Source of the DNA: Nitrospira sp. MA-1
Lineage (GTDB): Bacteria; Nitrospirota; Nitrospiria; Nitrospirales; UBA8639
DNA length: 64,000 bases
NCBI GenBank assembly: GCA_032139905.1
Contig: JAQJDB010000007.1
Coordinates: 1,426,001 to 1,490,000 of the forward strand
Direction: 5' to 3'
Below the pieces are notes generated by a model. The model saw only the letters and a list, made by a program, of their open reading frames with translations. It had not been told where the DNA came from and searched no databases. The position numbers were made by a program, and so were the translations under genes. Below are positions 1 to 64,000 of this stretch, piece by piece (within the stretch, counting starts at the first letter, position 1; every line of letters starts with the position of its first letter).

Positions 1-23
1 TTGAGCCATCCTTCAGAGATGGG

Positions 24-848
24 TCATTGTTGGGCGGTTGTGCGTAGATGAAGGATTTCCCCTGAATGAATATCTCGCATCCTAGACGATTGTTCGTTTG
101 GATCGGAAGGGGAGGGGATGACTCGGAGTTGGCCATGTTCTCCTATGGAATGGGCCAGTCCCTGTAGTTGGCTTCCATCAGGGAACTGAACCTGAATCGT
201 GTGTCCAATGGTAATACACCAATGGTTGTATTCTTCAAGTAAAGATTGGGGACCATTGGACCTCAGGTTTTCCCAATTTTCTTCCAAGGATGTGATCACT
301 TTGGTGATCAGCGCTTCTCTATCCAGAGGGCAATGGCAGTGGATATGAAGGGAAGTCGCACTGGTTTGGAGTTCTGAGGGGAATTCGGATTGAGAGAGGT
401 TAACGTTAATCCCGAATCCGATCACGACGCATGTCTGGTGTCCTGCATTCCGAAAGGAATCACATAACACGCCACCAAGTTTACGTCCTCCTATTAATAA
501 GTCATTGGGCCACTTAAGATCGATACGAATTCCTGTCTGTTGTTCAAGTGCCTGGGCAATGGCCACACCGGCCATGTGGGGAATCCATCCTAAATATTGA
601 ATAGTTGTTTCAGGAACCAAAAGGAGAGATCCGTAAATATTGGACTTACCTGGGGAAAACCATAACCGGTCTAATCGACCTCGCCCCGAGGTTTGTCTGT
701 CGGCCAGAACGACGGTTCCAGACAGTGCCTGGTCCCTGGCCCTTTCAATGGCAAATGCATTGGTTGAAGCTAACTCGTCAAAAATATAAAGGGCCTCGCC
801 AATTTTTTTTAAAGGAAGAAGTTGGGCTAGTTTTTGGGCGGATAACAC
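24..848 (-). CDS. birA: Biotin--[acetyl-CoA-carboxylase] ligase
   Basis: Attaches biotin to the biotin carboxyl carrier protein of acetyl-CoA carboxylase by way of biotinyl-AMP. The 274-residue product has the biotin-loop motif GRGRLDRLWFSP near residue 55 and the KWPNDLL and GGRKLGGVL motifs near residues 115-130, the hallmarks of the catalytic domain. It has no N-terminal winged helix, so it should be an enzyme only, not a biotin-operon repressor like E. coli BirA. The start is GTG without a clear ribosome binding site. It is the last gene of a tight valS-nadC-birA run (27 bases after nadC), so it is probably translated from the operon message. Confidence 0.93.
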   Translation of the reverse strand: MLSAQKLAQLLPLKKIGEALYIFDELASTNAFAIERARDQALSGTVVLADRQTSGRGRLDRLWFSPGKSNIYGSLLLVPETTIQYLGWIPHMAGVAIAQALEQQTGIRIDLKWPNDLLIGGRKLGGVLCDSFRNAGHQTCVVIGFGINVNLSQSEFPSELQTSATSLHIHCHCPLDREALITKVITSLEENWENLRSNGPQSLLEEYNHWCITIGHTIQVQFPDGSQLQGLAHSIGEHGQLRVIPSPSDPNEQSSRMRDIHSGEILHLRTTAQQ

Positions 849-875
849 AGATGCGACAGTGGGTTAGAGTAAAAG

Positions 876-1790
876 TCAGGCTCGGTATTTTCGTTTTTGA
901 GGAACGGTTTTGGTTCGAAGCGGAGTCATGTCCAAGGAGAGGTCCATGGACGGGGCGGAATGTGTGAGGGCCCCAATCGAGATAAAGTTCGGTCCGGCTT
1001 CTGCCATTTCTCGAATATTGTCCAGGGTCATGCCTCCTGATACTTCCACCAAGGCCTGTTTTTGAATGATGTCTATGGCCTGCCTGACATGATCGGGGGT
1101 CATGTTATCCAATAAAAGGACATCGGCTTTTCCCTTCAAGGCCTGTCGGACCTGAGCAATCGTTTCGACTTCCACACAAATTCGAAGGCCATGCGGGGCA
1201 TGTTGCCTGGCCCATAGACAAGTCTGGGTGATGTTCATACCTTGGGATGCCATGACCATCAAGTGATTATCCTTAATGAGCATACCATCATAAAGGGAGA
1301 AGCGATGATTTTTCCCTCCGCCTAGGCGGACGGCCCATTTTTCTAGGGCTCGAAGTCCCGGGGTGGTTTTCCTTGTGTCCACTATTGCGACCGGATAATC
1401 GCGAACAGCCTCACAAAATTGAAAGGTGAGCGTGCTGATCCCCGAAAGCCGTTGGAGAAAGTTCAGGGCGATACGTTCGCCTTGAAGGAGCGACTGTGCC
1501 TTCCCTTTGAGGGTGAGGACAGGGGTTGATGGGGGCACCCTTGTTCCATCGTCAAAATGCGTGGTGAATGCGATAGTTGAATCGATTGCTTGAAACACCT
1601 CCTTGGCAACGGCCACGCCTGCCACGACCATGTGGCTTTTTGCGACAATGTCGGCTTGAGCTAACAAGGTTGGTGGAATGAGAAGGGTCGAGGTCAGGTC
1701 TCCGTAGGCAAGGTCTTCCTCCAGAGCAGCACTGATTACGCGCCGCATTGAGGAAAGGGGAGGAGGCGAGGCAAGAGAAGGTGCGCTCAT
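876..1790 (-). CDS. nadC: Nicotinate-nucleotide pyrophosphorylase (carboxylating)
   Basis: Converts quinolinate and PRPP to nicotinate mononucleotide in de novo NAD synthesis. The 304-residue length is normal. The family pattern is clear: EEDLAYGDLTS near the N terminus, ERIALNFLQRLSGIST, VDTRKTTPGLRALEKWAVR with the substrate-binding basic residues, GGGKNHRFSLYDGMLIKDNH, and a C-terminal VEVSGGM...IRE...GPNFISIGALTHS barrel end. Its ATG overlaps the valS stop codon by one base (TGATG), a sign of translational coupling. nadA and nadB are not in the window. Confidence 0.95.
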   Translation of the reverse strand: MSAPSLASPPPLSSMRRVISAALEEDLAYGDLTSTLLIPPTLLAQADIVAKSHMVVAGVAVAKEVFQAIDSTIAFTTHFDDGTRVPPSTPVLTLKGKAQSLLQGERIALNFLQRLSGISTLTFQFCEAVRDYPVAIVDTRKTTPGLRALEKWAVRLGGGKNHRFSLYDGMLIKDNHLMVMASQGMNITQTCLWARQHAPHGLRICVEVETIAQVRQALKGKADVLLLDNMTPDHVRQAIDIIQKQALVEVSGGMTLDNIREMAEAGPNFISIGALTHSAPSMDLSLDMTPLRTKTVPQKRKYRA

Positions 1791-4576
1791 CAGGTCTTCA
1801 TTGAAGCCAGTTGTTGTTCGGTCATATTCAGAATTCCCAGCTCATCGACCAGTTTGGTACGACGGTCTTCTGAATCCTGGATTACGGAAGGCTCTGCCTT
1901 TTCCCTGAATTCAGAAGAGGATAACCGATTGCCAAGGCGTTGCACTTCCTTCTCTTTTTCTCCAATTTGTTTCTGGATTTTTTTGACAACTTCATGGAGG
2001 TCAATCTCTCTGGGAACGGGAATACCAATGGTACTAAAATAACCTGAAGGCAATTGTAATGTGCGGAGAGAAGGAATTCCCTGGTCTGTGATGACCGATG
2101 AGCGGAGAATTGACTCAATATAAGGCGCAAGAAAGGTCAGCGTGGCCGTATGATTGGCCTGGGTACTCGCCCCGTAGATCAAAGGTGTTTGAGTGGAGGA
2201 AATATTCAGGAAGTTTTGTCCGGTTCTCGCCGTGTTGACAAACGCTTGGAGAAACAAGAAAGCCTGTTCGGCTTCAGCATTGGCCCATTCCGGTTTTTCG
2301 GTGGGAAAGGGTTGCGTCATGATTGATATCCCTTCGTGCGGGAGGGATTGCCAGATTTCTTCGGTAATAAATGGCATCACGGGGTGTAACAGTCGTTGGA
2401 TGATTTTAAATGTTTCCAAGAGCGTCTGGCGGGTGGCGGGTGCATCAGGATGATTTCCCTGCTGGAGGCAGGGTTTGGCGAGTTCTATGAACCAATCACA
2501 GTATTCATGCCATATGAATTGATAGAGTGCGGAGGCGGCTTGGTCAAAGCGATAGTTTTCAAATGCTTTGGTTACTTCATGGATCGTATGGTTCAGTCGG
2601 CTGAGAATCCACCGATCCGGAAAAGGCCGGAGTCCTGTGGAGAGTGATACACGTGGTCCCTCAGCGTAGAGATGAATAAATCGCGCCGCATTCCAAATTT
2701 TTGTGACAAAATTTCGATATCCTTCGATGCGTTCTTCGGCAAGCTTAATGTCTCGTCCCGGTGAGGCCATTGAGGCCAGGGTAAACCTCAGCGCATCCGT
2801 TCCGTATTGGCGCATTTTGGTCAGGGGATCAATGACATTTCCTTTTGACTTGCTCATCTTCTGGCCCTCAGCGTCCCGAACCAAGGCATGGATGTACACA
2901 TCGCGGAATGGGACTTTTCCTGTAAATTTCAGGCCCATCATGATCATTCTGGCAACCCAAAAAAACAGGATGTCCAATCCCGTGACGAGGGTCGCTGTTG
3001 GATAAAAGGTTTTCAGGTCTTCCGTGTTTTCTGGCCATCCGAGGGTAGAAAATGGCCAGAGAGCTGAGGAAAACCAGGTATCTAATACGTCAGGATCTTG
3101 AAAAAGGTTGGTCCCTCCACATGTTGGACATGATTGAGGTGGGGTTCTTGATACGATGGGTTGAGCATCTGAAGCTATAAAGCAACTCCTTGTGGGCTGG
3201 GCGGAAGGAATAACCTCCTGGTCAGGTGCTTCCCCAGCTTGGCTGGTTTTTGGCAAATGGTCTGTGTTGCAATTTCGACAATACCAGGCGGGGATTTGAT
3301 GTCCCCACCAGATTTGGCGAGAAATACACCAATCTTTAATCTGGCGCATCCAGCCCAGGTAATTATTTTTCCATTCATCGGGAATAATACGAATGTCACC
3401 CGCTTCAACTGCTTGGATAGCTGGAGTCGCCAAGGGTTGTATCTTGACGAACCATTGTGGGGAAAGATACGGCTCAACAACGGTTTTGCATCGGTAGCAT
3501 TTGCCAATGGCCATGGCGTGATCTTCGACCCTTGAGAGAAATTCCTGTTTTTCGAGGGCTTCTATCACAATGGCCCGGGCTTCCTGCACGGACTTGGAGT
3601 GGAGCTCCGCTTGAAGCGGGGGATTGGCTTGGGCTTCCTGGAGCCCCATGGGACTCATACGAGCTTGGAAGTCAAGTATAACCAGGCGTGGAAGCCCGTG
3701 ACGTTCGCCTGCTTCAAAGTCATTAAAGTCATGCGCAGGGGTTATTTTTACGGCCCCAGTTCCAAATTCCCGGTCAACTAATATCGGATCAGCCACAATC
3801 GGAATGGTTCGTGTCGTCAAAGGGACCCGAATTTTCGTTCCAATGTACTTCTGGTAGCGAGGATCTTCAGGGTGGACGGCCACTGCGGTATCTCCCAGAA
3901 TGGTCTCTGGTCTGGTGGTGGCCACTATGAGAAATTGCGTGGAATCGTCAGCTAGGGAATACCGAATGTGATAGAGCTTTCCCTTTGTTGGTTCATGCTC
4001 AACTTCAATGTCGGAAAGGGCCGTCAGGCAGCGAGGACACCAATTAATTAAGCGTTCCCCACGGTAAATGAGGCCTTCCTCGTACAGGCGAACAAACACT
4101 TCTCGAACCGCCAGGGAAAGGCCTTCATCCATGGTAAACCGAAGGCGAGTCCAATCGCAGGAGGCCCCCAACTGTTTGAGTTGTTCGATAATGGTATCTC
4201 CGGATTGATGTCTCCACTTCCAAACCCGGTCGATGAAGGCTGGGCGCCCAAGGTGTTCTCGTGTTTGACCTTCCTGCGCGAGTTGCCGTTCAACCACATT
4301 TTGGGTCGCAATCCCTGCATGGTCTGTTCCGGGAATCCATAAGGTGTTTAATCCCTGCATGCGTCGCCAACGAACGATAATGTCCTGGATAGACGTATTG
4401 AGTGCATGTCCTATATGGAGGGAACCCGTCACGTTTGGCGGGGGAATGACCAGACTAAAGGAAAGGGCGGGGTTGGTTGGGTCAGGCTGGAAGAGTTGGT
4501 GTTCAATCCAGTATGACCCCCATCGGTTCTCGACTTCACCGGGATTGTACGTTTTTTCTAATTGTGAAAATGCCAT
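1790..4576 (-). CDS. valS: Valine--tRNA ligase
   Basis: Charges tRNA-Val. The class I signatures are present: HIGH as PPPNVTGSLHIGHALN and KMSKS as GQKMSKSKGN, with the editing domain between them and a C-terminal coiled coil (EVVKKIQKQIGEKEKEVQRL). Cys pairs (CPRC, CYRC, CRNC, CPTC) suggest bound zinc. The open frame reaches 4726, but the first 50 codons do not resemble the family. The ATG at 4576 begins MAFSQLEKTYNPGEVE, the usual ValRS N terminus, so I place the start there (928 residues). A start at 4726 would overlap the small gene on the other strand. First gene of the valS-nadC-birA run. Confidence 0.95.
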   Translation of the reverse strand: MAFSQLEKTYNPGEVENRWGSYWIEHQLFQPDPTNPALSFSLVIPPPNVTGSLHIGHALNTSIQDIIVRWRRMQGLNTLWIPGTDHAGIATQNVVERQLAQEGQTREHLGRPAFIDRVWKWRHQSGDTIIEQLKQLGASCDWTRLRFTMDEGLSLAVREVFVRLYEEGLIYRGERLINWCPRCLTALSDIEVEHEPTKGKLYHIRYSLADDSTQFLIVATTRPETILGDTAVAVHPEDPRYQKYIGTKIRVPLTTRTIPIVADPILVDREFGTGAVKITPAHDFNDFEAGERHGLPRLVILDFQARMSPMGLQEAQANPPLQAELHSKSVQEARAIVIEALEKQEFLSRVEDHAMAIGKCYRCKTVVEPYLSPQWFVKIQPLATPAIQAVEAGDIRIIPDEWKNNYLGWMRQIKDWCISRQIWWGHQIPAWYCRNCNTDHLPKTSQAGEAPDQEVIPSAQPTRSCFIASDAQPIVSRTPPQSCPTCGGTNLFQDPDVLDTWFSSALWPFSTLGWPENTEDLKTFYPTATLVTGLDILFFWVARMIMMGLKFTGKVPFRDVYIHALVRDAEGQKMSKSKGNVIDPLTKMRQYGTDALRFTLASMASPGRDIKLAEERIEGYRNFVTKIWNAARFIHLYAEGPRVSLSTGLRPFPDRWILSRLNHTIHEVTKAFENYRFDQAASALYQFIWHEYCDWFIELAKPCLQQGNHPDAPATRQTLLETFKIIQRLLHPVMPFITEEIWQSLPHEGISIMTQPFPTEKPEWANAEAEQAFLFLQAFVNTARTGQNFLNISSTQTPLIYGASTQANHTATLTFLAPYIESILRSSVITDQGIPSLRTLQLPSGYFSTIGIPVPREIDLHEVVKKIQKQIGEKEKEVQRLGNRLSSSEFREKAEPSVIQDSEDRRTKLVDELGILNMTEQQLASMKT

Positions 4577-4724
4577 AATGGTATCTTGAATGGGCGAAAA
4601 AAGTCCGATGTTATCACGGGCTCTATGGCCCTGCAAATACAACCTCTTGTTCCCCTCATGATGCCTATGGTAAAAGTGGGGCACAGGAGTCTTAACAATC
4701 TCAATTAACTCAGGAGTATTGCTC

Positions 4725-4835
4725 ATGCCACGTGGTCGGCAAAAAGATCGTGATTTGCGAAGAAAACATCGAAAAAATCAACAACGGGTAAAAGGTTTGG
4801 AAGTTGCACGGCGCGAAAAAGGCAAAAAGAAATAA
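4725..4835 (+). CDS. Small basic protein of 36 residues, unknown function
   Basis: Starts at ATG 4725, eight bases after a good Shine-Dalgarno (CAGGAG at 4711), and ends at TAA 4835. The translation begins MPRGRQKDRDLRRKHRKN and ends in EKGKKK; about half of the residues are Lys or Arg and there is no Cys. It resembles small ribosome-associated or nucleic-acid-binding basic proteins in composition only; I do not recognise a family. It is divergent from valS, and its first codons overlap the long upstream part of the valS open frame. The strong ribosome binding site and lysine-rich end argue for a real gene, but the short length leaves doubt. Confidence 0.55.
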   Translation: MPRGRQKDRDLRRKHRKNQQRVKGLEVARREKGKKK

Positions 4836-5008
4836 TAGGTTAATTTCTTGTGGTGGTCGTTGAATTTTTAATAGAAGATTGCCTCACTTCCTAATTTCCT
4901 TCCTTGCGTTTGTTCTGATTGAACAACTTCATGAAACCTTTGGTTTGAGGCAAAGGTCGGTCCACCGATCTTTTAGTCTTGATCCTCTGGTAACTCATCT
5001 TACTCCTA

Positions 5009-5731
5009 ATGAGTTCATCTCCCATAAAAGTCATTTTTTTTGATGCGGTAGGGACCTTATTTGATGTGAAGGGATCAGTAGGGGAGGTGTATTTAACCTA
5101 TGCCAAAAAATACGGCGTTCCAGACACCGAACAGACCCAACAGGCATTGAATGTAGCTTTTAAGCAAACGATGAGAGAGATGCCTCTTCCGGTTTTTTCG
5201 GTGGAGCGGCCGGAAAAACTTAAACAATGTGAGCGGTTATGGTGGTTTGATGTCGTACATGCCGTTTTTTATCGGGTGGGTATGTTCGAGGGATTCGATG
5301 ATTTTTTCGAAGAGGTATTTGAGGCGTTTGGGCAGTCTACCCATTGGCAACTATTCCCTGATACATATGAAGTCTTGGGTCATCTAAAGCGTCAGGGATT
5401 TGAACTTGGAATCATTTCCAATTTTGATAGCAGGTTTTTTCAGGTTTCCCGTGGGCTTGGCCTCGATACGTTTTTTGATTCTGTGACCATTTCCAGCCTG
5501 GTCGGAGCTGCAAAGCCGGCCCAAAGGATTTTTTGTCATGCACTTGATGAACACATGTTAGTCCCTCAAGAAGCTCTTCATGTGGGTGATCATCCTATTG
5601 AGGATTTCGATGGGGCTCGACAGGCTGGTCTTCATGCTGTCTTGATTGATCGTTCTTCGAATGCCGCCTCTCATCCACACACACTTTCAAGTTTGACCGA
5701 ACTCTCTTCATATGATCTTTTGAATTCCTAA
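5009..5731 (+). CDS. HAD-superfamily hydrolase (HDHD3-like)
   Basis: A 240-residue cytoplasmic phosphatase-type protein. Motif I is FFDAVGTLF with the nucleophile Asp at residue 12; the usual second Asp of DxD is Val, as in the HDHD3-like branch. A helical cap follows. Motif II lies in GIISNFDSR, motif III is the Lys of GAAKPAQRIF, and motif IV is HVGDHPIEDFDGA. This supports a hydrolase fold but not a substrate. The missing acid/base Asp means phosphatase activity on typical substrates is uncertain. It stands alone between the small basic gene and the transposase relic. Confidence 0.85.
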   Translation: MSSSPIKVIFFDAVGTLFDVKGSVGEVYLTYAKKYGVPDTEQTQQALNVAFKQTMREMPLPVFSVERPEKLKQCERLWWFDVVHAVFYRVGMFEGFDDFFEEVFEAFGQSTHWQLFPDTYEVLGHLKRQGFELGIISNFDSRFFQVSRGLGLDTFFDSVTISSLVGAAKPAQRIFCHALDEHMLVPQEALHVGDHPIEDFDGARQAGLHAVLIDRSSNAASHPHTLSSLTELSSYDLLNS

Positions 5732-5771
5732 AGTACATCCCCTCCATTCAAATTTTCCTTACAACACTTTA

Positions 5772-7100
5772 CTATTGTGAATCCCATGACAGACCTCCTA
5801 TGAGGTTGTTCGGTCCTTTTATGATGTCGTGGCTATTAGGTCCTGCCTGATTAATGTTTGCCCGATGATAGGGTTTGTCGTATGGCACCTGGTGCTGCCA
5901 CATGCGGAAAATGATCTTCAGCCATTTCGCCCTTAACACTCGCAGTGTGTGGTTGTGCTGCTGCGACCGGGCGCGACATTGTTGAAAATGAAGTTTCGCC
6001 CATTCACCGCGTCTCAGCGACTGAAAGGCCAATTACCAAATCGCTTGCCGGAGGTGCTTGTTGCCTGCGACACAGAGCCTGCCGTGACATCATTTCCCAC
6101 TCTACCCCGTTAATTGCACATGGCTCGATTGGGCTCGTTTCTGGCTCCACGAGGTTCAAAGAGACCCAGGGCCTCCCCCAGTTCGGCCCACAAGCGAGGG
6201 ATCATGGTGCAGCTGAGCCCTCCCGACAGCGTCTGCATTCACTCAGCCGCTGGGAGGTTCTTGAAAAACGTGGAATCTCCGTCTGATAGTCCCTCATGAA
6301 ACGGGAGGCCACTAACACCTGCGCGATCAGCATATTCACCAAGCGAGCTTTGGTCCGGGGGACATGCTCGGGCACGGAGACTTGGGGGGCTTTGAATTGG
6401 GCCCACCATTCGATCGTCCTAGCCGGTTCAATCCTTTGCTCGCGTGCAAACCGCGTTCATTGCCTCGGATCAAGCGTGATCAGCCTGGTCGGGGTTGGAT
6501 AGTTTTTTAGAAAATCCAACGCCAGTTGTGGGATAAAGGCGTCAAAGAGCTCAGAAGCAATGGCATAGCCGAGAAGAAACCGGACCGATGAAGGGGGGCA
6601 AGAGCTTCCCAGCGCGGGTGGCCCCCGGAGCCAAGCTGAGGAGGCGAGGGGGGCGTATTCCGCTCATTGCTCACAGAGCCCGACGTCTGGATCAACACCC
6701 CGGATCCCCCCTCCCATATGCAGGAAAACGGCAATCGGGACAAACCTCTGCCGGCGAAGCCATCGGACCGGAATCGGCCTCGAGTGCGGACGCTCGTTTG
6801 CGTCAAACAGGTCTTCGGTCACCACGCGCCCGCGATGGGCGGCATACTCATTCCAACGAGTGAGGGGGCCGAGCTCGAGGCAGAATCGGGCGTAAGAATC
6901 TTGGCGATAACGTCCAACGGGTGCCGTTTCCCACGGCTACCAGTCGGCTGCAGGGGGCCTTCTACAGGGAGCGGGGAATGGTCGTGAACGGACTCCAGGG
7001 AACCACACCCTCTCACGCACATGATGTTCAGGGCCTTCCGCCCATCGCTCAAACAGGCCCGGGAAGGGAGGTCCCGAAACTGTGAGTTTTTAGGGGTGCC
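5772..7100 (-). pseudogene. Decayed IS110-type transposase locus
   Basis: On the minus strand the frame ending at 5772 contains RAKWLKIIFRMWQHQVPYD, the typical C terminus of IS110/IS116/IS902 transposases. Further upstream, in shifted frames, are pieces such as SGGLSCTMIPRLWAELGEAL (about 6150-6240), like the helix-hairpin-helix-type LPG.G...APRL region of the same family, and TKARLVNMLIAQ with RFMRDYQTEIPRF (about 6260-6340). Several stops and frameshifts separate them, so the gene is dead. A segment at about 6670-6950 (reads LGPLTRWNEYAAHRGRV, then VVTEDLFDANERP) is well preserved but I could not match it; it may be another inserted remnant. The stretch looks richer in GC than its neighbours. 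No terminal repeats were recognised. Confidence 0.6.
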
Positions 7101-7445
7101 CTTAGATAGGATGAGGTAAACAAAGGTTAAAAGCATATCAAGCTTGCTAGCCGGTGATAAGGAGAGAATTTTCGGTTTTCATGAAAGACCAATATATTAT
7201 GTTTTGGCTTTTGTCCCAGATCATAACCTATAAACCATAGCAACAATGCTTTGAGTTTTTCTGCTGTTATATTCAAACGTTAACAGTGCCAAAATTACTG
7301 AATACTTGACCATTTTGGCCATTCAGGTTACGGTTTAAAATCAAATTGGACCCATCAAGGCTGGTGCGGCCTTTTATTTCATGATGACCTCTTTCCTGGT
7401 GCGGAATCCTTAAGTTCATACTCCTTCGTTAATAACACGAAACCC
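7101..7445. other. Intergenic, AT-rich
   Basis: No gene seen. It lies between the transposase relic and the sensor-kinase gene and presumably carries the promoter for the kinase pair, but no convincing -35/-10 or operator stands out. Confidence 0.5.
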
Positions 7446-9665
7446 GTGGAATTTTTTGCCATCAGCGGATTGTTAAATGGATTAGCCGCTAGCGGGTTGG
7501 CATCCTTTGTCTACTTTCGCGCTCCCTATGATCCCAGGCATTGGACCTTTGGGTTGTTTGGAATCGCCACTGCCTTATGGAGTTTTGGGTATTTTGCTTG
7601 GCAAGTATCAGATTCAGAGTTTTATGCGCTTCTCAATCTCCGCATTTTAATGGCAGGAGCCATTTTTATTCCCATCACCTTCCTGCATCATGTTCTGTAT
7701 TTACTTGGGAAAGAAATTGCTTTTAGTGGCACCATTAAATGGAATTATCTTCTGGGTGGGGTTTTTCTTCTTACCGATTTCACGCCTTTTTTTATTGAAG
7801 GTGTCCGTCAAATTTCTGTATTTCCGTTTTGGGGTGTGCCTGGCTTGATCTTTCATTTTTGTTTGATTTGGTGGGTTGGTCTTGTAATCTTTGCTCATTT
7901 TCTTCTCACTCAAGCCTATGTGAGGGAAAAGGGATTGCGTCGTAGGCAGTTTTTGTATCTTCTCATCGGCTCTGGCATTGGATACATTGGTGGGGCGACA
8001 AATTATCCCCTCTGGTATGGGATTGAAATTCTGCCCTACGGGACGATTGGTTTTGCGGTATATATTTCAATCGTAGCCTATACCCTGTTGCGGTTTCACT
8101 GGTTGGAATTTTCGGTGTATGTTGAAAAAGGATTGTCCTATTTTGCTATTTTATTATTTGTGTCCCAGCCTGTTTACCCCATGCTGCTCCTTGCTCAGAA
8201 ATCCCTCCTGGGTGCCATTAATGTCAGATTTTCAGTCGTGCAACTTGTGCTTCATCTCATGACAGTTGTGGGTGTTTATCAGATGAAAGTAGGCACGAAA
8301 GGCGCCGTCGCGAGAACTATTCTCAAAGGCAGGGAATTGAGGACTCAGGCTCTCTCCAGATTTTCGTCGAAAGTCGCAAACATTCAAAATATTGACGATT
8401 TGGGGCAGGCCATTCTAGAAACCGTTGGAAGGAGTGCTGGAGCATCGAAAGCCGCTCTCTTTGTTTTGCAGGTCGAAGAAAATCGGTATAGAGCTGTTTC
8501 AAGCTTCGGATTTTCCCATGATCATCCTGTTATCCAGAATGGATGGGCAATCTCCGATAATCTGCCACAATTATTACTATTTACGCAGTCAAGGGTCTCC
8601 ATTAAGGAGTTAAAGGGAATAGACTCCAATGAAGGAGAGATGCGTATCGCTCAAATATTAGAACAAGCCGGCTTGGAGGTGTTTTATCCAATTTTTGGGA
8701 ATAACCAATTATTGGGAGTTTTGGCGCTTGGCCCCACCTCCAGTGAAGCTATTCGGATGATGGGTGGAAAAACATTTTGGAATATGATTATTCAGGAATC
8801 CGCCCTAGCTTTAGAAAATGCCATTTTGCGAGAAGAAATTCACCGATCTCAAAATTTGCTTTGCCAGGTGGATCGTCTACGGTCTCTTGAAGCCATGGCA
8901 AATGGATTAACTCAAGAACTTCATAATCCATTAGTCTCGATTAAAGCCTTTGTTCAAGTGGCTGAATTGCGACGGCATGACGGAGAATTTATGGATAGGC
9001 TTCATCGTATAGTTGGAGAAGATCTTGCGAAGATAGATGCATTAACAAAAGAAATCAGAGAATATGTCAAGCCGTTATCGGGTTCCTTAAATGCAAAAAC
9101 CCATGTTCACGATATTATTGATTCCTGTCTGATGTTTGTGGCAAGCAATCCTTCTTACCAAAAGACGATGATTGAGAAGATCTTTAGTTCCGATGTCCCG
9201 ATGGTCTCTATAGATCGACAAGGGCTTATGCAGGCCATTTTCAATGGACTGTTATTTCTTTTAAAGGATCCCTCAAAATTGTCTGGAACTTTGCGAATTG
9301 AAACAGAAGCTGATCGATTTGTTAGGGGACAGAATTGGCTTCAAGTTTCGGTGTGGTGGAAAGCTGAAAAAGCGGTAATGGATTCGGAGCTGGTTTCAAT
9401 CGAGGAATGGGGCTTTGATGATTCCTTTATTGATGAGCCTGATCCTTCCGCCACCCAAGGATTAATCCTCGCTCATCAAATTATTCAACGCCATTCTGGA
9501 CGGTTTCAGGTGTGGACCAATAAGCGTGGCATTCTCGGATTTCAAATCCAACTGCCCCTTAGTCTCCCCTCTAACAATGTGTATCCCTTGACTTCCCTTC
9601 GTAATCCCGCCATTCCTCTCAAGCCAGTGAAGGTGTCCCCGGAGTCTGGGCCTCTTTTTTCGTAG
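7446..9665 (+). CDS. Membrane sensor protein, GAF and degenerate histidine-kinase domains
   Basis: 739 residues, GTG start. Residues 1 to about 280 hold eight or so hydrophobic segments, like the 7TM sensor part of PrsK-type kinases. A GAF domain follows (about 310-460), then a HisKA-like helix ELHNPLVSIKAF with a possible phospho-His at 493. The ATPase domain is unusual: the N-box position reads IFNGLLFLLKD, without the catalytic Asn pair; there is no DxGxG; and the G2 box is TQGLILAHQII instead of GxGLGL. It therefore probably cannot bind ATP normally. It sits 77 bases upstream of an intact hybrid kinase on the same strand, so it may act as a sensory partner. Whether it autophosphorylates is unknown. 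Confidence 0.8.
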   Translation: MEFFAISGLLNGLAASGLASFVYFRAPYDPRHWTFGLFGIATALWSFGYFAWQVSDSEFYALLNLRILMAGAIFIPITFLHHVLYLLGKEIAFSGTIKWNYLLGGVFLLTDFTPFFIEGVRQISVFPFWGVPGLIFHFCLIWWVGLVIFAHFLLTQAYVREKGLRRRQFLYLLIGSGIGYIGGATNYPLWYGIEILPYGTIGFAVYISIVAYTLLRFHWLEFSVYVEKGLSYFAILLFVSQPVYPMLLLAQKSLLGAINVRFSVVQLVLHLMTVVGVYQMKVGTKGAVARTILKGRELRTQALSRFSSKVANIQNIDDLGQAILETVGRSAGASKAALFVLQVEENRYRAVSSFGFSHDHPVIQNGWAISDNLPQLLLFTQSRVSIKELKGIDSNEGEMRIAQILEQAGLEVFYPIFGNNQLLGVLALGPTSSEAIRMMGGKTFWNMIIQESALALENAILREEIHRSQNLLCQVDRLRSLEAMANGLTQELHNPLVSIKAFVQVAELRRHDGEFMDRLHRIVGEDLAKIDALTKEIREYVKPLSGSLNAKTHVHDIIDSCLMFVASNPSYQKTMIEKIFSSDVPMVSIDRQGLMQAIFNGLLFLLKDPSKLSGTLRIETEADRFVRGQNWLQVSVWWKAEKAVMDSELVSIEEWGFDDSFIDEPDPSATQGLILAHQIIQRHSGRFQVWTNKRGILGFQIQLPLSLPSNNVYPLTSLRNPAIPLKPVKVSPESGPLFS

Positions 9666-9742
9666 AAAAATTGGTAGAATAGGAACAGTTGAGAGCTGAC
9701 TTTCGTTGAGTCAGATCGTTGAAATAGCGTCATTCTTTGTTT

Positions 9743-12031
9743 ATGAATAGTTTTTTGCAAAATGAGCATGCCGCATTTGACCAGGTACCACTGGTTGTCT
9801 ATCGGTGTATTCAACAGGGGATTGACCGAAGGTTTGAATTTGTGACCCCGTATGTCTATTCGTTGCTTAACCTAACTTCTGAGCAACTCATCCAAGATTC
9901 TAAAGCGTTTTTTTGTCGAATACATCCGGAAGATCGGAACATGTTTTTGAGAGGTTGGGAGAATCACACCAATTTGCCCGCGACAATTCGGTTAGAGTAT
10001 CGGATGCTCGGTGAAGGGAATCGGGTGATTTGGGTTCAAGAAAATAGTGTGATATCCCAGGGGAGTATTGAAAATGAAATAGTCTGCCACGGTGCGTTAA
10101 TTGAAATGCCTCATCACCAGCAGATTAAAGAGGAACTGCAGCGGTGGGACCGGGAGCTTCAATCCTTGACCGACAATCTTCCCGATATTGTCGGACGATT
10201 TGATCGAAAAAATCGTGTGATGTATTTAAATCGTTGGTGGGATAGCGTGGAACCATTTCCCCCAGAAAAGTATTTGGGAAAGCAACTCATCGAGTTGGGG
10301 ATCTCTCAAAAGGTAGCAGATATTTTTGAGGAAAAAATTCAATCGGTTTGTGCAAATGGCAGATCAGATTCTCTGGAGATTTCCCATCCCACTAAGCAGG
10401 GATTGAGAAATTTTGAAATTCGATTTTGCCCCGAGCCTAAAATTAACGGACATATTTCAACCGTATTGTTGATCTGTCGTGATGTGACAGATGTTCGCAT
10501 GGCGGAATTGGCTTTTAGAGAAAGTGATGAAAAATTTCGCCAATTGGCTGAAGCTGTGGATAGTGTGTTTTGGATCTGGGATGTAGACCTACAACAAATA
10601 GTCTATGTGAGTCCCGCTTATAAACGCCATTGGGGGGGAGACCCCCAAAAAATCATGAGTAATCCGTTTGATTGGCTGACCATCGTCTTTCCAGAAGATC
10701 AGTCCAAAGTTGAAAATCTGTTCTTGAAAAGAATTGATGTGAAATGCCTGGATATTGAATATCGAATTGTTACTCGTCACGATGAGCTCCGATGGGTCCA
10801 TAACCGAACCTTTCCAGTGAAGGATTCATCAGGCAGGATTCACCGGGTCATTGGGCTTGCTCAGGATGTGACAGAAAGAAAGAAATGGGAAGAGGAAAGA
10901 TTGAGGGGGGCCAAACTCGAATCGCTTGGGCTCTTGGCTGGTGGACTTGCTCATGATTTCAATAATTTGCTGACGGCAATTTTAGGGCAGCTGTCGCTTG
11001 CGAAATTTTCATTGGACTCAACCAATCCTTTATTTAATCGGATTTCTGAGGCCGAACATGCCTCTTTAAGAGCGCAAGATATTTCACGGCAACTTCTAAC
11101 CTTTTCTAAGGGAGGGGCTCCGGTAAAAAAGACGGTCCTTTTGCAAGAAATCATAAAAGAGAATGTCCAGTTGGTGTTGTCAGGATCCAATGTTCGTCCA
11201 ATTTTTAATATTGCTGATGATTTGTGGCCAGTTACTATCGATGCAGGCCAAATTTGCCAAGTGATTCATAATCTTGTGATAAATGCCCGACAGGCGATGG
11301 AAGAGGGTGGGGAATGTATTATTCAAGCTCATAATGTTAAGGGAGATATGGTCGAACGATCGGGATTTGGACAAACGGCTTTACACGATGACGAATGGAT
11401 TGAAATCCGATTTATGGACAAAGGGGTTGGGATTTCTAAGGAAAATCTAGAGAAAATATTTGATCCCTATTTTACGACAAAGTCAACAGGGTCAGGGCTC
11501 GGTCTTGCAACCTCCTACTCCATCGTTAGGAATCATGGAGGAGTGTTGGCTGTAAATTCAACGCTCGGGCAAGGTAGTACTTTTTCTTTATTTCTCCCAG
11601 CTATACCCATCCCAAAAATGGCTTACGAAGTGCCTGAGAGGCGGGTGAAAATGGGCCAAGGCAAAATTCTGATTATGGATGATGAAATTCAAATCCGGAA
11701 AGTTCTTGGTGAGATGGTGGAAACGTGTGGATACAGTTACCAGACAGCCAAGGACGGGGAAGAAGCCTTGAGGGATTTTTGTGAGGCGTGGAAAGTTGGT
11801 TCTCCATTTTCAGCCGTCATTCTTGATTTAACCGTGCCCGGAGGATTAGGAGGAAAAGAAGTCCTCAGTCGGCTGTTAACTATAGACCCCCAAGTCAAAG
11901 CTATTGTGGTGAGTGGTTATTCAAATGACCCTGTACTTGCCAATTATCAAGAATATGGTTTCAAGGGTAGAGTGGCAAAGCCATTTAATCTTGTGGATCT
12001 GAGTGTTGTGCTGCATTCCGTATTAGAGTAA
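9743..12031 (+). CDS. PAS-domain hybrid histidine kinase with C-terminal receiver
   Basis: Cytoplasmic signalling protein with no membrane segment. Three PAS-like domains come first (about residues 10-125, 135-250 and 260-385, the last ending RVIGLAQDVTERKK), then HisKA with the H-box GLAHDFNN (His about 404), a complete HATPase (N-box VIHNLVINARQAM, DKGVGIS, TKSTGSGLGLA) and a receiver domain (MDDE acidic pocket, phospho-acceptor Asp in ILDLTVPGG at about 695, Lys in VAKPFN). TTG 9737 is an alternative start two codons earlier; neither has a good ribosome binding site. Follows the degenerate sensor kinase and is followed by a strong terminator, so the two probably form one transcript. No DNA-binding regulator is adjacent. 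Confidence 0.92.
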   Translation: MNSFLQNEHAAFDQVPLVVYRCIQQGIDRRFEFVTPYVYSLLNLTSEQLIQDSKAFFCRIHPEDRNMFLRGWENHTNLPATIRLEYRMLGEGNRVIWVQENSVISQGSIENEIVCHGALIEMPHHQQIKEELQRWDRELQSLTDNLPDIVGRFDRKNRVMYLNRWWDSVEPFPPEKYLGKQLIELGISQKVADIFEEKIQSVCANGRSDSLEISHPTKQGLRNFEIRFCPEPKINGHISTVLLICRDVTDVRMAELAFRESDEKFRQLAEAVDSVFWIWDVDLQQIVYVSPAYKRHWGGDPQKIMSNPFDWLTIVFPEDQSKVENLFLKRIDVKCLDIEYRIVTRHDELRWVHNRTFPVKDSSGRIHRVIGLAQDVTERKKWEEERLRGAKLESLGLLAGGLAHDFNNLLTAILGQLSLAKFSLDSTNPLFNRISEAEHASLRAQDISRQLLTFSKGGAPVKKTVLLQEIIKENVQLVLSGSNVRPIFNIADDLWPVTIDAGQICQVIHNLVINARQAMEEGGECIIQAHNVKGDMVERSGFGQTALHDDEWIEIRFMDKGVGISKENLEKIFDPYFTTKSTGSGLGLATSYSIVRNHGGVLAVNSTLGQGSTFSLFLPAIPIPKMAYEVPERRVKMGQGKILIMDDEIQIRKVLGEMVETCGYSYQTAKDGEEALRDFCEAWKVGSPFSAVILDLTVPGGLGGKEVLSRLLTIDPQVKAIVVSGYSNDPVLANYQEYGFKGRVAKPFNLVDLSVVLHSVLE

Positions 12032-12095
12032 ACGACCTCATGCGCCTTGGCCTAGGGTAGGTCCTCGGTCTCTGCATCATTGTTCCTCAAAAAAG

Positions 12096-12130
12096 GGGAA
12101 TCCTCATTTGTGAAGGATTCCCGCTTTTTT
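12096..12130 (+). terminator. Rho-independent terminator after the hybrid kinase
   Basis: An 8-bp perfect stem GGGAATCC (12096-12103) / GGATTCCC (12115-12122) with an 11-base loop is followed two bases later by six T residues (12125-12130). It lies 65 bases past the stop of the hybrid kinase. Confidence 0.85.
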
Positions 12131-12198
12131 GTGGCCACTGATTTTAGTGATGCTCTGCCTACAGTTTACGAAATGAGGTTGTGGACCTGGTCTGCTGA

Positions 12199-13152
12199 CT
12201 AATTCTTCATGATAACCAAGAATAAGTTGACTCCTTCGGGTTCCTGTTCAATGCGAATTTGATTCTCTGTAAACCCGCATTCCTGCGCAAGCCTACGAAG
12301 GTGCGTTTTGCTTCGATGAAATAAATCCCATTTAAAAAGTTCCATATAGCCTCGACTGGGATTGTCAGTCGTGAAATTTCCAATGACCATTTTCCCATTT
12401 GGTTTCAGAAGAGTGAAGAACCTTTTTAAGGTACGCTTAAAGATATTGTCATTGAAATAGTCAAATAAACCAGCCGACCAAATAAGGTGGTATGTTTTGT
12501 TTGGTGAAAAACGAAACACATTCTTGTGGGTAAAGTGAATGTGAGCAAGGAAGTCACGACAAAGGTCCTTGGCATAATTAATGGCATTCGCGTCTTGATC
12601 AACGCAATCGATCTCAAGTTTTGAGGTCCCTAGAACCTTGAGGGCTTCATACATATCCCGTCCAGGGCCAGAGGCTAGGTTGAGAATATGGCTGGTTGAA
12701 GAGGTTTCCATTTTGGTCCTCCATAATTGATCAAGGAAAAAAGATAACCGATTTCTGACTGCTTTGGGTGCTTTTTGGGAATGAAAAAACTGGTCCCACT
12801 TTGTTAAAGAAGGGTTGGAAGATGTGTAGTAATTGTATATTTTTTCAATGATTTGATAATCTCCTGCATATCCTAACGGTTTATGGTACGCCCACCCTTG
12901 AATGGTTTCGGGGGAAAGGGCTTCTCCGAAGGCAGATCGAATGGATCTTATTTGATCAGCGGAAAATACCTTGTGGATGTTTTCTCCTGAAAATTGTCCA
13001 AGAAGCGAATTTAGAATGGGATAGTCTGTTGGATCAGGTCCTCCTTTTTTTGAGAACCCGGAAATGAGTTCAATCGTGCTTTGGGAAAGTTTTTGAATTT
13101 CGGTGGCACTCCTTGGGAAAAACTGGGAAAGTGGGATAGTGTGTGGAAACAT
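12199..13152 (-). CDS. Class I SAM-dependent methyltransferase
   Basis: 317 residues from the ATG at 13152, which has a strong ribosome binding site (AAAGGAGGT) seven bases upstream; the longer frame to 13245 lacks one. Residues about 140-240 form a Rossmann methyltransferase domain with motif I ILNLASGPGRDMYEAL, an acidic motif II (LEIDCVDQDANAINYAK) and a later HLIWSAGLFDYF segment. The first 130 residues are a helical domain of unknown role. Substrate cannot be deduced. It converges on the kinase terminator and diverges from the mutY-like gene. Confidence 0.82.
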   Translation of the reverse strand: MFPHTIPLSQFFPRSATEIQKLSQSTIELISGFSKKGGPDPTDYPILNSLLGQFSGENIHKVFSADQIRSIRSAFGEALSPETIQGWAYHKPLGYAGDYQIIEKIYNYYTSSNPSLTKWDQFFHSQKAPKAVRNRLSFFLDQLWRTKMETSSTSHILNLASGPGRDMYEALKVLGTSKLEIDCVDQDANAINYAKDLCRDFLAHIHFTHKNVFRFSPNKTYHLIWSAGLFDYFNDNIFKRTLKRFFTLLKPNGKMVIGNFTTDNPSRGYMELFKWDLFHRSKTHLRRLAQECGFTENQIRIEQEPEGVNLFLVIMKN

Positions 13153-13716
13153 AGGAAACCTCCTTTTGGTGTTTGAACAAAACAGATGGTTGAAAATTCC
13201 CTGGAACGTCAAAGACGGTAGGGTGGGGGATGCACAGCGTGACAATGGGAAAAGATTGTGAACCGAAAAATATCTTAATGATCCCCTGATGATGAGGGGA
13301 CTGGGAAAGGGTAGTTCCTGGTCCGGAATTCGTCCGCATAGTAGGACAAAGACCCGGGATTCTGAAGGTTGACCGCTAATAAAGATTTGGATATTTCATC
13401 GGACTTCGTCTATTCTGCCAAACCTTATAAAATGAAGGGATATGTGGAGGGAGAGCATATGAAAATGGATGGAATGATCCAAATTAGTGGACGGGACATT
13501 ACCCGATCTTAATGACGCCTGTCTAGAAAAAATTCTGTGAGTTTTGAGTTTTCCGTAAAAGTTAAAGTAACGGATTATACTTTTTGGTCTGCTGGCTAAA
13601 ATTGAATTTTTGGTTTAAATTTTGATTCATTCGTAGTATGAGAAAATCGGCATGATTGAGGGAAGGGCTTCCGCTATGGTCGCTAAAATACAAATTGTAA
13701 AAAATAATTTTTGTCG
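13153..13716. other. Intergenic between divergent genes
   Basis: About 560 bases with promoters expected for both flanking genes. Minus-strand frames here are out of context and without ribosome binding sites. I see no RNA gene, repeat or operator that I can support. Confidence 0.5.
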
Positions 13717-14433
13717 ATGGCAAAGATGAAAAAAATAACAGGTAAAAAAAAATCTAATCCCAGTGTCAGGGTTGTTTATGTCATTCCCAAAACTAAAAAA
13801 GCACAGTTTCAGAAACGTCTTCTGGCGTGGTATGGGGAATTCGGTCGGGATCTTCCATGGAGGAGAACATCCGATCCATATAAAATTCTGGTTTCTGAGG
13901 TAATGTTGCAACAGACGCAAGTGGACAGGGTTATTCCTAAATTCCACGAGTTCCTTGGTAAATATCCCACTCTGCAGGATCTGGCGGAAGCTCAGCCAGA
14001 GGATGTTCGAAAGACGTGGTATCCCCTAGGGTACAATATTCGACCATATCGTCTTCAAGGCATTGCCTGTGAGACGATTGAGCGTTATGGGGGTGCTATT
14101 CCCCATAAACCTGAGGAACTCCTTTCCCTAAAAGGCATTGGTCGCTATACCGCAGGAGCAATCAGATCTTTTGCCTTTAATAAAGATGCGCCCATTTTAG
14201 ACACCAATGTGATGCGGGTATTGCATAGGATATTTATTGGGAAAGGGGAGGCTAAGAAGCAAAAGGCGGAGTTATGGTTACTCTCTGAAAAACTCATTCC
14301 CCGAGGCAAAGGATATGATTTTAACCAGGCGTTAATGGACTTTGGGGCCATGGTGTGTACGGCCAGGAAGCCGATTTGTTTATTATGTCCCATGCGGAAT
14401 ATTTGCCTTACCGTCTCTTTAGATGAAAAGTAA
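13717..14433 (+). CDS. mutY: Short A/G-specific adenine glycosylase (MutY-like)
   Basis: Removes adenine mispaired with 8-oxoguanine, the first step of the repair that prevents G:C to T:A changes. The core carries the catalytic Glu in SEVMLQQTQVDRV (about residue 61), a helix-hairpin-helix LKGIGRYTAGAI followed by the catalytic Asp in PILDTNVMRVL, and the 4Fe-4S ligands Cys-X6-Cys-X2-Cys-X5-Cys near the C terminus. It is about 238 residues, against about 350 for MutY, because the C-terminal 8-oxoG-reading domain is absent. The N terminus has a Lys-rich tail. It overlaps the next gene, a Nudix hydrolase, by 11 bases. A Mig-type thymine glycosylase is an alternative, since the GYNIRPYRL segment departs from MutY. 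Confidence 0.82.
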   Translation: MAKMKKITGKKKSNPSVRVVYVIPKTKKAQFQKRLLAWYGEFGRDLPWRRTSDPYKILVSEVMLQQTQVDRVIPKFHEFLGKYPTLQDLAEAQPEDVRKTWYPLGYNIRPYRLQGIACETIERYGGAIPHKPEELLSLKGIGRYTAGAIRSFAFNKDAPILDTNVMRVLHRIFIGKGEAKKQKAELWLLSEKLIPRGKGYDFNQALMDFGAMVCTARKPICLLCPMRNICLTVSLDEK

Positions 14434-14833
14434 TGAGCCTCAGGAATTGCCACCTATTGTTGTGGCGGCCGCAATTATCTGGCAGAAAGATAGGGTTCTC
14501 CTGTCAAGGAGAAAACCGGAATCCTATCTAGGGGGGCTTTGGGAATTTCCTGGGGGAAAAAAAGAATTTGGAGAGACTTTGGAGGATTGCCTGCGCAGAG
14601 AGGTGAAGGAGGAGTTAGGGGTAGAGATTAGTGAGCCTGTTTGGTTCCATTCTCTTCAATATCAGTATCCGGAAAAAATGGTGGAGCTGTATTTTTATAC
14701 CTGTTCAATCATTCTGGGGATTCCTCAAGCGTTAGAATCCGCTGAAATTACTTGGGTTCGCAAGCATGAATTGATTTCCTATGAGTTTCCTCCTGCAGAT
14801 ATTCCAGTCATAAACAAAATTATGCAAATTTGA
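14423..14833 (+). CDS. Nudix hydrolase, MutT-like
   Basis: 136 residues with a complete Nudix box, GGKKEFGETLEDCLRREVKEELG split as GX5E and REVKEELG, so it should be catalytically competent. MutT-type proteins hydrolyse 8-oxo-dGTP and keep it out of the nucleotide pool. The start overlaps the end of the mutY-like gene in another frame, which implies coupled translation. The context supports the MutT role. The C-terminal domain of normal MutY is a Nudix fold too, but without a working Nudix box, so this gene is not simply a broken-off MutY tail. Other Nudix substrates cannot be excluded. Confidence 0.85.
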   Translation: MKSNEPQELPPIVVAAAIIWQKDRVLLSRRKPESYLGGLWEFPGGKKEFGETLEDCLRREVKEELGVEISEPVWFHSLQYQYPEKMVELYFYTCSIILGIPQALESAEITWVRKHELISYEFPPADIPVINKIMQI

Positions 14834-15070
14834 AATTCAGACGAATCAGTATATTTCCATTCATAACCAGGTTTTATGAGGACATGAAGATTGTCCTTAA
14901 TATCTAACTTGCTCAAGCTATTCAGCCAGGATGGATGAAATTGTTAGGGAATGATCTCTTGTCTCCCCCCATGGCTGCTCCTCACCCTGAAGCTTCCATT
15001 TTTGCCGTTGCGAAATACGAAGGATGAATCCATAAGGGAAATGAGCGGTGAACGCTCTATCGCTCTATAT

Positions 15071-16269
15071 TGTAAGCTTCCCCGTCAAGCGGACAGTTCA
15101 TATGTAGAGTTTTCGGGCGTTAATTTCTGATAATGATACGGAGCAGCTCCCTGTAAAGCCTTGTGGGGCCGGTGTTCATTGTAGATGGTCCGCCAACCGG
15201 CTGTGATCTCCCGCACTTCTTCCACACTCCGAAACAGATAGAGATTGAGCAACTCTTTTCGATAGGTGCGATTGAATCGCTCGATAAAAGCATTCTACCT
15301 GGGGCAACCTGGTTGAATGTGATAGATCAACACCCGATTAGCCTTTCCCCATTCCTGGAGTGGCTGAGCGATGAATTCTGGGCCGTTATCCACGCGAATC
15401 ATGTGGGGCCACTCGCGTTCTGCCTTCAAGCGGTCAAGGACCCGAATGACTCGCTCAGCTCGTAGCGAGGTATCAATCTCAATGGCTAACGCTTCCCGAT
15501 TGAAGTCATCAATGATATTCAAGGTGCGAAATCGGGCACCATGGTATAACGCATCACTCATAAAGTCGGCGGACCACACTTCGTTTGCACCCTCGGGTAC
15601 AATGACTGGCAGGGAGGGCCATGTCGGAAGGCGGCGTTTGGTTTGCCGGGGGTGGTTCAGCCCTAACTGGCGATAAACTCGGTCAATCCGTTTATGGTTC
15701 CAACGCTGGCCCAACCTTCGTCACCGAGCAATGTATTTCTAGGCACCCCATCGCGGATGGGCTTCAACCAATTCAGTGAGCGCCTCACTCACCTCGGCAT
15801 CACGCACCTGCCAATCAACTGGATATTGGTAGTAGGCTGACCGGGCGAACCCGACAGCGGCACAACTCCGACTCCCCGAGACCCCGTGGGTGTCATGCAT
15901 CCTCTTAACCGCCGCCCGATTGCCGGACGGCGTGAAAGCTTTTTTTCGATCAAATCCTTCAGCGCCCGATTCTCTAAGGCGAGATCCGCATACATCCGCT
16001 TGAGTTTCCCCAGCTCGCCTGCGACTTCCTTAAGTCACGTGAGATCCGACGCCTCCAGCCCGCCGTACTTCGCCTTCCAGTTGTAATAGGTCGTATCGCT
16101 GATCCCGTGTTCCCGACACAGATCTTTGACGTTGATGCCGCCGTCGCCTTGTTTCAAAATCGCGATAATTTGGGTTTCGCTGAATCGAGACGTTTTCATG
16201 AGAACCTCCTGGGTAAAGGATGCCAGAAAGCTCTACTTTTGGTCTGTCCTCGATATGGGGAAGCTTACA
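15071..16269 (-). mobile_element. IS3-family insertion sequence (IS407-like), 1199 bp
   Basis: Ends are matching inverted repeats TGTAAGCTTCCCC (15071-15083) and GGGGAAGCTTACA (16257-16269), starting TG and ending CA. The element is flanked by the same 4 bases, ATAT, at 15067-15070 and 16270-16273, a 4-bp target duplication as known for the IS407 group. It encodes the usual orfA/orfB transposase on the minus strand. The target lies in a non-coding stretch downstream of the Nudix gene. Confidence 0.93.
15085..16199 (-). pseudogene. IS3-family transposase orfA/orfB, inactivated
   Basis: orfA starts at ATG 16199 after an AGGAGG site and reads MKTSRFSETQIIAILKQ, an IS3-type helix-turn-helix protein. 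A run of seven A then G (minus strand, 15939-15946) is the expected -1 frameshift site joining orfA to orfB. orfB has the integrase core: SADFMSDAL (first Asp), NIIDDFNRE, RVDNGPEF (second Asp) and NAFIERFNRTYRKELL (Glu). In-frame stops occur at 16035-16037 (TGA, in orfA) and, in orfB, at 15739-15741 (TAG), 15721-15723 (TGA) and 15295-15297 (TAG, probably from CAG). The transposase cannot be made as one protein, although the ends remain intact. Confidence 0.9.
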
Positions 16270-16612
16270 ATATTACATGGAACCTTCAGTCGAATTGTGG
16301 TCATTGACATCTTAGCTTTCTCAGATGGCGTGTTACGTCAAGTGGGGTTTAATTGGAATGTCGACAATGACCTGGAAATGCTTCGCCAGTTTTGGAATTG
16401 CACGGCTCAGGCTCAACTGTCTCTTGTCATTTCTCACAATGGACCGGGCTTTATTTGGCGCTTCAGAAAAACGGTCCATGATTCATCAAGAAAGGTCGCC
16501 CTTTGATGCCAATCTACCAAATTTTCCTCCGAGCTCGGGTGAGAGGTCATGCCCAGGCCGGATTGAATTCATTCATGGCAGTAAATGAATGGATGTAGGA
16601 AAATGATTTATT
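16270..16612. other. Intergenic after the insertion sequence
   Basis: A plus-strand frame runs out of the insertion sequence to 16506 but resembles nothing I know and has no start of its own. It could be the tail of a gene cut by the insertion, but the sequence left of the element does not continue it in frame. Confidence 0.35.
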
Positions 16613-17467
16613 CTATCGAGAGGAACTGTCCTGAAGACGTCGAATTTCTTCAGCTTGTTGGTCCACTATTTTTTGGAGTTTTCGTAATTGGGAATTCAGT
16701 GAATCCATTGTCATGGGTGGTTCAGCCTTATTATTAGGGCTTGTCTTTGGACCAGGTTGGGTTACTTGATTCTCCTTGTTGTTTGGATTTGAGGGTTCGA
16801 GATTTTGATAATTGATGGCAATCCTATGATACGTTGATGGAACTGTCATGAAAGCTTGGACTTCCTCAACCCTTATGACAGCTTCCTGGTGGGAAAAGGT
16901 CAGAGAGGTTGTCTGGACATTTCGAAAGGAAGGTTGCATTTTTGGAGATACGGCAGGGTTGGGTTTCGAATCTTTTAAGGTCACCAGTAGAGAGGATGGA
17001 GAAAAGTTGGCGAGCGTTCCCTGGACCGGAAAGACCTGCTCATCGTTCGGTGGGCACTTGAAATGGATAACTTCCTCAGGGGTGACTTGAGAAAATGCCA
17101 TGGATATATGATGTGGCAAGAAATCTATTTGTGAGGGAGAGAATGCTGGAATGGGGTCATAAGTTGAAAGCAGGATTTGTTGGAGTATGCCTTCCTCTTG
17201 ACTAATGGCTATTCCTTTTAGAATTTTGGCGATAAGAGACTCTGAAAGAATTGCTGGATGACTGGGGGTCTTCTTTAGAATGTGGGATGTTTTTAGTGAA
17301 ATAATGCACTCGGGCCCGTCCTGGAGAACTGTTTCTACTTCAGGGGTCCAAGAGCACTGCAGATTGAAGGTTGTTAGGGTAGCGATAAGCAGACATCGTC
17401 CGGTAAATCCTCTCGGCTTGAAATGATGTAATGAAGGAGTGAATGCCTGTAGAAATGCTTGGATCAC
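16613..17467 (-). CDS. Putative secreted or lipoprotein with C-terminal coiled coil
   Basis: 284 residues, GTG start with a weak ribosome binding site. A hydrophobic stretch with a Cys (CLLIATLTTFNLQC, residues about 25-38) looks like a lipoprotein signal, although basic residues precede it at unusual length, so the true start may be further in. The middle contains a segment FSPSQIDFLPHHISMAFSQV followed by TPEEVIHF, and the C terminus is a short coiled coil (LRKLQKIVDQQAEEIRRL). I recall similar proteins only as uncharacterised; no enzyme motif is visible. It follows the heme-oxygenase-fold gene on the same strand with a gap of 70 bases and may share its transcript. Confidence 0.65.
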   Translation of the reverse strand: MIQAFLQAFTPSLHHFKPRGFTGRCLLIATLTTFNLQCSWTPEVETVLQDGPECIISLKTSHILKKTPSHPAILSESLIAKILKGIAISQEEGILQQILLSTYDPIPAFSPSQIDFLPHHISMAFSQVTPEEVIHFKCPPNDEQVFPVQGTLANFSPSSLLVTLKDSKPNPAVSPKMQPSFRNVQTTSLTFSHQEAVIRVEEVQAFMTVPSTYHRIAINYQNLEPSNPNNKENQVTQPGPKTSPNNKAEPPMTMDSLNSQLRKLQKIVDQQAEEIRRLQDSSSR

Positions 17468-17537
17468 TTCACCAGTGGTTCAGAAGTAAGGATCTAGAAT
17501 TTTAAGGACAGCAATGGAGAAGGAAAGTTGATGGTGC

Positions 17538-18284
17538 TTAAATCTGTCGAATTCCACAGGCACGCGCAATTCCCTCCTGATATCGTGACCACAAGTTCAA
17601 TGCTTCTTCGAGGAGAGAGAGAACTTTGACCTGATCATTGCTTTCATCTGTGTGATGGGTAACCATGTCATAGACAGTTTTGCGGGATCCTGCGGAAAAC
17701 ATATGTTGTGCACGAATATAATCCATAAATGCCGGCGATAAGCTTTGGTACTGACTTAAATAATGTTTTCGGACGATATCTTCAATCTCCTCCTGGTTTT
17801 GTGCCGGCTTCGGATAAAGCACTTCTTCCGGATCGTTGGAAGTCCCTTTAATGAAAATTGAGAGCACTGCCGCTCCCACCGACCAATCTTCTTCTTGGCA
17901 TATTTGATTCAACCATTCTCGATATCCACGGCTCGATGCCAACAATTCCACATCCCGAAACCCAGCTCGATCAAACCCAAGTCCATTCATCATGTGGAGA
18001 AACAGTTCCTGGTGAGGCTGGCCAAGTGAAAACCCACCGGTTTCTTCTTCATAAATTATTGTGGCGAGCAGCCGGCGTGCTTCCCAAGGAGGATTTTTCC
18101 CGAGAATTTGAGCAAGAAGCACAGAGAAATCTCGAACATAGACGACGTATTCCTGATGAAAGTAAATATTCAATTTTTCTTTGGTGATCGTGCTTCCTTC
18201 CAAAAATGGAGTAGCCCAATGGTGTTTTCGGCGAAGCACATCAAATATGCGATCACGAAATTGTTCTGGTGAAAGTTTTCTCAT
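17538..18284 (-). CDS. Heme-oxygenase-fold iron enzyme (PqqC/TenA/CADD-like)
   Basis: 248 residues, nearly all helical. The arrangement of HWATPFLEG, FHQEYVVYVRDFSVLLAQI, TIIYEEETGG, HQELFLHMMNGLG and later HYLSQYQSLSPAFMDY fits the heme-oxygenase-like superfamily that includes PqqC, TenA and the CADD-type di-iron oxidases. Glu and His residues at helix positions (EY, EEE, H) are candidates for metal ligands. This supports the fold and a likely redox or oxygenase role, not a substrate. No PQQ genes are nearby, so it should not be called PqqC. A clear ribosome binding site is lacking at the ATG. Confidence 0.75.
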   Translation of the reverse strand: MRKLSPEQFRDRIFDVLRRKHHWATPFLEGSTITKEKLNIYFHQEYVVYVRDFSVLLAQILGKNPPWEARRLLATIIYEEETGGFSLGQPHQELFLHMMNGLGFDRAGFRDVELLASSRGYREWLNQICQEEDWSVGAAVLSIFIKGTSNDPEEVLYPKPAQNQEEIEDIVRKHYLSQYQSLSPAFMDYIRAQHMFSAGSRKTVYDMVTHHTDESNDQVKVLSLLEEALNLWSRYQEGIARACGIRQI

Positions 18285-18423
18285 ATTGAGGGGTTATCCC
18301 TTATTACGGTCTATTTTCATGAAAAGAAAAAGGTAGGTTTTGAATAGGCATGGGATTATGGTAGACATGGTAAGTGCCTATGTAATGAAATTATATTATC
18401 ACATATTAAAGGAGTCAGTAACA

Positions 18424-18708
18424 ATGCAACCCATTAATCTTGCGGATCCTGGTGCCATTTTAGAATTATTAGCAAACGTGACTTTGCGTGGCGAAGGGGT
18501 CACTGCAGAGAATCTAATGGAATATGTGATGGATGAAGGATTTACCGAGCCAACTTACTTAAGTGCCAAAGGGGAAGATTCGCTGGCATTTTACCAGGGG
18601 CAACCAAATGCTTGGGGAATTTATCAAATCCGTGAATGGAAACGAGTCTTAGTTATTTCTGGAGGAACAGGAAAGATAAGGCGAGCTCAAATTACCGAAA
18701 CTCCTTAA
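18424..18708 (+). CDS. Conserved-looking hypothetical protein, 94 residues
   Basis: The ATG at 18424 follows a good ribosome binding site (AAAGGAG at about 18408), so I prefer it to the frame's first ATG at 18340. The product, starting MQPINLADPGAILELLANVT, is acidic in the middle and soluble, with no signal or membrane segment and no motif I recognise. It is divergent from the heme-oxygenase-fold gene. Confidence 0.7.
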   Translation: MQPINLADPGAILELLANVTLRGEGVTAENLMEYVMDEGFTEPTYLSAKGEDSLAFYQGQPNAWGIYQIREWKRVLVISGGTGKIRRAQITETP

Positions 18709-18805
18709 GCAAATTCCAATCATGGGTTAGATAAGAATGGGGAGTGCCCTGGCCTTTTCTGATGAGTCGTGCTTGACCACAGAATCTGTTTGCCAAGCAC
18801 ATTTC

Positions 18806-19246
18806 TCAATACCAACCTCCTATTAATTTCCCTTCTTCAAAATAGAGATATCTGTGCTTAATTGTGCTTGAATCCAGCCAGTCTTCATAGACCCATTCTT
18901 CTCGTCTGATCCCTTTTTCCGTATAGCTGACATTCATTTGATAGGGGGAGCCCCAGGCATCCATTACTTGCTCACGACTCATGCCAGCCATAACAGATTT
19001 ATCTTGTAGGTGCTGTTCGAAGGTTGGGTCGAGTAATCGAGGTACGACACCCCATCCGAGCATCCATAGCGCAAAGGCTACCAAAAACCCATAAATTGTG
19101 ATCCGAACTGGGCGTCGGCAGATCCATGGCGTAACTTGAGATTCGCTGCTTGTCTGCTTGGAAAACTCTTCAGTCTCCTGGGGGGAAATGCTTCCATCTT
19201 CAGATAGAGACGGAGGAGAAATTTTTATATTTTCGTGTGTTATCAT
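18806..19246 (-). CDS. Membrane-anchored BamE/SmpA-like protein
   Basis: 146 residues. A hydrophilic N terminus of about 48 residues is followed by one membrane segment (ITIYGFLVAFALWMLGWGVV, about 49-68). The C-terminal domain reads GMSREQVMDAWGSPYQMN, then REEWVYED and LYFEEGKLIGGWY, the pattern of the SmpA/OmlA (BamE) fold, in which a glycine-rich turn follows the first helix and an aromatic strand ends the domain. BamE assists outer-membrane protein assembly, but many proteins share the fold, so the function here is open. A second protein with a similar first helix lies at 19707-20516. Confidence 0.72.
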   Translation of the reverse strand: MITHENIKISPPSLSEDGSISPQETEEFSKQTSSESQVTPWICRRPVRITIYGFLVAFALWMLGWGVVPRLLDPTFEQHLQDKSVMAGMSREQVMDAWGSPYQMNVSYTEKGIRREEWVYEDWLDSSTIKHRYLYFEEGKLIGGWY

Positions 19247-19308
19247 AATTAAGGTAATTTACTCATTACTCTAGCAATGGATTTCAAGGTGGGTCAAGGA
19301 AAAGGTGT

Positions 19309-19662
19309 ATGTTTCTCGAAGTTGAACAGAACCCCAATTTTGAAGGCTCATATTTCCTACGGTTTAAGGAGTTGGGGCCTCCTCGGAGTGTATCACACGT
19401 GAAATCCTATGATCGGATTTCCCAGGGAGAATGGTGTGCGGTGACGGGGTGGTGTGAGGATGTTGATCAACCAATCCGACCTGCTTATGCCCAAAGGGTA
19501 GAAGATTCCGGTTCCGGTTCAACATTTATTGTTTTTGGAGGCAACTGGGGGATTCGATTGAAATTAGAAAGCGATACCAATAATTGGAATATTGAAGACC
19601 CCAATCAATGGGGCGAGGGATATTTATCAATAGGAGAAGAACGGGATCTTCGATATGAGTAA
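19309..19662 (+). CDS. Hypothetical protein, 117 residues
   Basis: The ATG has an AAGGAA site eight bases upstream. The product is acidic, probably beta-rich and soluble (FLEVEQNPNFEGSYFLRF..., ends GEERDLRYE), with no signal peptide, membrane segment or known motif. It lies between two minus-strand BamE-like genes and is transcribed the other way. Confidence 0.68.
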   Translation: MFLEVEQNPNFEGSYFLRFKELGPPRSVSHVKSYDRISQGEWCAVTGWCEDVDQPIRPAYAQRVEDSGSGSTFIVFGGNWGIRLKLESDTNNWNIEDPNQWGEGYLSIGEERDLRYE

Positions 19663-19706
19663 CGCTGAGGAGTGGTCAAGTTCCATAAAAAAATCTTTGC
19701 AGAGGG

Positions 19707-20516
19707 TCAATCATCATAGTGAGGTTGAGGAACGGATTTGATCGGTGGCGAAGGAGGAGAAAGACTTTCCTGAAATTCAGGTGAATAGGGATTGAGGGTG
19801 GATTCATGGGTTAATCGTTGCTGGGTCCTCACGATTTGGAGGCTTTGAGTGGTGATTTCGAGGCGGTCGATCGGCGTGTCAATTGAAAGAACGCTGGGAA
19901 TTCCATTAATAGCAAATAATTGATAGGCTAGAGACCATGCGAGATTTCTTTTTCCCTGTTCTTTGACGATGAAATCGGCCTCTCGTGAAGGCTCACCCTT
20001 AAAAATCAGGACCCAGAGATTGGATCGAAAGGTTGGGGCCGATTGTTCTGTTGGGGGGATAAATTCAGGGACGAGCGAAGGAATGCTTTTTAGGGGAACC
20101 GAAGGGGAAAATTCCACTTCACATCGTTGCACATACAGGGTTGGAATGGTTTTGCCTTCATTTAAATCAGGAATATAAGCGAAGGAATACCGAACTTGGA
20201 TACCATTCCGAACGTAGGTGTACACATCCTCGCCATTTCCTGGTGAAACCAAACTTTTGAAATATTTTTCCCAATCGGGGAACGTATAATAGCTGAAAAC
20301 ACGAAGGGCGGCCTTTCGTGATCGAACTGCCATCGGTATTCCTAATGTTTGGCGTAGTTCTTCCTGGGTTAAACCTAAATAACCATCTTCGAAGTAGGGT
20401 TTGGCTATAGCGGGGGTAGGCCATAAGAATCCCCCTGTGCTACAAAGTAGGGAGGCCAAGATAGCAAAGGCTACCCATGAAGTAGGCCTTTTACAAAGTG
20501 AGAAGAAAAATGTCAT
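19707..20516 (-). CDS. Secreted protein with BamE-like N-terminal motif
   Basis: 269 residues. A signal peptide (hydrophobic core WVAFAILASLLCSTGGFLW, likely cut after AIA) directs it to the periplasm. The mature protein begins with GYLGLTQEELRQTLGIPMAV and RVFSYYTF, similar to the first helix and strand of the SmpA/BamE fold, then a longer region of unknown type (LWVLIFKGEPSREADFIV) and a Pro/Ser-rich tail. No catalytic motif is seen. It is divergent from metH, leaving about 140 bases for both promoters. Confidence 0.68.
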   Translation of the reverse strand: MTFFFSLCKRPTSWVAFAILASLLCSTGGFLWPTPAIAKPYFEDGYLGLTQEELRQTLGIPMAVRSRKAALRVFSYYTFPDWEKYFKSLVSPGNGEDVYTYVRNGIQVRYSFAYIPDLNEGKTIPTLYVQRCEVEFSPSVPLKSIPSLVPEFIPPTEQSAPTFRSNLWVLIFKGEPSREADFIVKEQGKRNLAWSLAYQLFAINGIPSVLSIDTPIDRLEITTQSLQIVRTQQRLTHESTLNPYSPEFQESLSPPSPPIKSVPQPHYDD

Positions 20517-20654
20517 AAAAGGATGAATGGCAGATTTGTCATCCTATTTCTTGAAATTCCTGGAAGTCAAGATTAATGATGCTTGAAAATGAGGGAATAG
20601 GGCTCAGTTGTTGACCGTGAGTTGAGATGTATTTTGATTGATGAGGGGGTAAGA

Positions 20655-23600
20655 ATGAACACACTGGAAGCGGCGTTAGAATCTCGGATCCTTGTGCTGG
20701 ATGGTGCCATGGGAACCATGATTCAAGCCCATAATTTGAGTGAATCTGATTTTCGCGGGGCACGTTATGCCAACCATGTCTGTGATGTCAAAGGGAATAA
20801 TGACCTGCTGACTCTGACACAACCAAAGATTATTGAAGATATCCACGTGCAATATCTGCAAGCCGGAGCCGATATCATTGAAACAAATACCTTCAATTCC
20901 AATTCGATATCTCTGGCTGATTATCAGATGGAGGGTTTGGCGTATGAATTGAATTTGGCGGCGGGGCAGGTGGCAAAGCGGGCTGTTGCTCGGGTGCAAG
21001 CTGAACAACCTGGGCGGACGTGTTGGGTCGCCGGAGCTTTTGGTCCTACAAATCGAACGGCCTCGATGTCACCGGATGTGAATAACCCAGCATTTCGAGC
21101 AGTTACCTTCGATGATTTAGAAGCAGCTTACTATGAGCAGGTGCGGGGTTTGGTGGAAGGGGGTGTTGACCTTCTTATTGTTGAAACCATTTTTGATACT
21201 CTAAATGCCAAGGCCGCCTTTTATGCAATTGCCCGGTATTGTGATGAAATTCAGCGTCAATTGCCCATTATGGCATCGGTAACCATTACGGACCTTAGTG
21301 GCCGTACGTTATCAGGACAACTTATCGAGGCCTTTTGGAATTCTATTTCCCATGCCAATCTTTTGAGTGTGGGGATTAATTGCGCATTAGGGGCCAAGCA
21401 AATGCGGCCCTATATTGAGGAACTTTCTAATGTGGCGCCCATCTATATTAGTTGCTATCCCAATGCGGGTTTACCCAATGCCTTTGGCGGGTTCGATGAG
21501 ACACCAGAACGCATGGGCGCGGATCTCAGGGATTTCGCCAGCCAGGGATGGGTCAATATTGTCGGCGGGTGTTGCGGGAGCACACCCGAGCATATTCGGG
21601 CCATAGCCGAAGGGGTCAAGGATTGCGCCCCGCACAAAAAAACGCATGTTCCCCGTATGACTCGGTTAAGTGGGTTTGAGCCTTTAACCATCAGACCGGA
21701 ATCCAATTTTGTCAATATTGGAGAACGTACGAATGTGACGGGTTCGCCAAAATTTTCAAAATTGATTTTAAACGGAAAACTTGAAGAAGCTTTGGCCATA
21801 GCGCGTCAACAAGTCGAAGGGGGTGCGCAAATTATCGATGTGAATATGGATGAAGGCCTTCTGGATTCGGAAAAAGCCATGGTGGAATTTTTGAATCTCA
21901 TCGGATCCGAACCCGATATCGCTCGTGTGCCAATCATGATTGATAGCTCTAAATGGTCCGTCATTGAAGCTGGCCTGAAGTGTATTCAGGGAAAAGGTGT
22001 GGTGAATTCCATTAGTCTCAAGGAAGGCGAAGCTCAATTCCTTGAGCAGGCTCACCTGATTCGTCGCTATGGGGCCGCTGTTGTCGTCATGGCATTTGAT
22101 GAAACCGGTCAAGCCGATACGCTTGATCGAAAAGTGGAAATCTGTACTAGGGTCTATCGTCTCTTGACCGAAAAGCTCAACTTTCCGCCGGAGGACATTA
22201 TTTTTGATCCGAATATTTTGACGGTTGCAACAGGCATGGAAGAGCATAACGCCTATGCTGTGAATTTCATTGAAGCCACTAGACAAATCAAAGCCACATT
22301 ACCTTTCTGTAAAGTCAGTGGGGGGGTCAGTAATATTTCGTTTTCATTCCGTGGAAATAATACAGTGCGCGAAGCCATTCATTCTGCGTTCCTCTACCAT
22401 GCCATCAAAGCGGGAATGGACATGGGGATTGTGAATGCCGGTCAGTTAGGAGTCTACGAAGAAATACCCAAAGATCTCCTTAATTTAGTAGAGGATGTCC
22501 TGTTGAATAGACGGTCAGAAGCCACTGAGGAATTAGTGACCTTTGCTGAGACAGTAAAACAACAGGGCAAAACGATTGTGAAAGATGATGCGTGGCGGCA
22601 GGGAACAGTAGAGGAACGTCTGGCCCATGCCTTGATTAAAGGGATTGTTGAATTTATTGATGCTGATGTGGAGGAAGCCCGTCAGAAGCTCAATAAGCCT
22701 CTGGATGTCATTGAGGGCCCATTAATGGATGGGATGAATGTGATCGGAGAGCTATTTGGTGCGGGGAAAATGTTTTTGCCTCAAGTAGTCAAAAGCGCGC
22801 GGGTCATGAAAAAAGCTGTGGCGTATTTATTGCCGTTTATGGATGCGGAAAAAGTTGAAGGCGAGAGCAGAAGCCAGGGTAAAGTCCTGCTCGCCACAGT
22901 AAAGGGTGATGTGCATGACATTGGGAAGAACATCGTTGGAGTTGTACTGGCCTGCAATAATTATGAAATTATTGACCTGGGTGTGATGGTTCCTTGTGAC
23001 AAAATTTTGCAGACAGCTCGTCAGGAAAAAGTTGATCTGATTGGGCTCAGCGGACTGATTACACCTTCGTTGGATGAAATGGCTCATAATGCACGAGAAA
23101 TGACTCGAGAAGGTTTCTCTATCCCTCTGTTAATTGGGGGAGCGACCACCAGCAAGGCCCATACTGCCGTAAAAATTGCGCCAGGCTATACCAGCCCGGT
23201 TGTACATGTCTTAGATGCGTCCTTGGCGGTCAATGTCGTGCGCAAATTAATGAGTCCGGACGAGAAGGATGCATTTGTGCAGGAAGTTCAAGAAAAACAA
23301 CGGAAAACGCGAGATGCGTATCTGTCCAAAAACACGGCCAAAAAGTTCGTATCACTGGAGGAAGCAAGAAAGCAGCGGTTCGCCATAGATTGGAAAACGA
23401 CAAGTATTGCTAAGCCAACTTTCCTTGGTGTGAAAGTTCTTGAGGATGTTTCCCTGGAGACCCTTGTCCCCCTAATTGACTGGTCTCCATTTTTTCGCGC
23501 CTGGCAATTACGTGGGAAATATCCAATGATTTTTGAAGACTCGGTAGTTGGGCCAAAAGCCAAAGAACTCTTTGATGATGCTCAAAAGCTTTTGCAGGAA

Positions 23601-24326
23601 ATCATGGACGGAAAGCTCCTCACGGCAAAAGGTGTCTATGGATTATTTCCAGCTAACAGTCAGGATGATGACATCATCATCTATTCCAATGAGACCCGTT
23701 CGGAAGCGGTATCGGTCTTTCATACCTTGCGTCAACAAGTAGAAAAACCCAAAGGTGACACGTACTATGCGTTGGCCGATTTTGTGGCTCCAAAGTCCAG
23801 CGGTATGGCTGATTATATTGGTGGGTTTGCGGTTACGGCCGGAATCGGCATCGAAGCTGTTTGTCAGCGTTTTGAAAAAGACCATGATGATTATAATGCC
23901 ATCATGACTAAAGCCTTGGCTGATCGTTTGGCCGAAGCCTTTGCCGAATGGCTCCATCGTGAGGTCCGGCAGGTATGGGGATTTGGCCAAGATGAGCAAT
24001 TGACAAACGACGAACTCATTCAGGAAAAATATCGTGGAATTCGTCCAGCACCCGGGTACCCGGCCTGTCCCGACCATACGGAGAAACAGCATCTGTTTGA
24101 CTGGCTTCAGGTAGAGAAAACGGTAGGTATTCAATTGACCGATTCGTACGCGATGTATCCCACTGCGTCTGTTAGTGGTTTCTACTTTGCTCACCCCCAA
24201 GCCAAATTCTTTTCTGTTGGTAAATTAAAGAAAGATCAAATCGAGGATTATGGTAAGCGGAAAGGGATGGATGTATCGGATGTAGAACGGTGGCTCTCCT
24301 CAAATTTAGGGTATGACCCTACTTGA
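20655..24326 (+). CDS. metH: Methionine synthase, cobalamin-dependent
   Basis: Transfers the methyl group of 5-methyltetrahydrofolate to homocysteine via methylcobalamin. All four modules are present in 1223 residues: the homocysteine domain with DGAMGTMIQ and zinc Cys residues in INCALGA and [13 protein letters not shown]; the pterin domain ([17 protein letters not shown]); the cap and B12 domain with [12 protein letters not shown] (cobalt-ligating His at about 753); and the AdoMet reactivation domain ([18 protein letters not shown]). The ATG at 20655 follows GAGGGGG, so it is preferred to 20622. No cobalamin or SAM riboswitch fits in the short upstream gap. B12 dependence matches the two B12-type enzymes downstream. 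Confidence 0.97.
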
Positions 24327-24437
24327 GGATTGTGGTGTGCAGCTTTTGACTTTTGAATTTACGGGATCGTTCTATTAAAACCTCAAGGAAAAAACCGGAA
24401 GAGGAGTGCGATGATGCTGGTTTGAAAGCTACAAGTG

Positions 24438-24656
24438 CTAATCTGGATCAGAATATCGTTGGCCCCGTTCACCCGACCATTTGGTAATTCCGACCTCTTG
24501 AGATTCCCATAAGTCCTGCATTTCTTGGGCTGCCAACTCTGCTTCCTTTGCCCGCTTTTCCACTTCTGGTAGTTTCTGGAATTCTTTTGAACGGGCTTGG
24601 TCTGGTTCCGGGCCCCTTCCTCGCGGTGAATTTTTAAGTAATACATTGATTGGCAT
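24438..24656 (-). CDS. Small charged hypothetical protein, 72 residues
   Basis: The ATG at 24656 has a TGAGGT ribosome binding site eight bases upstream. The product starts MPINVLLKNSPRGRGPEP and contains a charged helix (EVEKRAKEAELAAQEMQDLW). It is soluble with no recognised family. An overlapping frame (24383-24646) lacks such a site and is likely a shadow. Function unknown. Confidence 0.55.
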   Translation of the reverse strand: MPINVLLKNSPRGRGPEPDQARSKEFQKLPEVEKRAKEAELAAQEMQDLWESQEVGITKWSGERGQRYSDPD

Positions 24657-24941
24657 ATTTACCTCATAATGTTTCGTAAGGTTTCATGGATAGCGCCTCG
24701 TCACTTGGACTGTCAAGTCTGATGGAAGGAAAGACTGTCTGGCTAGGGTAGCCGGCAATGAAAGTCCCATCTAAGTGAGACCCTTTCTTGTATTTTTGGT
24801 GCTTTCCTTCCAAGCAACCCCACGAAAAATTTTGTCCTGGGATGGTCGCGTTTTAATTGAGCCTTCTTTAATGGCCCAAGATGGGAGTAGTTTCGCCCTA
24901 CCTGGCTCTTTCGCCTGTGCCCTAACAAGTATGCTTAGTCT

Positions 24942-25454
24942 TTAGACCAGTATCGGTTGGAGGGTGTCGGAGCATTCAAGCATGGAAGATTCAATGGGGT
25001 GTCCAATGCTCTGAAGGGCTTTCACGATCCATTGATATCGTTCTTCGGCCCAGTTATCGAACGCAGAGGAATTTTCAAATACCAAGTCCCAGGCTGGCAC
25101 CGAGTCTAATAGTAACAATTGGTGCGGAGCGTTTTGTCCTGGAAAATACACGACCAAAACTGCCGATTTTCCCATGAGACTGATATCCGTAAACATATGA
25201 ATCATGGCTTGGCCTGGAATATTAACTGTGCGGGAGGCGGCTTCAACGATTGGTCCATAAATACGGTGGAGGAATTGTTGTATGGTTTCATAAGGGGATT
25301 TGCTTTGATGGAGATGCGGATTGGGTGCCTCACCTAGCAGGTTAGTCACGAGATATTGGAGGGCTTCCCATGAGGGCATTGTTCCAGCATTGACTAGTGA
25401 ATCCATTAAGTACGACATCCAATTCCGGCATCCAGGCATGATTGTATTGCTCAT
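24942..25454 (-). CDS. Hypothetical protein, 170 residues
   Basis: I choose ATG 25454 because GAGG lies eight bases before it; the frame opens at 25475. The product is mixed alpha/beta, with VLVVYFPGQNAPHQLLLLDS as a hydrophobic strand pair and an acidic helical C terminus. No signal peptide or known catalytic motif. It is divergent from the radical SAM operon across about 335 bases, which include a tandem repeat. Function unknown. Confidence 0.62.
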   Translation of the reverse strand: MSNTIMPGCRNWMSYLMDSLVNAGTMPSWEALQYLVTNLLGEAPNPHLHQSKSPYETIQQFLHRIYGPIVEAASRTVNIPGQAMIHMFTDISLMGKSAVLVVYFPGQNAPHQLLLLDSVPAWDLVFENSSAFDNWAEERYQWIVKALQSIGHPIESSMLECSDTLQPILV

Positions 25455-25574
25455 TGTCATTTCCTCACGGCTCATTTCTAGGGATCCTAAGAAATTTAAG
25501 AGTTGTTGATGAAGGGTACGCTACCAGACAAGGAAGGAATTCCAAGGGCAGATAAGTGATTTTAATATGAAGAT

Positions 25575-25606
25575 ATTATTCGGTCAAATAATTATTCGGT
25601 CAAATA
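25575..25606. repeat. Exact 16-bp tandem repeat, two copies
   Basis: ATTATTCGGTCAAATA occurs twice head to tail without a gap (25575-25590 and 25591-25606), about 200 bases upstream of the first radical SAM gene and between two divergent genes. Two exact copies in an AT-rich intergenic region could be binding sites for a regulator; this is inference. Confidence 0.7.
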
Positions 25607-25810
25607 TTTTAAATTTTCCTATTACGGTTCTCCTATGCAATTGCCCTTGACCATGGTTTTTTCAAGGACTTAGAATGGTGAATCTATCTGATGTAAAAAA
25701 TATTTAAAATCAATGGGTTAGTTTAGATGTGAATATAGATGAATAGGTTTATCATCATTCTGGTTTGATTGACCTAATCGCGAGTAAACCATTTTACCTA
25801 GGGTGTAAAA

Positions 25811-27706
25811 ATGAGGATAAATTATGATAAAGGTGGTTTGATTCGCCCTGATAAAATTCAATTACCAAGATCAACCAACTTTAAAGAGTCATCCAGTAAG
25901 GCCAAAATCCTGTTGGTCTTCCCCCCGGACTGGTATCCTTCTGAACCCTATCTGAGCCTTCCAACCCTAACGGCTTTTCTTCGATCTGCCGGTCATGATG
26001 TCGTTCAAAAAGATGTTAATTTAGAAATGTACGACTGGTATTTTAGTCGGGATTTCCTCCGTCGCATTCTTAAAAAAGTTCCTCAGCAACTTGATCGCCT
26101 CAAAAAGATTGGGAAGAGTCGTGAGTTAACGGATGCGGAAGTGGATCTTCAGTTAGCTCTCTGCAATTGTACCCGAGGCTATATGAGCGATTTAGCTGAA
26201 AGAGCTGAGAAAGCAAAGGAAATTGTTCGAAGCCAAGAGTTTTATGAAAGTGAGAAGCTGGAATGGGTGATGAATACCTTTAGGGAGGTGACTGCCACAA
26301 TATCCTTGGTGTATGCCCCCGCAAGAATCTGCATGCCTCCCATGGAAACTGATTTATCCTATAAGCTGTTTATGTCGTCCGAAGTGCTGGAAGCCGTTGA
26401 AGATACTCAAGTCAATGTCTATCGGGACGTATTTGAGGAAATCCTGAAGCCTGCCATTCTAGCTGAAAAGCCCGATGTCATTGGGATTTCAATTGTTCTT
26501 CGACAACAATTGTTTTCCTCTATGACATTTTGTGCACTCATTAAGGAGCAATTCCCTGATATTCATATAACCATTGGAGGCAATACCGTAACCCGCCTGA
26601 GGGAAGTGCTTCCAGATACTCCAAAGTTATTCGCCTTATTTGACAGCGCGATTGTCTATGAAGGTGAAACTGCCCTGTTGCGATTGTTGGAAGCCATAGG
26701 CTCGGATGGGGATTTATCGCATGTTCCTAATTTACTATTCAGAGATGCAGCGGGAATTCATGTGAATTCCGAATCCTACGCCGAAAATATGGGCGAGTTG
26801 CCTCCCCCGGATTTCGACGGATTGCCATTAGAGAAATACTTTGTACCTGAGCCGATTCTTCCCTATTTAGCCACTCGGGGATGTTATTGGGGACGGTGTG
26901 AGTTCTGTGACCATGGTGAGGGTTATACGGCAGGGTACCGGACCAAAAGGGATTGGCAGATTATTGAAGAACTCACCTATTTGAAAAATAAGTATCATGC
27001 CCGGAGTTTTCATTTCACGGATGAGTCTTATCCACCCGCCTTATTCAGGAAGCTTACGAAGAAATTGATTGAGTCGAAATTAGATATTGCCTGGACCACA
27101 CATATCCGCTTCGAAAAGAGTCTTCTTGAGGATCAAGTCTGGGCGGATGCCCAGACTTCTGGATGCAAATTTCTCCATATGGGCTATGAATCCGGAAGTG
27201 AGCGTGTGCTTCAACTTATGGACAAGGCAACCACGACGGAGGTAATCCAGCGAAGCTTGGAGTTGTCCTCCCAACATGGGGTTTGGAATCATGTCATGGG
27301 GTTTTTTGGGTTCCCAGGGGAAACATACCAAGATGCGAAATTTTCTATCCAATTTTTAGAAGATAATCGAGAACACGTCCATTCAATTGGATTTGGTACC
27401 TTTGATTTGAGCAAGCATACTCCCGTCGCGAAAAATCCTGAAAAATTCGGCATTACCTATTATAAAAATCCGGAATGGGATTTGGCCTTGGATTATTATT
27501 TTACGGTGAAAGAAGGATTGAGTGTTGAGGATGCCGAACGGGTATTCGAAGAATTTGAACAAAATCATTATGCGGGGTGGGATTTGAAAATCTTTATTCG
27601 GGAATATGTGTTTTTATACGTGACCCACTTCGGAACCAATAAATTACCTTCTCTGCAATTTCGCCTCGACTCACATGATTCCTCATCGAAATTAGCCTCT
27701 GTCTAA
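25811..27706 (+). CDS. B12-binding-domain radical SAM protein (first of tandem pair)
   Basis: 631 residues. An N-terminal Rossmann-type cobalamin-binding region opens with ILLVFPPDWYPSEPYLSLP and LTAFLRSAGHDVVQKDV and resumes at KPDVIGISI and ITIGGNT; it lacks the DxHxxG motif that would ligate cobalt by His. A helical insert of about 150 residues separates the two halves. The radical SAM domain has RGCYWGRCEFCDHG with Cys at 358, 363 and 366, a CX4CX2C spacing instead of the usual CX3CX2C, then the barrel (FTDESYPP, HMGYESGSERVL, GFFGFPGET). Such enzymes often methylate unactivated carbon or rearrange skeletons; the substrate is unknown. The ribosome binding site is AGGGTG. The paralogue follows after 19 bases. 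Confidence 0.88.
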   Translation: MRINYDKGGLIRPDKIQLPRSTNFKESSSKAKILLVFPPDWYPSEPYLSLPTLTAFLRSAGHDVVQKDVNLEMYDWYFSRDFLRRILKKVPQQLDRLKKIGKSRELTDAEVDLQLALCNCTRGYMSDLAERAEKAKEIVRSQEFYESEKLEWVMNTFREVTATISLVYAPARICMPPMETDLSYKLFMSSEVLEAVEDTQVNVYRDVFEEILKPAILAEKPDVIGISIVLRQQLFSSMTFCALIKEQFPDIHITIGGNTVTRLREVLPDTPKLFALFDSAIVYEGETALLRLLEAIGSDGDLSHVPNLLFRDAAGIHVNSESYAENMGELPPPDFDGLPLEKYFVPEPILPYLATRGCYWGRCEFCDHGEGYTAGYRTKRDWQIIEELTYLKNKYHARSFHFTDESYPPALFRKLTKKLIESKLDIAWTTHIRFEKSLLEDQVWADAQTSGCKFLHMGYESGSERVLQLMDKATTTEVIQRSLELSSQHGVWNHVMGFFGFPGETYQDAKFSIQFLEDNREHVHSIGFGTFDLSKHTPVAKNPEKFGITYYKNPEWDLALDYYFTVKEGLSVEDAERVFEEFEQNHYAGWDLKIFIREYVFLYVTHFGTNKLPSLQFRLDSHDSSSKLASV

Positions 27707-27725
27707 TGTCAGGAGTGTTGATCAT

Positions 27726-29693
27726 ATGACTGAATCCTTAATTGAAATCGAGCGTGGTGGTTCCGTCGATAAATCCAGACGGACCTTTAAAACGATGTTG
27801 CTCTTTCCTCCGGAATGGGTTCCAACCGCTCCTTATCTTGCCCTGCCAAGTCTAACTGCCGTTCTTCGCTCATATGGACATGAGGTGATACAGAAAGATG
27901 TCAACATCGAAATGTATGACTGGTTTTTTAGTGATACCTTTCTAATCTGGGTCAAGCTTCGAATGGATCAGCAGCGACGAACTTTGAACGAACGGGACGC
28001 CCGAAATGAATTGACTGATTTTGAACGAGACCGACTGGCCTGTTTGAGATCCCAAGATGCTATAGACGTGATGGAATTGGCTGAACGAGCTATTGAAGCC
28101 AAAGTCATCGTGAGAGGCGAGGCATTTTATGATGCAGAAAAATTGGAATGGGCCTTAAAAATATTTAGAGATGTTATGCAATTTATTTCTGCAGCCTATT
28201 TTCCTGCTTCCCTCGTCTTCTATCCCATGGAAAGTAATCTGGGGTATCGCTCGGGAGTCTCGACTGAAGTGTTGGCATGCCTGGATGACGATCTTGTCAA
28301 CGTGTATCGGGATGTGTGCCGCCAGTTAGTGCTCCCTGCCATTCAGAAAGAGAAACCGGAAGTGATAGGAGTTTCCGTCGGAACCCAAATGCAACTCTTG
28401 GCGGGCATGACCTTTTGCAAAATGATTAAAGAGGAATTCCCTGACATTCATGTGACGGTGGGTGGCAACGTGATTACCCGGTTAAAAGATGATCTTCCCA
28501 AACGGAAGAAATTTTTTACGCAAGTCTTTGACTCGGCCATTTTGTATGAAGGCGAGCATGCGTTGGTTTGGTTGCTGGAAGCTCTGGCGGGGGAACGAGA
28601 CTGGGAAAAGGTCCCTAACTTGATGTGGCATCAAGAGGGGGAGATTCGTGTGAATGAGGAAATATATACAGAAAAGACGACCGCCTTGCCTCTTCCGGAC
28701 TTTGAGGGATTGCCGTTGGATGCCTATTTCGTCCCGGTTCGAATTTTACCTTACCTAGCCACACGAGGGTGTTACTGGGGACGATGTACCTTTTGTGATC
28801 ATGGACAGGGATATTTCGACCAGTATCGTGGAAAACCCGCGCATGATGTAGTCCGAGAAATCAAAGCATTGAAAGAAAAATATCAGGCAGAGCACTTTTT
28901 ATTTTCAGATGAATCCTATCCTCCCGCGTTATTGAAAAAAGTGTCGCAATTGTTGATTGAGGAGCAGGTGGGGATAAAATGGACGACATTAATCCGGTTT
29001 GAGGAATCATTGCAGGATCCTGAAATTTGGAAGCAAGCCGTTCAAGCAGGTTGTTGCACCCTGTATTATGGAATGGAATCAGCAAATGAGCGTGTTTTGG
29101 AGCTCATGGATAAGCATGCGAAAAAGGCTGTGATTGAAAACAATCTACGGGAGGCTGCCAAAGCCGGGATCTGGAATCATGTCATGGCTTTTTATGGATT
29201 TCCAGGTGAAACACGAGATGAGGCGGAGGAGACACGGGAATTTCTTCTTGATAATAAGCGATATATTCATTCTGTGGAATTATTCTATTTTGTGGCCTAC
29301 CGGCATACGCCAATGGTTCGGAATCCCGATAAGTTTGGTATCACCATTCATAAGCAGGAAGAGTATGATATGCCTCTCGATTACTATTACACGCTTAAGG
29401 AACCTGGTGGGATCACTTGTTTAGAGGCCATGCAATTGGCAGAGGAGTTTTATCAGAAGGACTTTGAACCATGGGCTGTTAGAGTCAATGCTCGTGAGCA
29501 TGTATTCCTCTACATTTCTAAATTCGGTACGAATTACCTACCTCAGATCTATGCGATGAAAGCCGGGCAGGATGAACCGCGAATCGATGGGGTTCAAGGT
29601 CTCATTACTTGGCCTGTGTCTCATGCGCCCTCCGAGAAAAATTCAAAAGGTGAGCCCGGAATGTCCCGGGTGGTCAGTCATTCTGCTCCGTGA
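27726..29693 (+). CDS. B12-binding-domain radical SAM protein (second of tandem pair)
   Basis: 655 residues, clearly a paralogue of the preceding gene along its whole length (MLLFPPEWVPTAPYLALP, KPEVIGVSV, VTVGGNV, RGCYWGRCTFCDHG, FSDESYPP, AFYGFPGET). Cluster Cys residues are at 349, 354 and 357, again CX4CX2C. The helical insert between the two cobalamin-region halves is the most diverged part, so the two proteins may take different substrates or act as a heteromer. The C-terminal tail after ISKFGTNYLPQ is longer and Ser/Pro-rich. AGGAG precedes the ATG by ten bases. The pair surely forms an operon. Its 3' end overlaps the convergent J-like gene by 16 bases. Confidence 0.88.
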   Translation: MTESLIEIERGGSVDKSRRTFKTMLLFPPEWVPTAPYLALPSLTAVLRSYGHEVIQKDVNIEMYDWFFSDTFLIWVKLRMDQQRRTLNERDARNELTDFERDRLACLRSQDAIDVMELAERAIEAKVIVRGEAFYDAEKLEWALKIFRDVMQFISAAYFPASLVFYPMESNLGYRSGVSTEVLACLDDDLVNVYRDVCRQLVLPAIQKEKPEVIGVSVGTQMQLLAGMTFCKMIKEEFPDIHVTVGGNVITRLKDDLPKRKKFFTQVFDSAILYEGEHALVWLLEALAGERDWEKVPNLMWHQEGEIRVNEEIYTEKTTALPLPDFEGLPLDAYFVPVRILPYLATRGCYWGRCTFCDHGQGYFDQYRGKPAHDVVREIKALKEKYQAEHFLFSDESYPPALLKKVSQLLIEEQVGIKWTTLIRFEESLQDPEIWKQAVQAGCCTLYYGMESANERVLELMDKHAKKAVIENNLREAAKAGIWNHVMAFYGFPGETRDEAEETREFLLDNKRYIHSVELFYFVAYRHTPMVRNPDKFGITIHKQEEYDMPLDYYYTLKEPGGITCLEAMQLAEEFYQKDFEPWAVRVNAREHVFLYISKFGTNYLPQIYAMKAGQDEPRIDGVQGLITWPVSHAPSEKNSKGEPGMSRVVSHSAP

Positions 29694-29941
29694 TCATATT
29701 TTTGTGGAGAGGAACCGGAATTCCGCAGATGATCGGATAGAATTTGATAGGCTGCATGAATTTCTTTAGTTTTGGTCTCTCCCTTTTTGTACATTTCCAT
29801 ATATTTCGCTGGATTATTGGTGAGGCCCGCGTAACGTGATGGGAACCAGATTCGCCTGGCATCTTCATAGCGTTGCTGTAAGACATCATGCGAAAACGGC
29901 TCGCTTAGATTGAAGAGAAGCAGTGCGTATTCTAGGGTCAT
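29678..29941 (-). CDS. J-domain-like protein without HPD
   Basis: 87 residues; AAGGGA lies nine bases before the ATG. The sequence follows the J-domain plan: a first helix (YALLLFNLSEPFS), a second helix (DVLQQRYEDARRI), a loop, then KTKEIHAAYQILSDHL as helix III. Where DnaJ proteins have HPD this one reads WFPSRY, so it should not stimulate the Hsp70 ATPase in the normal way. Degenerate J-like domains often serve as binding modules. It runs against the radical SAM genes and its end overlaps the second one. Confidence 0.6.
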   Translation of the reverse strand: MTLEYALLLFNLSEPFSHDVLQQRYEDARRIWFPSRYAGLTNNPAKYMEMYKKGETKTKEIHAAYQILSDHLRNSGSSPQKYDHGAE

Positions 29942-30094
29942 AAAGTTTGAATCCCTTGAGAAGGTATGAATTTTTTATCAGAAGGTCTTATAATACTCAG
30001 CAGGCCGATTAAGATTCTCAAGTGTTTCAAAGGAGCAGTGGTACTGTCAATTGGATTTCAGGCTACCCACAGTCGGTCTTTTTTTTAGAAAGGG

Positions 30095-31339
30095 TTGACG
30101 ATATTGCGTGAACTTCCAATATTAGAAGCTCCAAAGCTATTTGCCGGACACGATTACCGGGACGTGTTGAAGCGGGAAATGGATGCAGGAAAAATTCCAT
30201 TGAGCCTAGGAAAAGAATGTCCTGTCAAATGTGCGTTTTGTTATGAATTAGATCATTCCTACCGAGAAACGCTGGACCCACCAAAAACCTCCCAAGAGGA
30301 CTGGCAGTTCATTTTGAATTATATTAGCTCCAAGCCAACGGATCCTCTTCAGTTCTGGTGCCTTGGTGGTAATGAATACATGGAATGGACCGATTTGTTT
30401 CTTCATCCAAAGGCCATGGAGTGGATCGAAGATTTTTTGAAATTTACCGATAAAAACATTCAATTTTTTACGGTTGGTTTTGTCCATGTTCCCAAGATTC
30501 ATCGGTTGGTTGACCAATACCCTGGAAGAATTAATTTTGAGTTATCTGTCATTACCCTTGGAGAGTATCGACAAAAACTGATGCCGCATGCTCCATCTGT
30601 GAAACATCTGATGAAGGTCTTGGATGGCCCAGCGGTTTCTTCGGCAAACTTTTATGCTTTTGATAAAAATACGATGTCCACAGATGCGGAAAAGATTTCC
30701 CGGATCAATTCTCGATGCGTACTGTGGATGGGATGTTTGACGCCGGTGGGCGGGATTCAAGAGGACACAGCTCGTGTGATGCGACAAGGTAGAAAATATC
30801 TTGCTGTTGAAGCGGAAAGAATATACGATGCGGACCTTCCAAATTTTACGACAATTCATACGGAAGCCTATGTGACGGCTTTTTTGAATCGGAAGCGTAT
30901 TGTTAGTCTCTTTGATTCTTTGGAATTGGAAAAGCGTGATTCAATTGTCATGGCGGGTAGTGTGTATCGGATTTTAGCCATGTTCAGGAAAAATCGAGCC
31001 AGGTTCCTCTCTGTTCCGAATGCCACGCTTGGAGGAGATTCTGATTGTACGGTCTTGCTGACCCTGAATGACATAGCCAAACGATTGACAAAGGAAAAAT
31101 TTATCCATGTCCCTCAATGTATTGTGGAGTCAGGAAGAGGTCCAGGTCGCGATATTGCGGGGGTTCACATTGACGACTTTGTAAGTAAGACCGGAGTGAA
31201 AATAAGGATTCTGCCAAAAATTAGTACTAAGTTTGCCAATAATCGATTGTATCGCAATGGATCATTGCAAAACTATGTGGAGGATTATGTGCGTAATCCC
31301 TTGGTTCGTTCGTATGAAGCGATCGCGCCCATAGTGTAA
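30095..31339 (+). CDS. Radical SAM protein of unknown function
   Basis: 414 residues. LSLGKECPVKCAFCYE gives a canonical CX3CX2C cluster at Cys 42, 46 and 49, and FWCLGGNEYMEW shortly after fits the GGE-type SAM-binding strand. The C-terminal half (SVPNATLGGDSDCTVLLTLNDIA) recalls the C-terminal region of DUF512-type radical SAM proteins, weakly. There is no cobalamin domain, so it is not a third copy of the upstream pair. The start is TTG 30095 or TTG 30104; AAAGG at 30090 suits the second better. It lies 400 bases after the tandem pair on the same strand, with only the convergent J-like gene between, so a common pathway is possible. Confidence 0.78.
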   Translation: MTILRELPILEAPKLFAGHDYRDVLKREMDAGKIPLSLGKECPVKCAFCYELDHSYRETLDPPKTSQEDWQFILNYISSKPTDPLQFWCLGGNEYMEWTDLFLHPKAMEWIEDFLKFTDKNIQFFTVGFVHVPKIHRLVDQYPGRINFELSVITLGEYRQKLMPHAPSVKHLMKVLDGPAVSSANFYAFDKNTMSTDAEKISRINSRCVLWMGCLTPVGGIQEDTARVMRQGRKYLAVEAERIYDADLPNFTTIHTEAYVTAFLNRKRIVSLFDSLELEKRDSIVMAGSVYRILAMFRKNRARFLSVPNATLGGDSDCTVLLTLNDIAKRLTKEKFIHVPQCIVESGRGPGRDIAGVHIDDFVSKTGVKIRILPKISTKFANNRLYRNGSLQNYVEDYVRNPLVRSYEAIAPIV

Positions 31340-31426
31340 ATTGTCTTAAAGTTTTGTAATGGAATTTGATGGGAGGGTAGGTGGTCCAAAGCTACCCGAC
31401 AAATAAAAATTTCTGAGATTATCCTG

Positions 31427-31639
31427 GTGAAAAAACTAAGAGGATTTTTATTTTTTTTGTTACTACTTGGGGCTATAGGGTGTTCCGGAAATCTGGAAAG
31501 CCAAGAGACGTTTAATCTGCAGAAAAATGAAAATGATTCTTTTAGATGTGAAGAAATGACTAATGCAAGGTTAGGGGGTAGAGGCGTTCCTGACTGGCAA
31601 CGAGTGTATGAAGAATGCATGGTCACGGGAGGGCAGTAA
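31427..31639 (+). CDS. Small putative lipoprotein, 70 residues
   Basis: GTG start. The N terminus KKLRGFLFFLLLLGAIGC is a signal peptide ending in a lipobox (LGAIGC), so the protein should be lipidated and exported. The mature part is about 50 residues, polar, with two further Cys (FRCEEM, YEECM) that could form a disulfide. No known family. It follows the third radical SAM gene on the same strand by about 90 bases. Confidence 0.65.
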   Translation: MKKLRGFLFFLLLLGAIGCSGNLESQETFNLQKNENDSFRCEEMTNARLGGRGVPDWQRVYEECMVTGGQ

Positions 31640-31737
31640 AAGTGTTCGGATATTATGCAAAACCATGTAAGGTTTTGTGGATTTGAAATTCGTGTGACAT
31701 GTTTCTAATCCGTCCTGAAATGTTTCTCTAGTTGATT

Positions 31738-32670
31738 ATGGATTCTCCTAAAAACTGGCTGCAATTTTATCAGGTTGATGTATTCACAAGTGAGCCGTTT
31801 GGCGGGAATCCTTTAGCGGTGTTTCCCTCAGCGGGAGAGCTTAGTGAACGGGAGTTTCAACAAATTGCGCGTGAAATGAATTTGTCTGAAACGGTGTTTG
31901 TCCTACCGCCTACCGATCCCAAGGCTGCCGCTAAGGTCAGAATATTTACCCCTCTTCAGGAAATTCCGTTTGCAGGCCATCCAATTTTGGGGACATTCTA
32001 TGTTCTCGGAACAATGAAACATCTGGCCTTGCAGGAGCCCGTGACGAAAGTTTTCTATGAATGTACCCTAGGCTTGTATGCGCTTGACCTCATTGTTCTG
32101 AGGGGGCAAATTGAACAGGTCATTATGTCGCAACCCTCTCCGCAATTTATCGATGTCATCACACAGGCGGAAGCCATTTATGATATTGCCAAGGCTTTGG
32201 GAATTCACAGATCGCTCATTGCCGACACAATTTTCCCTGTTGAAGTGGTCTCGACAGGATTGCCGGTGCTCGTTGTGCCTATACGAAGCTTGACGGCCGC
32301 AAAATCCATGGAGGTTGATCATTCTGAAGTTCTAGAGATTTGTGCTCGCTTTGGGGCCAATGGAATTATGATCTTCACGACGATGACAGTGGAGGAAAGC
32401 GCCACTGTTCACACTAGAATGTTTGCCGATCCAATTGGTATTTCCGAGGACCCTGCAACCGGCAGCGCAAGTGGCGCCCTTGGTGCCTATTTAGTCAAGA
32501 ATGGAGTCGTGGAAGTTGGTCCAACCACCGAAATAGTTATGGAGCAGGGGTATGAAATTGACCGGCCATCCCGTATTTTGGTGCAGGTTTTTTCTGATGA
32601 TGATGTGATTAAGGAAATTAAAGTGGGAGGGCAGGTGGTAATGGTGGCGGAAGGAAAGATGGTTTACTAG
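31738..32670 (+). CDS. PhzF-family isomerase/epimerase-like protein
   Basis: 310 residues from ATG 31738 (TTG 31732 is possible). The family signature is strong: FYQVDVFTSEPFGGNPLAVFP, the catalytic Glu in MNLSETVFV, RIFTPLQEIPFAGHPILGT, and the C-terminal RMFADPIGISEDPATGSASGAL. PhzF proteins isomerise or epimerise small carboxylates; only one member acts in phenazine synthesis, and no phz genes are here, so the substrate is unknown. It stands alone, converging on the moaB-like gene. Confidence 0.88.
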   Translation: MDSPKNWLQFYQVDVFTSEPFGGNPLAVFPSAGELSEREFQQIAREMNLSETVFVLPPTDPKAAAKVRIFTPLQEIPFAGHPILGTFYVLGTMKHLALQEPVTKVFYECTLGLYALDLIVLRGQIEQVIMSQPSPQFIDVITQAEAIYDIAKALGIHRSLIADTIFPVEVVSTGLPVLVVPIRSLTAAKSMEVDHSEVLEICARFGANGIMIFTTMTVEESATVHTRMFADPIGISEDPATGSASGALGAYLVKNGVVEVGPTTEIVMEQGYEIDRPSRILVQVFSDDDVIKEIKVGGQVVMVAEGKMVY

Positions 32671-32764
32671 CGTGTAAAATTCCTCCCCCGCTCGCGTTAG
32701 AGGTGTTCTGAATGTTCCATAATGAGGATAAAAACTGAATTTTCAGGAAGATGCTTAGATTTGC

Positions 32765-33316
32765 CTACTTCGTTAGCTCTCCAGTTATGTGCCCTATTTC
32801 AGGTAGAATAAGTTGCTCCATTGCTAGGCGGACCGCCCCTTGAGAACCTGGAATAGAAAAAACGACAAGCTTTCCATGTGTCCCCGCCACGGCCCGACTT
32901 AACATGGCGGGGGATCCAATATCTTGATAACTCAAAAACCGAAAAATCTCCCCAAATCCATCAAGTCGTTTTTCTAAAAAGTCATCAACGGCTTCAAATG
33001 TGGAGTCTCGCCGTGAGATACCTGTCCCGCCATTGATAATGATAACCTGAAGGGCCTCTTGACCAATGGCTTGGAGAAGGAGGGCCTTAATTTCGGTCGG
33101 TTCATCTTTAATGATCCGGTATTCTGCAATGCTGTGTCCTTGCTCTTTTAAAAGATGACAGATTAACTTTCCACTGGTATCAGATTCTGGCGTTCGGGTA
33201 TCACTACAGGTGACCACCATGCAGGATAAAGAGGGTGCTTCCTGTATTTTGTGTGTGAGGTGAGATGGGGCTACGGTATGGGATCCTTGCCCTTCATGAT
33301 GTTGGTGGTCACGCAT
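32765..33316 (-). CDS. moaB: Molybdenum cofactor biosynthesis protein, MoaB/Mog type
   Basis: The MogA/MoaB fold is clear: MVVTCSDTRTPESDTSGK, INGGTGISRRDSTFEA (molybdopterin site) and VVFSIPGSQGAVRLAMEQLI. These proteins adenylylate molybdopterin before metal insertion. The frame opens at 33403, but that start would overlap the upstream ferredoxin gene by 62 bases and has no ribosome binding site; ATG 33316 avoids the overlap and gives 183 residues. Either way a His-rich leader (RDHQHHEGQGSH) precedes the domain, which is unusual and could bind metal. The start is uncertain. Confidence 0.85.
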   Translation of the reverse strand: MRDHQHHEGQGSHTVAPSHLTHKIQEAPSLSCMVVTCSDTRTPESDTSGKLICHLLKEQGHSIAEYRIIKDEPTEIKALLLQAIGQEALQVIIINGGTGISRRDSTFEAVDDFLEKRLDGFGEIFRFLSYQDIGSPAMLSRAVAGTHGKLVVFSIPGSQGAVRLAMEQLILPEIGHITGELTK

Positions 33317-33341
33317 GGTTCCCAAGGTGGCTAAACCTGGC

Positions 33342-33668
33342 TTAGGCCCAAACGGAATCCGGTTTGAGCTGTGCAGCAGGCTCTCCTTTTTTGATGTGCT
33401 CATCTAAAATAACCGCTACATCGGAGTCTTTGACCTGGGAGTACCAAGTTCCTGTCGGATAGACGACCACGTTTGGGCCACTTTCGCAAGGCCCGAGGCA
33501 AGTTGTCCCAGTGACTAATACCTCGCCAGGTTGAACCCCACGTTCAATCAAGCCCATATTGAGTGCCATTAATAAATTTTGAGCTCCCGCAGCTCCACAT
33601 GAAGGCTTGGGATGCCCAGGAGGACGGGAGTTCGTGCACACTAGAATATGATACTTCGGTTTTGGCAT
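33342..33668 (-). CDS. Thioredoxin-fold [2Fe-2S] ferredoxin
   Basis: 108 residues with an AAGGAG ribosome binding site. The Cys pattern fits Shethna-type ferredoxins: HILVCTNSRP...CGAAGAQ, then TTCLGPCESGPNVVVYPTGTWY. The thioredoxin-like fold binds one 2Fe-2S cluster at the four Cys. It is soluble and carries single electrons; its partner is not evident, but the moaB-like gene follows on the same strand. Confidence 0.87.
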   Translation of the reverse strand: MPKPKYHILVCTNSRPPGHPKPSCGAAGAQNLLMALNMGLIERGVQPGEVLVTGTTCLGPCESGPNVVVYPTGTWYSQVKDSDVAVILDEHIKKGEPAAQLKPDSVWA

Positions 33669-33732
33669 AGAAACTCCTTCTTAATGAAAAAATAAAGGTG
33701 AATGGAAATTCAATGATAAATGGATAAAAGGC

Positions 33733-34176
33733 TCATTTTGAGCGAAACAAATCCCACATGTCCACGCATTCATCCGGCAACTTCCAATGCTTGACTCCCG
33801 CGAGAATCCAATCTAAATAATGATCTTTGGCCTTAAATCTTCCAATGCTTTGGGCTACATGTGTGCTGACGAATTCCTTTTCTCCATCCTCAGTGAACAC
33901 ATGTACTTCAACATGACGAAAAGCTCCTTCGGGAAGATCTCCCTCGAACTTGTCCATTTCCTGGACATCCTCCGGGGTAAGGTCAAAAACCCCTCCCCAC
34001 ACTCGTTCACCAGCAGAAGGGGCAATAGTGGCCAATCCACAGCGCCATTGGTTAGACCAGCGCCCAAATTTGATGGTGTGGTCTGGCACGTATGCCTTAA
34101 ATAAAAATTGTGCTTCAGGAGCACGTCGTTTAAGCTGCGTGGGATTCAAATTGTCTGCATAAATGAAAAAGCGCAT
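33733..34176 (-). CDS. Gamma-glutamylcyclotransferase-like protein
   Basis: 147 residues. It starts MRFFIYADNLNPTQLKRRAP, matching the YGSN-type loop of the GGCT/AIG2 fold with Asp-Asn in place of Ser-Asn, and has WGGVFDLTPEDVQEMDKFEG, where the Glu of KFEG is the expected catalytic acid. Members cyclise gamma-glutamyl amines to 5-oxoproline. The substrate is unknown. It is 64 bases upstream of the ferredoxin gene on the same strand. Confidence 0.78.
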   Translation of the reverse strand: MRFFIYADNLNPTQLKRRAPEAQFLFKAYVPDHTIKFGRWSNQWRCGLATIAPSAGERVWGGVFDLTPEDVQEMDKFEGDLPEGAFRHVEVHVFTEDGEKEFVSTHVAQSIGRFKAKDHYLDWILAGVKHWKLPDECVDMWDLFRSK

Positions 34177-34413
34177 GGTTTAAGTCCTGTCTGTTTAGGG
34201 GAAAGGTAGTATTACCATACTGCCTTCGCGAACTGTCAAGAACTGATTTTCGATATCCTAAGGGCGGTAACTGTATTTTGTATGGTCGGGAAGGATCTGA
34301 AGCAGAGCTTATGACCTGGCCATAAAACTCTCAAACCAAGGATTGGGGATGGGACTTAGGTCAAGATTGATGGAAAATGGACATCAAGGTAGAGATGGAC
34401 CGGGCTCTTAGGC

Positions 34414-34962
34414 CTAAGTCCTTGGCGAGAGATGTAACTGTTGGTTGGAATGGTCCAGACGAACAAGAAAATGATCAAAAAAACTGAGACCCAGTAGGCC
34501 ATCAATCCCGTCTGGGAGGTCCGGGATGGTAAATATGACTACCTGGACATTTTCCCTTCCTGTATTTCCCACACGAATTTTTCGTGCGATGCCTAACTCG
34601 GCCTGTACTTTTCCCCCAACAGTAAAGAGGGTAATCCGCGAATTTGCCAAATCTGAGCGAATTCCTGCATCAAATGCCAAATTTTCAGAAATGGTCGTAT
34701 ATGTTGCCCCCGTATCAACAATGAGTCTGGATTCATGGAAGTCATTTAATTCCACTCGTGCCACCCAAACACCTCCTAAATGTTCAAGGGGAATCACAGA
34801 ATCATTGGATTCAGCAGTTATTGGGTTTGATTTGTATGAAGGTAAGCGAATGGAGAAGGGGGATTGGTCTAATGATAGTCGACTGAAAATTGCCTGGCTA
34901 CCCACCACTGTTACGATGGCTATTCCCAAAAAGGTAATGAAAAGTTTGTTGGCAGTCCCCAA
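34414..34962 (-). CDS. Membrane-anchored retropepsin-like aspartic protease
   Basis: 182 residues from TTG 34962, which has AAGGGA seven bases upstream. A single N-terminal hydrophobic segment (LFITFLGIAIVTVVGSQAIF) would anchor it, with the rest in the periplasm. The protease domain has the active-site RLIVDTGATYTTIS and the later GIDGLLGLSFFDHF and LDHSNQQL elements of bacterial retropepsins, which work as dimers because only one DTG is present. The substrate is unknown. Confidence 0.82.
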   Translation of the reverse strand: MGTANKLFITFLGIAIVTVVGSQAIFSRLSLDQSPFSIRLPSYKSNPITAESNDSVIPLEHLGGVWVARVELNDFHESRLIVDTGATYTTISENLAFDAGIRSDLANSRITLFTVGGKVQAELGIARKIRVGNTGRENVQVVIFTIPDLPDGIDGLLGLSFFDHFLVRLDHSNQQLHLSPRT

Positions 34963-35289
34963 TGCTTAAATCCCTTGTTGAAGGAGCAGGTGTTAATGAT
35001 TCTTTCCTTTGTATGGACCTCAGAACGTTTGTCGGTTGGGTCGGGGATAGCCTTAAAGACTGAAGTGAACAGTGAAATGGTTCTAGTTTTTCTTGATGGA
35101 GTGGTGTAGGGGGTTTTATTGGTTTTATAAACGGTTGTCGGAAATTGGTCACAGACCCATGCTGTAAGTAAGGCAATGGTGTAGTTGCGGGCGATTTGAT
35201 TTTTGTTGCAATTTAGTTGCAATTAATGTTGACTCTCGTAAGGCCATTTGGTATTTTCGCCCGCAAGGCTTTTATTGACCAAAAACTTC

Positions 35290-35625
35290 ATGATCCGAAT
35301 GCCGCCATCTCCAATTTCTCGATGTAATATCAGCTTATCCCTCGCACTTGCTTTGGTATTGTTGAGTTCAATACCGTTTGTGCAGGCCTTAGAAATCCAT
35401 CATGTATTTGCTGAGGTGGATTATGATGGGCATCAACATTCTGATGATGATTTGTGCCAATGGGTACAGCACCATACTTCCAATTCCCTAGTTTGGGATG
35501 CCACGGGTTTATCTCATTGTTCTGTAGCCTCCGGTTTCCTTTCCCCTGATCGAGAAGAGAGGTATCGGTCTCTCACCATTCCTCTCGGTAACCCTCGCGG
35601 TCCTCCAGCTTCCTTCTTCTCCTAA
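35290..35625 (+). CDS. Small secreted His-rich protein (DUF2946-like)
   Basis: 111 residues from ATG 35290; the frame opens at 35248 with TTG. A signal peptide (ISLSLALALVLLSSIPFVQA) is followed by a short mature part with the metal-ligand-like stretch DYDGHQHSDDDLCQW and VQHHTSNSL, plus a second Cys in LSHCSV. Proteins with this H/C/W pattern are commonly found next to TonB-dependent metal receptors, and here the receptor gene follows. A role in metal capture is inference. Confidence 0.65.
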   Translation: MIRMPPSPISRCNISLSLALALVLLSSIPFVQALEIHHVFAEVDYDGHQHSDDDLCQWVQHHTSNSLVWDATGLSHCSVASGFLSPDREERYRSLTIPLGNPRGPPASFFS

Positions 35626-35750
35626 TTTTCTTTTCCACAACGGTCTTCCACCGCCGATTCATCCATGCGCGGCTTTCCTGACGGGGGTTGCCTGTGATGA
35701 CGCAAGGGGAGAATACGCCTAATTGATTATTAGATGCTGGAGGTTTCTGT

Positions 35751-38195
35751 ATGTTGATCGGGGATGGTAAATGGGGGGAGTGGTGTGCCCTTGTTCTCTG
35801 GATTTTCGGATTGGGGACGTTTATGGGTGTTGGTCTTGTCCAAGCTGTGGAACAAGACAATGACAAAAAAGTCTGGATTGTAACCGGTATAGTGCAATAC
35901 GAGGATTTTCGCCGAGTTCCTCAGGTAACGGTGGAATTGCGGGATCAGGAAGGCACCATCATTAATACTCAGGTGTCGAATGAAGGGGGGGAGTTTATTT
36001 TTGCTCCTCCTGAGTCTGGTATTTATTCTATTCAAGCAACCCAGTCTGACTTATCGAGCGAGTCCACTATTCTTAAGATTGAAAATGATCCTTTGCTCGA
36101 GGTCAAGTTAACCCTGGCACATCGCCAGGAACTCACTCTTGATGTTGTGGCGTCATTGCCTCCCATTCAGAGTCGTCTCTCCGGAGAATCCTATTCGGTG
36201 AGTCGTAAGGATATCGAGGAATTACCCCGAGGGAATAATATTGCCCTTAATGATCTGCTTTTAACCCTCCCTAGTGCTGTAGACGGGGGACTGAAGCAAG
36301 TGCACATTCGTCAGGATCACGCTAATTTTCAATTTCGGATTGATGGGGTCCCCGTTCCGGATACCGTATCTTCTGTCTTTACGGATGTCATTTCCCCACG
36401 TACCTGGGAGCGCGCAGACATTATTTTGGGTGGGCCGGAAGCGCAATTCGGGAATAAAACCGCGGCGGTAATTGACATAACGACGAAAAGCGGGACCCAA
36501 CCCGACTCTGGCTCATTGCAATTCTTTGGTGGCTCAAACGAAACACTGAACCCTTCTTTTGAATATGGGGGAACCGTCGGCTCAGAATTTCGGTATTACC
36601 TGATGAATAGCTTTATCTCTACAAACAGAGGAATTAATCCTCCCACTTTAGGAAAAAGCGTATTTCATGACCAAAGTAACCAAAACCAATCCCTTTTCCG
36701 TGGAGATTGGCAGATTGATAATCAGAACAGTGTCACGGTGTTGTTCCTGAATTCGATTGCCAAATTTGAGATTCCCACTCAACCTGGCCTAGCGGCCAAT
36801 CCTACCTTAGTTGGACTGATCCAGGGAGAGAATCCAGGTTTTGAGCCGGTTAATTCTCAAAATATAAATGAATACCAAAAGGAAAATAATCAATATTCCC
36901 AGCTCGTCTGGCGCCAGGATTGGAGTCATGATCGGTTTTTCAGTCTGGCCGGATTTTTTCAGCATTCCCGAGCCACATTCACAACCGACCCCTTCAATGC
37001 CTTATCGTATACGTCAGATCCTGACGAACCTTTTTCGGCCGGAGATCAGGACCGATGGGCCTATACTGGAGGGATACGGTTTGATTACAGTCATCGATTA
37101 AATTCGAATCATTTAGTGAAAACGGGATTTCAGATTCAAAGGACCCAAGCTGTGAATAAAACCCGGCTATCGGCATTTTTGAGAGATGAAGCCGGTGATC
37201 CGGTAGGGGGAGTCATCTCTCGGAATGGCGATAATCGCACCATTGGATGGCGCGAGGAATTCTGGATTCAGGATCAATGGACTCCCTGGGCTCAATGGAC
37301 CTTTAATCTTGGTGTTCGCTTCGATCAAATCCAGGCGTTAACCAATGATATGCAAGTGAGTCCGCGGATAGGTGCTACATACGCCATGACTCCAAATCAT
37401 GTCTTTCATGCCTTCTACGGGAGATTGTTTACTCCGCCAAATATAGAAAGTGTGCCTTTTCTTCAACTGAACACGGTAGGAACTACGGCGGAGCCAGAGA
37501 ATTTGACTAATACCACGGTGAAACCCGAACGGGCTCATTATTTTGAGGTCGGTTCTGCCCATGCCTTGGGGGATTCTTTGTCAATAGAATTGACCGGTTA
37601 TTATAAATTAAGTAAAAATTTATCCGACGCCGGACAATTCGGAACAACCCCGCTCCTTAATTATTTTGCGTTTAAACGCGGTTGGCAGCGGGGAATCGAC
37701 TTGGCTGTGAAAGCCAAGTTTTTAGAAAATCTATATGGGCGTGGGAATGTCGCATGGGGCCAGTGTCGAGGGAAAAAGCTTCAATCAGGTTTTATGTTGT
37801 TAGAGCAGGAAGAAATTAATGATATCAATTCCAGCAGTGGAGTATATTGTGATCATATGCAACTGGTCACCAGTTCGGCTGTCCTAACTTATCGTCCGTT
37901 CACGAAAACAACTATCACTGGGCAAATGTTATTTGGGTCGGGGATGCGGACAACAGACGGGGGAGGAAAAACCAATGCCACCCATAGCCCGTCGTATACC
38001 ACTTATAATCTTTCCATTGAGCATCTGCTTCCTCTATGGGATAAGTATAAACTGTTGCTTGGGTTTGATGTCATTAATCTGCTCGACCAACATGTGTTTT
38101 TAAATGATGGAGAGGGAAGTATTGGGCTTGGTGTGGCACATGCTAATATGCCGCGATCTTTTTTCTTTCGTGGGCAATTCTTTTTCGGTGGATAA
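35751..38195 (+). CDS. TonB-dependent outer-membrane receptor
   Basis: 814 residues with a GGAGGT ribosome binding site. After the signal peptide comes a carboxypeptidase-regulatory-like domain (about 40-125), then the plug (LPRGNNIALNDLLLTLPSAV, FRIDGVPVP, GGPEAQFGNKTAAVIDI) and a long beta-barrel with alternating residues, ending in FFFRGQFFFGG, where the last residues are not the usual single terminal Phe. It imports a ligand across the outer membrane using TonB energy. The cargo cannot be read from sequence; the His-rich protein before it and the TonB-domain gene after it point to metal or a metal complex. Confidence 0.9.
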   Translation: MLIGDGKWGEWCALVLWIFGLGTFMGVGLVQAVEQDNDKKVWIVTGIVQYEDFRRVPQVTVELRDQEGTIINTQVSNEGGEFIFAPPESGIYSIQATQSDLSSESTILKIENDPLLEVKLTLAHRQELTLDVVASLPPIQSRLSGESYSVSRKDIEELPRGNNIALNDLLLTLPSAVDGGLKQVHIRQDHANFQFRIDGVPVPDTVSSVFTDVISPRTWERADIILGGPEAQFGNKTAAVIDITTKSGTQPDSGSLQFFGGSNETLNPSFEYGGTVGSEFRYYLMNSFISTNRGINPPTLGKSVFHDQSNQNQSLFRGDWQIDNQNSVTVLFLNSIAKFEIPTQPGLAANPTLVGLIQGENPGFEPVNSQNINEYQKENNQYSQLVWRQDWSHDRFFSLAGFFQHSRATFTTDPFNALSYTSDPDEPFSAGDQDRWAYTGGIRFDYSHRLNSNHLVKTGFQIQRTQAVNKTRLSAFLRDEAGDPVGGVISRNGDNRTIGWREEFWIQDQWTPWAQWTFNLGVRFDQIQALTNDMQVSPRIGATYAMTPNHVFHAFYGRLFTPPNIESVPFLQLNTVGTTAEPENLTNTTVKPERAHYFEVGSAHALGDSLSIELTGYYKLSKNLSDAGQFGTTPLLNYFAFKRGWQRGIDLAVKAKFLENLYGRGNVAWGQCRGKKLQSGFMLLEQEEINDINSSSGVYCDHMQLVTSSAVLTYRPFTKTTITGQMLFGSGMRTTDGGGKTNATHSPSYTTYNLSIEHLLPLWDKYKLLLGFDVINLLDQHVFLNDGEGSIGLGVAHANMPRSFFFRGQFFFGG

Positions 38196-38201
38196 TTTTT
38201 T

Positions 38202-38648
38202 ATGAGTGGTTCGCGAATTCTTGTCTTCTCTTTGTCCATTTTCTGGCTGGTGAGTCTTCCCTGGTCATCGTATTCGGCTGAATCCGATTTTGCGACTCAT
38301 GATTCTGACCACGAGGATGATCGAGAGGTTGAGACTCTTCCTGCTGTTCATGTTCATGGATTACGACTAAATAAAGACCAACAAATAGGACCGGTCCCTC
38401 AACGGACACCCTGGCCGACGGTTCCGCCCACCTTAGATGGGCAGGTCCTAGATGATTGGCTCAAAGCTCGAATTTTGGTTAGTAAATCTTCCGAGGTGAC
38501 GGTCGTGATCCTTCAACCTGCCACGCATCGAGAACTCACTCAATCCTCATTGGCAGCTCTCAAACAATGGACGTTCTTACCTCAAATGGATGGAGATGAA
38601 CCAATTGATGGTGAAGTCTCACTCCGTATTCACTTCCGCACTCAGTAA
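38202..38648 (+). CDS. Secreted TonB-C-terminal-domain protein
   Basis: 148 residues, starting six bases after the receptor stop. An N-terminal hydrophobic segment (ILVFSLSIFWLVSLPWSSYSA) looks more like a cleavable signal peptide than a TonB anchor. A short acidic, His-containing linker (DHEDDREVETLPAVHVHG) leads to a TonB C-terminal-like domain (VTVVILQPATHRELTQSSLAALKQW, residues split here by reading). The Pro-rich spanning region of a true TonB is missing, so it may be a receptor accessory instead of the energy transducer. Confidence 0.72.
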   Translation: MSGSRILVFSLSIFWLVSLPWSSYSAESDFATHDSDHEDDREVETLPAVHVHGLRLNKDQQIGPVPQRTPWPTVPPTLDGQVLDDWLKARILVSKSSEVTVVILQPATHRELTQSSLAALKQWTFLPQMDGDEPIDGEVSLRIHFRTQ

Positions 38649-39088
38649 GCCATTCCTGTCCCCTAAATGCAGGACAAGTTGCCGACCAGTTTCCATCAGA
38701 TGGCTAGAAACCAATTTCCCAATGGTCCTGAAATGTTGCAGTCTTTCAAGAAGTATACTGATTAATTTGATGTGATTGTGGCGAATCGACCCATGCATGG
38801 GATGCCGGCCGAATTGCTGGCTCATCAAGTCATGAGGAAATGTCCAGAATTCTCCGTTACTTCGTGGGCAGGATTTTGTTCTACAATGAATAAAGAAAAT
38901 TTTTTTGCTATGGGTCCCCAAGTGTATTTGTCCAAGCCGTTGTAAATAGTCGATAGAGCGGAGACGCTTCAAGGTAAATCGCGTTCGCTCTTATCCTCTT
39001 CAAGACACGTGATTGTTTCTTTGATTTATTTTTCTGTCACGTGTTTGTCCTGATCTTATATTTGAAGCTGCTTGACGATTGATTCAGG
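38649..39088. other. Intergenic
   Basis: About 440 bases between convergent genes. A minus-strand frame (38619-38972) overlaps the TonB-domain gene and has no ribosome binding site. I see no gene, repeat or clear terminator. Confidence 0.4.
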
Positions 39089-39544
39089 TTACTGACCCAG
39101 AAACCCTCTCTGGAAAAACAGGCCACGGTTAATATCTCCAATGCTGATCATTCCCAGAAGCTTCCCATTTTCAGCAACCGGGATGCGACGAAAATGTTTT
39201 CTCCCCATAAATGAGGGGGCTTCAAGAATTGGGGTATGTGGGGCTACGGTAAGGGGATTTTTGCTCATAATTGATTCGATTTTTTTTCGAAGGATGTCCG
39301 GGTATCCCTCCTCCATTTCCGTGAAATCTCGGCTATGAACATTGTCATGTATATAATCCCCAAAATTAGGGAAGAGGGGAAGCATGACATCTCGAAGAGC
39401 GACGAGTCCGATTAAGTTTTGATGTTCGTCAATGACAGGTACTGCTCCGCAATGGCGGCTGAGCATTTTAATGACGACTGATCGTACTGAATCTGTTGGT
39501 AACGCGGTTACGACTCCAGTGGACAGGACTTCTTGGACTAACAT
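39089..39544 (-). CDS. CBS-domain pair protein
   Basis: 151 residues from ATG 39544, chosen because AGAAGGAGG lies immediately upstream; the frame opens at 39634. Two CBS motifs are visible: MLVQEVLSTGVVTALPTDSV with AVPVIDEHQNLIGLVALRDV, and IMSKNPLTVAPHTPI with RIPVAENGKLLGMISIGDI. CBS pairs bind adenine nucleotides and act as sensors. There is no attached effector domain, so the protein probably regulates a partner. Confidence 0.87.
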   Translation of the reverse strand: MLVQEVLSTGVVTALPTDSVRSVVIKMLSRHCGAVPVIDEHQNLIGLVALRDVMLPLFPNFGDYIHDNVHSRDFTEMEEGYPDILRKKIESIMSKNPLTVAPHTPILEAPSFMGRKHFRRIPVAENGKLLGMISIGDINRGLFFQRGFLGQ

Positions 39545-40444
39545 GGCATCCTCCTTCTGTGAACATGATAGAGGGATATCCCCCAGACGGAACCACAGAG
39601 TCATGAGGGAATTTCTTTTCTCCTCCTGATGCATCCATCGTGAAGCCAGTTTTTTCTAAATAAGTGCAATTTTAAACAACAATAATGGGAGTGTTTTTTA
39701 CCTTTGAATTTTACGGCGTTCTTTTCATTCTCCGCAATAACAAGGTCTGAAGGGGTTGGAAGAGAATTAAGGGTTTTTTTTGTGCCTCTCAAATCAGGCA
39801 TCTCGGATTTTGCTACCGTGCAGGTTAGGGAGACAAGTTCTGAGGATCCCTCTGAAAATGCCTTCTTGAGGTGGAAAATTTCGATTAACTCCGAAATCTT
39901 GGTGAGACCATTCGAACTCATCCCAATTAGCTGCCGGCGTGGGTTGCAGTACCCCTACCATAACGAGTCGATGAGCCTATGATGAACCTTCCTATTCAAA
40001 AAAGTTGGGATAGTCAAAATTCGATACTATTGGGTCAGGGATTATCTTAGAGCCTTGTTCCGACTGGTCATCAAGAAGACCTCCTATTTCTGATCTACTC
40101 TTATTTGAAAACCCATAATCTGTTAGATCTTTTTGTATTTATTTCAAATTTGTCATATTCGCTGACAATTTTTGCATCTGTTTTGTTGACTATGAGGAAC
40201 TTCTATTTAGATGTTGGCGGAATTACCTGCGTCTTTCCAGGATGTGTCGAGGTGTTTGTCAACTGAGTAAGGCACGGGTGTTTCCGACTCTTCCTCATAA
40301 GGACTAGCTGGGAGAAGAGAATTCAGACAAGCAAGTGGAAGTAATGCAAACGAGGCGTTCTGGGAATTCGGTTTACCGTTTGCATTATGGTTGTATACAG
40401 CAAAGCCTACAGAACAAAAGTGGTTTTAGAAGGAGATTGCGAGC
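39545..40444. other. Long intergenic region
   Basis: About 900 bases. Two opposite frames (39601-39921 minus, 39704-39982 plus) overlap each other, lack ribosome binding sites and look like no family I know. The stretch from about 40050 is AT-rich and must hold the promoter of the Flp pilin gene. No sigma-54 site with correct spacing was found. Confidence 0.4.
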
Positions 40445-40633
40445 ATGGGTAATTTTTTTTCCAATGACCAGGGGACGGCAGCGATAGAATATTCCCTACT
40501 TTTAAGTTTAATCGGGATGGCGGTTATCGGATCTCTTCAGTTATTAGGCACCAATGTGTTTGATGGTATTTCTACTCTGAATCAGGTGTTTGTATCGACC
40601 CAATTAAAGGATGACTCGTTGCCTCACCCTTAG
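40445..40633 (+). CDS. Flp-type (type IVb) pilin subunit
   Basis: 62 residues, ribosome binding site AGAAGGAG. The short basic-free leader NFFSNDQGTAAIEYSLLLSLIG has the Flp hallmark: Gly before the cleavage site, the Glu at mature position 5 followed by Tyr, and a hydrophobic helix (LLLSLIGMAVIGSLQLL). Flp subunits assemble into tight-adherence pili after prepilin cleavage. No tad/cpa assembly genes are in the window, so it is an isolated pilin locus here. Confidence 0.85.
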   Translation: MGNFFSNDQGTAAIEYSLLLSLIGMAVIGSLQLLGTNVFDGISTLNQVFVSTQLKDDSLPHP

Positions 40634-40910
40634 AGAGAAATTTCATACCATACCTTAACCCTCTGCGACCTAAGGGGGTACCTTCCTTGTGCTTTTCGGC
40701 AATGTATATTGAAACAAATTTCTAGTTCTGTTAGTCGCCAATTTTGGAAAAAATTGGTGAAATCATTCGAGGGTAGGAAAGCAGCTTTTCCTGCTAAAAT
40801 TTCTAGTAAATGAGGCCAAATAGTCCGATTTAAATACAACGATCTTCTTTAAATCTTAAGTCTAGGGGGTGGCTTACCGAATAAATTGAGAAAAAGAAGG
40901 GAGTGTATAT

Positions 40911-41465
40911 ATGTTAGTACGATTTCTTGTGATCCTTATGGTGTGCGCCACATGGGGTTGTGAATCATATTCGATGAATCATCAGGCTTTTGATACCTTG
41001 ACTACAGGGCCACCCCAGGCCACCATGACCTCTCTTTCGACATCGGAACTTCAAGGCTCCTCGAGTCTTACCCAACGGGTGAGCATTTCTCAAGCCGCGA
41101 AGAACGGATTATCTCAGGAAAAAGACATAATAGACCCATTCCCCACTGTGTATTTCCCTTTTGATAGTTGGGAGATTTCGTCAGAAGTTCAAGACCGTCT
41201 GGATGCCACTGCTAATTGGATGAATCGCTTTCCGAATTATGGCCTCACTATTGAGGGGCATACCGATGTACGTGGTACAGAAAGTTATAACATGATTCTT
41301 GGTGATCGACGAGCAAGAGCCGTCAAAGAATATCTAGCGGATCTAGGAATTTCACGCAAACGTCTTGATGTGGTTTCTTTTGGTAATACCTTGGTTCTGT
41401 GCGAGATCGATGATGAGCATCAATGTCATCAATTTAATCGACGTGCAGACTTGCTGCTGGAATAA
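40911..41465 (+). CDS. OmpA-domain lipoprotein (Pal-like)
   Basis: 184 residues, ribosome binding site GAAGGGAG. The signal ends in a lipobox (VCATWGC). A disordered linker of about 70 residues leads to an OmpA C-terminal domain (VYFPFDSWEIS, LTIEGHTDVRGTESYN, LGDRRARAVKEYL, RLDVVSFGN, NRRADLLL), which binds peptidoglycan. It would tether the outer membrane to the cell wall. No tol genes are nearby, so it should not be called Pal proper. Confidence 0.88.
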   Translation: MLVRFLVILMVCATWGCESYSMNHQAFDTLTTGPPQATMTSLSTSELQGSSSLTQRVSISQAAKNGLSQEKDIIDPFPTVYFPFDSWEISSEVQDRLDATANWMNRFPNYGLTIEGHTDVRGTESYNMILGDRRARAVKEYLADLGISRKRLDVVSFGNTLVLCEIDDEHQCHQFNRRADLLLE

Positions 41466-41722
41466 TTCATTTCCCTGCTCTTCTCTGCTCTTGACCCTGC
41501 TGACTTTAGTTAAGACGAGTGTAATTGACTTTTTGTAATTTTCCACTCTCATCCCTCTTCCAGTCTTTCCTCCCAAATTTTCAAAATTTCGAACAATTCA
41601 TGTGGGCCTGGTTCTTAACTATTCTTGTTTTTGTATTTTTTTTATCAACAAGGGCGTTTCCCATTTAAGCGGCCTCCCTGAAGTTCTGTCTTGTAATTGA
41701 CAATCATTTGCTGATATGGTAT

Positions 41723-41739
41723 TTGCAATAGACTTGCAA
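41723..41739. promoter_or_regulatory. Candidate operator upstream of the Fur-family gene
   Basis: TTGCAATAGACTTGCAA is a perfect inverted repeat of two TTGCAA half-sites with a 5-base spacer, ending two bases before the ATG at 41742. Its position over the ribosome binding site region suggests autorepression by the Fur-family product. It does not match the textbook Fur or E. coli Zur box, so the assignment is inference. Confidence 0.45.
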
Positions 41740-41741
41740 CA

Positions 41742-42197
41742 ATGAGTCACAATGAAGGTTCAAATCTTTTGGTAAAATCTGAAACTAACATCAAAAAGAA
41801 TCTGCGAGCCACCGGGCGACGCATGACCCGTACTCGCCAAGCGGTATTGGCGTTATTGCAAAGGACTCGCCAACCAGTTAGTGCCAACGAAATTTTTGAT
41901 CAATTGCAACAGGAAAAAGTGGCAATTGATTTGGTGACCGTATACCGAACCATGCACGTGCTGAAAGAACTGGGCTTGGTTCTCCAATTGGACCTTCATC
42001 AGGAAGGTCTCTCAAGGTATGAACTGAAAGAAGGGCGGGAACATCACCATCATATTCGTTGCCAGATCTGTGGTCTTATCGTGGACTTGTTGTTATGCCC
42101 ATTAAAAAAAGTCACAAAATTGATTGAACAACAGACGCAATTTATCGTGGATGATCATACGTTGGAGTTCACGGGATTGTGTCCACAATGTCAATAA
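41742..42197 (+). CDS. Fur-family metalloregulator
   Basis: 151 residues. The winged-helix part (RMTRTRQAVLALLQ, SANEIFDQL, DLVTVYRTMHVLKELGLV) recognises DNA. The dimerisation part has the metal-site HHHHIRCQICGLIVDL and, at the C-terminal end, LCPQCQ, giving two CXXC pairs for structural zinc. Residues fit the general Fur/Zur/PerR group; which metal it senses cannot be decided. The next gene starts one base after the stop, so the two are cotranscribed. A perfect inverted repeat overlaps its upstream region. Confidence 0.9.
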   Translation: MSHNEGSNLLVKSETNIKKNLRATGRRMTRTRQAVLALLQRTRQPVSANEIFDQLQQEKVAIDLVTVYRTMHVLKELGLVLQLDLHQEGLSRYELKEGREHHHHIRCQICGLIVDLLLCPLKKVTKLIEQQTQFIVDDHTLEFTGLCPQCQ

Positions 42198-42198
42198 T

Positions 42199-42684
42199 AT
42201 GATCAACACTCTTGGACCGAGACTTTCAAAAGCTGGCTCTATCGCCTCTCTGGTGTGTGCCGTGCATTGTGCGTTAACGCCTCTGGCATTGATTGCCCTT
42301 CCCGTCATTGCCGCACATTCGTGGGATGGTCTTGATGGAATTTTAGGAGCCTTTTGGGCGGATACCACCGAATGGATGTTTTTAGGGGTGATAGCCTTAT
42401 TGGCAGGTTTTGGATTGTTGGCGACCTATCCTAGGCACCGAGATAGCCGTCCTGCTCTTCTGACTGCTGGCGGACTCGTGGTGTTAATGGCTGCCCATCT
42501 CTTTTTTGAATCAGGCGGGGGTGTGGAGATAGTTCTTGATGTGATTGGAGCATCCATGATCGCACTGGCCGGGTTTTGGAATCGACGTTTATGCCACCAT
42601 TTGGGTTGCCATACTCATGAGCATACGCATGAAGCTGGCAGTCCTAAAATTCAACCTCTTCCCGATTTATCCTCAAATTCTTAA
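42199..42684 (+). CDS. MerC-domain membrane protein
   Basis: 161 residues from ATG 42199, one base after the regulator stop; the longer frame from 42124 lies inside the regulator gene. Four hydrophobic segments are present, and the first carries SLVCAVHCALTPLALI, the Cys pair of MerC-type proteins. The C-terminal tail is rich in His (CHHLGCHTHEHTHE). MerC moves mercury across the inner membrane, but there is no merA or merR here, so transport of another metal (for example zinc) controlled by the upstream Fur-family protein is more likely. That is inference. Confidence 0.82.
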   Translation: MINTLGPRLSKAGSIASLVCAVHCALTPLALIALPVIAAHSWDGLDGILGAFWADTTEWMFLGVIALLAGFGLLATYPRHRDSRPALLTAGGLVVLMAAHLFFESGGGVEIVLDVIGASMIALAGFWNRRLCHHLGCHTHEHTHEAGSPKIQPLPDLSSNS

Positions 42685-42898
42685 GCTTTCATATCTCAAG
42701 TTCGGTTCCTGCCGGCGCCATTAAAGGCATTTTTATCTTGAAATTCTCGTGAGGCGCGTTGCGACCTTTTTATGCAAAGCTTTGCCATAAATAAGGGACA
42801 GCAGAAATGGCACTCTTATCATTTGAGGACAGGTGTCAGACCATGCCAGGAGGAATCATGAGAGGGTCTTTGATATTCGTTAAAGAGTATCAAATAAG

Positions 42899-43975
42899 TT
42901 AAGAAGTCAAAATCTTACTTTTAGCCGACTTATCCATTGTTTCAGCCAAATCATCAAGAAGCTGTTCGGTTTCTTCCCACCCGATACAGGCATCTGTAAT
43001 TGATATTCCCCACTCCAGGGGTTTCCCCGCTTCCCATTTTTGATTGCCCGGCTTCAGATTACTTTCAATTAATAGGCCAAGGATAGCGTTTTGCCCATTG
43101 GTGAATTGCTCGACCACGGATCGAGCCACCGGAACCTGACGCGTATGATCTTTTTCTGAATTGCCATGAGAGCAGTCAACCATGATCGGGCGACGAATGC
43201 CTTCTTTCGTTAGACAACGCACCGCCTCGGAAATATCTTCCGGGTTATAGTTGACTCGGCCACCGCCACCACGAAGAACTAGGTGTCGGTCTGGATTGCC
43301 ATTTGTTTTAATAATTGAAGTGAGACCGTCCGCATTTACCCCTATAAAGCTTTGAGGGTGTCGTGCGGCAATCATGGCATTGAGAGCGACTTGGAGCCCA
43401 CCATCCGTTCCATTTTTCAGGCCAACAGGCATGGAGAGACCACTGGCCATTTCCCGGTGGGTTTGACTTTCGGTGGTTCGTGCTCCAATTGCCGCCCAGC
43501 TGATTAAGTCTGAAATATATTGGGGTGTGACAGGATCCAAAAACTCCGTCGCACAGGGCAACCCCAAGTTATTAATCCTGAGTAAAATAGAACGGGCCAG
43601 TTCAAATCCTCCTCCAATTTCGCAGGATCCATCTAAATGGGGATCGTTGATAAGGCCCTTCCAACCCACCGTCGTGCGAGGCTTTTCAAAATAGGTTCTA
43701 AGGACGATCAGGGCATGTTCCTGAATGCGGTCAGCGACCAGTTTGAGGCGTTCGGCATAAAGGATGGCCGCATCCGGATCATGTATTGAACACGGGCCAA
43801 TAATAACTAGCAGGCGATGGGAGTCTTGCCCGTGAAGAATATCTCGAATGGCTTGCCGGGACTGAAGAACCATTTGTCCGGTGCTTTCAGGCAAGGGCAG
43901 TGAACTTTGCATCTGTTTTGGGGTAGGAAGTGGAGAAATATCGATAATGTTTCGGTTATTAATGGGTTCTGCCAT
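42899..43975 (-). CDS. 3-deoxy-7-phosphoheptulonate synthase, AroFGH type
   Basis: Condenses phosphoenolpyruvate and erythrose-4-phosphate in the first step of aromatic amino acid synthesis. 358 residues with AGGACG before the ATG. Family motifs: LLVIIGPCSIHDPDAAI, LRTYFEKPRTTVGWKGLINDP split over the active-site loop, CATEFLDP, IGARTTESQTHREMASGLS, LRGGGGRVNY and MVDCSHGNSEKDH. Type I alpha enzymes are feedback-inhibited by Phe, Tyr or Trp; which one applies here is not readable with confidence, so no paralogue letter is given. Confidence 0.94.
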   Translation of the reverse strand: MAEPINNRNIIDISPLPTPKQMQSSLPLPESTGQMVLQSRQAIRDILHGQDSHRLLVIIGPCSIHDPDAAILYAERLKLVADRIQEHALIVLRTYFEKPRTTVGWKGLINDPHLDGSCEIGGGFELARSILLRINNLGLPCATEFLDPVTPQYISDLISWAAIGARTTESQTHREMASGLSMPVGLKNGTDGGLQVALNAMIAARHPQSFIGVNADGLTSIIKTNGNPDRHLVLRGGGGRVNYNPEDISEAVRCLTKEGIRRPIMVDCSHGNSEKDHTRQVPVARSVVEQFTNGQNAILGLLIESNLKPGNQKWEAGKPLEWGISITDACIGWEETEQLLDDLAETMDKSAKSKILTS

Positions 43976-44270
43976 GTGACACGTCCTGGGTAAAAAGAGA
44001 GAATATCTGAAACTGCAGAATGAAAGACCGTAAACAAATTATGCCGGAATAAGCGTCATTGTAATAAGAAACCCTATATCCAGGCAACCAGTTAATGGCA
44101 GTCTGTCATACTCCTATTGTGAACAGGGTTGGTAGATTTGCTATCAAGGCCGTGCAAAGAGGAAAAGAGTATGAATCATGTAAGAATCCTTGGGATTGGA
44201 ATGGGAAGTTATTGGGAGCCCCGGGTTCTGTTTGGGGAATGAAAGAGTTCAATTGAGGCTTGATAGCATG

Positions 44271-44930
44271 TCAGGCAGTGGTGTTTATTAGACTGGCTTG
44301 TTGAGAGGTAAACCATCGCATGACATCTCGATTGGCGGGGTCCTGAAGAGAGCTAAATGAAAATTTGGTGCCAATAACTAATTCCGTTGTGGGGTCAACC
44401 CACTCAATAGATGCGGAAAATTTTGAAAAGTGGTCGAATCCCGGCAACCGACAACTTATGTGGAGATGTGCTGAAGAGACGAGTGGCCATGCGGAAGGGG
44501 AGACACGAAATTGACAGCCCGTTGGAGATAGATTGCAGAGCTGAACAGGCAGTACAGCGAGGATTCTGCCTTTGTCACTGAGAGGCCGGACGGCTCCAGT
44601 CATATTGACTGCCAAACGAGGAAATGAGCGAGGATGTTGTCGTGAAACGTTTTGTGGGGCAGCTAATCTAATGATCGGAGGCAATGTGAGTGTTTCTTGA
44701 ATGACTGTTTCAAATTCATAAATGTCTCCATCGATACATGAACGACCTTTACAAGAGGTCCCACATTTTAGATTGAGGAGTGCCGGATCATTAGGCAGGG
44801 CACAGAGGAGGGAGTGATCGGCTCCCAGCCCCAATAAATAGGTTTGGATTAGGAATTTCTCTGGTGTTGAGAAAAAGGTCAACCAAATTGTGTTTGACCC
44901 TATTGCCAGGTAGGAATTAGACGTATTCAT
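44271..44930 (-). CDS. PilZ-domain protein (YcgR-like)
   Basis: 219 residues with AAAGGA before the ATG. An N-terminal beta domain (about 1-95) recalls the YcgR-N fold, then the PilZ motif pair appears: RQHPR (RxxxR) near residue 97 and NLSPTGCQF (D/NxSxxG) near residue 130, which together bind cyclic di-GMP. YcgR proteins brake flagella in enterobacteria. The FlgM-like gene is upstream on the same strand, which fits a motility link, but no flagellar structural gene is in the window. Confidence 0.8.
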   Translation of the reverse strand: MNTSNSYLAIGSNTIWLTFFSTPEKFLIQTYLLGLGADHSLLCALPNDPALLNLKCGTSCKGRSCIDGDIYEFETVIQETLTLPPIIRLAAPQNVSRQHPRSFPRLAVNMTGAVRPLSDKGRILAVLPVQLCNLSPTGCQFRVSPSAWPLVSSAHLHISCRLPGFDHFSKFSASIEWVDPTTELVIGTKFSFSSLQDPANRDVMRWFTSQQASLINTTA

Positions 44931-45141
44931 GAAATCCTTTTCGGTAGCGTGAGGTCATGTTACAAGCCCAAACTCCAGCCCGCAAGATGATATAGGGATA
45001 ACAAAAAAATACCACCCACAATGTACAGGAACAGGTTGAAAATTTTACAATATTCTCCAAAAGTGCTCATGGGGCGACAGAGTTTTCCACCAGCTCGGGA
45101 TGGGAATGAGTGAAGCACTAGGCCGTTAAGAGGCGAAAAAA

Positions 45142-45486
45142 TTATGACTTGGTTGCCGGGCGAGTTTCTTGTGGGTGAGGATGAAGTTCCTGAATGAGTG
45201 AGTCTGCTAACTTTTCAGCAGCAATAGCATAGGTCTGTGAGTCAATGGCTTGTTGAATCTGTGCAATTCTGGCTTGTCGAACATCCGGAATCTGAGACAT
45301 GCGCTCGAGGTAAGATAAGACCTCTGGGGGCGGAGTTAAAGATAATAGTCCCTCATCTTTGGCTGGATTTGATGCTATAGCGGATACATTGCTGTTCCCA
45401 TCAGGAGATGACGAAATTGTGACTTTAGGAGGAAGTGATGGCCTCTCTCCTTGTACTTTTGGGGAGATGGAAGAAACTGGATCCAT
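45142..45486 (-). CDS. FlgM-like anti-sigma-28 factor
   Basis: 114 residues. The first 60 residues are Pro/Ser-rich and look disordered. The C-terminal segment VRQARIAQIQQAIDSQTYAI with AAEKLADSLIQE is the FlgM signature helix pair that binds sigma-28. FlgM holds sigma-28 inactive until the hook is finished and FlgM is exported. The product begins MDPVSSISPKV; no ribosome binding site is evident. It precedes the PilZ gene on the same strand by about 210 bases. Confidence 0.7.
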   Translation of the reverse strand: MDPVSSISPKVQGERPSLPPKVTISSSPDGNSNVSAIASNPAKDEGLLSLTPPPEVLSYLERMSQIPDVRQARIAQIQQAIDSQTYAIAAEKLADSLIQELHPHPQETRPATKS

Positions 45487-45637
45487 TATATTGGGTGGTC
45501 TCAGGTCGAGAAGAAATTTTAAAGAATATAAATGGAAGAATCAATGACATCGCTAACTCTGCTCTATTGGCGGTGAACTTCTCCCTATGAAATTACTCGT
45601 CACTTTTTGAGAGTTCTCATATAGGAATGAGCTGATC

Positions 45638-46537
45638 ATGGAACATGTTGTGGGCGCTCGGATTCAGCAATTACGGACCATTGATCCAGGAGAAATCCGT
45701 TTGGTCCGGTTAGCACTGCCTGAGGAGATCGAGATAGCAGGGAAGCTATATGCGATCCGGGATACGATGCGCCCAGGAACAGCGTTTCTCGCCAAGCCCT
45801 GGGGAGACCGGACGGGCAAGTATCGAAGACGAATGTATACACGCTCAAACGCCTCCTTTAACGAGCCGCGCATGTTGGAGACCTTCATCAATTATACTCA
45901 TCGAGAGCAATCGGATACCTCAGGCTGGTGGCAATCAGAAATGGCAACCGACTGGTTTGAGAAGGGAAAGACGGTGGAGGTGCGCCTCCAACTGGACGAG
46001 GAAAGGGGCGTCGCGTTGGTTTATGAAAACACCAAGGTTTGTACGCCTGCGAATCTTCGTTTGGAAGATGATGGGATATGGGAAGGGATGCGAATGGTCT
46101 GTGTGGCCTTCGGCACGGGAATTACGCCATTTTTATCCTATGCCCGTTATCTAAAAGCCAACAATTTCGGTCGAAAGGGGGCGAGAGTTGGAGCCCACAT
46201 GACGCTGGTGGCGAGTGTTCGCCATGAGGGTCAGTTAATGCTTCATGAGGAGTTGGCCGATCTTGAACAACAATTTCCCCAACATTTTCGATATCAACCA
46301 GTGCTCACTCGATCCTGGCCGACTGCCTGGGCCTATCTGAAAGGACGAATCCTGCGAGTAGCGCAATCCGTGGAGGGGAAGGATCAAATCGATATTGTAC
46401 CATTCCAAACTATTGTGCCGGATATCACCCAATCGCATCTTCGCGTATGTGGCAGCGTCACGGCCTGCCGACAGCTCACACTGGGCCTTGAACAGGAAGG
46501 GCTAATTCCGCTAACGGTGCGCACGGAGTCCTGGTAA
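45638..46537 (+). CDS. Ferredoxin-NADP reductase-like flavoprotein
   Basis: 299 residues. The N-terminal half is a beta-barrel FAD domain with a possible FAD loop RRMYTRSNAS; the C-terminal half is the NAD(P) domain with VAFGTGITPFLSYARYL, HMTLVASVRHEG, LRVCGSVTACRQLTLGL and a terminal aromatic (ESW), as in plant-type FNR where the last aromatic stacks on the flavin. It transfers electrons between NAD(P)H and a small carrier. The direction and partner are unknown. A second FNR-type gene lies at 50952. Confidence 0.8.
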   Translation: MEHVVGARIQQLRTIDPGEIRLVRLALPEEIEIAGKLYAIRDTMRPGTAFLAKPWGDRTGKYRRRMYTRSNASFNEPRMLETFINYTHREQSDTSGWWQSEMATDWFEKGKTVEVRLQLDEERGVALVYENTKVCTPANLRLEDDGIWEGMRMVCVAFGTGITPFLSYARYLKANNFGRKGARVGAHMTLVASVRHEGQLMLHEELADLEQQFPQHFRYQPVLTRSWPTAWAYLKGRILRVAQSVEGKDQIDIVPFQTIVPDITQSHLRVCGSVTACRQLTLGLEQEGLIPLTVRTESW

Positions 46538-46580
46538 CAAAATCGTCATGACAAGCCGGAGAATTGGTGGGGATGATTCC

Positions 46581-46901
46581 CTATTCCCCTGCGGGCCTTG
46601 TAATGGAGTCTGGAATCGTGACATTAGGACGGCGTAATAAACGAATCACAGGGCGACCAAGGAAGGTGTAATGTCCACAGATCAGGCAGTGCAAGCTGAG
46701 TGTGACAAGAAGTTCCTGCTCCAACTGTTCTAAATGCACTGTTCTCGACCCACATCGAGAACAACGAGGATACTTTTCCGTGGAGGCCTTTTTTGTCAGG
46801 GTCTTTTTGGGAGAGTTTTTGGCTGTCCTGCCGATGGGTTGGTCTGGCTGTGCTGACTTTTTCATGAATGAATCCTTGGTCAAGTTATTAGAAGAACTCA
46901 T
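46581..46901 (-). CDS. Zinc-ribbon-like hypothetical protein
   Basis: 106 residues; ATG 46865 is an alternative start with AAGGATT upstream. A Lys/Ser/Thr-rich N terminus leads to YPRCSRCGSRTV and LHCLICGHYTF, two CXXC pairs of a zinc ribbon. Such small ribbons bind nucleic acid or protein; nothing more specific is visible. Confidence 0.6.
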   Translation of the reverse strand: MSSSNNLTKDSFMKKSAQPDQPIGRTAKNSPKKTLTKKASTEKYPRCSRCGSRTVHLEQLEQELLVTLSLHCLICGHYTFLGRPVIRLLRRPNVTIPDSITRPAGE

Positions 46902-47062
46902 CTGGATATAACCAATTCTTGTGCCAAACTTAAACAGGGAAAAGTAGCAGGAAAGTCAAAAAATAGCCTAGAAACAGGATGAAGGAAGCGGACACTGGGT
47001 AAAATTTTCCGAAAGAGCAGGGTCAAAAATGCTGACCTGGAGAGCCGTCGTCCGGCTAAATT

Positions 47063-47533
47063 TCATTGACTGGAAGAGGGAGGCGAGGTTTGAGCGAGGA
47101 TGGCTTCAGAACGAAGAAGGAGATTCGCCGCTTCCGGTTGTCGGTTAGCTGCTTGCAGCAGTCGTGCATATCGTTGAAGGATGGCAGCCACGTCTGGATG
47201 GTTGGGGCCACTCGCGGCTTCTTTTAATTTGAGGGCCCGCTCATATTGAACAGCAGCTTTGTCATATTCTTTCCGATCTTCGTAATAGGTGGCCAGGCTA
47301 TACAGACTACTTAAGAGCAGGGGGTTCCCCGGTCCTAAGCTTTCAGCATGTTTAACGGTGGCCAATAATTGATTTTCCAGGTCGGGGGTTTGTGACTCCC
47401 CGGTTATTGCAGGAAGCGAGGATCTAGAAGGGGGAGAGGGTTTTCTTGACGGGGAGGTACATGCGTTGAGCAGGACCATCAGAAGGATGAAGGTCCACAT
47501 CATTCCAAAAACACATCGTATATTCCTGTTCAT
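47063..47533 (-). CDS. TPR-repeat lipoprotein
   Basis: 156 residues from ATG 47533, preceded by GGGGGG; the frame opens at 47554. The signal ILLMVLLNAC ends in a lipobox. After a Ser/Pro linker come two tetratricopeptide-like repeats (LSSLYSLATYYEDRKEYDKA, VAAILQRYARLLQAANRQPE) separated by NHPDVA, a spacing typical of the kinesin-light-chain subtype. It is a periplasmic scaffold; the partner is unknown. Confidence 0.78.
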   Translation of the reverse strand: MNRNIRCVFGMMWTFILLMVLLNACTSPSRKPSPPSRSSLPAITGESQTPDLENQLLATVKHAESLGPGNPLLLSSLYSLATYYEDRKEYDKAAVQYERALKLKEAASGPNHPDVAAILQRYARLLQAANRQPEAANLLLRSEAILAQTSPPSSSQ

Positions 47534-47689
47534 GGAACCCCCCGACCAACGCATTTCAAAAAAAAGACATGAAAAGAAAATCAGAGGTGATTCTATGAAC
47601 TCTGAGGCTGTTCTCGCAAGTAAACTCCCCGGTTTGTATTTATCAAAATAAACCTTCTCATGGTGGTCTTAAAGGGAGAAGAATAAACA

Positions 47690-48781
47690 ATGACGGTTCT
47701 GTGGTGTTCGATCTCGGCCCATGGCTTCGGGCATGCCGCGCAATTAATGCCAATCCTGAATGAATTAGGTGAGGCGGTTGATAACCTGCATGTAATTCTA
47801 CGCACGAAAGTAGCGGCTGATTTCTTTCAACGGCATCTCCAGGAGATCAGCTGGGAGTTGCAAGATGTCCAACAAGATGTTGGCTGTGTCCAGCGAGGGC
47901 CCTTGGACATTGATGTGGCGCGCACATGGGAGGCCTACACCGAATTTCACACAGATTGGAAGTCAAGGGTCGAGAAAGAAGCTAAGGCCATTCGATTGGC
48001 CAAGGCGAGTCTGGTGATATCGAACATTTCGCCTCTTGCCATCGCTGGCGCTGCCCACGCGAAGTGCCCGGTGGTGGGGGTTGCCTCGCTATCCTGGGAT
48101 CGGGTGTTAGAAGCATATGTGCAAGCGGATGTTCCCGGTCATTGTGTGATTCTCGAAACCATCCGTAACAGCTATGCGTTGGCAGACTCTCTCATCCGTC
48201 TTTATCCGGGTATTGAGATGCCGGCGTTTTGTTCGATAGTTGATGTGGGACCTTCTGCTCCCGTGAGGAAATCGAATGGTTATGATCTCCGGAAATCCTT
48301 GGAGGTGGGAGATCAGGAAGTGATTGTGCTTATTGCCTTTGGGGGTGTACCGCTCAACCATCTTCCGCTAGAGCAGATGGCCGCAATGTCCGGATTTCAT
48401 TTTCTAGTGAGTGGGCTGCCATCTTCGATTTCTTATGCCCGTGTGCATCGTGTAGAAAATCTTGAGATGCCATTTGGGGAGATCAGTCAACAGGTAGACA
48501 TCATTATGACCAAGCCGGGATATGGTACCGTGATTGCCGCAGTCCAGGATGAAACGGCCCTCGTCTATGTCCGTCGCAAAATTTTTATTGACGAACAGAG
48601 TTTAGTGGACTATACCCATCGACATGGCCGGGGCATGGAGTTATCCCGTGATGACTTTGAATCCGGCAATTGGGAAGCTACGCTTCGAGAGGTGCTTACG
48701 GTAGAGTTTCCGTCTGAGCCTCCCCCGTCACCGGGCACGGGTGACGTTGTTCGTCAGCTGAAAAGGTATTTGGCGTACTAA
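47690..48781 (+). CDS. GT-B-fold glycosyltransferase-like protein
   Basis: 363 residues, ribosome binding site AAAGGGAG. The N terminus WCSISAHGFGHAAQLMPIL is the glycine-rich loop of GT-B transferases (MurG/UGT type), and near the C terminus VDIIMTKPGYGTVIAAVQDE matches the nucleotide-sugar-binding loop (MTKPGGGT type). I see no acceptor clue. Sugar-kinase-like or L-arabinokinase N-terminal domains share these loops and are an alternative. The region is richer in GC than its neighbours. Confidence 0.7.
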   Translation: MTVLWCSISAHGFGHAAQLMPILNELGEAVDNLHVILRTKVAADFFQRHLQEISWELQDVQQDVGCVQRGPLDIDVARTWEAYTEFHTDWKSRVEKEAKAIRLAKASLVISNISPLAIAGAAHAKCPVVGVASLSWDRVLEAYVQADVPGHCVILETIRNSYALADSLIRLYPGIEMPAFCSIVDVGPSAPVRKSNGYDLRKSLEVGDQEVIVLIAFGGVPLNHLPLEQMAAMSGFHFLVSGLPSSISYARVHRVENLEMPFGEISQQVDIIMTKPGYGTVIAAVQDETALVYVRRKIFIDEQSLVDYTHRHGRGMELSRDDFESGNWEATLREVLTVEFPSEPPPSPGTGDVVRQLKRYLAY

Positions 48782-48803
48782 GGGATGCCTGTAGCTGATC
48801 TGG

Positions 48804-49403
48804 TCAAGCATTGTCTGGTACCAGGGAGGGATAGGGGGCGACCGTATGGGCTTCAATCGTATTGATAACGTGTGATCCATTCATTTCTCGATCTTTCCAA
48901 AAAACTCCGATCACTTCCACGGAAAGATCCAAGGAAATTGACGGTGGACCTTGCGTCCGATCGTGTTGACCAAAGATGACAATGGATTGTTCACCCTCGG
49001 CAAGGCGAAAGACAAAGCGCATGACTAACTCGGAGTCATCAATGTGCAACTCCGGTTGGGTGACTATTCCTCGAACGGCCACGAGTCGTTGATGATAGGA
49101 AGCTGGGTTACTGAGCAGCATGGCAATGGAGACCTGTTCGGGTGATGTGGTAAAAGTGGAGGAGGTGAGTGGAGGAGAAAGTGGCCAGAAGAGACTGGGT
49201 GTGGATGGTGCAGCGGTTGTGAACTCCTGGGTAGTTTCCCAAGGAATTGCCGGTATATCCGCATAACTCATCCTAACGAACAGGACAACAATCCATACTC
49301 CAAAGAACGGGAATTTTAAAAAAATGGTCATAAAAGAAAAATTGTTTTTTAAAAACCCGATGCAGGAGCCAGGGAAATTGAATGTTCCAAACAAACGGTA
49401 CAA
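48804..49403 (-). CDS. Secreted OB-fold-like hypothetical protein
   Basis: The frame is 199 residues, but the signal peptide FLKFPFFGVWIVVLFVRMSYA starts near residue 28, so the true start is probably ATG 49331 (175 residues). The mature part has a Ser/Pro linker and then SIAMLLSNPASYHQRLVAVR with GIVTQPELH and LSVEVIGVFWKD, a five-strand pattern like OB folds. Function unknown. Convergent with the GT-B-like gene and divergent from the DnaJ gene. Confidence 0.6.
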   Translation of the reverse strand: MYRLFGTFNFPGSCIGFLKNNFSFMTIFLKFPFFGVWIVVLFVRMSYADIPAIPWETTQEFTTAAPSTPSLFWPLSPPLTSSTFTTSPEQVSIAMLLSNPASYHQRLVAVRGIVTQPELHIDDSELVMRFVFRLAEGEQSIVIFGQHDRTQGPPSISLDLSVEVIGVFWKDREMNGSHVINTIEAHTVAPYPSLVPDNA

Positions 49404-49444
49404 AAGCTCGGGAAAAGAATTTCTTCCTGTAAGGAATCATGTGA

Positions 49445-50122
49445 ATGGCAGTCGTTGATTATTATGCGGTTCTTGGAATCGCGCTTCAAGCCTCGCAGGA
49501 TGAGATTAAAAAAGCTTATCGCACATTGGCCCTTCAATATCATCCTGATCGCAATCGAGGGAGTCGTCAAGCTGAACAAAAAATTCGTGAAGTCAATGCG
49601 GCCTACGAAATCTTAGGAGATTCGGATGCCCGAAAAACGTACGATCGAATGCGACTGGGCTATGCGGAACCGATGGCGCATCGGAGAGATAGAGATCGGG
49701 AACCTGAGCCGGAAGAATCCGTTTCTCCTTCAGTGGTCTTGGAACGAATGGAAGGGACTCTCCGGGAAGAATCCCGCAAGCAACTCTTTATGGTGTTGAT
49801 ACGCAATACACAAAAAATCAAAGAAGAATTAGTCATTATTCGGGAACGGGTCATTCGTGCCCAGGGGTATGATACCTTTCTGGAAAAAATTGTCGTGCAG
49901 CGAGGCCGGGAAGTGGTAGATGAACTGGTAACCGAGGAGTTTAAGCAGCGTCAAGAGCGCCTTGTGGAGATAGCTGTGGAGATGGTGTGCTCGGCAGTTC
50001 CAGGTTCGATTCGAGGCTCAGATCAAATGGATCAGGTTCGACGAAGTTTAGCGCAGGCGTATCAGGAAGGATGGGTTGAAGGGTACGAACAAGCTTGTGA
50101 ACTGCTATACGAGCGCAGGTAA
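49445..50122 (+). CDS. J-domain protein (DnaJ-like co-chaperone)
   Basis: 225 residues, AAGGA before the ATG. Residues 1-72 are an intact J domain: [29 protein letters not shown] with the HPD needed to stimulate DnaK, and [10 protein letters not shown]-type helix III ([20 protein letters not shown]). There is no Gly/Phe or zinc-finger region, so this is a type III protein. The C-terminal 120 residues are helical and charged and of unknown role. It contrasts with the HPD-less J-like protein at 29678. Confidence 0.88.
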
Positions 50123-50259
50123 TCAGGCCGGATATATTGAGAAAATCGTCAAGGCATTAAGGAAAGGGGAATGATGGACTCATGAGGCAAGCCTTGTTCA
50201 AAGATCGGAGCCAGCAAACGGGATGCCCCATTTGCCGGGCGATCGCAGTTTCAGGAATT

Positions 50260-50517
50260 TCAGCGATCAAATGGAGATGGGGGCTGCTGAAATGAATTGC
50301 TTTTTGAGACCGGATTCCTTGATGTGGCCAATGCCTGAGCCTCACTCGATAAGGTCACCTGGTCCTGAATGGGTGAGGAGACGCCTCGTTCCCGATGGCT
50401 TTTTGATTGGCTACTCTCCTCATCAGAATTAAGGGCAGTCACCTGCTTACGTGAATGATCCCCTCCTGATGATGCGGGTTGCAGAAATTGAATAGCGCCT
50501 ATTTCCGGTAATGTCAT
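50260..50517 (-). CDS. Small hypothetical protein, 85 residues
   Basis: ATG 50517 follows AGAAGGAG, so it is preferred to the frame start at 50739. The product, starting MTLPEIGAIQFLQPASSGG, is Ser/Gln/Lys-rich and disordered, with the short motif DQVTLSSEAQALATS. Motifs of this type occur in flagellar-regulator-like small proteins, but that is too weak for a name. Confidence 0.5.
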   Translation of the reverse strand: MTLPEIGAIQFLQPASSGGDHSRKQVTALNSDEESSQSKSHRERGVSSPIQDQVTLSSEAQALATSRNPVSKSNSFQQPPSPFDR

Positions 50518-50951
50518 GGTCAGGACTCCTTCTCTCTGCCGAATTATTTGGCACACTTCCCTTTCATTACCCTTTGTCGGTAGGTAAACCAAATGCTTGC
50601 GAACTGGGCTTGGGCGAGAAAAGCAAAAAGACACGAAATAGAGGACTATCTTCAGAAAACCTGCATGAATCGGATAAAACGCACCCAAGGAAGTATCAGC
50701 ATCAAATATCCCAAACCGGATAAAAGGCCCGTGTGGCAAAAAGAAACCGGTGAGCAGTGAAACTCCGCCCAGCTGGTTAGGGGAAGTTTCCTCTCTTTCT
50801 CCCCTTATTATATTTCCAGATGCATGAGTGCTCTTTGCCTTGCGAAATCAGCCAATGACGGGCAATTGTCATCATTGGTGTTTAGCGCGGCATTTTTCCA
50901 TAAAATTTTGTATGGGGATTTTGGTTTAGTAATGTGTAATGTAGCTCTCTA
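50518..50951. other. Intergenic between divergent genes
   Basis: About 430 bases. The upstream part of the minus-strand frame (50518-50739) looks non-coding by its lack of a ribosome binding site. No RNA, repeat or operator recognised. Confidence 0.4.
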
Positions 50952-51716
50952 GTGAGTGAGCTCAAACTGCAGGGTCCCGAAATAATGCAAGAGTTTAAGG
51001 CCCATGTCAGTCGAATCAAGGACCTGACCCCTGATGTCCGGGAGTTGGAACTCAACCTTACCGCTCCGGATTCAATTAAATTCAAGGCCGGGCAGTGGAT
51101 CTCTCTGAACGTCTGGCATCCGGTTTTGAAACAGCATGTTGCACGTCAGTATTCAATTGCTTCGCCTCCGAGTCAGTCCCATCAGGTCAATCTCCTCTTT
51201 AACCGGGTACCCGATGGCCCGGCCTCCAGCTATTTGTTTGGGCTTCATGAAGGGGATCCCGTAACATTTCAAGGGCCCAATGGGTCGTTTTATCTCGAAG
51301 AGAAACCCGGACGAGACCTCGTTTTTGTGGCCACCGGCACCGGTATCGCCCCGTTTCGTTCGATGATCTCCACATTCCTAAAACAGCCGGAAGCTGGAAT
51401 TCTGACGTTATTTTGGGGGTTGCGGAGCGAGCGAGACCTTTACTACCAAGATGAATTGGGAACCCTTGCAGAGCGGTATTCCAATTTCAGATTTATGACC
51501 ACTCTCTCCCGTCCCCAAAATGTTTGGAAAGGATCGACCGGAAGAGTGACAACATTAGTGGAGAACCACATTGCATCAGTGAGCAATGTGACGTTTTATC
51601 TATGCGGAAATGGCGGCATGATACGAGACACGACCGCCATTGTGAGAAAAAAAGGCCTCTGTCCCATTCGCACTGAACAATACTATGACAAAGCCGGGGC
51701 CGGAACAGGCGATTGA
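50952..51716 (+). CDS. Ferredoxin/flavodoxin-NADP reductase-type oxidoreductase
   Basis: 254 residues from GTG 50952; ATG 50985 is equally possible, and neither has a strong ribosome binding site. The FAD domain has the RQYSIASPP (RxYS) motif and GPNGSFYL; the NAD(P) domain has VFVATGTGIAPFRSMI, LFWGLRSERDLYY and FYLCGNGGMI. This is the bacterial FNR/phenol-hydroxylase-reductase type without a fused iron-sulfur domain. It would feed electrons from NAD(P)H to a separate carrier. Confidence 0.87.
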   Translation: MSELKLQGPEIMQEFKAHVSRIKDLTPDVRELELNLTAPDSIKFKAGQWISLNVWHPVLKQHVARQYSIASPPSQSHQVNLLFNRVPDGPASSYLFGLHEGDPVTFQGPNGSFYLEEKPGRDLVFVATGTGIAPFRSMISTFLKQPEAGILTLFWGLRSERDLYYQDELGTLAERYSNFRFMTTLSRPQNVWKGSTGRVTTLVENHIASVSNVTFYLCGNGGMIRDTTAIVRKKGLCPIRTEQYYDKAGAGTGD

Positions 51717-52166
51717 ATCTGGCCCGACTCTACGGATAAAACAGGTTGATGCCAATGATTGTTGAGCCAAACAACAAGAGGAGCTTTTCAGTAAGCTGCC
51801 CTGTCATTCCAGAGAGCGAATCCATGTGGTTTATATTGCTGACGGATCCACACCAATAAACACGAGTTTTGTTGAGATTTGGATCGGCCAGCTAACTCCA
51901 GAGGTTAAGCCCGTATATTTCGGAAGTTTGTTCTGAAGCAACTCTGGCGGCGTAGTTTGTTAAGCCACTGGGGTACACAACTTGGGCGTGTTCTTTTCTC
52001 TCATGAAGTATGTCAAAAAAGGACCCACGAACTCTTGAGTTTTGCCCACATTAGCGGATGTATATCAAGATCAAGGCAGGGATCTTATGGATTTATTTTC
52101 CGAGTGCCGGCGGCCTCAGATGTGGTCCGCAGAGGTTGGGAGGAAAGGCGGAAGACTAACCGTAAA
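51717..52166. other. Intergenic between convergent genes
   Basis: About 450 bases. A plus-strand frame beginning at 51957 runs into the DUF481 gene on the other strand and looks like a shadow. Nothing else seen. Confidence 0.4.
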
Positions 52167-53525
52167 TTAATTCGAAAACTCATACCCCAGTGCCCAGATG
52201 AACGCATCATCCGATTTCTTTTTCCCCGGCTCCGGGTCACTGTTATACCGGTATTCGAACGCCACCTTCAAAAACAAATTTCCATACACTTCTATGCGAG
52301 CTCCTTGCTCCGCTGTCAACCGCAGAGCGGTACTTCCCCCTACTCCCAGATCGCGAAATCCTTTTTGGCGGTGATACACTCGTAATCGATCTGAAATCAG
52401 ATCATAAGTCCAATCCACTCCCCACGCAGCGGTAGCGGTTTTGGTCGTCCCGGTCTCTTGAAATTTTTCGTAAACAAATGCCGGACCAATGGACCCACTT
52501 AAGCTATGGCTTGGGGTATCGAAAAATTGATACCCGAGACCCAGGCCGGTCGTACTCCGGAGATCCAATCCCTGAAACTTATCATATTCGAGGAATTCGT
52601 AACTGTTGGCAAACAACCTTTTGGTGAAAAAATAATCATAACCTAGTGTGCCTCTGGCATTCTTGGCTGTGTTATCTCCATCCGCCTGGGCAAAGGCATA
52701 CTTGCCGCTCAAGAGGCCACGGTGTCGTTCTGTCCACACCGTATTGTCGGTTGAGGCGTTCACAGCCGTGGTGTCCGTATTCCCCTTCGTGCGGTTACCT
52801 CCCAGGTCGAAGTTTCCTTTATAGCGAAGTTCTGGAATATTGATGGTCTTCACACGCGCCGGCGATAAACCTCCACTTCCGCCTAACGCGTTCATAGTCG
52901 TACGGGAGGTTTTGAGAAAACCATCTCCATCGGAATCTTTCTCCTCTTCAAAAACTTGAACAGAAAACGGTGTTCGGGATTGGAGTTGTTCTACCTCATC
53001 CCACTGAACCAATATATCCCCCGCATAAGCAGTTTTGAGAGTAAGAGCTTTGTCTTCCATCGAGTCAATGGTTCCGACCAGATGTATGCCATTTTTGAGA
53101 GTGATCTCATCTAACTCTTCACTCTCTTCACCCGCCATGGCTTCCTCTTTTGAGCTTTTGATAGCCTTTACGGAATTAAGGGTGATCATCAGGGGATCCG
53201 AGTCCTGGTCTCTCAACACCTGGATTGTCCCGGACTCAGCCAATTGGAGTCGGCCTTCATAAATCTCGCCGGTATCCAGAACCACCCTGACCGGCTCTTC
53301 AGTCGTCAACCCTGTCACCTCTTTCCAACGAAGCGGAATAGGATTGTGCATACTCGCCGACGCTCTCACCCGGAGGACACCATTCGTCATGCCAAATATC
53401 TTGCCTTGGAGAATGGTGCCATCTTTGAGAGAAATCTGTCCTGAGACTGCTGCATAAAGAGGACCGCCCGCACTTATTAGCGTAATACTAAAAAGTACGA
53501 TGAAGAGTTTCAATCTCAATGTCAT
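52167..53525 (-). CDS. DUF481 outer-membrane protein
   Basis: 452 residues, AAGGAG before the ATG. The signal peptide (KLFIVLFSITLISAGGPLYA) is followed by two or three repeats of a small beta motif (ISLKDGTILQGKIFGMTNG, VVLDTGEIYEGRLQLAESG, ITLKNGIHLVGTIDSMED), each like an LSm/SH3-type strand set. The C-terminal 220 residues form the DUF481 barrel (GNFDLGGNRTKGNTDTTAVN, ending FIWALGYEFSN). It belongs to the YdiY-like outer-membrane group; its role is unknown. The repeat-plus-barrel build is worth noting. Confidence 0.85.
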   Translation of the reverse strand: MTLRLKLFIVLFSITLISAGGPLYAAVSGQISLKDGTILQGKIFGMTNGVLRVRASASMHNPIPLRWKEVTGLTTEEPVRVVLDTGEIYEGRLQLAESGTIQVLRDQDSDPLMITLNSVKAIKSSKEEAMAGEESEELDEITLKNGIHLVGTIDSMEDKALTLKTAYAGDILVQWDEVEQLQSRTPFSVQVFEEEKDSDGDGFLKTSRTTMNALGGSGGLSPARVKTINIPELRYKGNFDLGGNRTKGNTDTTAVNASTDNTVWTERHRGLLSGKYAFAQADGDNTAKNARGTLGYDYFFTKRLFANSYEFLEYDKFQGLDLRSTTGLGLGYQFFDTPSHSLSGSIGPAFVYEKFQETGTTKTATAAWGVDWTYDLISDRLRVYHRQKGFRDLGVGGSTALRLTAEQGARIEVYGNLFLKVAFEYRYNSDPEPGKKKSDDAFIWALGYEFSN

Positions 53526-54317
53526 GATTCTCCTTGGTAGAGAAAATAACCTTGTGCGTGATCAATCGGATGCTTCATCACAAATCACGGACAATCAATA
53601 ATCACATCCTATTAAATGTGACTTCGGACTATGTTACGAAACACTGTGTAGAAATTGGGCCTGCAACTGAAAAAATTGGCATGAGCGGACGTTGAGATGG
53701 AGCCCACTAACAGTGCACAGTACCCGAAAAGTTTTGGGATTATAGCCACAGATTCACCATAAAGCTACCCTAAAATGGTGCCAGACCAGGTATATTGTAT
53801 AGCGTGATAAAGAGATATTTCACTTCTATTCAAATGCAAAAAGGGGAAAATCTCTACTGACGACAGGTAGGGAAAACAGAAGGGGATATCGCCTGATGTA
53901 TTGTGGAGAAATATAAGGGAAGCGTTTCCTTGTGGAGAGAATCTTTTCCTCTTCAGGATGAAGCTTAGGCGGGTTGTACCGGCGTGGTGTTTTTTTCTGA
54001 AGGATCCCTCCCTTCTTCAATCATTTTAAAATACCGCTAAAAAATCTTGATATTTTGCTGTCCCTTTTTAAAAAATCCCCCTCATTAAAATCCGCTCCAG
54101 TGGATGCCCTGAAATTCCTGATTGAATAAGACTGTCCAGACACGGAATCAATAATTTGTCAGACAAGAACAAAACTGTTAGCGCTTTTTTTTGAAAAGGT
54201 GGAGCCAAAGGGAATCAAGTCGGCATAGCGCAAGACTGGAATGGTTACAGCTGTGAATGGCCAAATGGTGCTCCGCCCCCCACTCAGCTGCGGACTCTGT
54301 TGACCAATATATGAACT
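53526..54317. other. Intergenic at the left edge of an accessory island
   Basis: About 790 bases with no supported gene; the minus-strand frame 53826-54020 lacks a ribosome binding site. A segment at 54046-54094 resembles 55538-55586 further on (about 70 percent by eye, starting CTTGAtATTTT against CTTGAcATTTT). Confidence 0.4.
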
Positions 54318-54356
54318 TGACGCATCTGGCAAAATGTCGTACGTTAAATCGTACGC
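54318..54356 (+). promoter_or_regulatory. Promoter and operator of the yefM-yoeB pair
   Basis: TTGACG (54318-54323) and TACGTT (54341-54346) form -35 and -10 elements with a 17-base spacer. Overlapping the -10 is CGTACGTTAAATCGTACG (54339-54356), two CGTACG palindromes six bases apart. E. coli YefM binds paired TGTACA palindromes in the same arrangement, so this is the likely autorepression site (inference by analogy). Confidence 0.65.
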
Positions 54357-54376
54357 AAATTAATGGAGAAATCACG

Positions 54377-54619
54377 ATGACAAGCATCACTGCCACGGAA
54401 GCCCGAAAGCAACTTTACGCGTTGCTTGACGATATAGCGGATTCCCATGAACCGATTCAAATTGCCGGTAAACGCAATTCCGCGGTCCTCGTATCGGAAG
54501 AGGATTGGCGTGCCATTCAGGAAACGCTGTATCTCACGTCGGTCCCTGGCATGCGCGAATCGATTGCCAAGGGATTAAAAACCCCGGTTGCGAAGTGCAA
54601 ACCGGACCTTGATTGGTGA
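54377..54619 (+). CDS. yefM: Antitoxin, Phd/YefM family
   Basis: 80 residues from ATG 54377, with GGAG upstream; the longer frame to 54257 crosses the promoter. The N-terminal DNA-binding and dimer part reads MTSITATEARKQLYALLDDI, followed by PIQIAGKRNSAVLVSEEDW, the standard Phd/YefM pattern. The C-terminal tail (PGMRESIAKGLKTP) is the toxin-binding part. It neutralises the downstream toxin and represses the operon together with it. Confidence 0.9.
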   Translation: MTSITATEARKQLYALLDDIADSHEPIQIAGKRNSAVLVSEEDWRAIQETLYLTSVPGMRESIAKGLKTPVAKCKPDLDW

Positions 54620-54879
54620 GTTGGACGCTTGTTTATACTAATCAGGCCCGGCGCGATGCGAAAAAGGTCTCGCGGGCGGGTCTTAAACCCCAAGCAGAAA
54701 GGCTCCTTGGGATTTTGTCCAAAGATCCCTACCAAACCCCACCGCGCTATGAGAAGCTTCTCGGTGACCTTGCGGGAGCATGCTCCCGAAGAATTAATAT
54801 TCAACATCGTCTCGTCTACCAAGTTCTCGACGACATCAAAACCGTCAAAATCATCAGAATGTGGACACACTATGACTAA
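54616..54879 (+). CDS. yoeB: Toxin, Txe/YoeB family mRNA endoribonuclease
   Basis: 87 residues. GTG 54616 overlaps the antitoxin stop (GTGA); TTG 54613 is the alternative. The sequence SWTLVYTNQARRDAKKVSRAG, then RYEKLLGDLAGACSRRINIQHRLVYQV and the end RMWTHYD match the YoeB fold, with Glu/Arg/His residues at the ribonuclease site (RINIQHRLVYQV, THYD). YoeB cuts mRNA on the ribosome at the A site. The final aromatic residue differs slightly (Asp follows Tyr). It forms the coupled pair with yefM. Confidence 0.9.
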   Translation: MSWTLVYTNQARRDAKKVSRAGLKPQAERLLGILSKDPYQTPPRYEKLLGDLAGACSRRINIQHRLVYQVLDDIKTVKIIRMWTHYD

Positions 54880-55013
54880 GACAGGGGAATTTCCGCTTGT
54901 AGCGGAACGTCGCCTAGGCGCCCCTTCTGAACCGCGTCCGCGTTTGGGACCTCTTCCCAGCCGACGATTCTGATGCATCCACCCGAATCGACACGGGTCA
55001 CATGATCCTCAAT

Positions 55014-55346
55014 ACATTCAAAAAAGATGACGTGATACGGTCAGCCCGACAAGGGGTTTATAGTGATTCCAAGTTATTTCCCAAGGATTCCCCTCTTGGA
55101 ATCAAGCCAATATAGGTCACCTTGTCTTTGGAATTCCCTGTCGTTTCTCTTTCTCCCATTGTCCGACGCCTGCCGTTCGGCTCTATGGGAGGATGCTCTT
55201 TTTCTTGGCGGGCCTTGTCTGAGTCTGGTGAGTTGGCCCGCCCTCTTCCCTGCATCCACCCAATCCACTGAGGCCGAACGGGGCGTCAATGATTTTGGGT
55301 CCTTTTGCCGAAACAAAAGGACCTCGGCTGCCGGGCCGAAACCCGG
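55014..55346. repeat. Structured long repeat, copy A
   Basis: About 333 bases that recur at 56901-57257. Inside are nested inverted repeats: CCGTTCGGC (55173-55181) with GCCGAACGG (55273-55281), enclosing GGCGGGCC (55207-55214) with GGCCCGCC (55235-55242). Two further hairpins follow, GGTCCTTTTG / CAAAAGGACC (55298-55323, perfect 10 bp) and CCGGG / CCCGG (55331-55346), both with the loop CCGAAA. The minus-strand open frame across it (55074-55352) exists in both copies but differs in length and is probably not a gene. Confidence 0.85.
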
Positions 55347-55700
55347 TAACACAGAACATCACGTTGACACGAGAGCTGGGTAGGCACCTGCGATGCTTTC
55401 ACCTACCAGCGCTTTTTACTGGCAAACCCCAAGAAAGATTTCTGACGCACATCGTAAAGCTGTAAGGCCAGAACCATACATTCTAAATAATCCCTCCCTT
55501 CCTCAGAACCATTTGTACCAATACCCATCAAGTGTTTCTTGACATTTTTCCTTCCTTGTTAAAGAATCCCCTACATTGAGATCGTCAGGTTTTAAGCATC
55601 AATAACAATTTCTCGCAAAGTCATAGAGCAACTGGAAGTCTGCGCACCTGGCCGCTACGTTATTGTCGCGCTGCAAAAGCTTCTAACCAAGGATGTATAC

Positions 55701-55994
55701 TTGCTCAAGGTCGATGCCAATGAACGCTCTATCTTCTACCGTTTTGGCATGTATTTGCAGCAAGAGCTAATCGACTATTCCGTTGACTGTGAGTACAACA
55801 GAGAAGGAATTAAGCCAAAGGGCATCGGCCATCTTGATCTGCGTCCGGACGCAGAGGACACAGAGGGTAAGACTGTGTTCCCTGACATTGTGGCTCACGT
55901 TCGTGGGCAGAAACAGAACTATCTGGTTATTGAGATCAAGAAAAGCACCAACAAGGTCAGTCGTACCGTCGATTTCCAGAAGCTTCGCGGGTAG
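55701..55994 (+). CDS. PD-(D/E)XK nuclease-like fragment
   Basis: 97 residues from TTG 55701, but coding-like sequence in the same frame continues upstream to a stop at 55593 (reads VIVALQKLLTKDVYLLKVDA across the start), with no ATG, GTG or TTG before it except rare-start codons. VDCEYNRE, then VFPDIVAHVR and YLVIEIKKS give the D...ExK arrangement of the PD-(D/E)XK nuclease fold. It ends FQKLRG, apparently before the family's last helices, so it may be truncated at both ends. Lies between the two repeat copies, 45 bases before the next gene. Confidence 0.55.
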   Translation: MLKVDANERSIFYRFGMYLQQELIDYSVDCEYNREGIKPKGIGHLDLRPDAEDTEGKTVFPDIVAHVRGQKQNYLVIEIKKSTNKVSRTVDFQKLRG

Positions 55995-56039
55995 GCTAAA
56001 TTCAGGAGTTAGGCATTTTAATATAGAAGGGGAGGCAAC

Positions 56040-56789
56040 ATGCAGATTTATCGAATGCGTTTGCCACGAGCTGCCCTACAACAGCTGCCCGAAGCTGAGC
56101 GCGCGTTCTTTCTGTTGGCTGGACATATGCAGAACGAGCTCAATTCGCTACATAAGGTGTTTGCGTGGTGTTTGCAAAACCAAGCGAAAACTCCAATCGA
56201 AAGCTTAGTCAACGGGGTGCAGGCGCAACTCTATGCCCGTCTACTTGCCGGCAAGCTACTCGAAGCGTGGAATGCACTGAATACGTCGTTTTTTGGTACA
56301 AAAATTTCGCAACGGATCGAGGCGTCTTTGCATCCATCTGCTCAGGAAGCACTTGTAAGCCTGAAGGCTTACTTCCGCAAGTCAAACCTGATCCACCGCG
56401 TCCGCAATTCCTTCGCCTTTCATTATGCAGCTGAGGAGTTTGAGCACCATTGGTTGGAGGTTTCTGACGATCCGAATTTCGAGGTGGTTCTAGGTGGCAC
56501 CGTTGGGAACAATATGACTTTGGCCTCTGAACTTGTCGTGAACACAGCAGTACTCAACTCCGCCAATCAAGGTGATCAATCAGCGGCGCTGCAAAAATTC
56601 CTTGAAGAAGTGCAGTTAACAGCTAACCATTTTACCAATTTTCTTGAAGGCGTGACCCTTGTATTCCTTACGTCCGTATACCCCTCCCCAATACGAGCAC
56701 AAGGGAGCATTGAAGTCATTGATCCCCCGTTCCAGTTTGAGGGTATCGCCATTCCACATTTCTACGACCATGGCCTTTCGGACGATTAA
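56040..56789 (+). CDS. Hypothetical protein of the island, 249 residues
   Basis: A strong AGAAGGGGAGG site precedes the ATG. The product (MQIYRMRLPRAALQQLPEAE, then FFLLAGHMQNELNSLHKVF) is helical and soluble, with His and Asn/Glu residues along the helices (AGHMQNELN, NSFAFHYAAEEFEHHW) that could form a metal site or, as in HEPN-like folds, an RNase centre; this is speculation. I recall similar proteins only as uncharacterised neighbours in genomic islands. Sits between the repeat copies. Confidence 0.75.
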   Translation: MQIYRMRLPRAALQQLPEAERAFFLLAGHMQNELNSLHKVFAWCLQNQAKTPIESLVNGVQAQLYARLLAGKLLEAWNALNTSFFGTKISQRIEASLHPSAQEALVSLKAYFRKSNLIHRVRNSFAFHYAAEEFEHHWLEVSDDPNFEVVLGGTVGNNMTLASELVVNTAVLNSANQGDQSAALQKFLEEVQLTANHFTNFLEGVTLVFLTSVYPSPIRAQGSIEVIDPPFQFEGIAIPHFYDHGLSDD

Positions 56790-56900
56790 CCTGCGCATCA
56801 ACATGGACATGTAAACAAGTGCGCTTCGTATTTCTGCGCCGCTGACTCTCCTCTTTCTGCTTTACCAAGCCGAAACAAAAAGGATCACCTATCCCCCAAC

Positions 56901-57257
56901 ACATTCAAAAAGATGACGTGATACGGTCAGCCAGACAAGGGGTTTATAGTGATTCCACTTTGTTTCCCGAGCATTCCCGTCTTGGAGTCAAGCCAATATA
57001 GGATATCTAGTAATATGGATTTTTCTGTAGTCTCCATTTTTTCTATTGTTCGAAGCCTGCCGTTCGGCTCCATGGGAGGATGCTCTTTTTCTTGGCGGGC
57101 CTTGTCTGAGCTTGGCGAGTTGGCCCGCCTTTTTCCCTGCATCCGCCCAATCTTATGAGGCCGAACGGGGCGTCGCTGGTTTGGGTCCTTTTGCCGAAAC
57201 AAAAAACCTGTCCTGAGCCCTGCCGAAGGAGACCTCGGCTGCCTGGCCGAAACCCGG
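56901..57257. repeat. Structured long repeat, copy B
   Basis: Direct repeat of 55014-55346, roughly 80 percent alike by eye. The four arms of the nested inverted repeats are kept: CCGTTCGGC (57060-57068) with GCCGAACGG (57160-57168), and GGCGGGCC (57094-57101) with GGCCCGCC (57122-57129), while spacers have changed. The 3' hairpin is interrupted by about 24 extra bases around 57209-57232 (contain CCTGAGCCCTGCCGAAGGA). Confidence 0.85.
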
Positions 57258-57399
57258 CACTTAAACGTTATTAGCATTCCGGAAAGGAAATGAGCGAGAA
57301 TGGCCATTCAACGCCATTTTTCTTATTTTTTACAGAAATAGTTTGGCGTTGAGAGAGCATTCTCTTTTTCTTGCTCTGAAGCGTCATTGAAGGGGAGCT

Positions 57400-57993
57400 A
57401 TGGCCAATCCGTGTCCACCATCGAAACCCAAAACACTTGTTCCTGCTGGAACCGGCTCAGATCTAAAATTTGCAAAGGCGCAGATTGGCCTCTTAAGACA
57501 AATGGCTCGGGATTTCAGGAGCAGGTTTAAGGTGGCTCTCTTTCGCAATAAAAAAGATGAGACCGTTCAAGGAACTCTGGCCCTTTTTTCGGGTCCAAGT
57601 GGCACTGGAAAAAAGATAGCAGCGGAAATCGTGGCCAAAGAGTTAAGACTTCCGATCTATCCCGTGAATCTCAACAAGGTCGTGAAAAAATATATCGGGG
57701 AGACGGAAAAGAATCTGGCGCGCGCGCTGAAGACTGCTGAAAACAAAAAGGCGGTCTTGCTGTTTGACGAAGCTGATGCCTTGTTTGGGAAACGGAGTGA
57801 GGTGAGAGATACCGCTGAGGGGTATGCGAATATCGAAGTCAGTTATTTTTTGAAAAAGTTGAAGGCCTATCCCGGACTGGTCATTTTGGTTTCCAACCAG
57901 AAGGCCGGCCTTGACCCTCAAACGGGATGTGGCTTGAAATATCATTTCAAGTTTTCCGCTCTGCGTTCCACATCTCCCTCAAAGAGAAGATGA
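57400..57993 (+). pseudogene. Truncated AAA ATPase
   Basis: 197 residues. Walker A is FSGPSGTGKKIAAEI, Walker B AVLLFDEADALFGKRSEVRD, and a sensor-1-like LVILVSNQKAGLD follows, all as in classical AAA ATPases. After LDP the sequence departs from the family and stops at 57993 without the second half (arginine finger, lid); a shifted frame retains a few family-like residues, so a frameshift is likely. The N terminus has no other domain. Probably a remnant, though a short protein would still be translated; no good ribosome binding site was checked beyond GGGGAG at 57392. Confidence 0.6.
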
Positions 57994-58150
57994 ACCGGAG
58001 AAAATAAATAGGGATTGGGTTCCACGTTTCACATCAAATACACTCGAAAGTTAGTGAAGGCTACATGTAAATGGGGACTGGTTGCTTTGAGGCCAACGTA
58101 ACCCGAAAAAGATCCGATCCTGCCATCTTACATCACCCGACTGTGTCTAC

Positions 58151-58942
58151 TTAACCGGGCGACTGACCGTTGCCGCAGCCCTGCCCTTTGGCTCGGATCT
58201 GAAGGAAGTCTTGATGTACGGGAATGCGATAGCCTCCACCGGGAATGGCAAAGTGGGCCTCAATATAGGCTTCGACGTCTTTTCGGCTGGGAGCATGCTC
58301 GATTTCGAGCAGATTGAGCATGAATTCGGCGACGGCATAGGTGGTGGAGAGGTCGGGGGTGTCGACATGTGCCGGATCGAGGGTAGTCATGACCTCGTAC
58401 TGGTTGCCGTGGTTGGCCCGGAATTGTTCGGCGGTCCGGCGGAGTTCAAACCTGTGGGAGAAGAAATGATGAAACATGTTCATGCAGCCGCTCTCGCGAT
58501 TCTGGAGGACGATGATGGTGACGCCCGTCGGGGACATCCAGGATACGAGGCGTTCGAGGTGCGCGAGCCATTCATCGGCACGGATGTAATAAAATGTATG
58601 GGAGGAGAGCACCAAATCGCCAGGGGTGGATGGCTGGGCGGACAGTATTGGCAGACTTATCGCTTCTGCAGTGGGAATGGCCTGTTGTAGTTGATTCAGC
58701 AGAAAGGCGTTTGGTTCGATGGCAATGGTGCGGTCGAAGGCGTCGGTGAAGGCGCGGGTGAGTTCGCCGTTCCCGGCCCCGGCATCGACGAACACCTGTC
58801 GCCCCGGCAGATTGTTTATGACTTGCTGCAGCCAACGCTTTGCGTTCCGTTTTTGGTCGGTATGATTTAAGAAAATTTGAAAGGCCTGCTTGTAGGCCTC
58901 CCCCTGGGAATCAAAGATGCGAATGTGTTCCTGGTCGGTCAT
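58151..58942 (-). CDS. Class I SAM-dependent methyltransferase
   Basis: 263 residues from ATG 58942, preceded by GGAGG; the frame opens at 59173 but the first 77 codons do not look like the family. Motif I is VFVDAGAGNGELTRAF, motif II ends TIAIEPNAF, and LVLSSHTFYYIRADEW is motif IV. The C-terminal part is alpha/beta of unknown specificity, and the tail is Gly-rich. Substrate unknown. Region is richer in GC than the genes before the island. Confidence 0.8.
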   Translation of the reverse strand: MTDQEHIRIFDSQGEAYKQAFQIFLNHTDQKRNAKRWLQQVINNLPGRQVFVDAGAGNGELTRAFTDAFDRTIAIEPNAFLLNQLQQAIPTAEAISLPILSAQPSTPGDLVLSSHTFYYIRADEWLAHLERLVSWMSPTGVTIIVLQNRESGCMNMFHHFFSHRFELRRTAEQFRANHGNQYEVMTTLDPAHVDTPDLSTTYAVAEFMLNLLEIEHAPSRKDVEAYIEAHFAIPGGGYRIPVHQDFLQIRAKGQGCGNGQSPG

Positions 58943-59317
58943 CGTTGGGGCCTCCGGTGATCTTTCGCAATGAAGAGGTATTTCCTGCAGTTTCCTGGAA
59001 AACGAAAACATGGTCCTGTATTTTTTGGTTCCACATCCGTGAATAACAGATAGTTTGTGACCTGGAAAAATTACGCTCAAAAAAATCTCAACAACCGCGA
59101 TGAAAAGAATGATATCAGGAACCAGGGAATTTAACATCCATGATTGGTTAAAGAAAAAACGAGGTTCAGTCATCCCACATACATATGGTCGAGTTGAATA
59201 ACCGTGAAACAGACCCTCGACTCTTTTTCGTTAATGGCGGCCTTTATGAATATTCTTCCATTTATTCCCATTTTTTTGTAGGGTTGGGTTCAACCGGAAA
59301 CTTCATAGGACCCAATT
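58943..59317. other. Intergenic between divergent genes
   Basis: About 375 bases; probably the promoters for the methyltransferase and SRAP genes. Nothing else seen. Confidence 0.4.
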
Positions 59318-59986
59318 ATGTGCGGTCGCTTCACACGCAAAGAGAATTTTCAGCATTTGGCGAAACAATTGGGGCTACAGGGCCTCCCACCAATGGGTCC
59401 TCGCTATAATATCGCTCCCTCGCAGTTCATAGCCTGTGTACGCACCAATTTTGAGACTCGACAACGAGAATGTACGGAATTGAAATGGGGACTAGTGCCC
59501 TCCTGGGCCAAGGATCCCGGCATCGGAAATAAGTTGATTAATGCCCGTGGAGAGACTGTGGCGGAGAAGCCAGCCTTCCGCAAAGCGTTCAAACACCAAC
59601 GCTGCCTGGTCTTGGCCGACGGCTTTTATGAATGGAAACGGGAAGGGAAAACAAAGCAACCTTTTTACGTTCGCTTCAAAGATCATCGGCTCTTTGCGTT
59701 CGCAGGCTTGTGGGAACGGTGGAAGCAAAACGAGACGGATACTTTGGAAACCTGCACACTTATTACGACTACTCCCAATGCGGTTATGGAACCTATCCAT
59801 CATCGTATGCCGGTTATATTATCTTCCAGGGACTTTGCTGACTGGCTTGATCCAACTGTGCAAGCTGTTGAGCGAGTCAATACGTTGCTCAGACCATTTC
59901 CTCCCGAAGAGATGGAAGCCTACCCCGTCAGTCAACTCGTGAATAATCCCAGAAATGATCGCCCCGAGTGTATAAACCCCATTTAG
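59318..59986 (+). CDS. yedK: SRAP-domain protein (HMCES/YedK type)
   Basis: Protects abasic sites in single-stranded DNA by making a covalent thiazolidine link. Cys2 after the removed Met (MCGRFT) is the crosslinking residue and therefore fixes the start. Other signature pieces: YNIAPSQ, LKWGLVPSWAKDP, INARGETVAEKPAFR, CLVLADGFYEW with the catalytic Glu, and IHHRMPVIL with the His. 222 residues is the normal length. It stands alone. Confidence 0.94.
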   Translation: MCGRFTRKENFQHLAKQLGLQGLPPMGPRYNIAPSQFIACVRTNFETRQRECTELKWGLVPSWAKDPGIGNKLINARGETVAEKPAFRKAFKHQRCLVLADGFYEWKREGKTKQPFYVRFKDHRLFAFAGLWERWKQNETDTLETCTLITTTPNAVMEPIHHRMPVILSSRDFADWLDPTVQAVERVNTLLRPFPPEEMEAYPVSQLVNNPRNDRPECINPI

Positions 59987-60386
59987 TCGCCCCACTGGTC
60001 AAATCCCCCTCTTTCTCATTCAGATGAAAGAGAGGAAATGACCAATCTTATTCTTGAAGGAAGTCTTTTTTTGTTTGCCCCCATGTGGAATGAACCCACT
60101 ATCGCCAATCTGCATCCACTGTCTATCCAAACCATTTAGCTCCGTTTTGAAAAAACCGTCGGGTCATGGTGATGACACGTCACGATTCCCTGCCTCTTAC
60201 GAATCCCTCCCATTTCGTGTAGACGGGCATTATACGATGCCGTTCCATTTTTAGGATCTTTTTTAAAGACCGGGAAAGCAAGGGTTTCTGTCAGTTGGTC
60301 TGAACATTCCCCCGTGGTACTCATAGGGTATACACAGTGTCACCCCCCGATCGGAATTAACCACAAATGTCAAGGATGGAGGTTTT
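59987..60386. other. Intergenic
   Basis: About 400 bases. A short inverted repeat (CTCTTTC near 60009 with GAAAGAG near 60026) follows the SRAP gene but has no T run, so I do not call it a terminator. No gene seen. Confidence 0.4.
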
Positions 60387-60872
60387 ATGAAAATGCATAC
60401 GTCGAAGTCAGTTTGGTCGCTCACCATGTTTCTGGTGCTTTCATTGGGTATGTGGGGGACGTCTACCTCTGCTCAAGAATCTGAATCGAAAGAGTCGGCA
60501 GCATTTTCGGACGTGGGGCCTTCCCTGCAGGAACTAGGGGAAGCCCAACGGGACATTGATCGGTATGAAGAAGCACAGGACAATTTCAATGAAAATGTTG
60601 ATCAATTTATGAATGACCGGATGCGGTACAACGAAGCCAGGGCAAAATTTGATCGATCGCGATCCATATATGAACAGGAAGAGCATCGGTTCAATAAAAC
60701 CTATGAAAAATTCAGCCGAGACCGCGATCGGTATTTAGAGGCACGGGACAAATTTGTGGGTGCCCGAGAAAGATTTCAAGATGCCCGAAGTAATTTCTTT
60801 GGTAGTTCGATTAACGCATCCAGCCGGTCTAATGACGGACGCATGAAGGATAACCCGGTCGATAAGCGGTAA
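60387..60872 (+). CDS. Secreted coiled-coil protein
   Basis: 161 residues, GGAGG before the ATG. The signal peptide ends near STSAQ. The mature part is a long charged helix with a repeating pattern (RYEEAQDNF, RYNEARAKFDRSR, RYLEARDKFVGARERF), roughly 18-22 residues apart, suggesting an extended coiled coil in the periplasm. No homology recognised. It begins a run of envelope genes on the same strand. Confidence 0.72.
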   Translation: MKMHTSKSVWSLTMFLVLSLGMWGTSTSAQESESKESAAFSDVGPSLQELGEAQRDIDRYEEAQDNFNENVDQFMNDRMRYNEARAKFDRSRSIYEQEEHRFNKTYEKFSRDRDRYLEARDKFVGARERFQDARSNFFGSSINASSRSNDGRMKDNPVDKR

Positions 60873-60989
60873 CCTGTTTATCGAGGAACAGGGAAGGAAC
60901 GAAGGAGTACTGATCTTACAAACTTTCAGCGAGACATTCTGATGAATTGTTTCATTCACGAATGAATTTAAAATAAGGAGTAAAGGTTT

Positions 60990-61301
60990 ATGAAATATTC
61001 AATCAAGATGAAAATGGTTGCTTGTCTTTTCTTTGTATTTTTGGCGGTGGGATGCGCGGGTGGTCCTCAAAAGGAAAGTTTCGGGGAACATATTGACGAC
61101 AGTGTCATCACGACCAAAGTCAAAACCGCTCTTCTCAGTGATCCCGAAGTGTCTGGCACGGATATCAATGTGACGACCTTCAAAGGTCGGGTACAATTAA
61201 ACGGTCTTGTGAATGACGCTCAGCAAATTGATCAGGCTGTACAATTGGCACGGCGGGTCGGTGGGGTCCAGGCAGTCGAAAACAATCTGTCCATCAAGTA
61301 A
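60990..61301 (+). CDS. BON-domain lipoprotein (first copy)
   Basis: 103 residues, AAGGAG before the ATG. The signal ends in a lipobox (LAVGC). The BON domain is clear: DDSVITTKVKTALLSDPEV, INVTTFKGRVQLNGLV and GVQAVENNL. BON domains bind phospholipid surfaces and occur in envelope stress proteins of the OsmY/DolP type. A paralogue follows 65 bases later. Confidence 0.88.
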   Translation: MKYSIKMKMVACLFFVFLAVGCAGGPQKESFGEHIDDSVITTKVKTALLSDPEVSGTDINVTTFKGRVQLNGLVNDAQQIDQAVQLARRVGGVQAVENNLSIK

Positions 61302-61366
61302 ATGAACCATGTCACGATGAGTTCAACTTGAATATCAAAGGTTTTTACTACGAGGAACCGTAGAAA

Positions 61367-61672
61367 ATGCAAAATGGCCTGGTTATCGGCGGGATCACTT
61401 TCATGATGATGATGTCCATGGGATGTGCAAGCAGTCCTCTTCATGAAAGTACGGGAGAATACCTTGATGATAGCGTCATTACCACGAAAGTGAAGACCGC
61501 TCTTCTCCGATGTCCCCTGGTGTCGGGTACCGATGTTCATGTCGAAACATTTAAAAATCGTGTTCAACTCAGCGGGTTCGTGGATGAAATGAGGCAAATT
61601 GACCATGCGATCCTCTTATCGAGAGAGGTGGAGGGAGTGGGCCTGATTGAAAATCGAATGAGTGTTAAATGA
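61367..61672 (+). CDS. BON-domain lipoprotein (second copy)
   Basis: 101 residues. Lipobox SMGC after a Met-rich hydrophobic signal (FMMMMSMGC). The BON domain (DDSVITTKVKTALLRCPLV, VHVETFKNRVQLSGFV) is close to the first copy, so the pair arose by tandem duplication. The mature copy carries an extra Cys (RCPLV). The ribosome binding site is weak (GAGG eleven bases upstream). Confidence 0.85.
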   Translation: MQNGLVIGGITFMMMMSMGCASSPLHESTGEYLDDSVITTKVKTALLRCPLVSGTDVHVETFKNRVQLSGFVDEMRQIDHAILLSREVEGVGLIENRMSVK

Positions 61673-61845
61673 AGAATACCTTTTCGGTTGAAATGGATTA
61701 AAAATATGCAGTGAGTGAAGGTGGCTCAGGAAGTAAAGGGGACCTTTGGTATTGTTCCTCTTATGGGAGTTTCCTTGGTCCTACATGAGAAGAAAAAATT
61801 GCTCGATGGACCTTGTTCATCTTTGCGTGCCCTTCGTTTTAAATC

Positions 61846-61872
61846 AAGGGATGGGGGCCTTCCCCCATCCTT
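61846..61872. terminator. Hairpin between convergent genes, probable terminator
   Basis: GGATGGGGG (61849-61857, with one bulged base) pairs with CCCCCATCC (61862-61870) around the loop CCTT. It lies between the second BON gene and the convergent small membrane-protein gene. T runs are short on both sides, so the strength is uncertain. Confidence 0.55.
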
Positions 61873-61892
61873 AGGCAACAAATTTTAAACGC

Positions 61893-62120
61893 CTATTGCC
61901 AAATCCAGTGATATGCCGACAGGCTTTCCGGCGTGGCCCTGAATTCCAGATAGAACGTAGCAAACATAAAAAACAATACCCCAAAAACAATTAAAATTAT
62001 ACGTTCCGTGAAAGATGGGGGTTGTTTCCTCCATGAACGGACTAAATGTGTTTGAGATTCATTCCTTCGTTCAAGGAGGATTTTCCCGCGATCCTCCCGA
62101 AAAAAATAGTCCTCATACAT
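61893..62120 (-). CDS. Small single-span membrane protein
   Basis: 75 residues from ATG 62120, chosen because GGAGG lies eight bases upstream; the frame opens at 62138. A charged N terminus (MYEDYFFREDRGKILLERRN) precedes one membrane helix (IILIVFGVLFFMFATFYL). Function unknown. Confidence 0.6.
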   Translation of the reverse strand: MYEDYFFREDRGKILLERRNESQTHLVRSWRKQPPSFTERIILIVFGVLFFMFATFYLEFRATPESLSAYHWIWQ

Positions 62121-62720
62121 AACTGTTTCCTCCATCAAAGAATTTGGAATTTCAGGCGATGCCTATAATTCAAAAATACGCGTGGTTGCCATACTGGGTG
62201 GTGTGATGACAGATCTCATCTTTTCTTTAAGGCATCTTAACGAAGAAACCCCGTCAGCTTGGTGCCGGGCTCTTCATTATGAATAGCATTTTCCAGGCCC
62301 AAAGAACCCACCATAAGGTATTAGCACAACATTCTAATATTTCATTGGTGGAATGACACGTTTTGAGAATTTCAAAAGAACCCGGAAATCATTCTCTAAG
62401 GGTCCACGCACTCAAATCCATTCATTATTGACCAGGATAAAATGGCAGACCATGCTGTTTAACTTAAAAAGTTGTTGCACCTGTGAACAAGTCCGAACCT
62501 CTTCCGGAAAATATTGTAATCATAAAAATTTATAAAGGGGCAGGGATGAGTTCCTCTGTTCCTTATAACGCGACCAAGAAATGTTTCTGGTCACGGACCA
62601 ATCGTAAAAATATCACGGTGAGAAGGGGTTTCTGAGAGGCGGATCGAGCACTTATTGGATCAAAATCGCACAGTGTGCTCACTGCAAAATCAATCATCTC
62701 TTGAAATCAGGGTAGTGGGA
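62121..62720. other. Intergenic
   Basis: About 600 bases. A plus frame at 62353-62535 has no ribosome binding site and an average composition for non-coding DNA. Nothing supported. Confidence 0.4.
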
Positions 62721-62888
62721 ATGAAGAATTTGGAAGGGGGAGAGTCGTGGCACCAGATGGTTGTCGGGGATGTCATGGAAGAAATGCCCTATTCTGAAGA
62801 CGTGAAACGAGAATCAGTTGCTAGCATCCTGATTGTTTTCAGGTCTGAATGGAAAAAATACCGATTCAAAATCTTCGGAAATGTTTAA
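62721..62888 (+). CDS. Possible small protein, 55 residues
   Basis: ATG 62721 follows GGGTAGTGGG, a poor ribosome binding site. The product begins MKNLEGGESWHQMVVGD and ends KKYRFKIFGNV. It is acidic and resembles nothing known. It ends 42 bases before the next gene, on the same strand. It may be spurious. Confidence 0.3.
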   Translation: MKNLEGGESWHQMVVGDVMEEMPYSEDVKRESVASILIVFRSEWKKYRFKIFGNV

Positions 62889-62930
62889 TTTATTTTTGAG
62901 GCACCAGCTTTGATATGGTAGAATCAGGCC

Positions 62931-63509
62931 ATGCGTCACTGGATTCTTAGTGGAGTATTGATTGCGAGTGGTCTTTTCTCAGGCCTTGAGGCGTGGGGAT
63001 TGGAATTTACTGCAGATCAGATCGTGAAGGTTGGGCGGAAGACCCAAAAGGCCAACCTGTACTATCGGGATGACCGGTGGCGGTTAGAGCACCAGTCGAT
63101 GGGTCCGGTCAACGTCACCATTGTGCGTAAAGACAAACAGGTGATGTGGCTGCTCCTCTCGCGAGTGAGGCACTTCAAGACCCTCCCCTATGATCCTGCA
63201 CAGGAACCGAAATTGAGCGAGCATCTGGAGGGGGAAGTCTCGCGGGAAGAGATTGGAAGGGAGACGCGCGAAGACCACCCGACGATCTTATACGAGGTGA
63301 CAGTGAAGGAGGGCGATCAGACCGATGTCTACTACCAATGGTTCGCCACCGACATTCAGTTCCCGATGCAGTTGACCAGGAAGGACGGGAGCTGGAGCGT
63401 GGAGTACCGACATGTGAGGTTGCGGCCGGTGACCGACTATTTATTTCAACTCCCACTGAATTTTCAGCCGCTGGAAGAGTTCGACCCGCCAAAGAAAGAA
63501 GAATCCTAA
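62931..63509 (+). CDS. Secreted protein, DUF4412-like
   Basis: 192 residues with a signal peptide (ILSGVLIASGLFSGLEAWG). The mature part is beta-rich: LEFTADQIVKVGRKTQKANL, WRLEHQSMGPVNVTIVRKDK, VMWLLLSRVRHF, then YQWFATDIQFPMQL and a proline-rich end. The strand order recalls DUF4412/LolA-like half-barrels that bind lipid, as a loose comparison. Periplasmic, function unknown. Confidence 0.7.
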   Translation: MRHWILSGVLIASGLFSGLEAWGLEFTADQIVKVGRKTQKANLYYRDDRWRLEHQSMGPVNVTIVRKDKQVMWLLLSRVRHFKTLPYDPAQEPKLSEHLEGEVSREEIGRETREDHPTILYEVTVKEGDQTDVYYQWFATDIQFPMQLTRKDGSWSVEYRHVRLRPVTDYLFQLPLNFQPLEEFDPPKKEES

Positions 63510-63709
63510 CCGCATTCAATGTCCTCACCTATTCGTTCAAAGGCGAGGTAGCCTGCGCCGGCTGTAATATCTCCTGATCACTAATTTCTCTGTCCGGACA
63601 CAAACCCTCCCTCGTTGGCGAAGGGTGATAATCTGTTGTGGCTTTTCCTGAGCCCGTAACGTTCGGTCCATGTTTGAATGCTGGAATGTATGTTTAGACA
63701 GATGAGGTG

Positions 63710-64000
63710 TTAACCGATCACTTGCATATGCTGCACGGTCAGTGTTGTCGCGGTAAAGTCTTCCTCCACCAAGCCCTCCAGAAGAAGTGGCCGTTCGTTT
63801 GTCAGTAGCGGTCCGTATCGTTGAAATATTTTCGGGAACAGCGTGGCGTCATAGAGCCCCGTGGTATCTTCGAGCGTGATAAATTCCATCGATTCGCCGT
63901 GTTTGGTCGATGCGGCTTTTTCCGTGATCAGCCAGCCAACCATCTTTACCCGACGGCCGATATGCATGGCCATCTCAGTCGCGCGGGTGATCTGCAGGTC
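63710..64000 (-). CDS. C-terminal end of a DnaE-type DNA polymerase (partial)
   Basis: The frame runs off the right edge of the window. The visible 96 residues contain RRVKMVGWLITEKAAST, MEFITLEDTTGLYDATLFP and LLLEGLVEEDFTATTL, the OB-fold (tRNA_anti) domain at the C terminus of DnaE and the error-prone DnaE2. Which of the two it is cannot be decided from this end; the lack of a long tail after the OB domain favours the DnaE2/error-prone type slightly. Confidence 0.72.
   Translation of the reverse strand, partial: DLQITRATEMAMHIGRRVKMVGWLITEKAASTKHGESMEFITLEDTTGLYDATLFPKIFQRYGPLLTNERPLLLEGLVEEDFTATTLTVQHMQVIG

Follow-up and report, generated by a model that had tools for sequence, protein, structure and literature searches.

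Cobalamin-dependent radical SAM enzymes most often methylate an unactivated carbon (PMC11659888). Two of these enzymes, MgmA and Mmp10, methylate methyl-CoM reductase (MCR). MgmA (9ccb), the MCR glutamine C-methylase, consists of an N-terminal Rossmann B12 domain and a radical SAM domain and acts on a protein, and a small growth effect has been reported for the methylation that depends on it (PMC11796369). In Mmp10 and the other DUF512 enzymes, the radical SAM domain is followed by a C-terminal DUF512 domain, and an aromatic residue directly after the third cluster cysteine lies between the cluster and the cobalamin. Cobalamin binding by DUF512 was shown for four proteins and is seen in two crystal structures, and MeCbl formation by the DUF512 enzymes was also reported (PMC11659888). 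In a review, the DUF512-type enzymes make up 'class 2' of the cobalamin radical SAM enzymes (PMC13331322). GenD1 and GenK perform cobalamin-dependent C-methylation of an aminoglycoside substrate and carry a CX4CX2C cluster motif (PMC4340712).

The locus described here lies in a window of 64,000 nucleotides (G000 contig C7:1426001-1490000) within a 4.76 Mb Nitrospirales genome. The host is probably a marine nitrite-oxidizing member of the Nitrospirales, lineage IV or UBA8639 of the literature. In a contig scan, the closest named relatives of the locus were Nitrospirales bacteria such as NPIRA06 and NPIRA03. The features of the locus are listed in Table 1.

Table 1. Positions of the genes and motifs of the locus within the window
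Feature	Position	Strand	Remarks
Gene A, class-1 B12 radical SAM enzyme (predicted)	25811..27706	+	631 aa; N-terminal Rossmann B12 domain; CX4CX2C
Cluster-loop motif of A, CYWGRCEFC	26882..26908	+	CX4CX2C; seen in the sequence
Gene B, paralogue of A (predicted class 1)	27726..29693	+	655 aa; architecture as in A; C-terminal tail of its own
Cluster-loop motif of B, CYWGRCTFC	28770..28796	+	CX4CX2C; seen in the sequence
DnaJ-like gene (weak match, E 0.006)	29678..29941	-	87 aa; between B and C; synteny kept order-wide
Gene C, class-2 cobalamin radical SAM enzyme (predicted)	30095..31339	+	414 aa; radical SAM and C-terminal DUF512; Mmp10-like
Cluster motif of gene C, CPVKCAFC (position: whole gene)	30095..31339	+	CX3CX2C; invariant Tyr50 directly after
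Small lipoprotein ORF	31427..31639	+	close relatives only
PhzF-family isomerase gene	31732..32670	+	syntenic neighbor

The layout agrees with the preliminary description, in which two full-length paralogues with a 19-base gap were followed on the same strand by a third radical SAM protein with a CX3CX2C motif. Because the DnaJ-like gene between B and C is on the opposite strand, the three genes are not a single uninterrupted operon. The small lipoprotein gene that was said to follow is indeed present, but it is conserved in 4 of 80 loci, and it is outside the conserved unit. Neither a cobalamin riboswitch nor any other Rfam family was found within the window.

Predicted enzyme classes of A, B, and C

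Genes A and B share 50% identity. Both contain a radical SAM domain (E 1e-11 in A and 2e-18 in B) with the three cluster cysteines. The B12-binding domain scored 34.9 bits in A and 30.0 bits in B, the latter about 2 bits under the cut-off of 32.1, and the fold matches of B agree with an N-terminal Rossmann B12 domain. The cobalamin-type N-terminal region proposed for both paralogues is thereby supported. The AF2 model of B (mean pLDDT 82) matched OxsB, TsrM, MgmA, CysS, AprD4, and TokK in a fold search; OxsB, TsrM, MgmA, CysS, and TokK are all cobalamin radical SAM enzymes. MgmA was the sole PDB match of B in a single-sequence search, and OxsB scored above MgmA when B was compared by profile. 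The identity of MgmA and B in the fold alignment is 21%, and the sequence match covers residues 269-506 only. MgmA also differs in being archaeal, with a methanogen enzyme as its substrate. The model of B shows the Rossmann domain split by a helical insert, about 120 residues long (helices in residues 59-209). MgmA, with only 450 aa, has no room for such an insert.

The insert had been described as the most divergent part of the two paralogues, which is only partly right. Among the folded regions, the A-B identity relative to the within-group identity is 0.57 in the insert and 0.50 in the C-terminal part, so divergence in the C-terminal part is no smaller than in the insert, and it is greatest at the two termini. 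The RGCYWGRC.FCDHG motif reported for A and B is present in the form RGCYWG[RK]C[ET]FCDHG in every A or B orthologue read. However, CX4CX2C as a distinguishing feature had to be given up, since it is published for GenD1 and occurs in every relative inspected, including two rhizobial relatives and the other paralogues of this genome. The rhizobial relatives are full-length proteins with about 26% identity, and their gene context is uninformative.

The best NCBIfam profile matches of A and B are PhpK, TIGR03975, and ApyD (E 1e-25 to 1e-38). Their scores of 88-132 bits are well under half of the curated cut-offs of 282-750 bits, and no NCBIfam equivalog comes near its cut-off for A or B. The nearest solved relatives are remote, and no close characterized homologue, which the preliminary description had named as a ground for rejection, was found. 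The surroundings of the pair also differ from those of the known enzymes: there is no aminoglycoside biosynthetic cluster at the locus as for GenD1 and GenK, and no phosphonate or RiPP context as for PhpK, TIGR03975, and ApyD.

Gene C had been taken for a radical SAM protein with no cobalamin domain, and we reject this assignment. For the copy of C in the window, Pfam and NCBIfam gave no match at standard thresholds, with DUF512 below threshold, but Radical_SAM and a DUF512 domain C-terminal to it were both matched in 27 of 32 orthologues (best DUF512 E 2e-5). The AlphaFold model of C is moderately confident (pLDDT 66). Foldseek returned only two matches below E 0.001, the Pyrococcus furiosus DUF512 protein (4e-5) and Mmp10 (2e-4). 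The same two were ranked first by VIA-align with a Z of 13.4 over 284-320 residues, compared with 11.3 for the best other family. Tyr50, directly after the third cluster cysteine, is invariant and corresponds to the aromatic F95 of csDUF512 (PMC11659888). The relationship is distant: C is 10-14% identical to the Mmp10/DUF512 enzymes and has no PDZ domain, no NCBIfam Mmp10 model is among the matches of the 32 orthologues, and the C profile matched no PDB sequence. With the DUF512 domain and the Mmp10-like fold of C, the number of predicted cobalamin radical SAM enzymes at the locus rises from two to three. Judged from domain matches and models, A and B very probably belong to class 1 and C to class 2. 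Cobalamin binding is predicted for all three, and methylation is the predicted function of A and B.

Conservation and the relation to nitrite oxidation

The contig scan for related loci reports close relatives only, and the gene-order maps cover its 80 loci. The order A-B-DnaJ-like(-)-C-PhzF is repeated across these Nitrospirales loci, with C missing in a subset. The recurring neighborhood, suggested earlier as a check, is thus present in most sampled Nitrospirales. The 87-aa DnaJ-like gene holds its place between B and C across the order.

Of 296 genomes from the phylum, 100 gave matches of B below E 1e-60. One of these is a more distant relative with 31% identity; the other 99 are Nitrospirales, among which six carry only a third paralogue (see below). 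Gene A is present in 168 of 197 Nitrospirales genomes and gene C in 113, of which 109 also have A; the four exceptions are incomplete genomes. The Fisher p of 3e-7 for this nesting ignores shared ancestry. In a quick tree with uncertain long outer branches, A forms a single clade, as do B and the third paralogue, and family f3 is included in each of them (family and genome labels are those of the genomes searched, and published family names are inferred). The duplication that gave A and B therefore predates the split of the nitrite-oxidizing families, which supports the divided labor suggested for the two paralogues.

The strongest clue to function is the association with nitrite oxidation and its enzyme, nitrite oxidoreductase (NXR); this association is hidden from a reading of the window's sequence alone. 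At the thresholds applied, family f40 (four genomes, 73-96% complete) has none of NxrA, A, B, C, and the third paralogue. This fits published work in which a single family of the order, UBA2166, lacks NXR and NS-4 is the deepest to have it (PMC12342949); we infer that f40 is UBA2166 and f3 is NS-4. In one f3 genome (G299), A-B lies 4.5 kb from nxrA, with nxrAB on the same contig, and in another (G283) about 6.6 kb from an nxrB fragment, with the contig ending in nxrB. This linkage, from two metagenome assemblies, is suggestive only, because mis-joins are likely where contigs end in repeated nxr copies. In the window's own genome, the A-B pair is unlinked to nxrAB. There, contig C5 ends inside a third nxrA copy (L147, G000:C5:667000-674948), which is 100% identical to the first over 731 aa, as at a repeat break.

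The association has exceptions. Within family f2, at least ten genomes, which belong to two genera, have neither A nor C. Three of them (G216, G267, and G285) also lack B although their NxrA is full-length, and in the nine-contig assembly G344 the PhzF locus is intact and the A-B pair is gone. The pair is therefore not indispensable for NXR, and losses of A, B, and C with NXR retained speak against a direct role. Six of the ten genomes without A are AmoA-positive (comammox), but many comammox genomes keep the pair, and comammox lifestyle as the cause of the loss fits only in part. The co-occurrence with NXR comes from one clade split, for which about 140 marker genes were proposed (PMC12342949), and it may reflect any of these genes. 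Overall, a role of A, B, and C tied to the nitrite-oxidizer lifestyle seems rather probable.

The third paralogue (G000:C6:665210-666865; L136:10214-11983) is 35% identical to A and contains RGCYYKDCAFC, again CX4CX2C. In the window's genome it is clustered with a two-component system, a ferredoxin, a nitrate-reductase-delta (TorD-like) chaperone, two ethylbenzene-dehydrogenase-gamma (NxrC-type) proteins, and a multihaem cytochrome. Each of the 16 NXR-clade genomes that were tested directly has it, and it is kept in all ten genomes without A. In 14 further genomes, from two families, it is preceded by an NxrC-type (EB_dh) gene, which makes 15 with the window's genome, and the TorD-like gene lies beyond this gene wherever the examined stretch reaches. 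In content, the cluster matches NITMOv2_3614-3631 of N. moscoviensis, which was proposed to be diagnostic for nitrite oxidation (PMC12342949) and contains the highly expressed nxrC_2 with its TorD-like chaperone (PMC12342949, PMC6606698). The third paralogue is arguably a better candidate for an NXR modifier than the A-B pair. A fourth, more distant B12-radical SAM paralogue of 734 aa with HGCYWKQCTFC (L137:9828-12032; G000:C7 around 1085300-1087500) has relatives in other Nitrospirota.

Proposed reaction and alternative substrates

We propose, largely by analogy, that A, B, and C may be C-methylases serving the nitrite-oxidizing machinery, with a protein of the respiratory apparatus as the most likely target; we give this reading a probability of about 0.4. 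A and B would have arisen by one duplication before the nitrite-oxidizing Nitrospirales families diverged, and C would work alongside them. In each enzyme, a first SAM would give methylcobalamin, and a second SAM would be cleaved at the [4Fe-4S] cluster, leading to abstraction of a hydrogen atom from an unactivated carbon. The methyl group would then be transferred to this carbon. C-methylation is a likely reaction for these enzymes, and their substrate is speculative. The target would be a protein, or less likely a cofactor, of the nitrite-oxidizing respiratory apparatus, methylated post-translationally in the case of a protein, as MCR is by MgmA and Mmp10. A protein is preferred because MgmA is the sole single-sequence PDB match of B, the best fold matches of C are Mmp10 and a DUF512 enzyme, and the nearest paralogue is located among NXR assembly genes. 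The arrival of the pair with nitrite oxidation and the position of the third paralogue beside nxrC-type and TorD-like genes also make a protein the most likely target. NXR or its partner proteins as the direct target is unlikely. It is likewise improbable that the system is the bacterial equivalent of MCR modification in methanogens. In such a system, the two class-1 enzymes, the class-2 enzyme, and the third paralogue would methylate NXR or its partner cytochromes, and B12-dependent protein methylation would belong to nitrification.

If A and B serve the nitrite-oxidizing machinery, they would be dispensable in some lineages, which would fit the small growth effect reported for the methylation that depends on MgmA (PMC11796369). 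Nitrospirales include most known nitrite oxidizers and the complete ammonia oxidizers, and many genes that mark their nitrite-oxidizing lifestyle have no assigned function (PMC12342949). If the enzymes do modify this machinery, nitrification would have a further, new dependence on vitamin B12, and modified residues not yet recognized would be present in an enzyme system that is central to the nitrogen cycle. Our literature search found no link between radical SAM enzymes and nitrite oxidation in Nitrospira. Against the proposal, the paper on the Kuenenia NXR structure uses the word 'methylated' for no residue; the gene comparison covered Nitrospirales and other members of their phylum.

A small-molecule substrate is almost as likely as a protein. 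Here A, B, and C would belong to a pathway for a lipid, quinone, tetrapyrrole, or cofactor typical of nitrite-oxidizing Nitrospirales and would not act on NXR itself; we regard this as a plausible competitor, at somewhat less than even odds. The profile matches range over ladderane-type lipid, HpnJ, HpnR, BchE, and BzaD families, and some genomes have lost the pair while retaining NXR. C is also dispensable in 59 genomes where A stays, as optional decorations are. However, the conserved surroundings of the pair include no further pathway genes, every equivalog score is far below its cut-off, and the most closely related paralogue lies in the NXR accessory cluster.

It is also conceivable, though doubtful, that the gene order is inherited adjacency, with A and B as a functional pair and C, the DnaJ-like gene, and PhzF in unrelated processes. 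The 59 genomes with A and without C favor this explanation, as does family f3, in which C is on contigs other than those of A-B. PhzF is kept where A, B, and C were lost, so it is not counted in the unit, and its candidacy as a functional partner is weakened. On the other hand, C almost never occurs without A (4 of 113, all in incomplete genomes), and each of the two is predicted to be a cobalamin radical SAM enzyme. The pathway reading of the preliminary description is partly supported: the neighborhood recurs, but the A-B pair can be separated from C, PhzF, and the lipoprotein. Maturation of a ribosomally made peptide, as by TIGR03975 or ApyD, is very improbable: the best A and B profiles (TIGR03975, PhpK, and ApyD) point that way, but their scores fall far below the cut-offs, the precursor search around the pair gave nothing beyond repeats and antisense shadows of genes located downstream, no short conserved ORF was found in synteny with the pair, and no RiPP gene was recognized among the neighbors tested.

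Sequences related to B also appeared under other taxonomic labels. Contigs filed under Nitrospinota and Omnitrophota (L051 and L057) carry B at 74-75% identity and are probably binning errors. A genome from another class of the phylum (G104, also L138) has a large set of B12-radical SAM genes, with 18 B-related places, about half of them on its contig C31.
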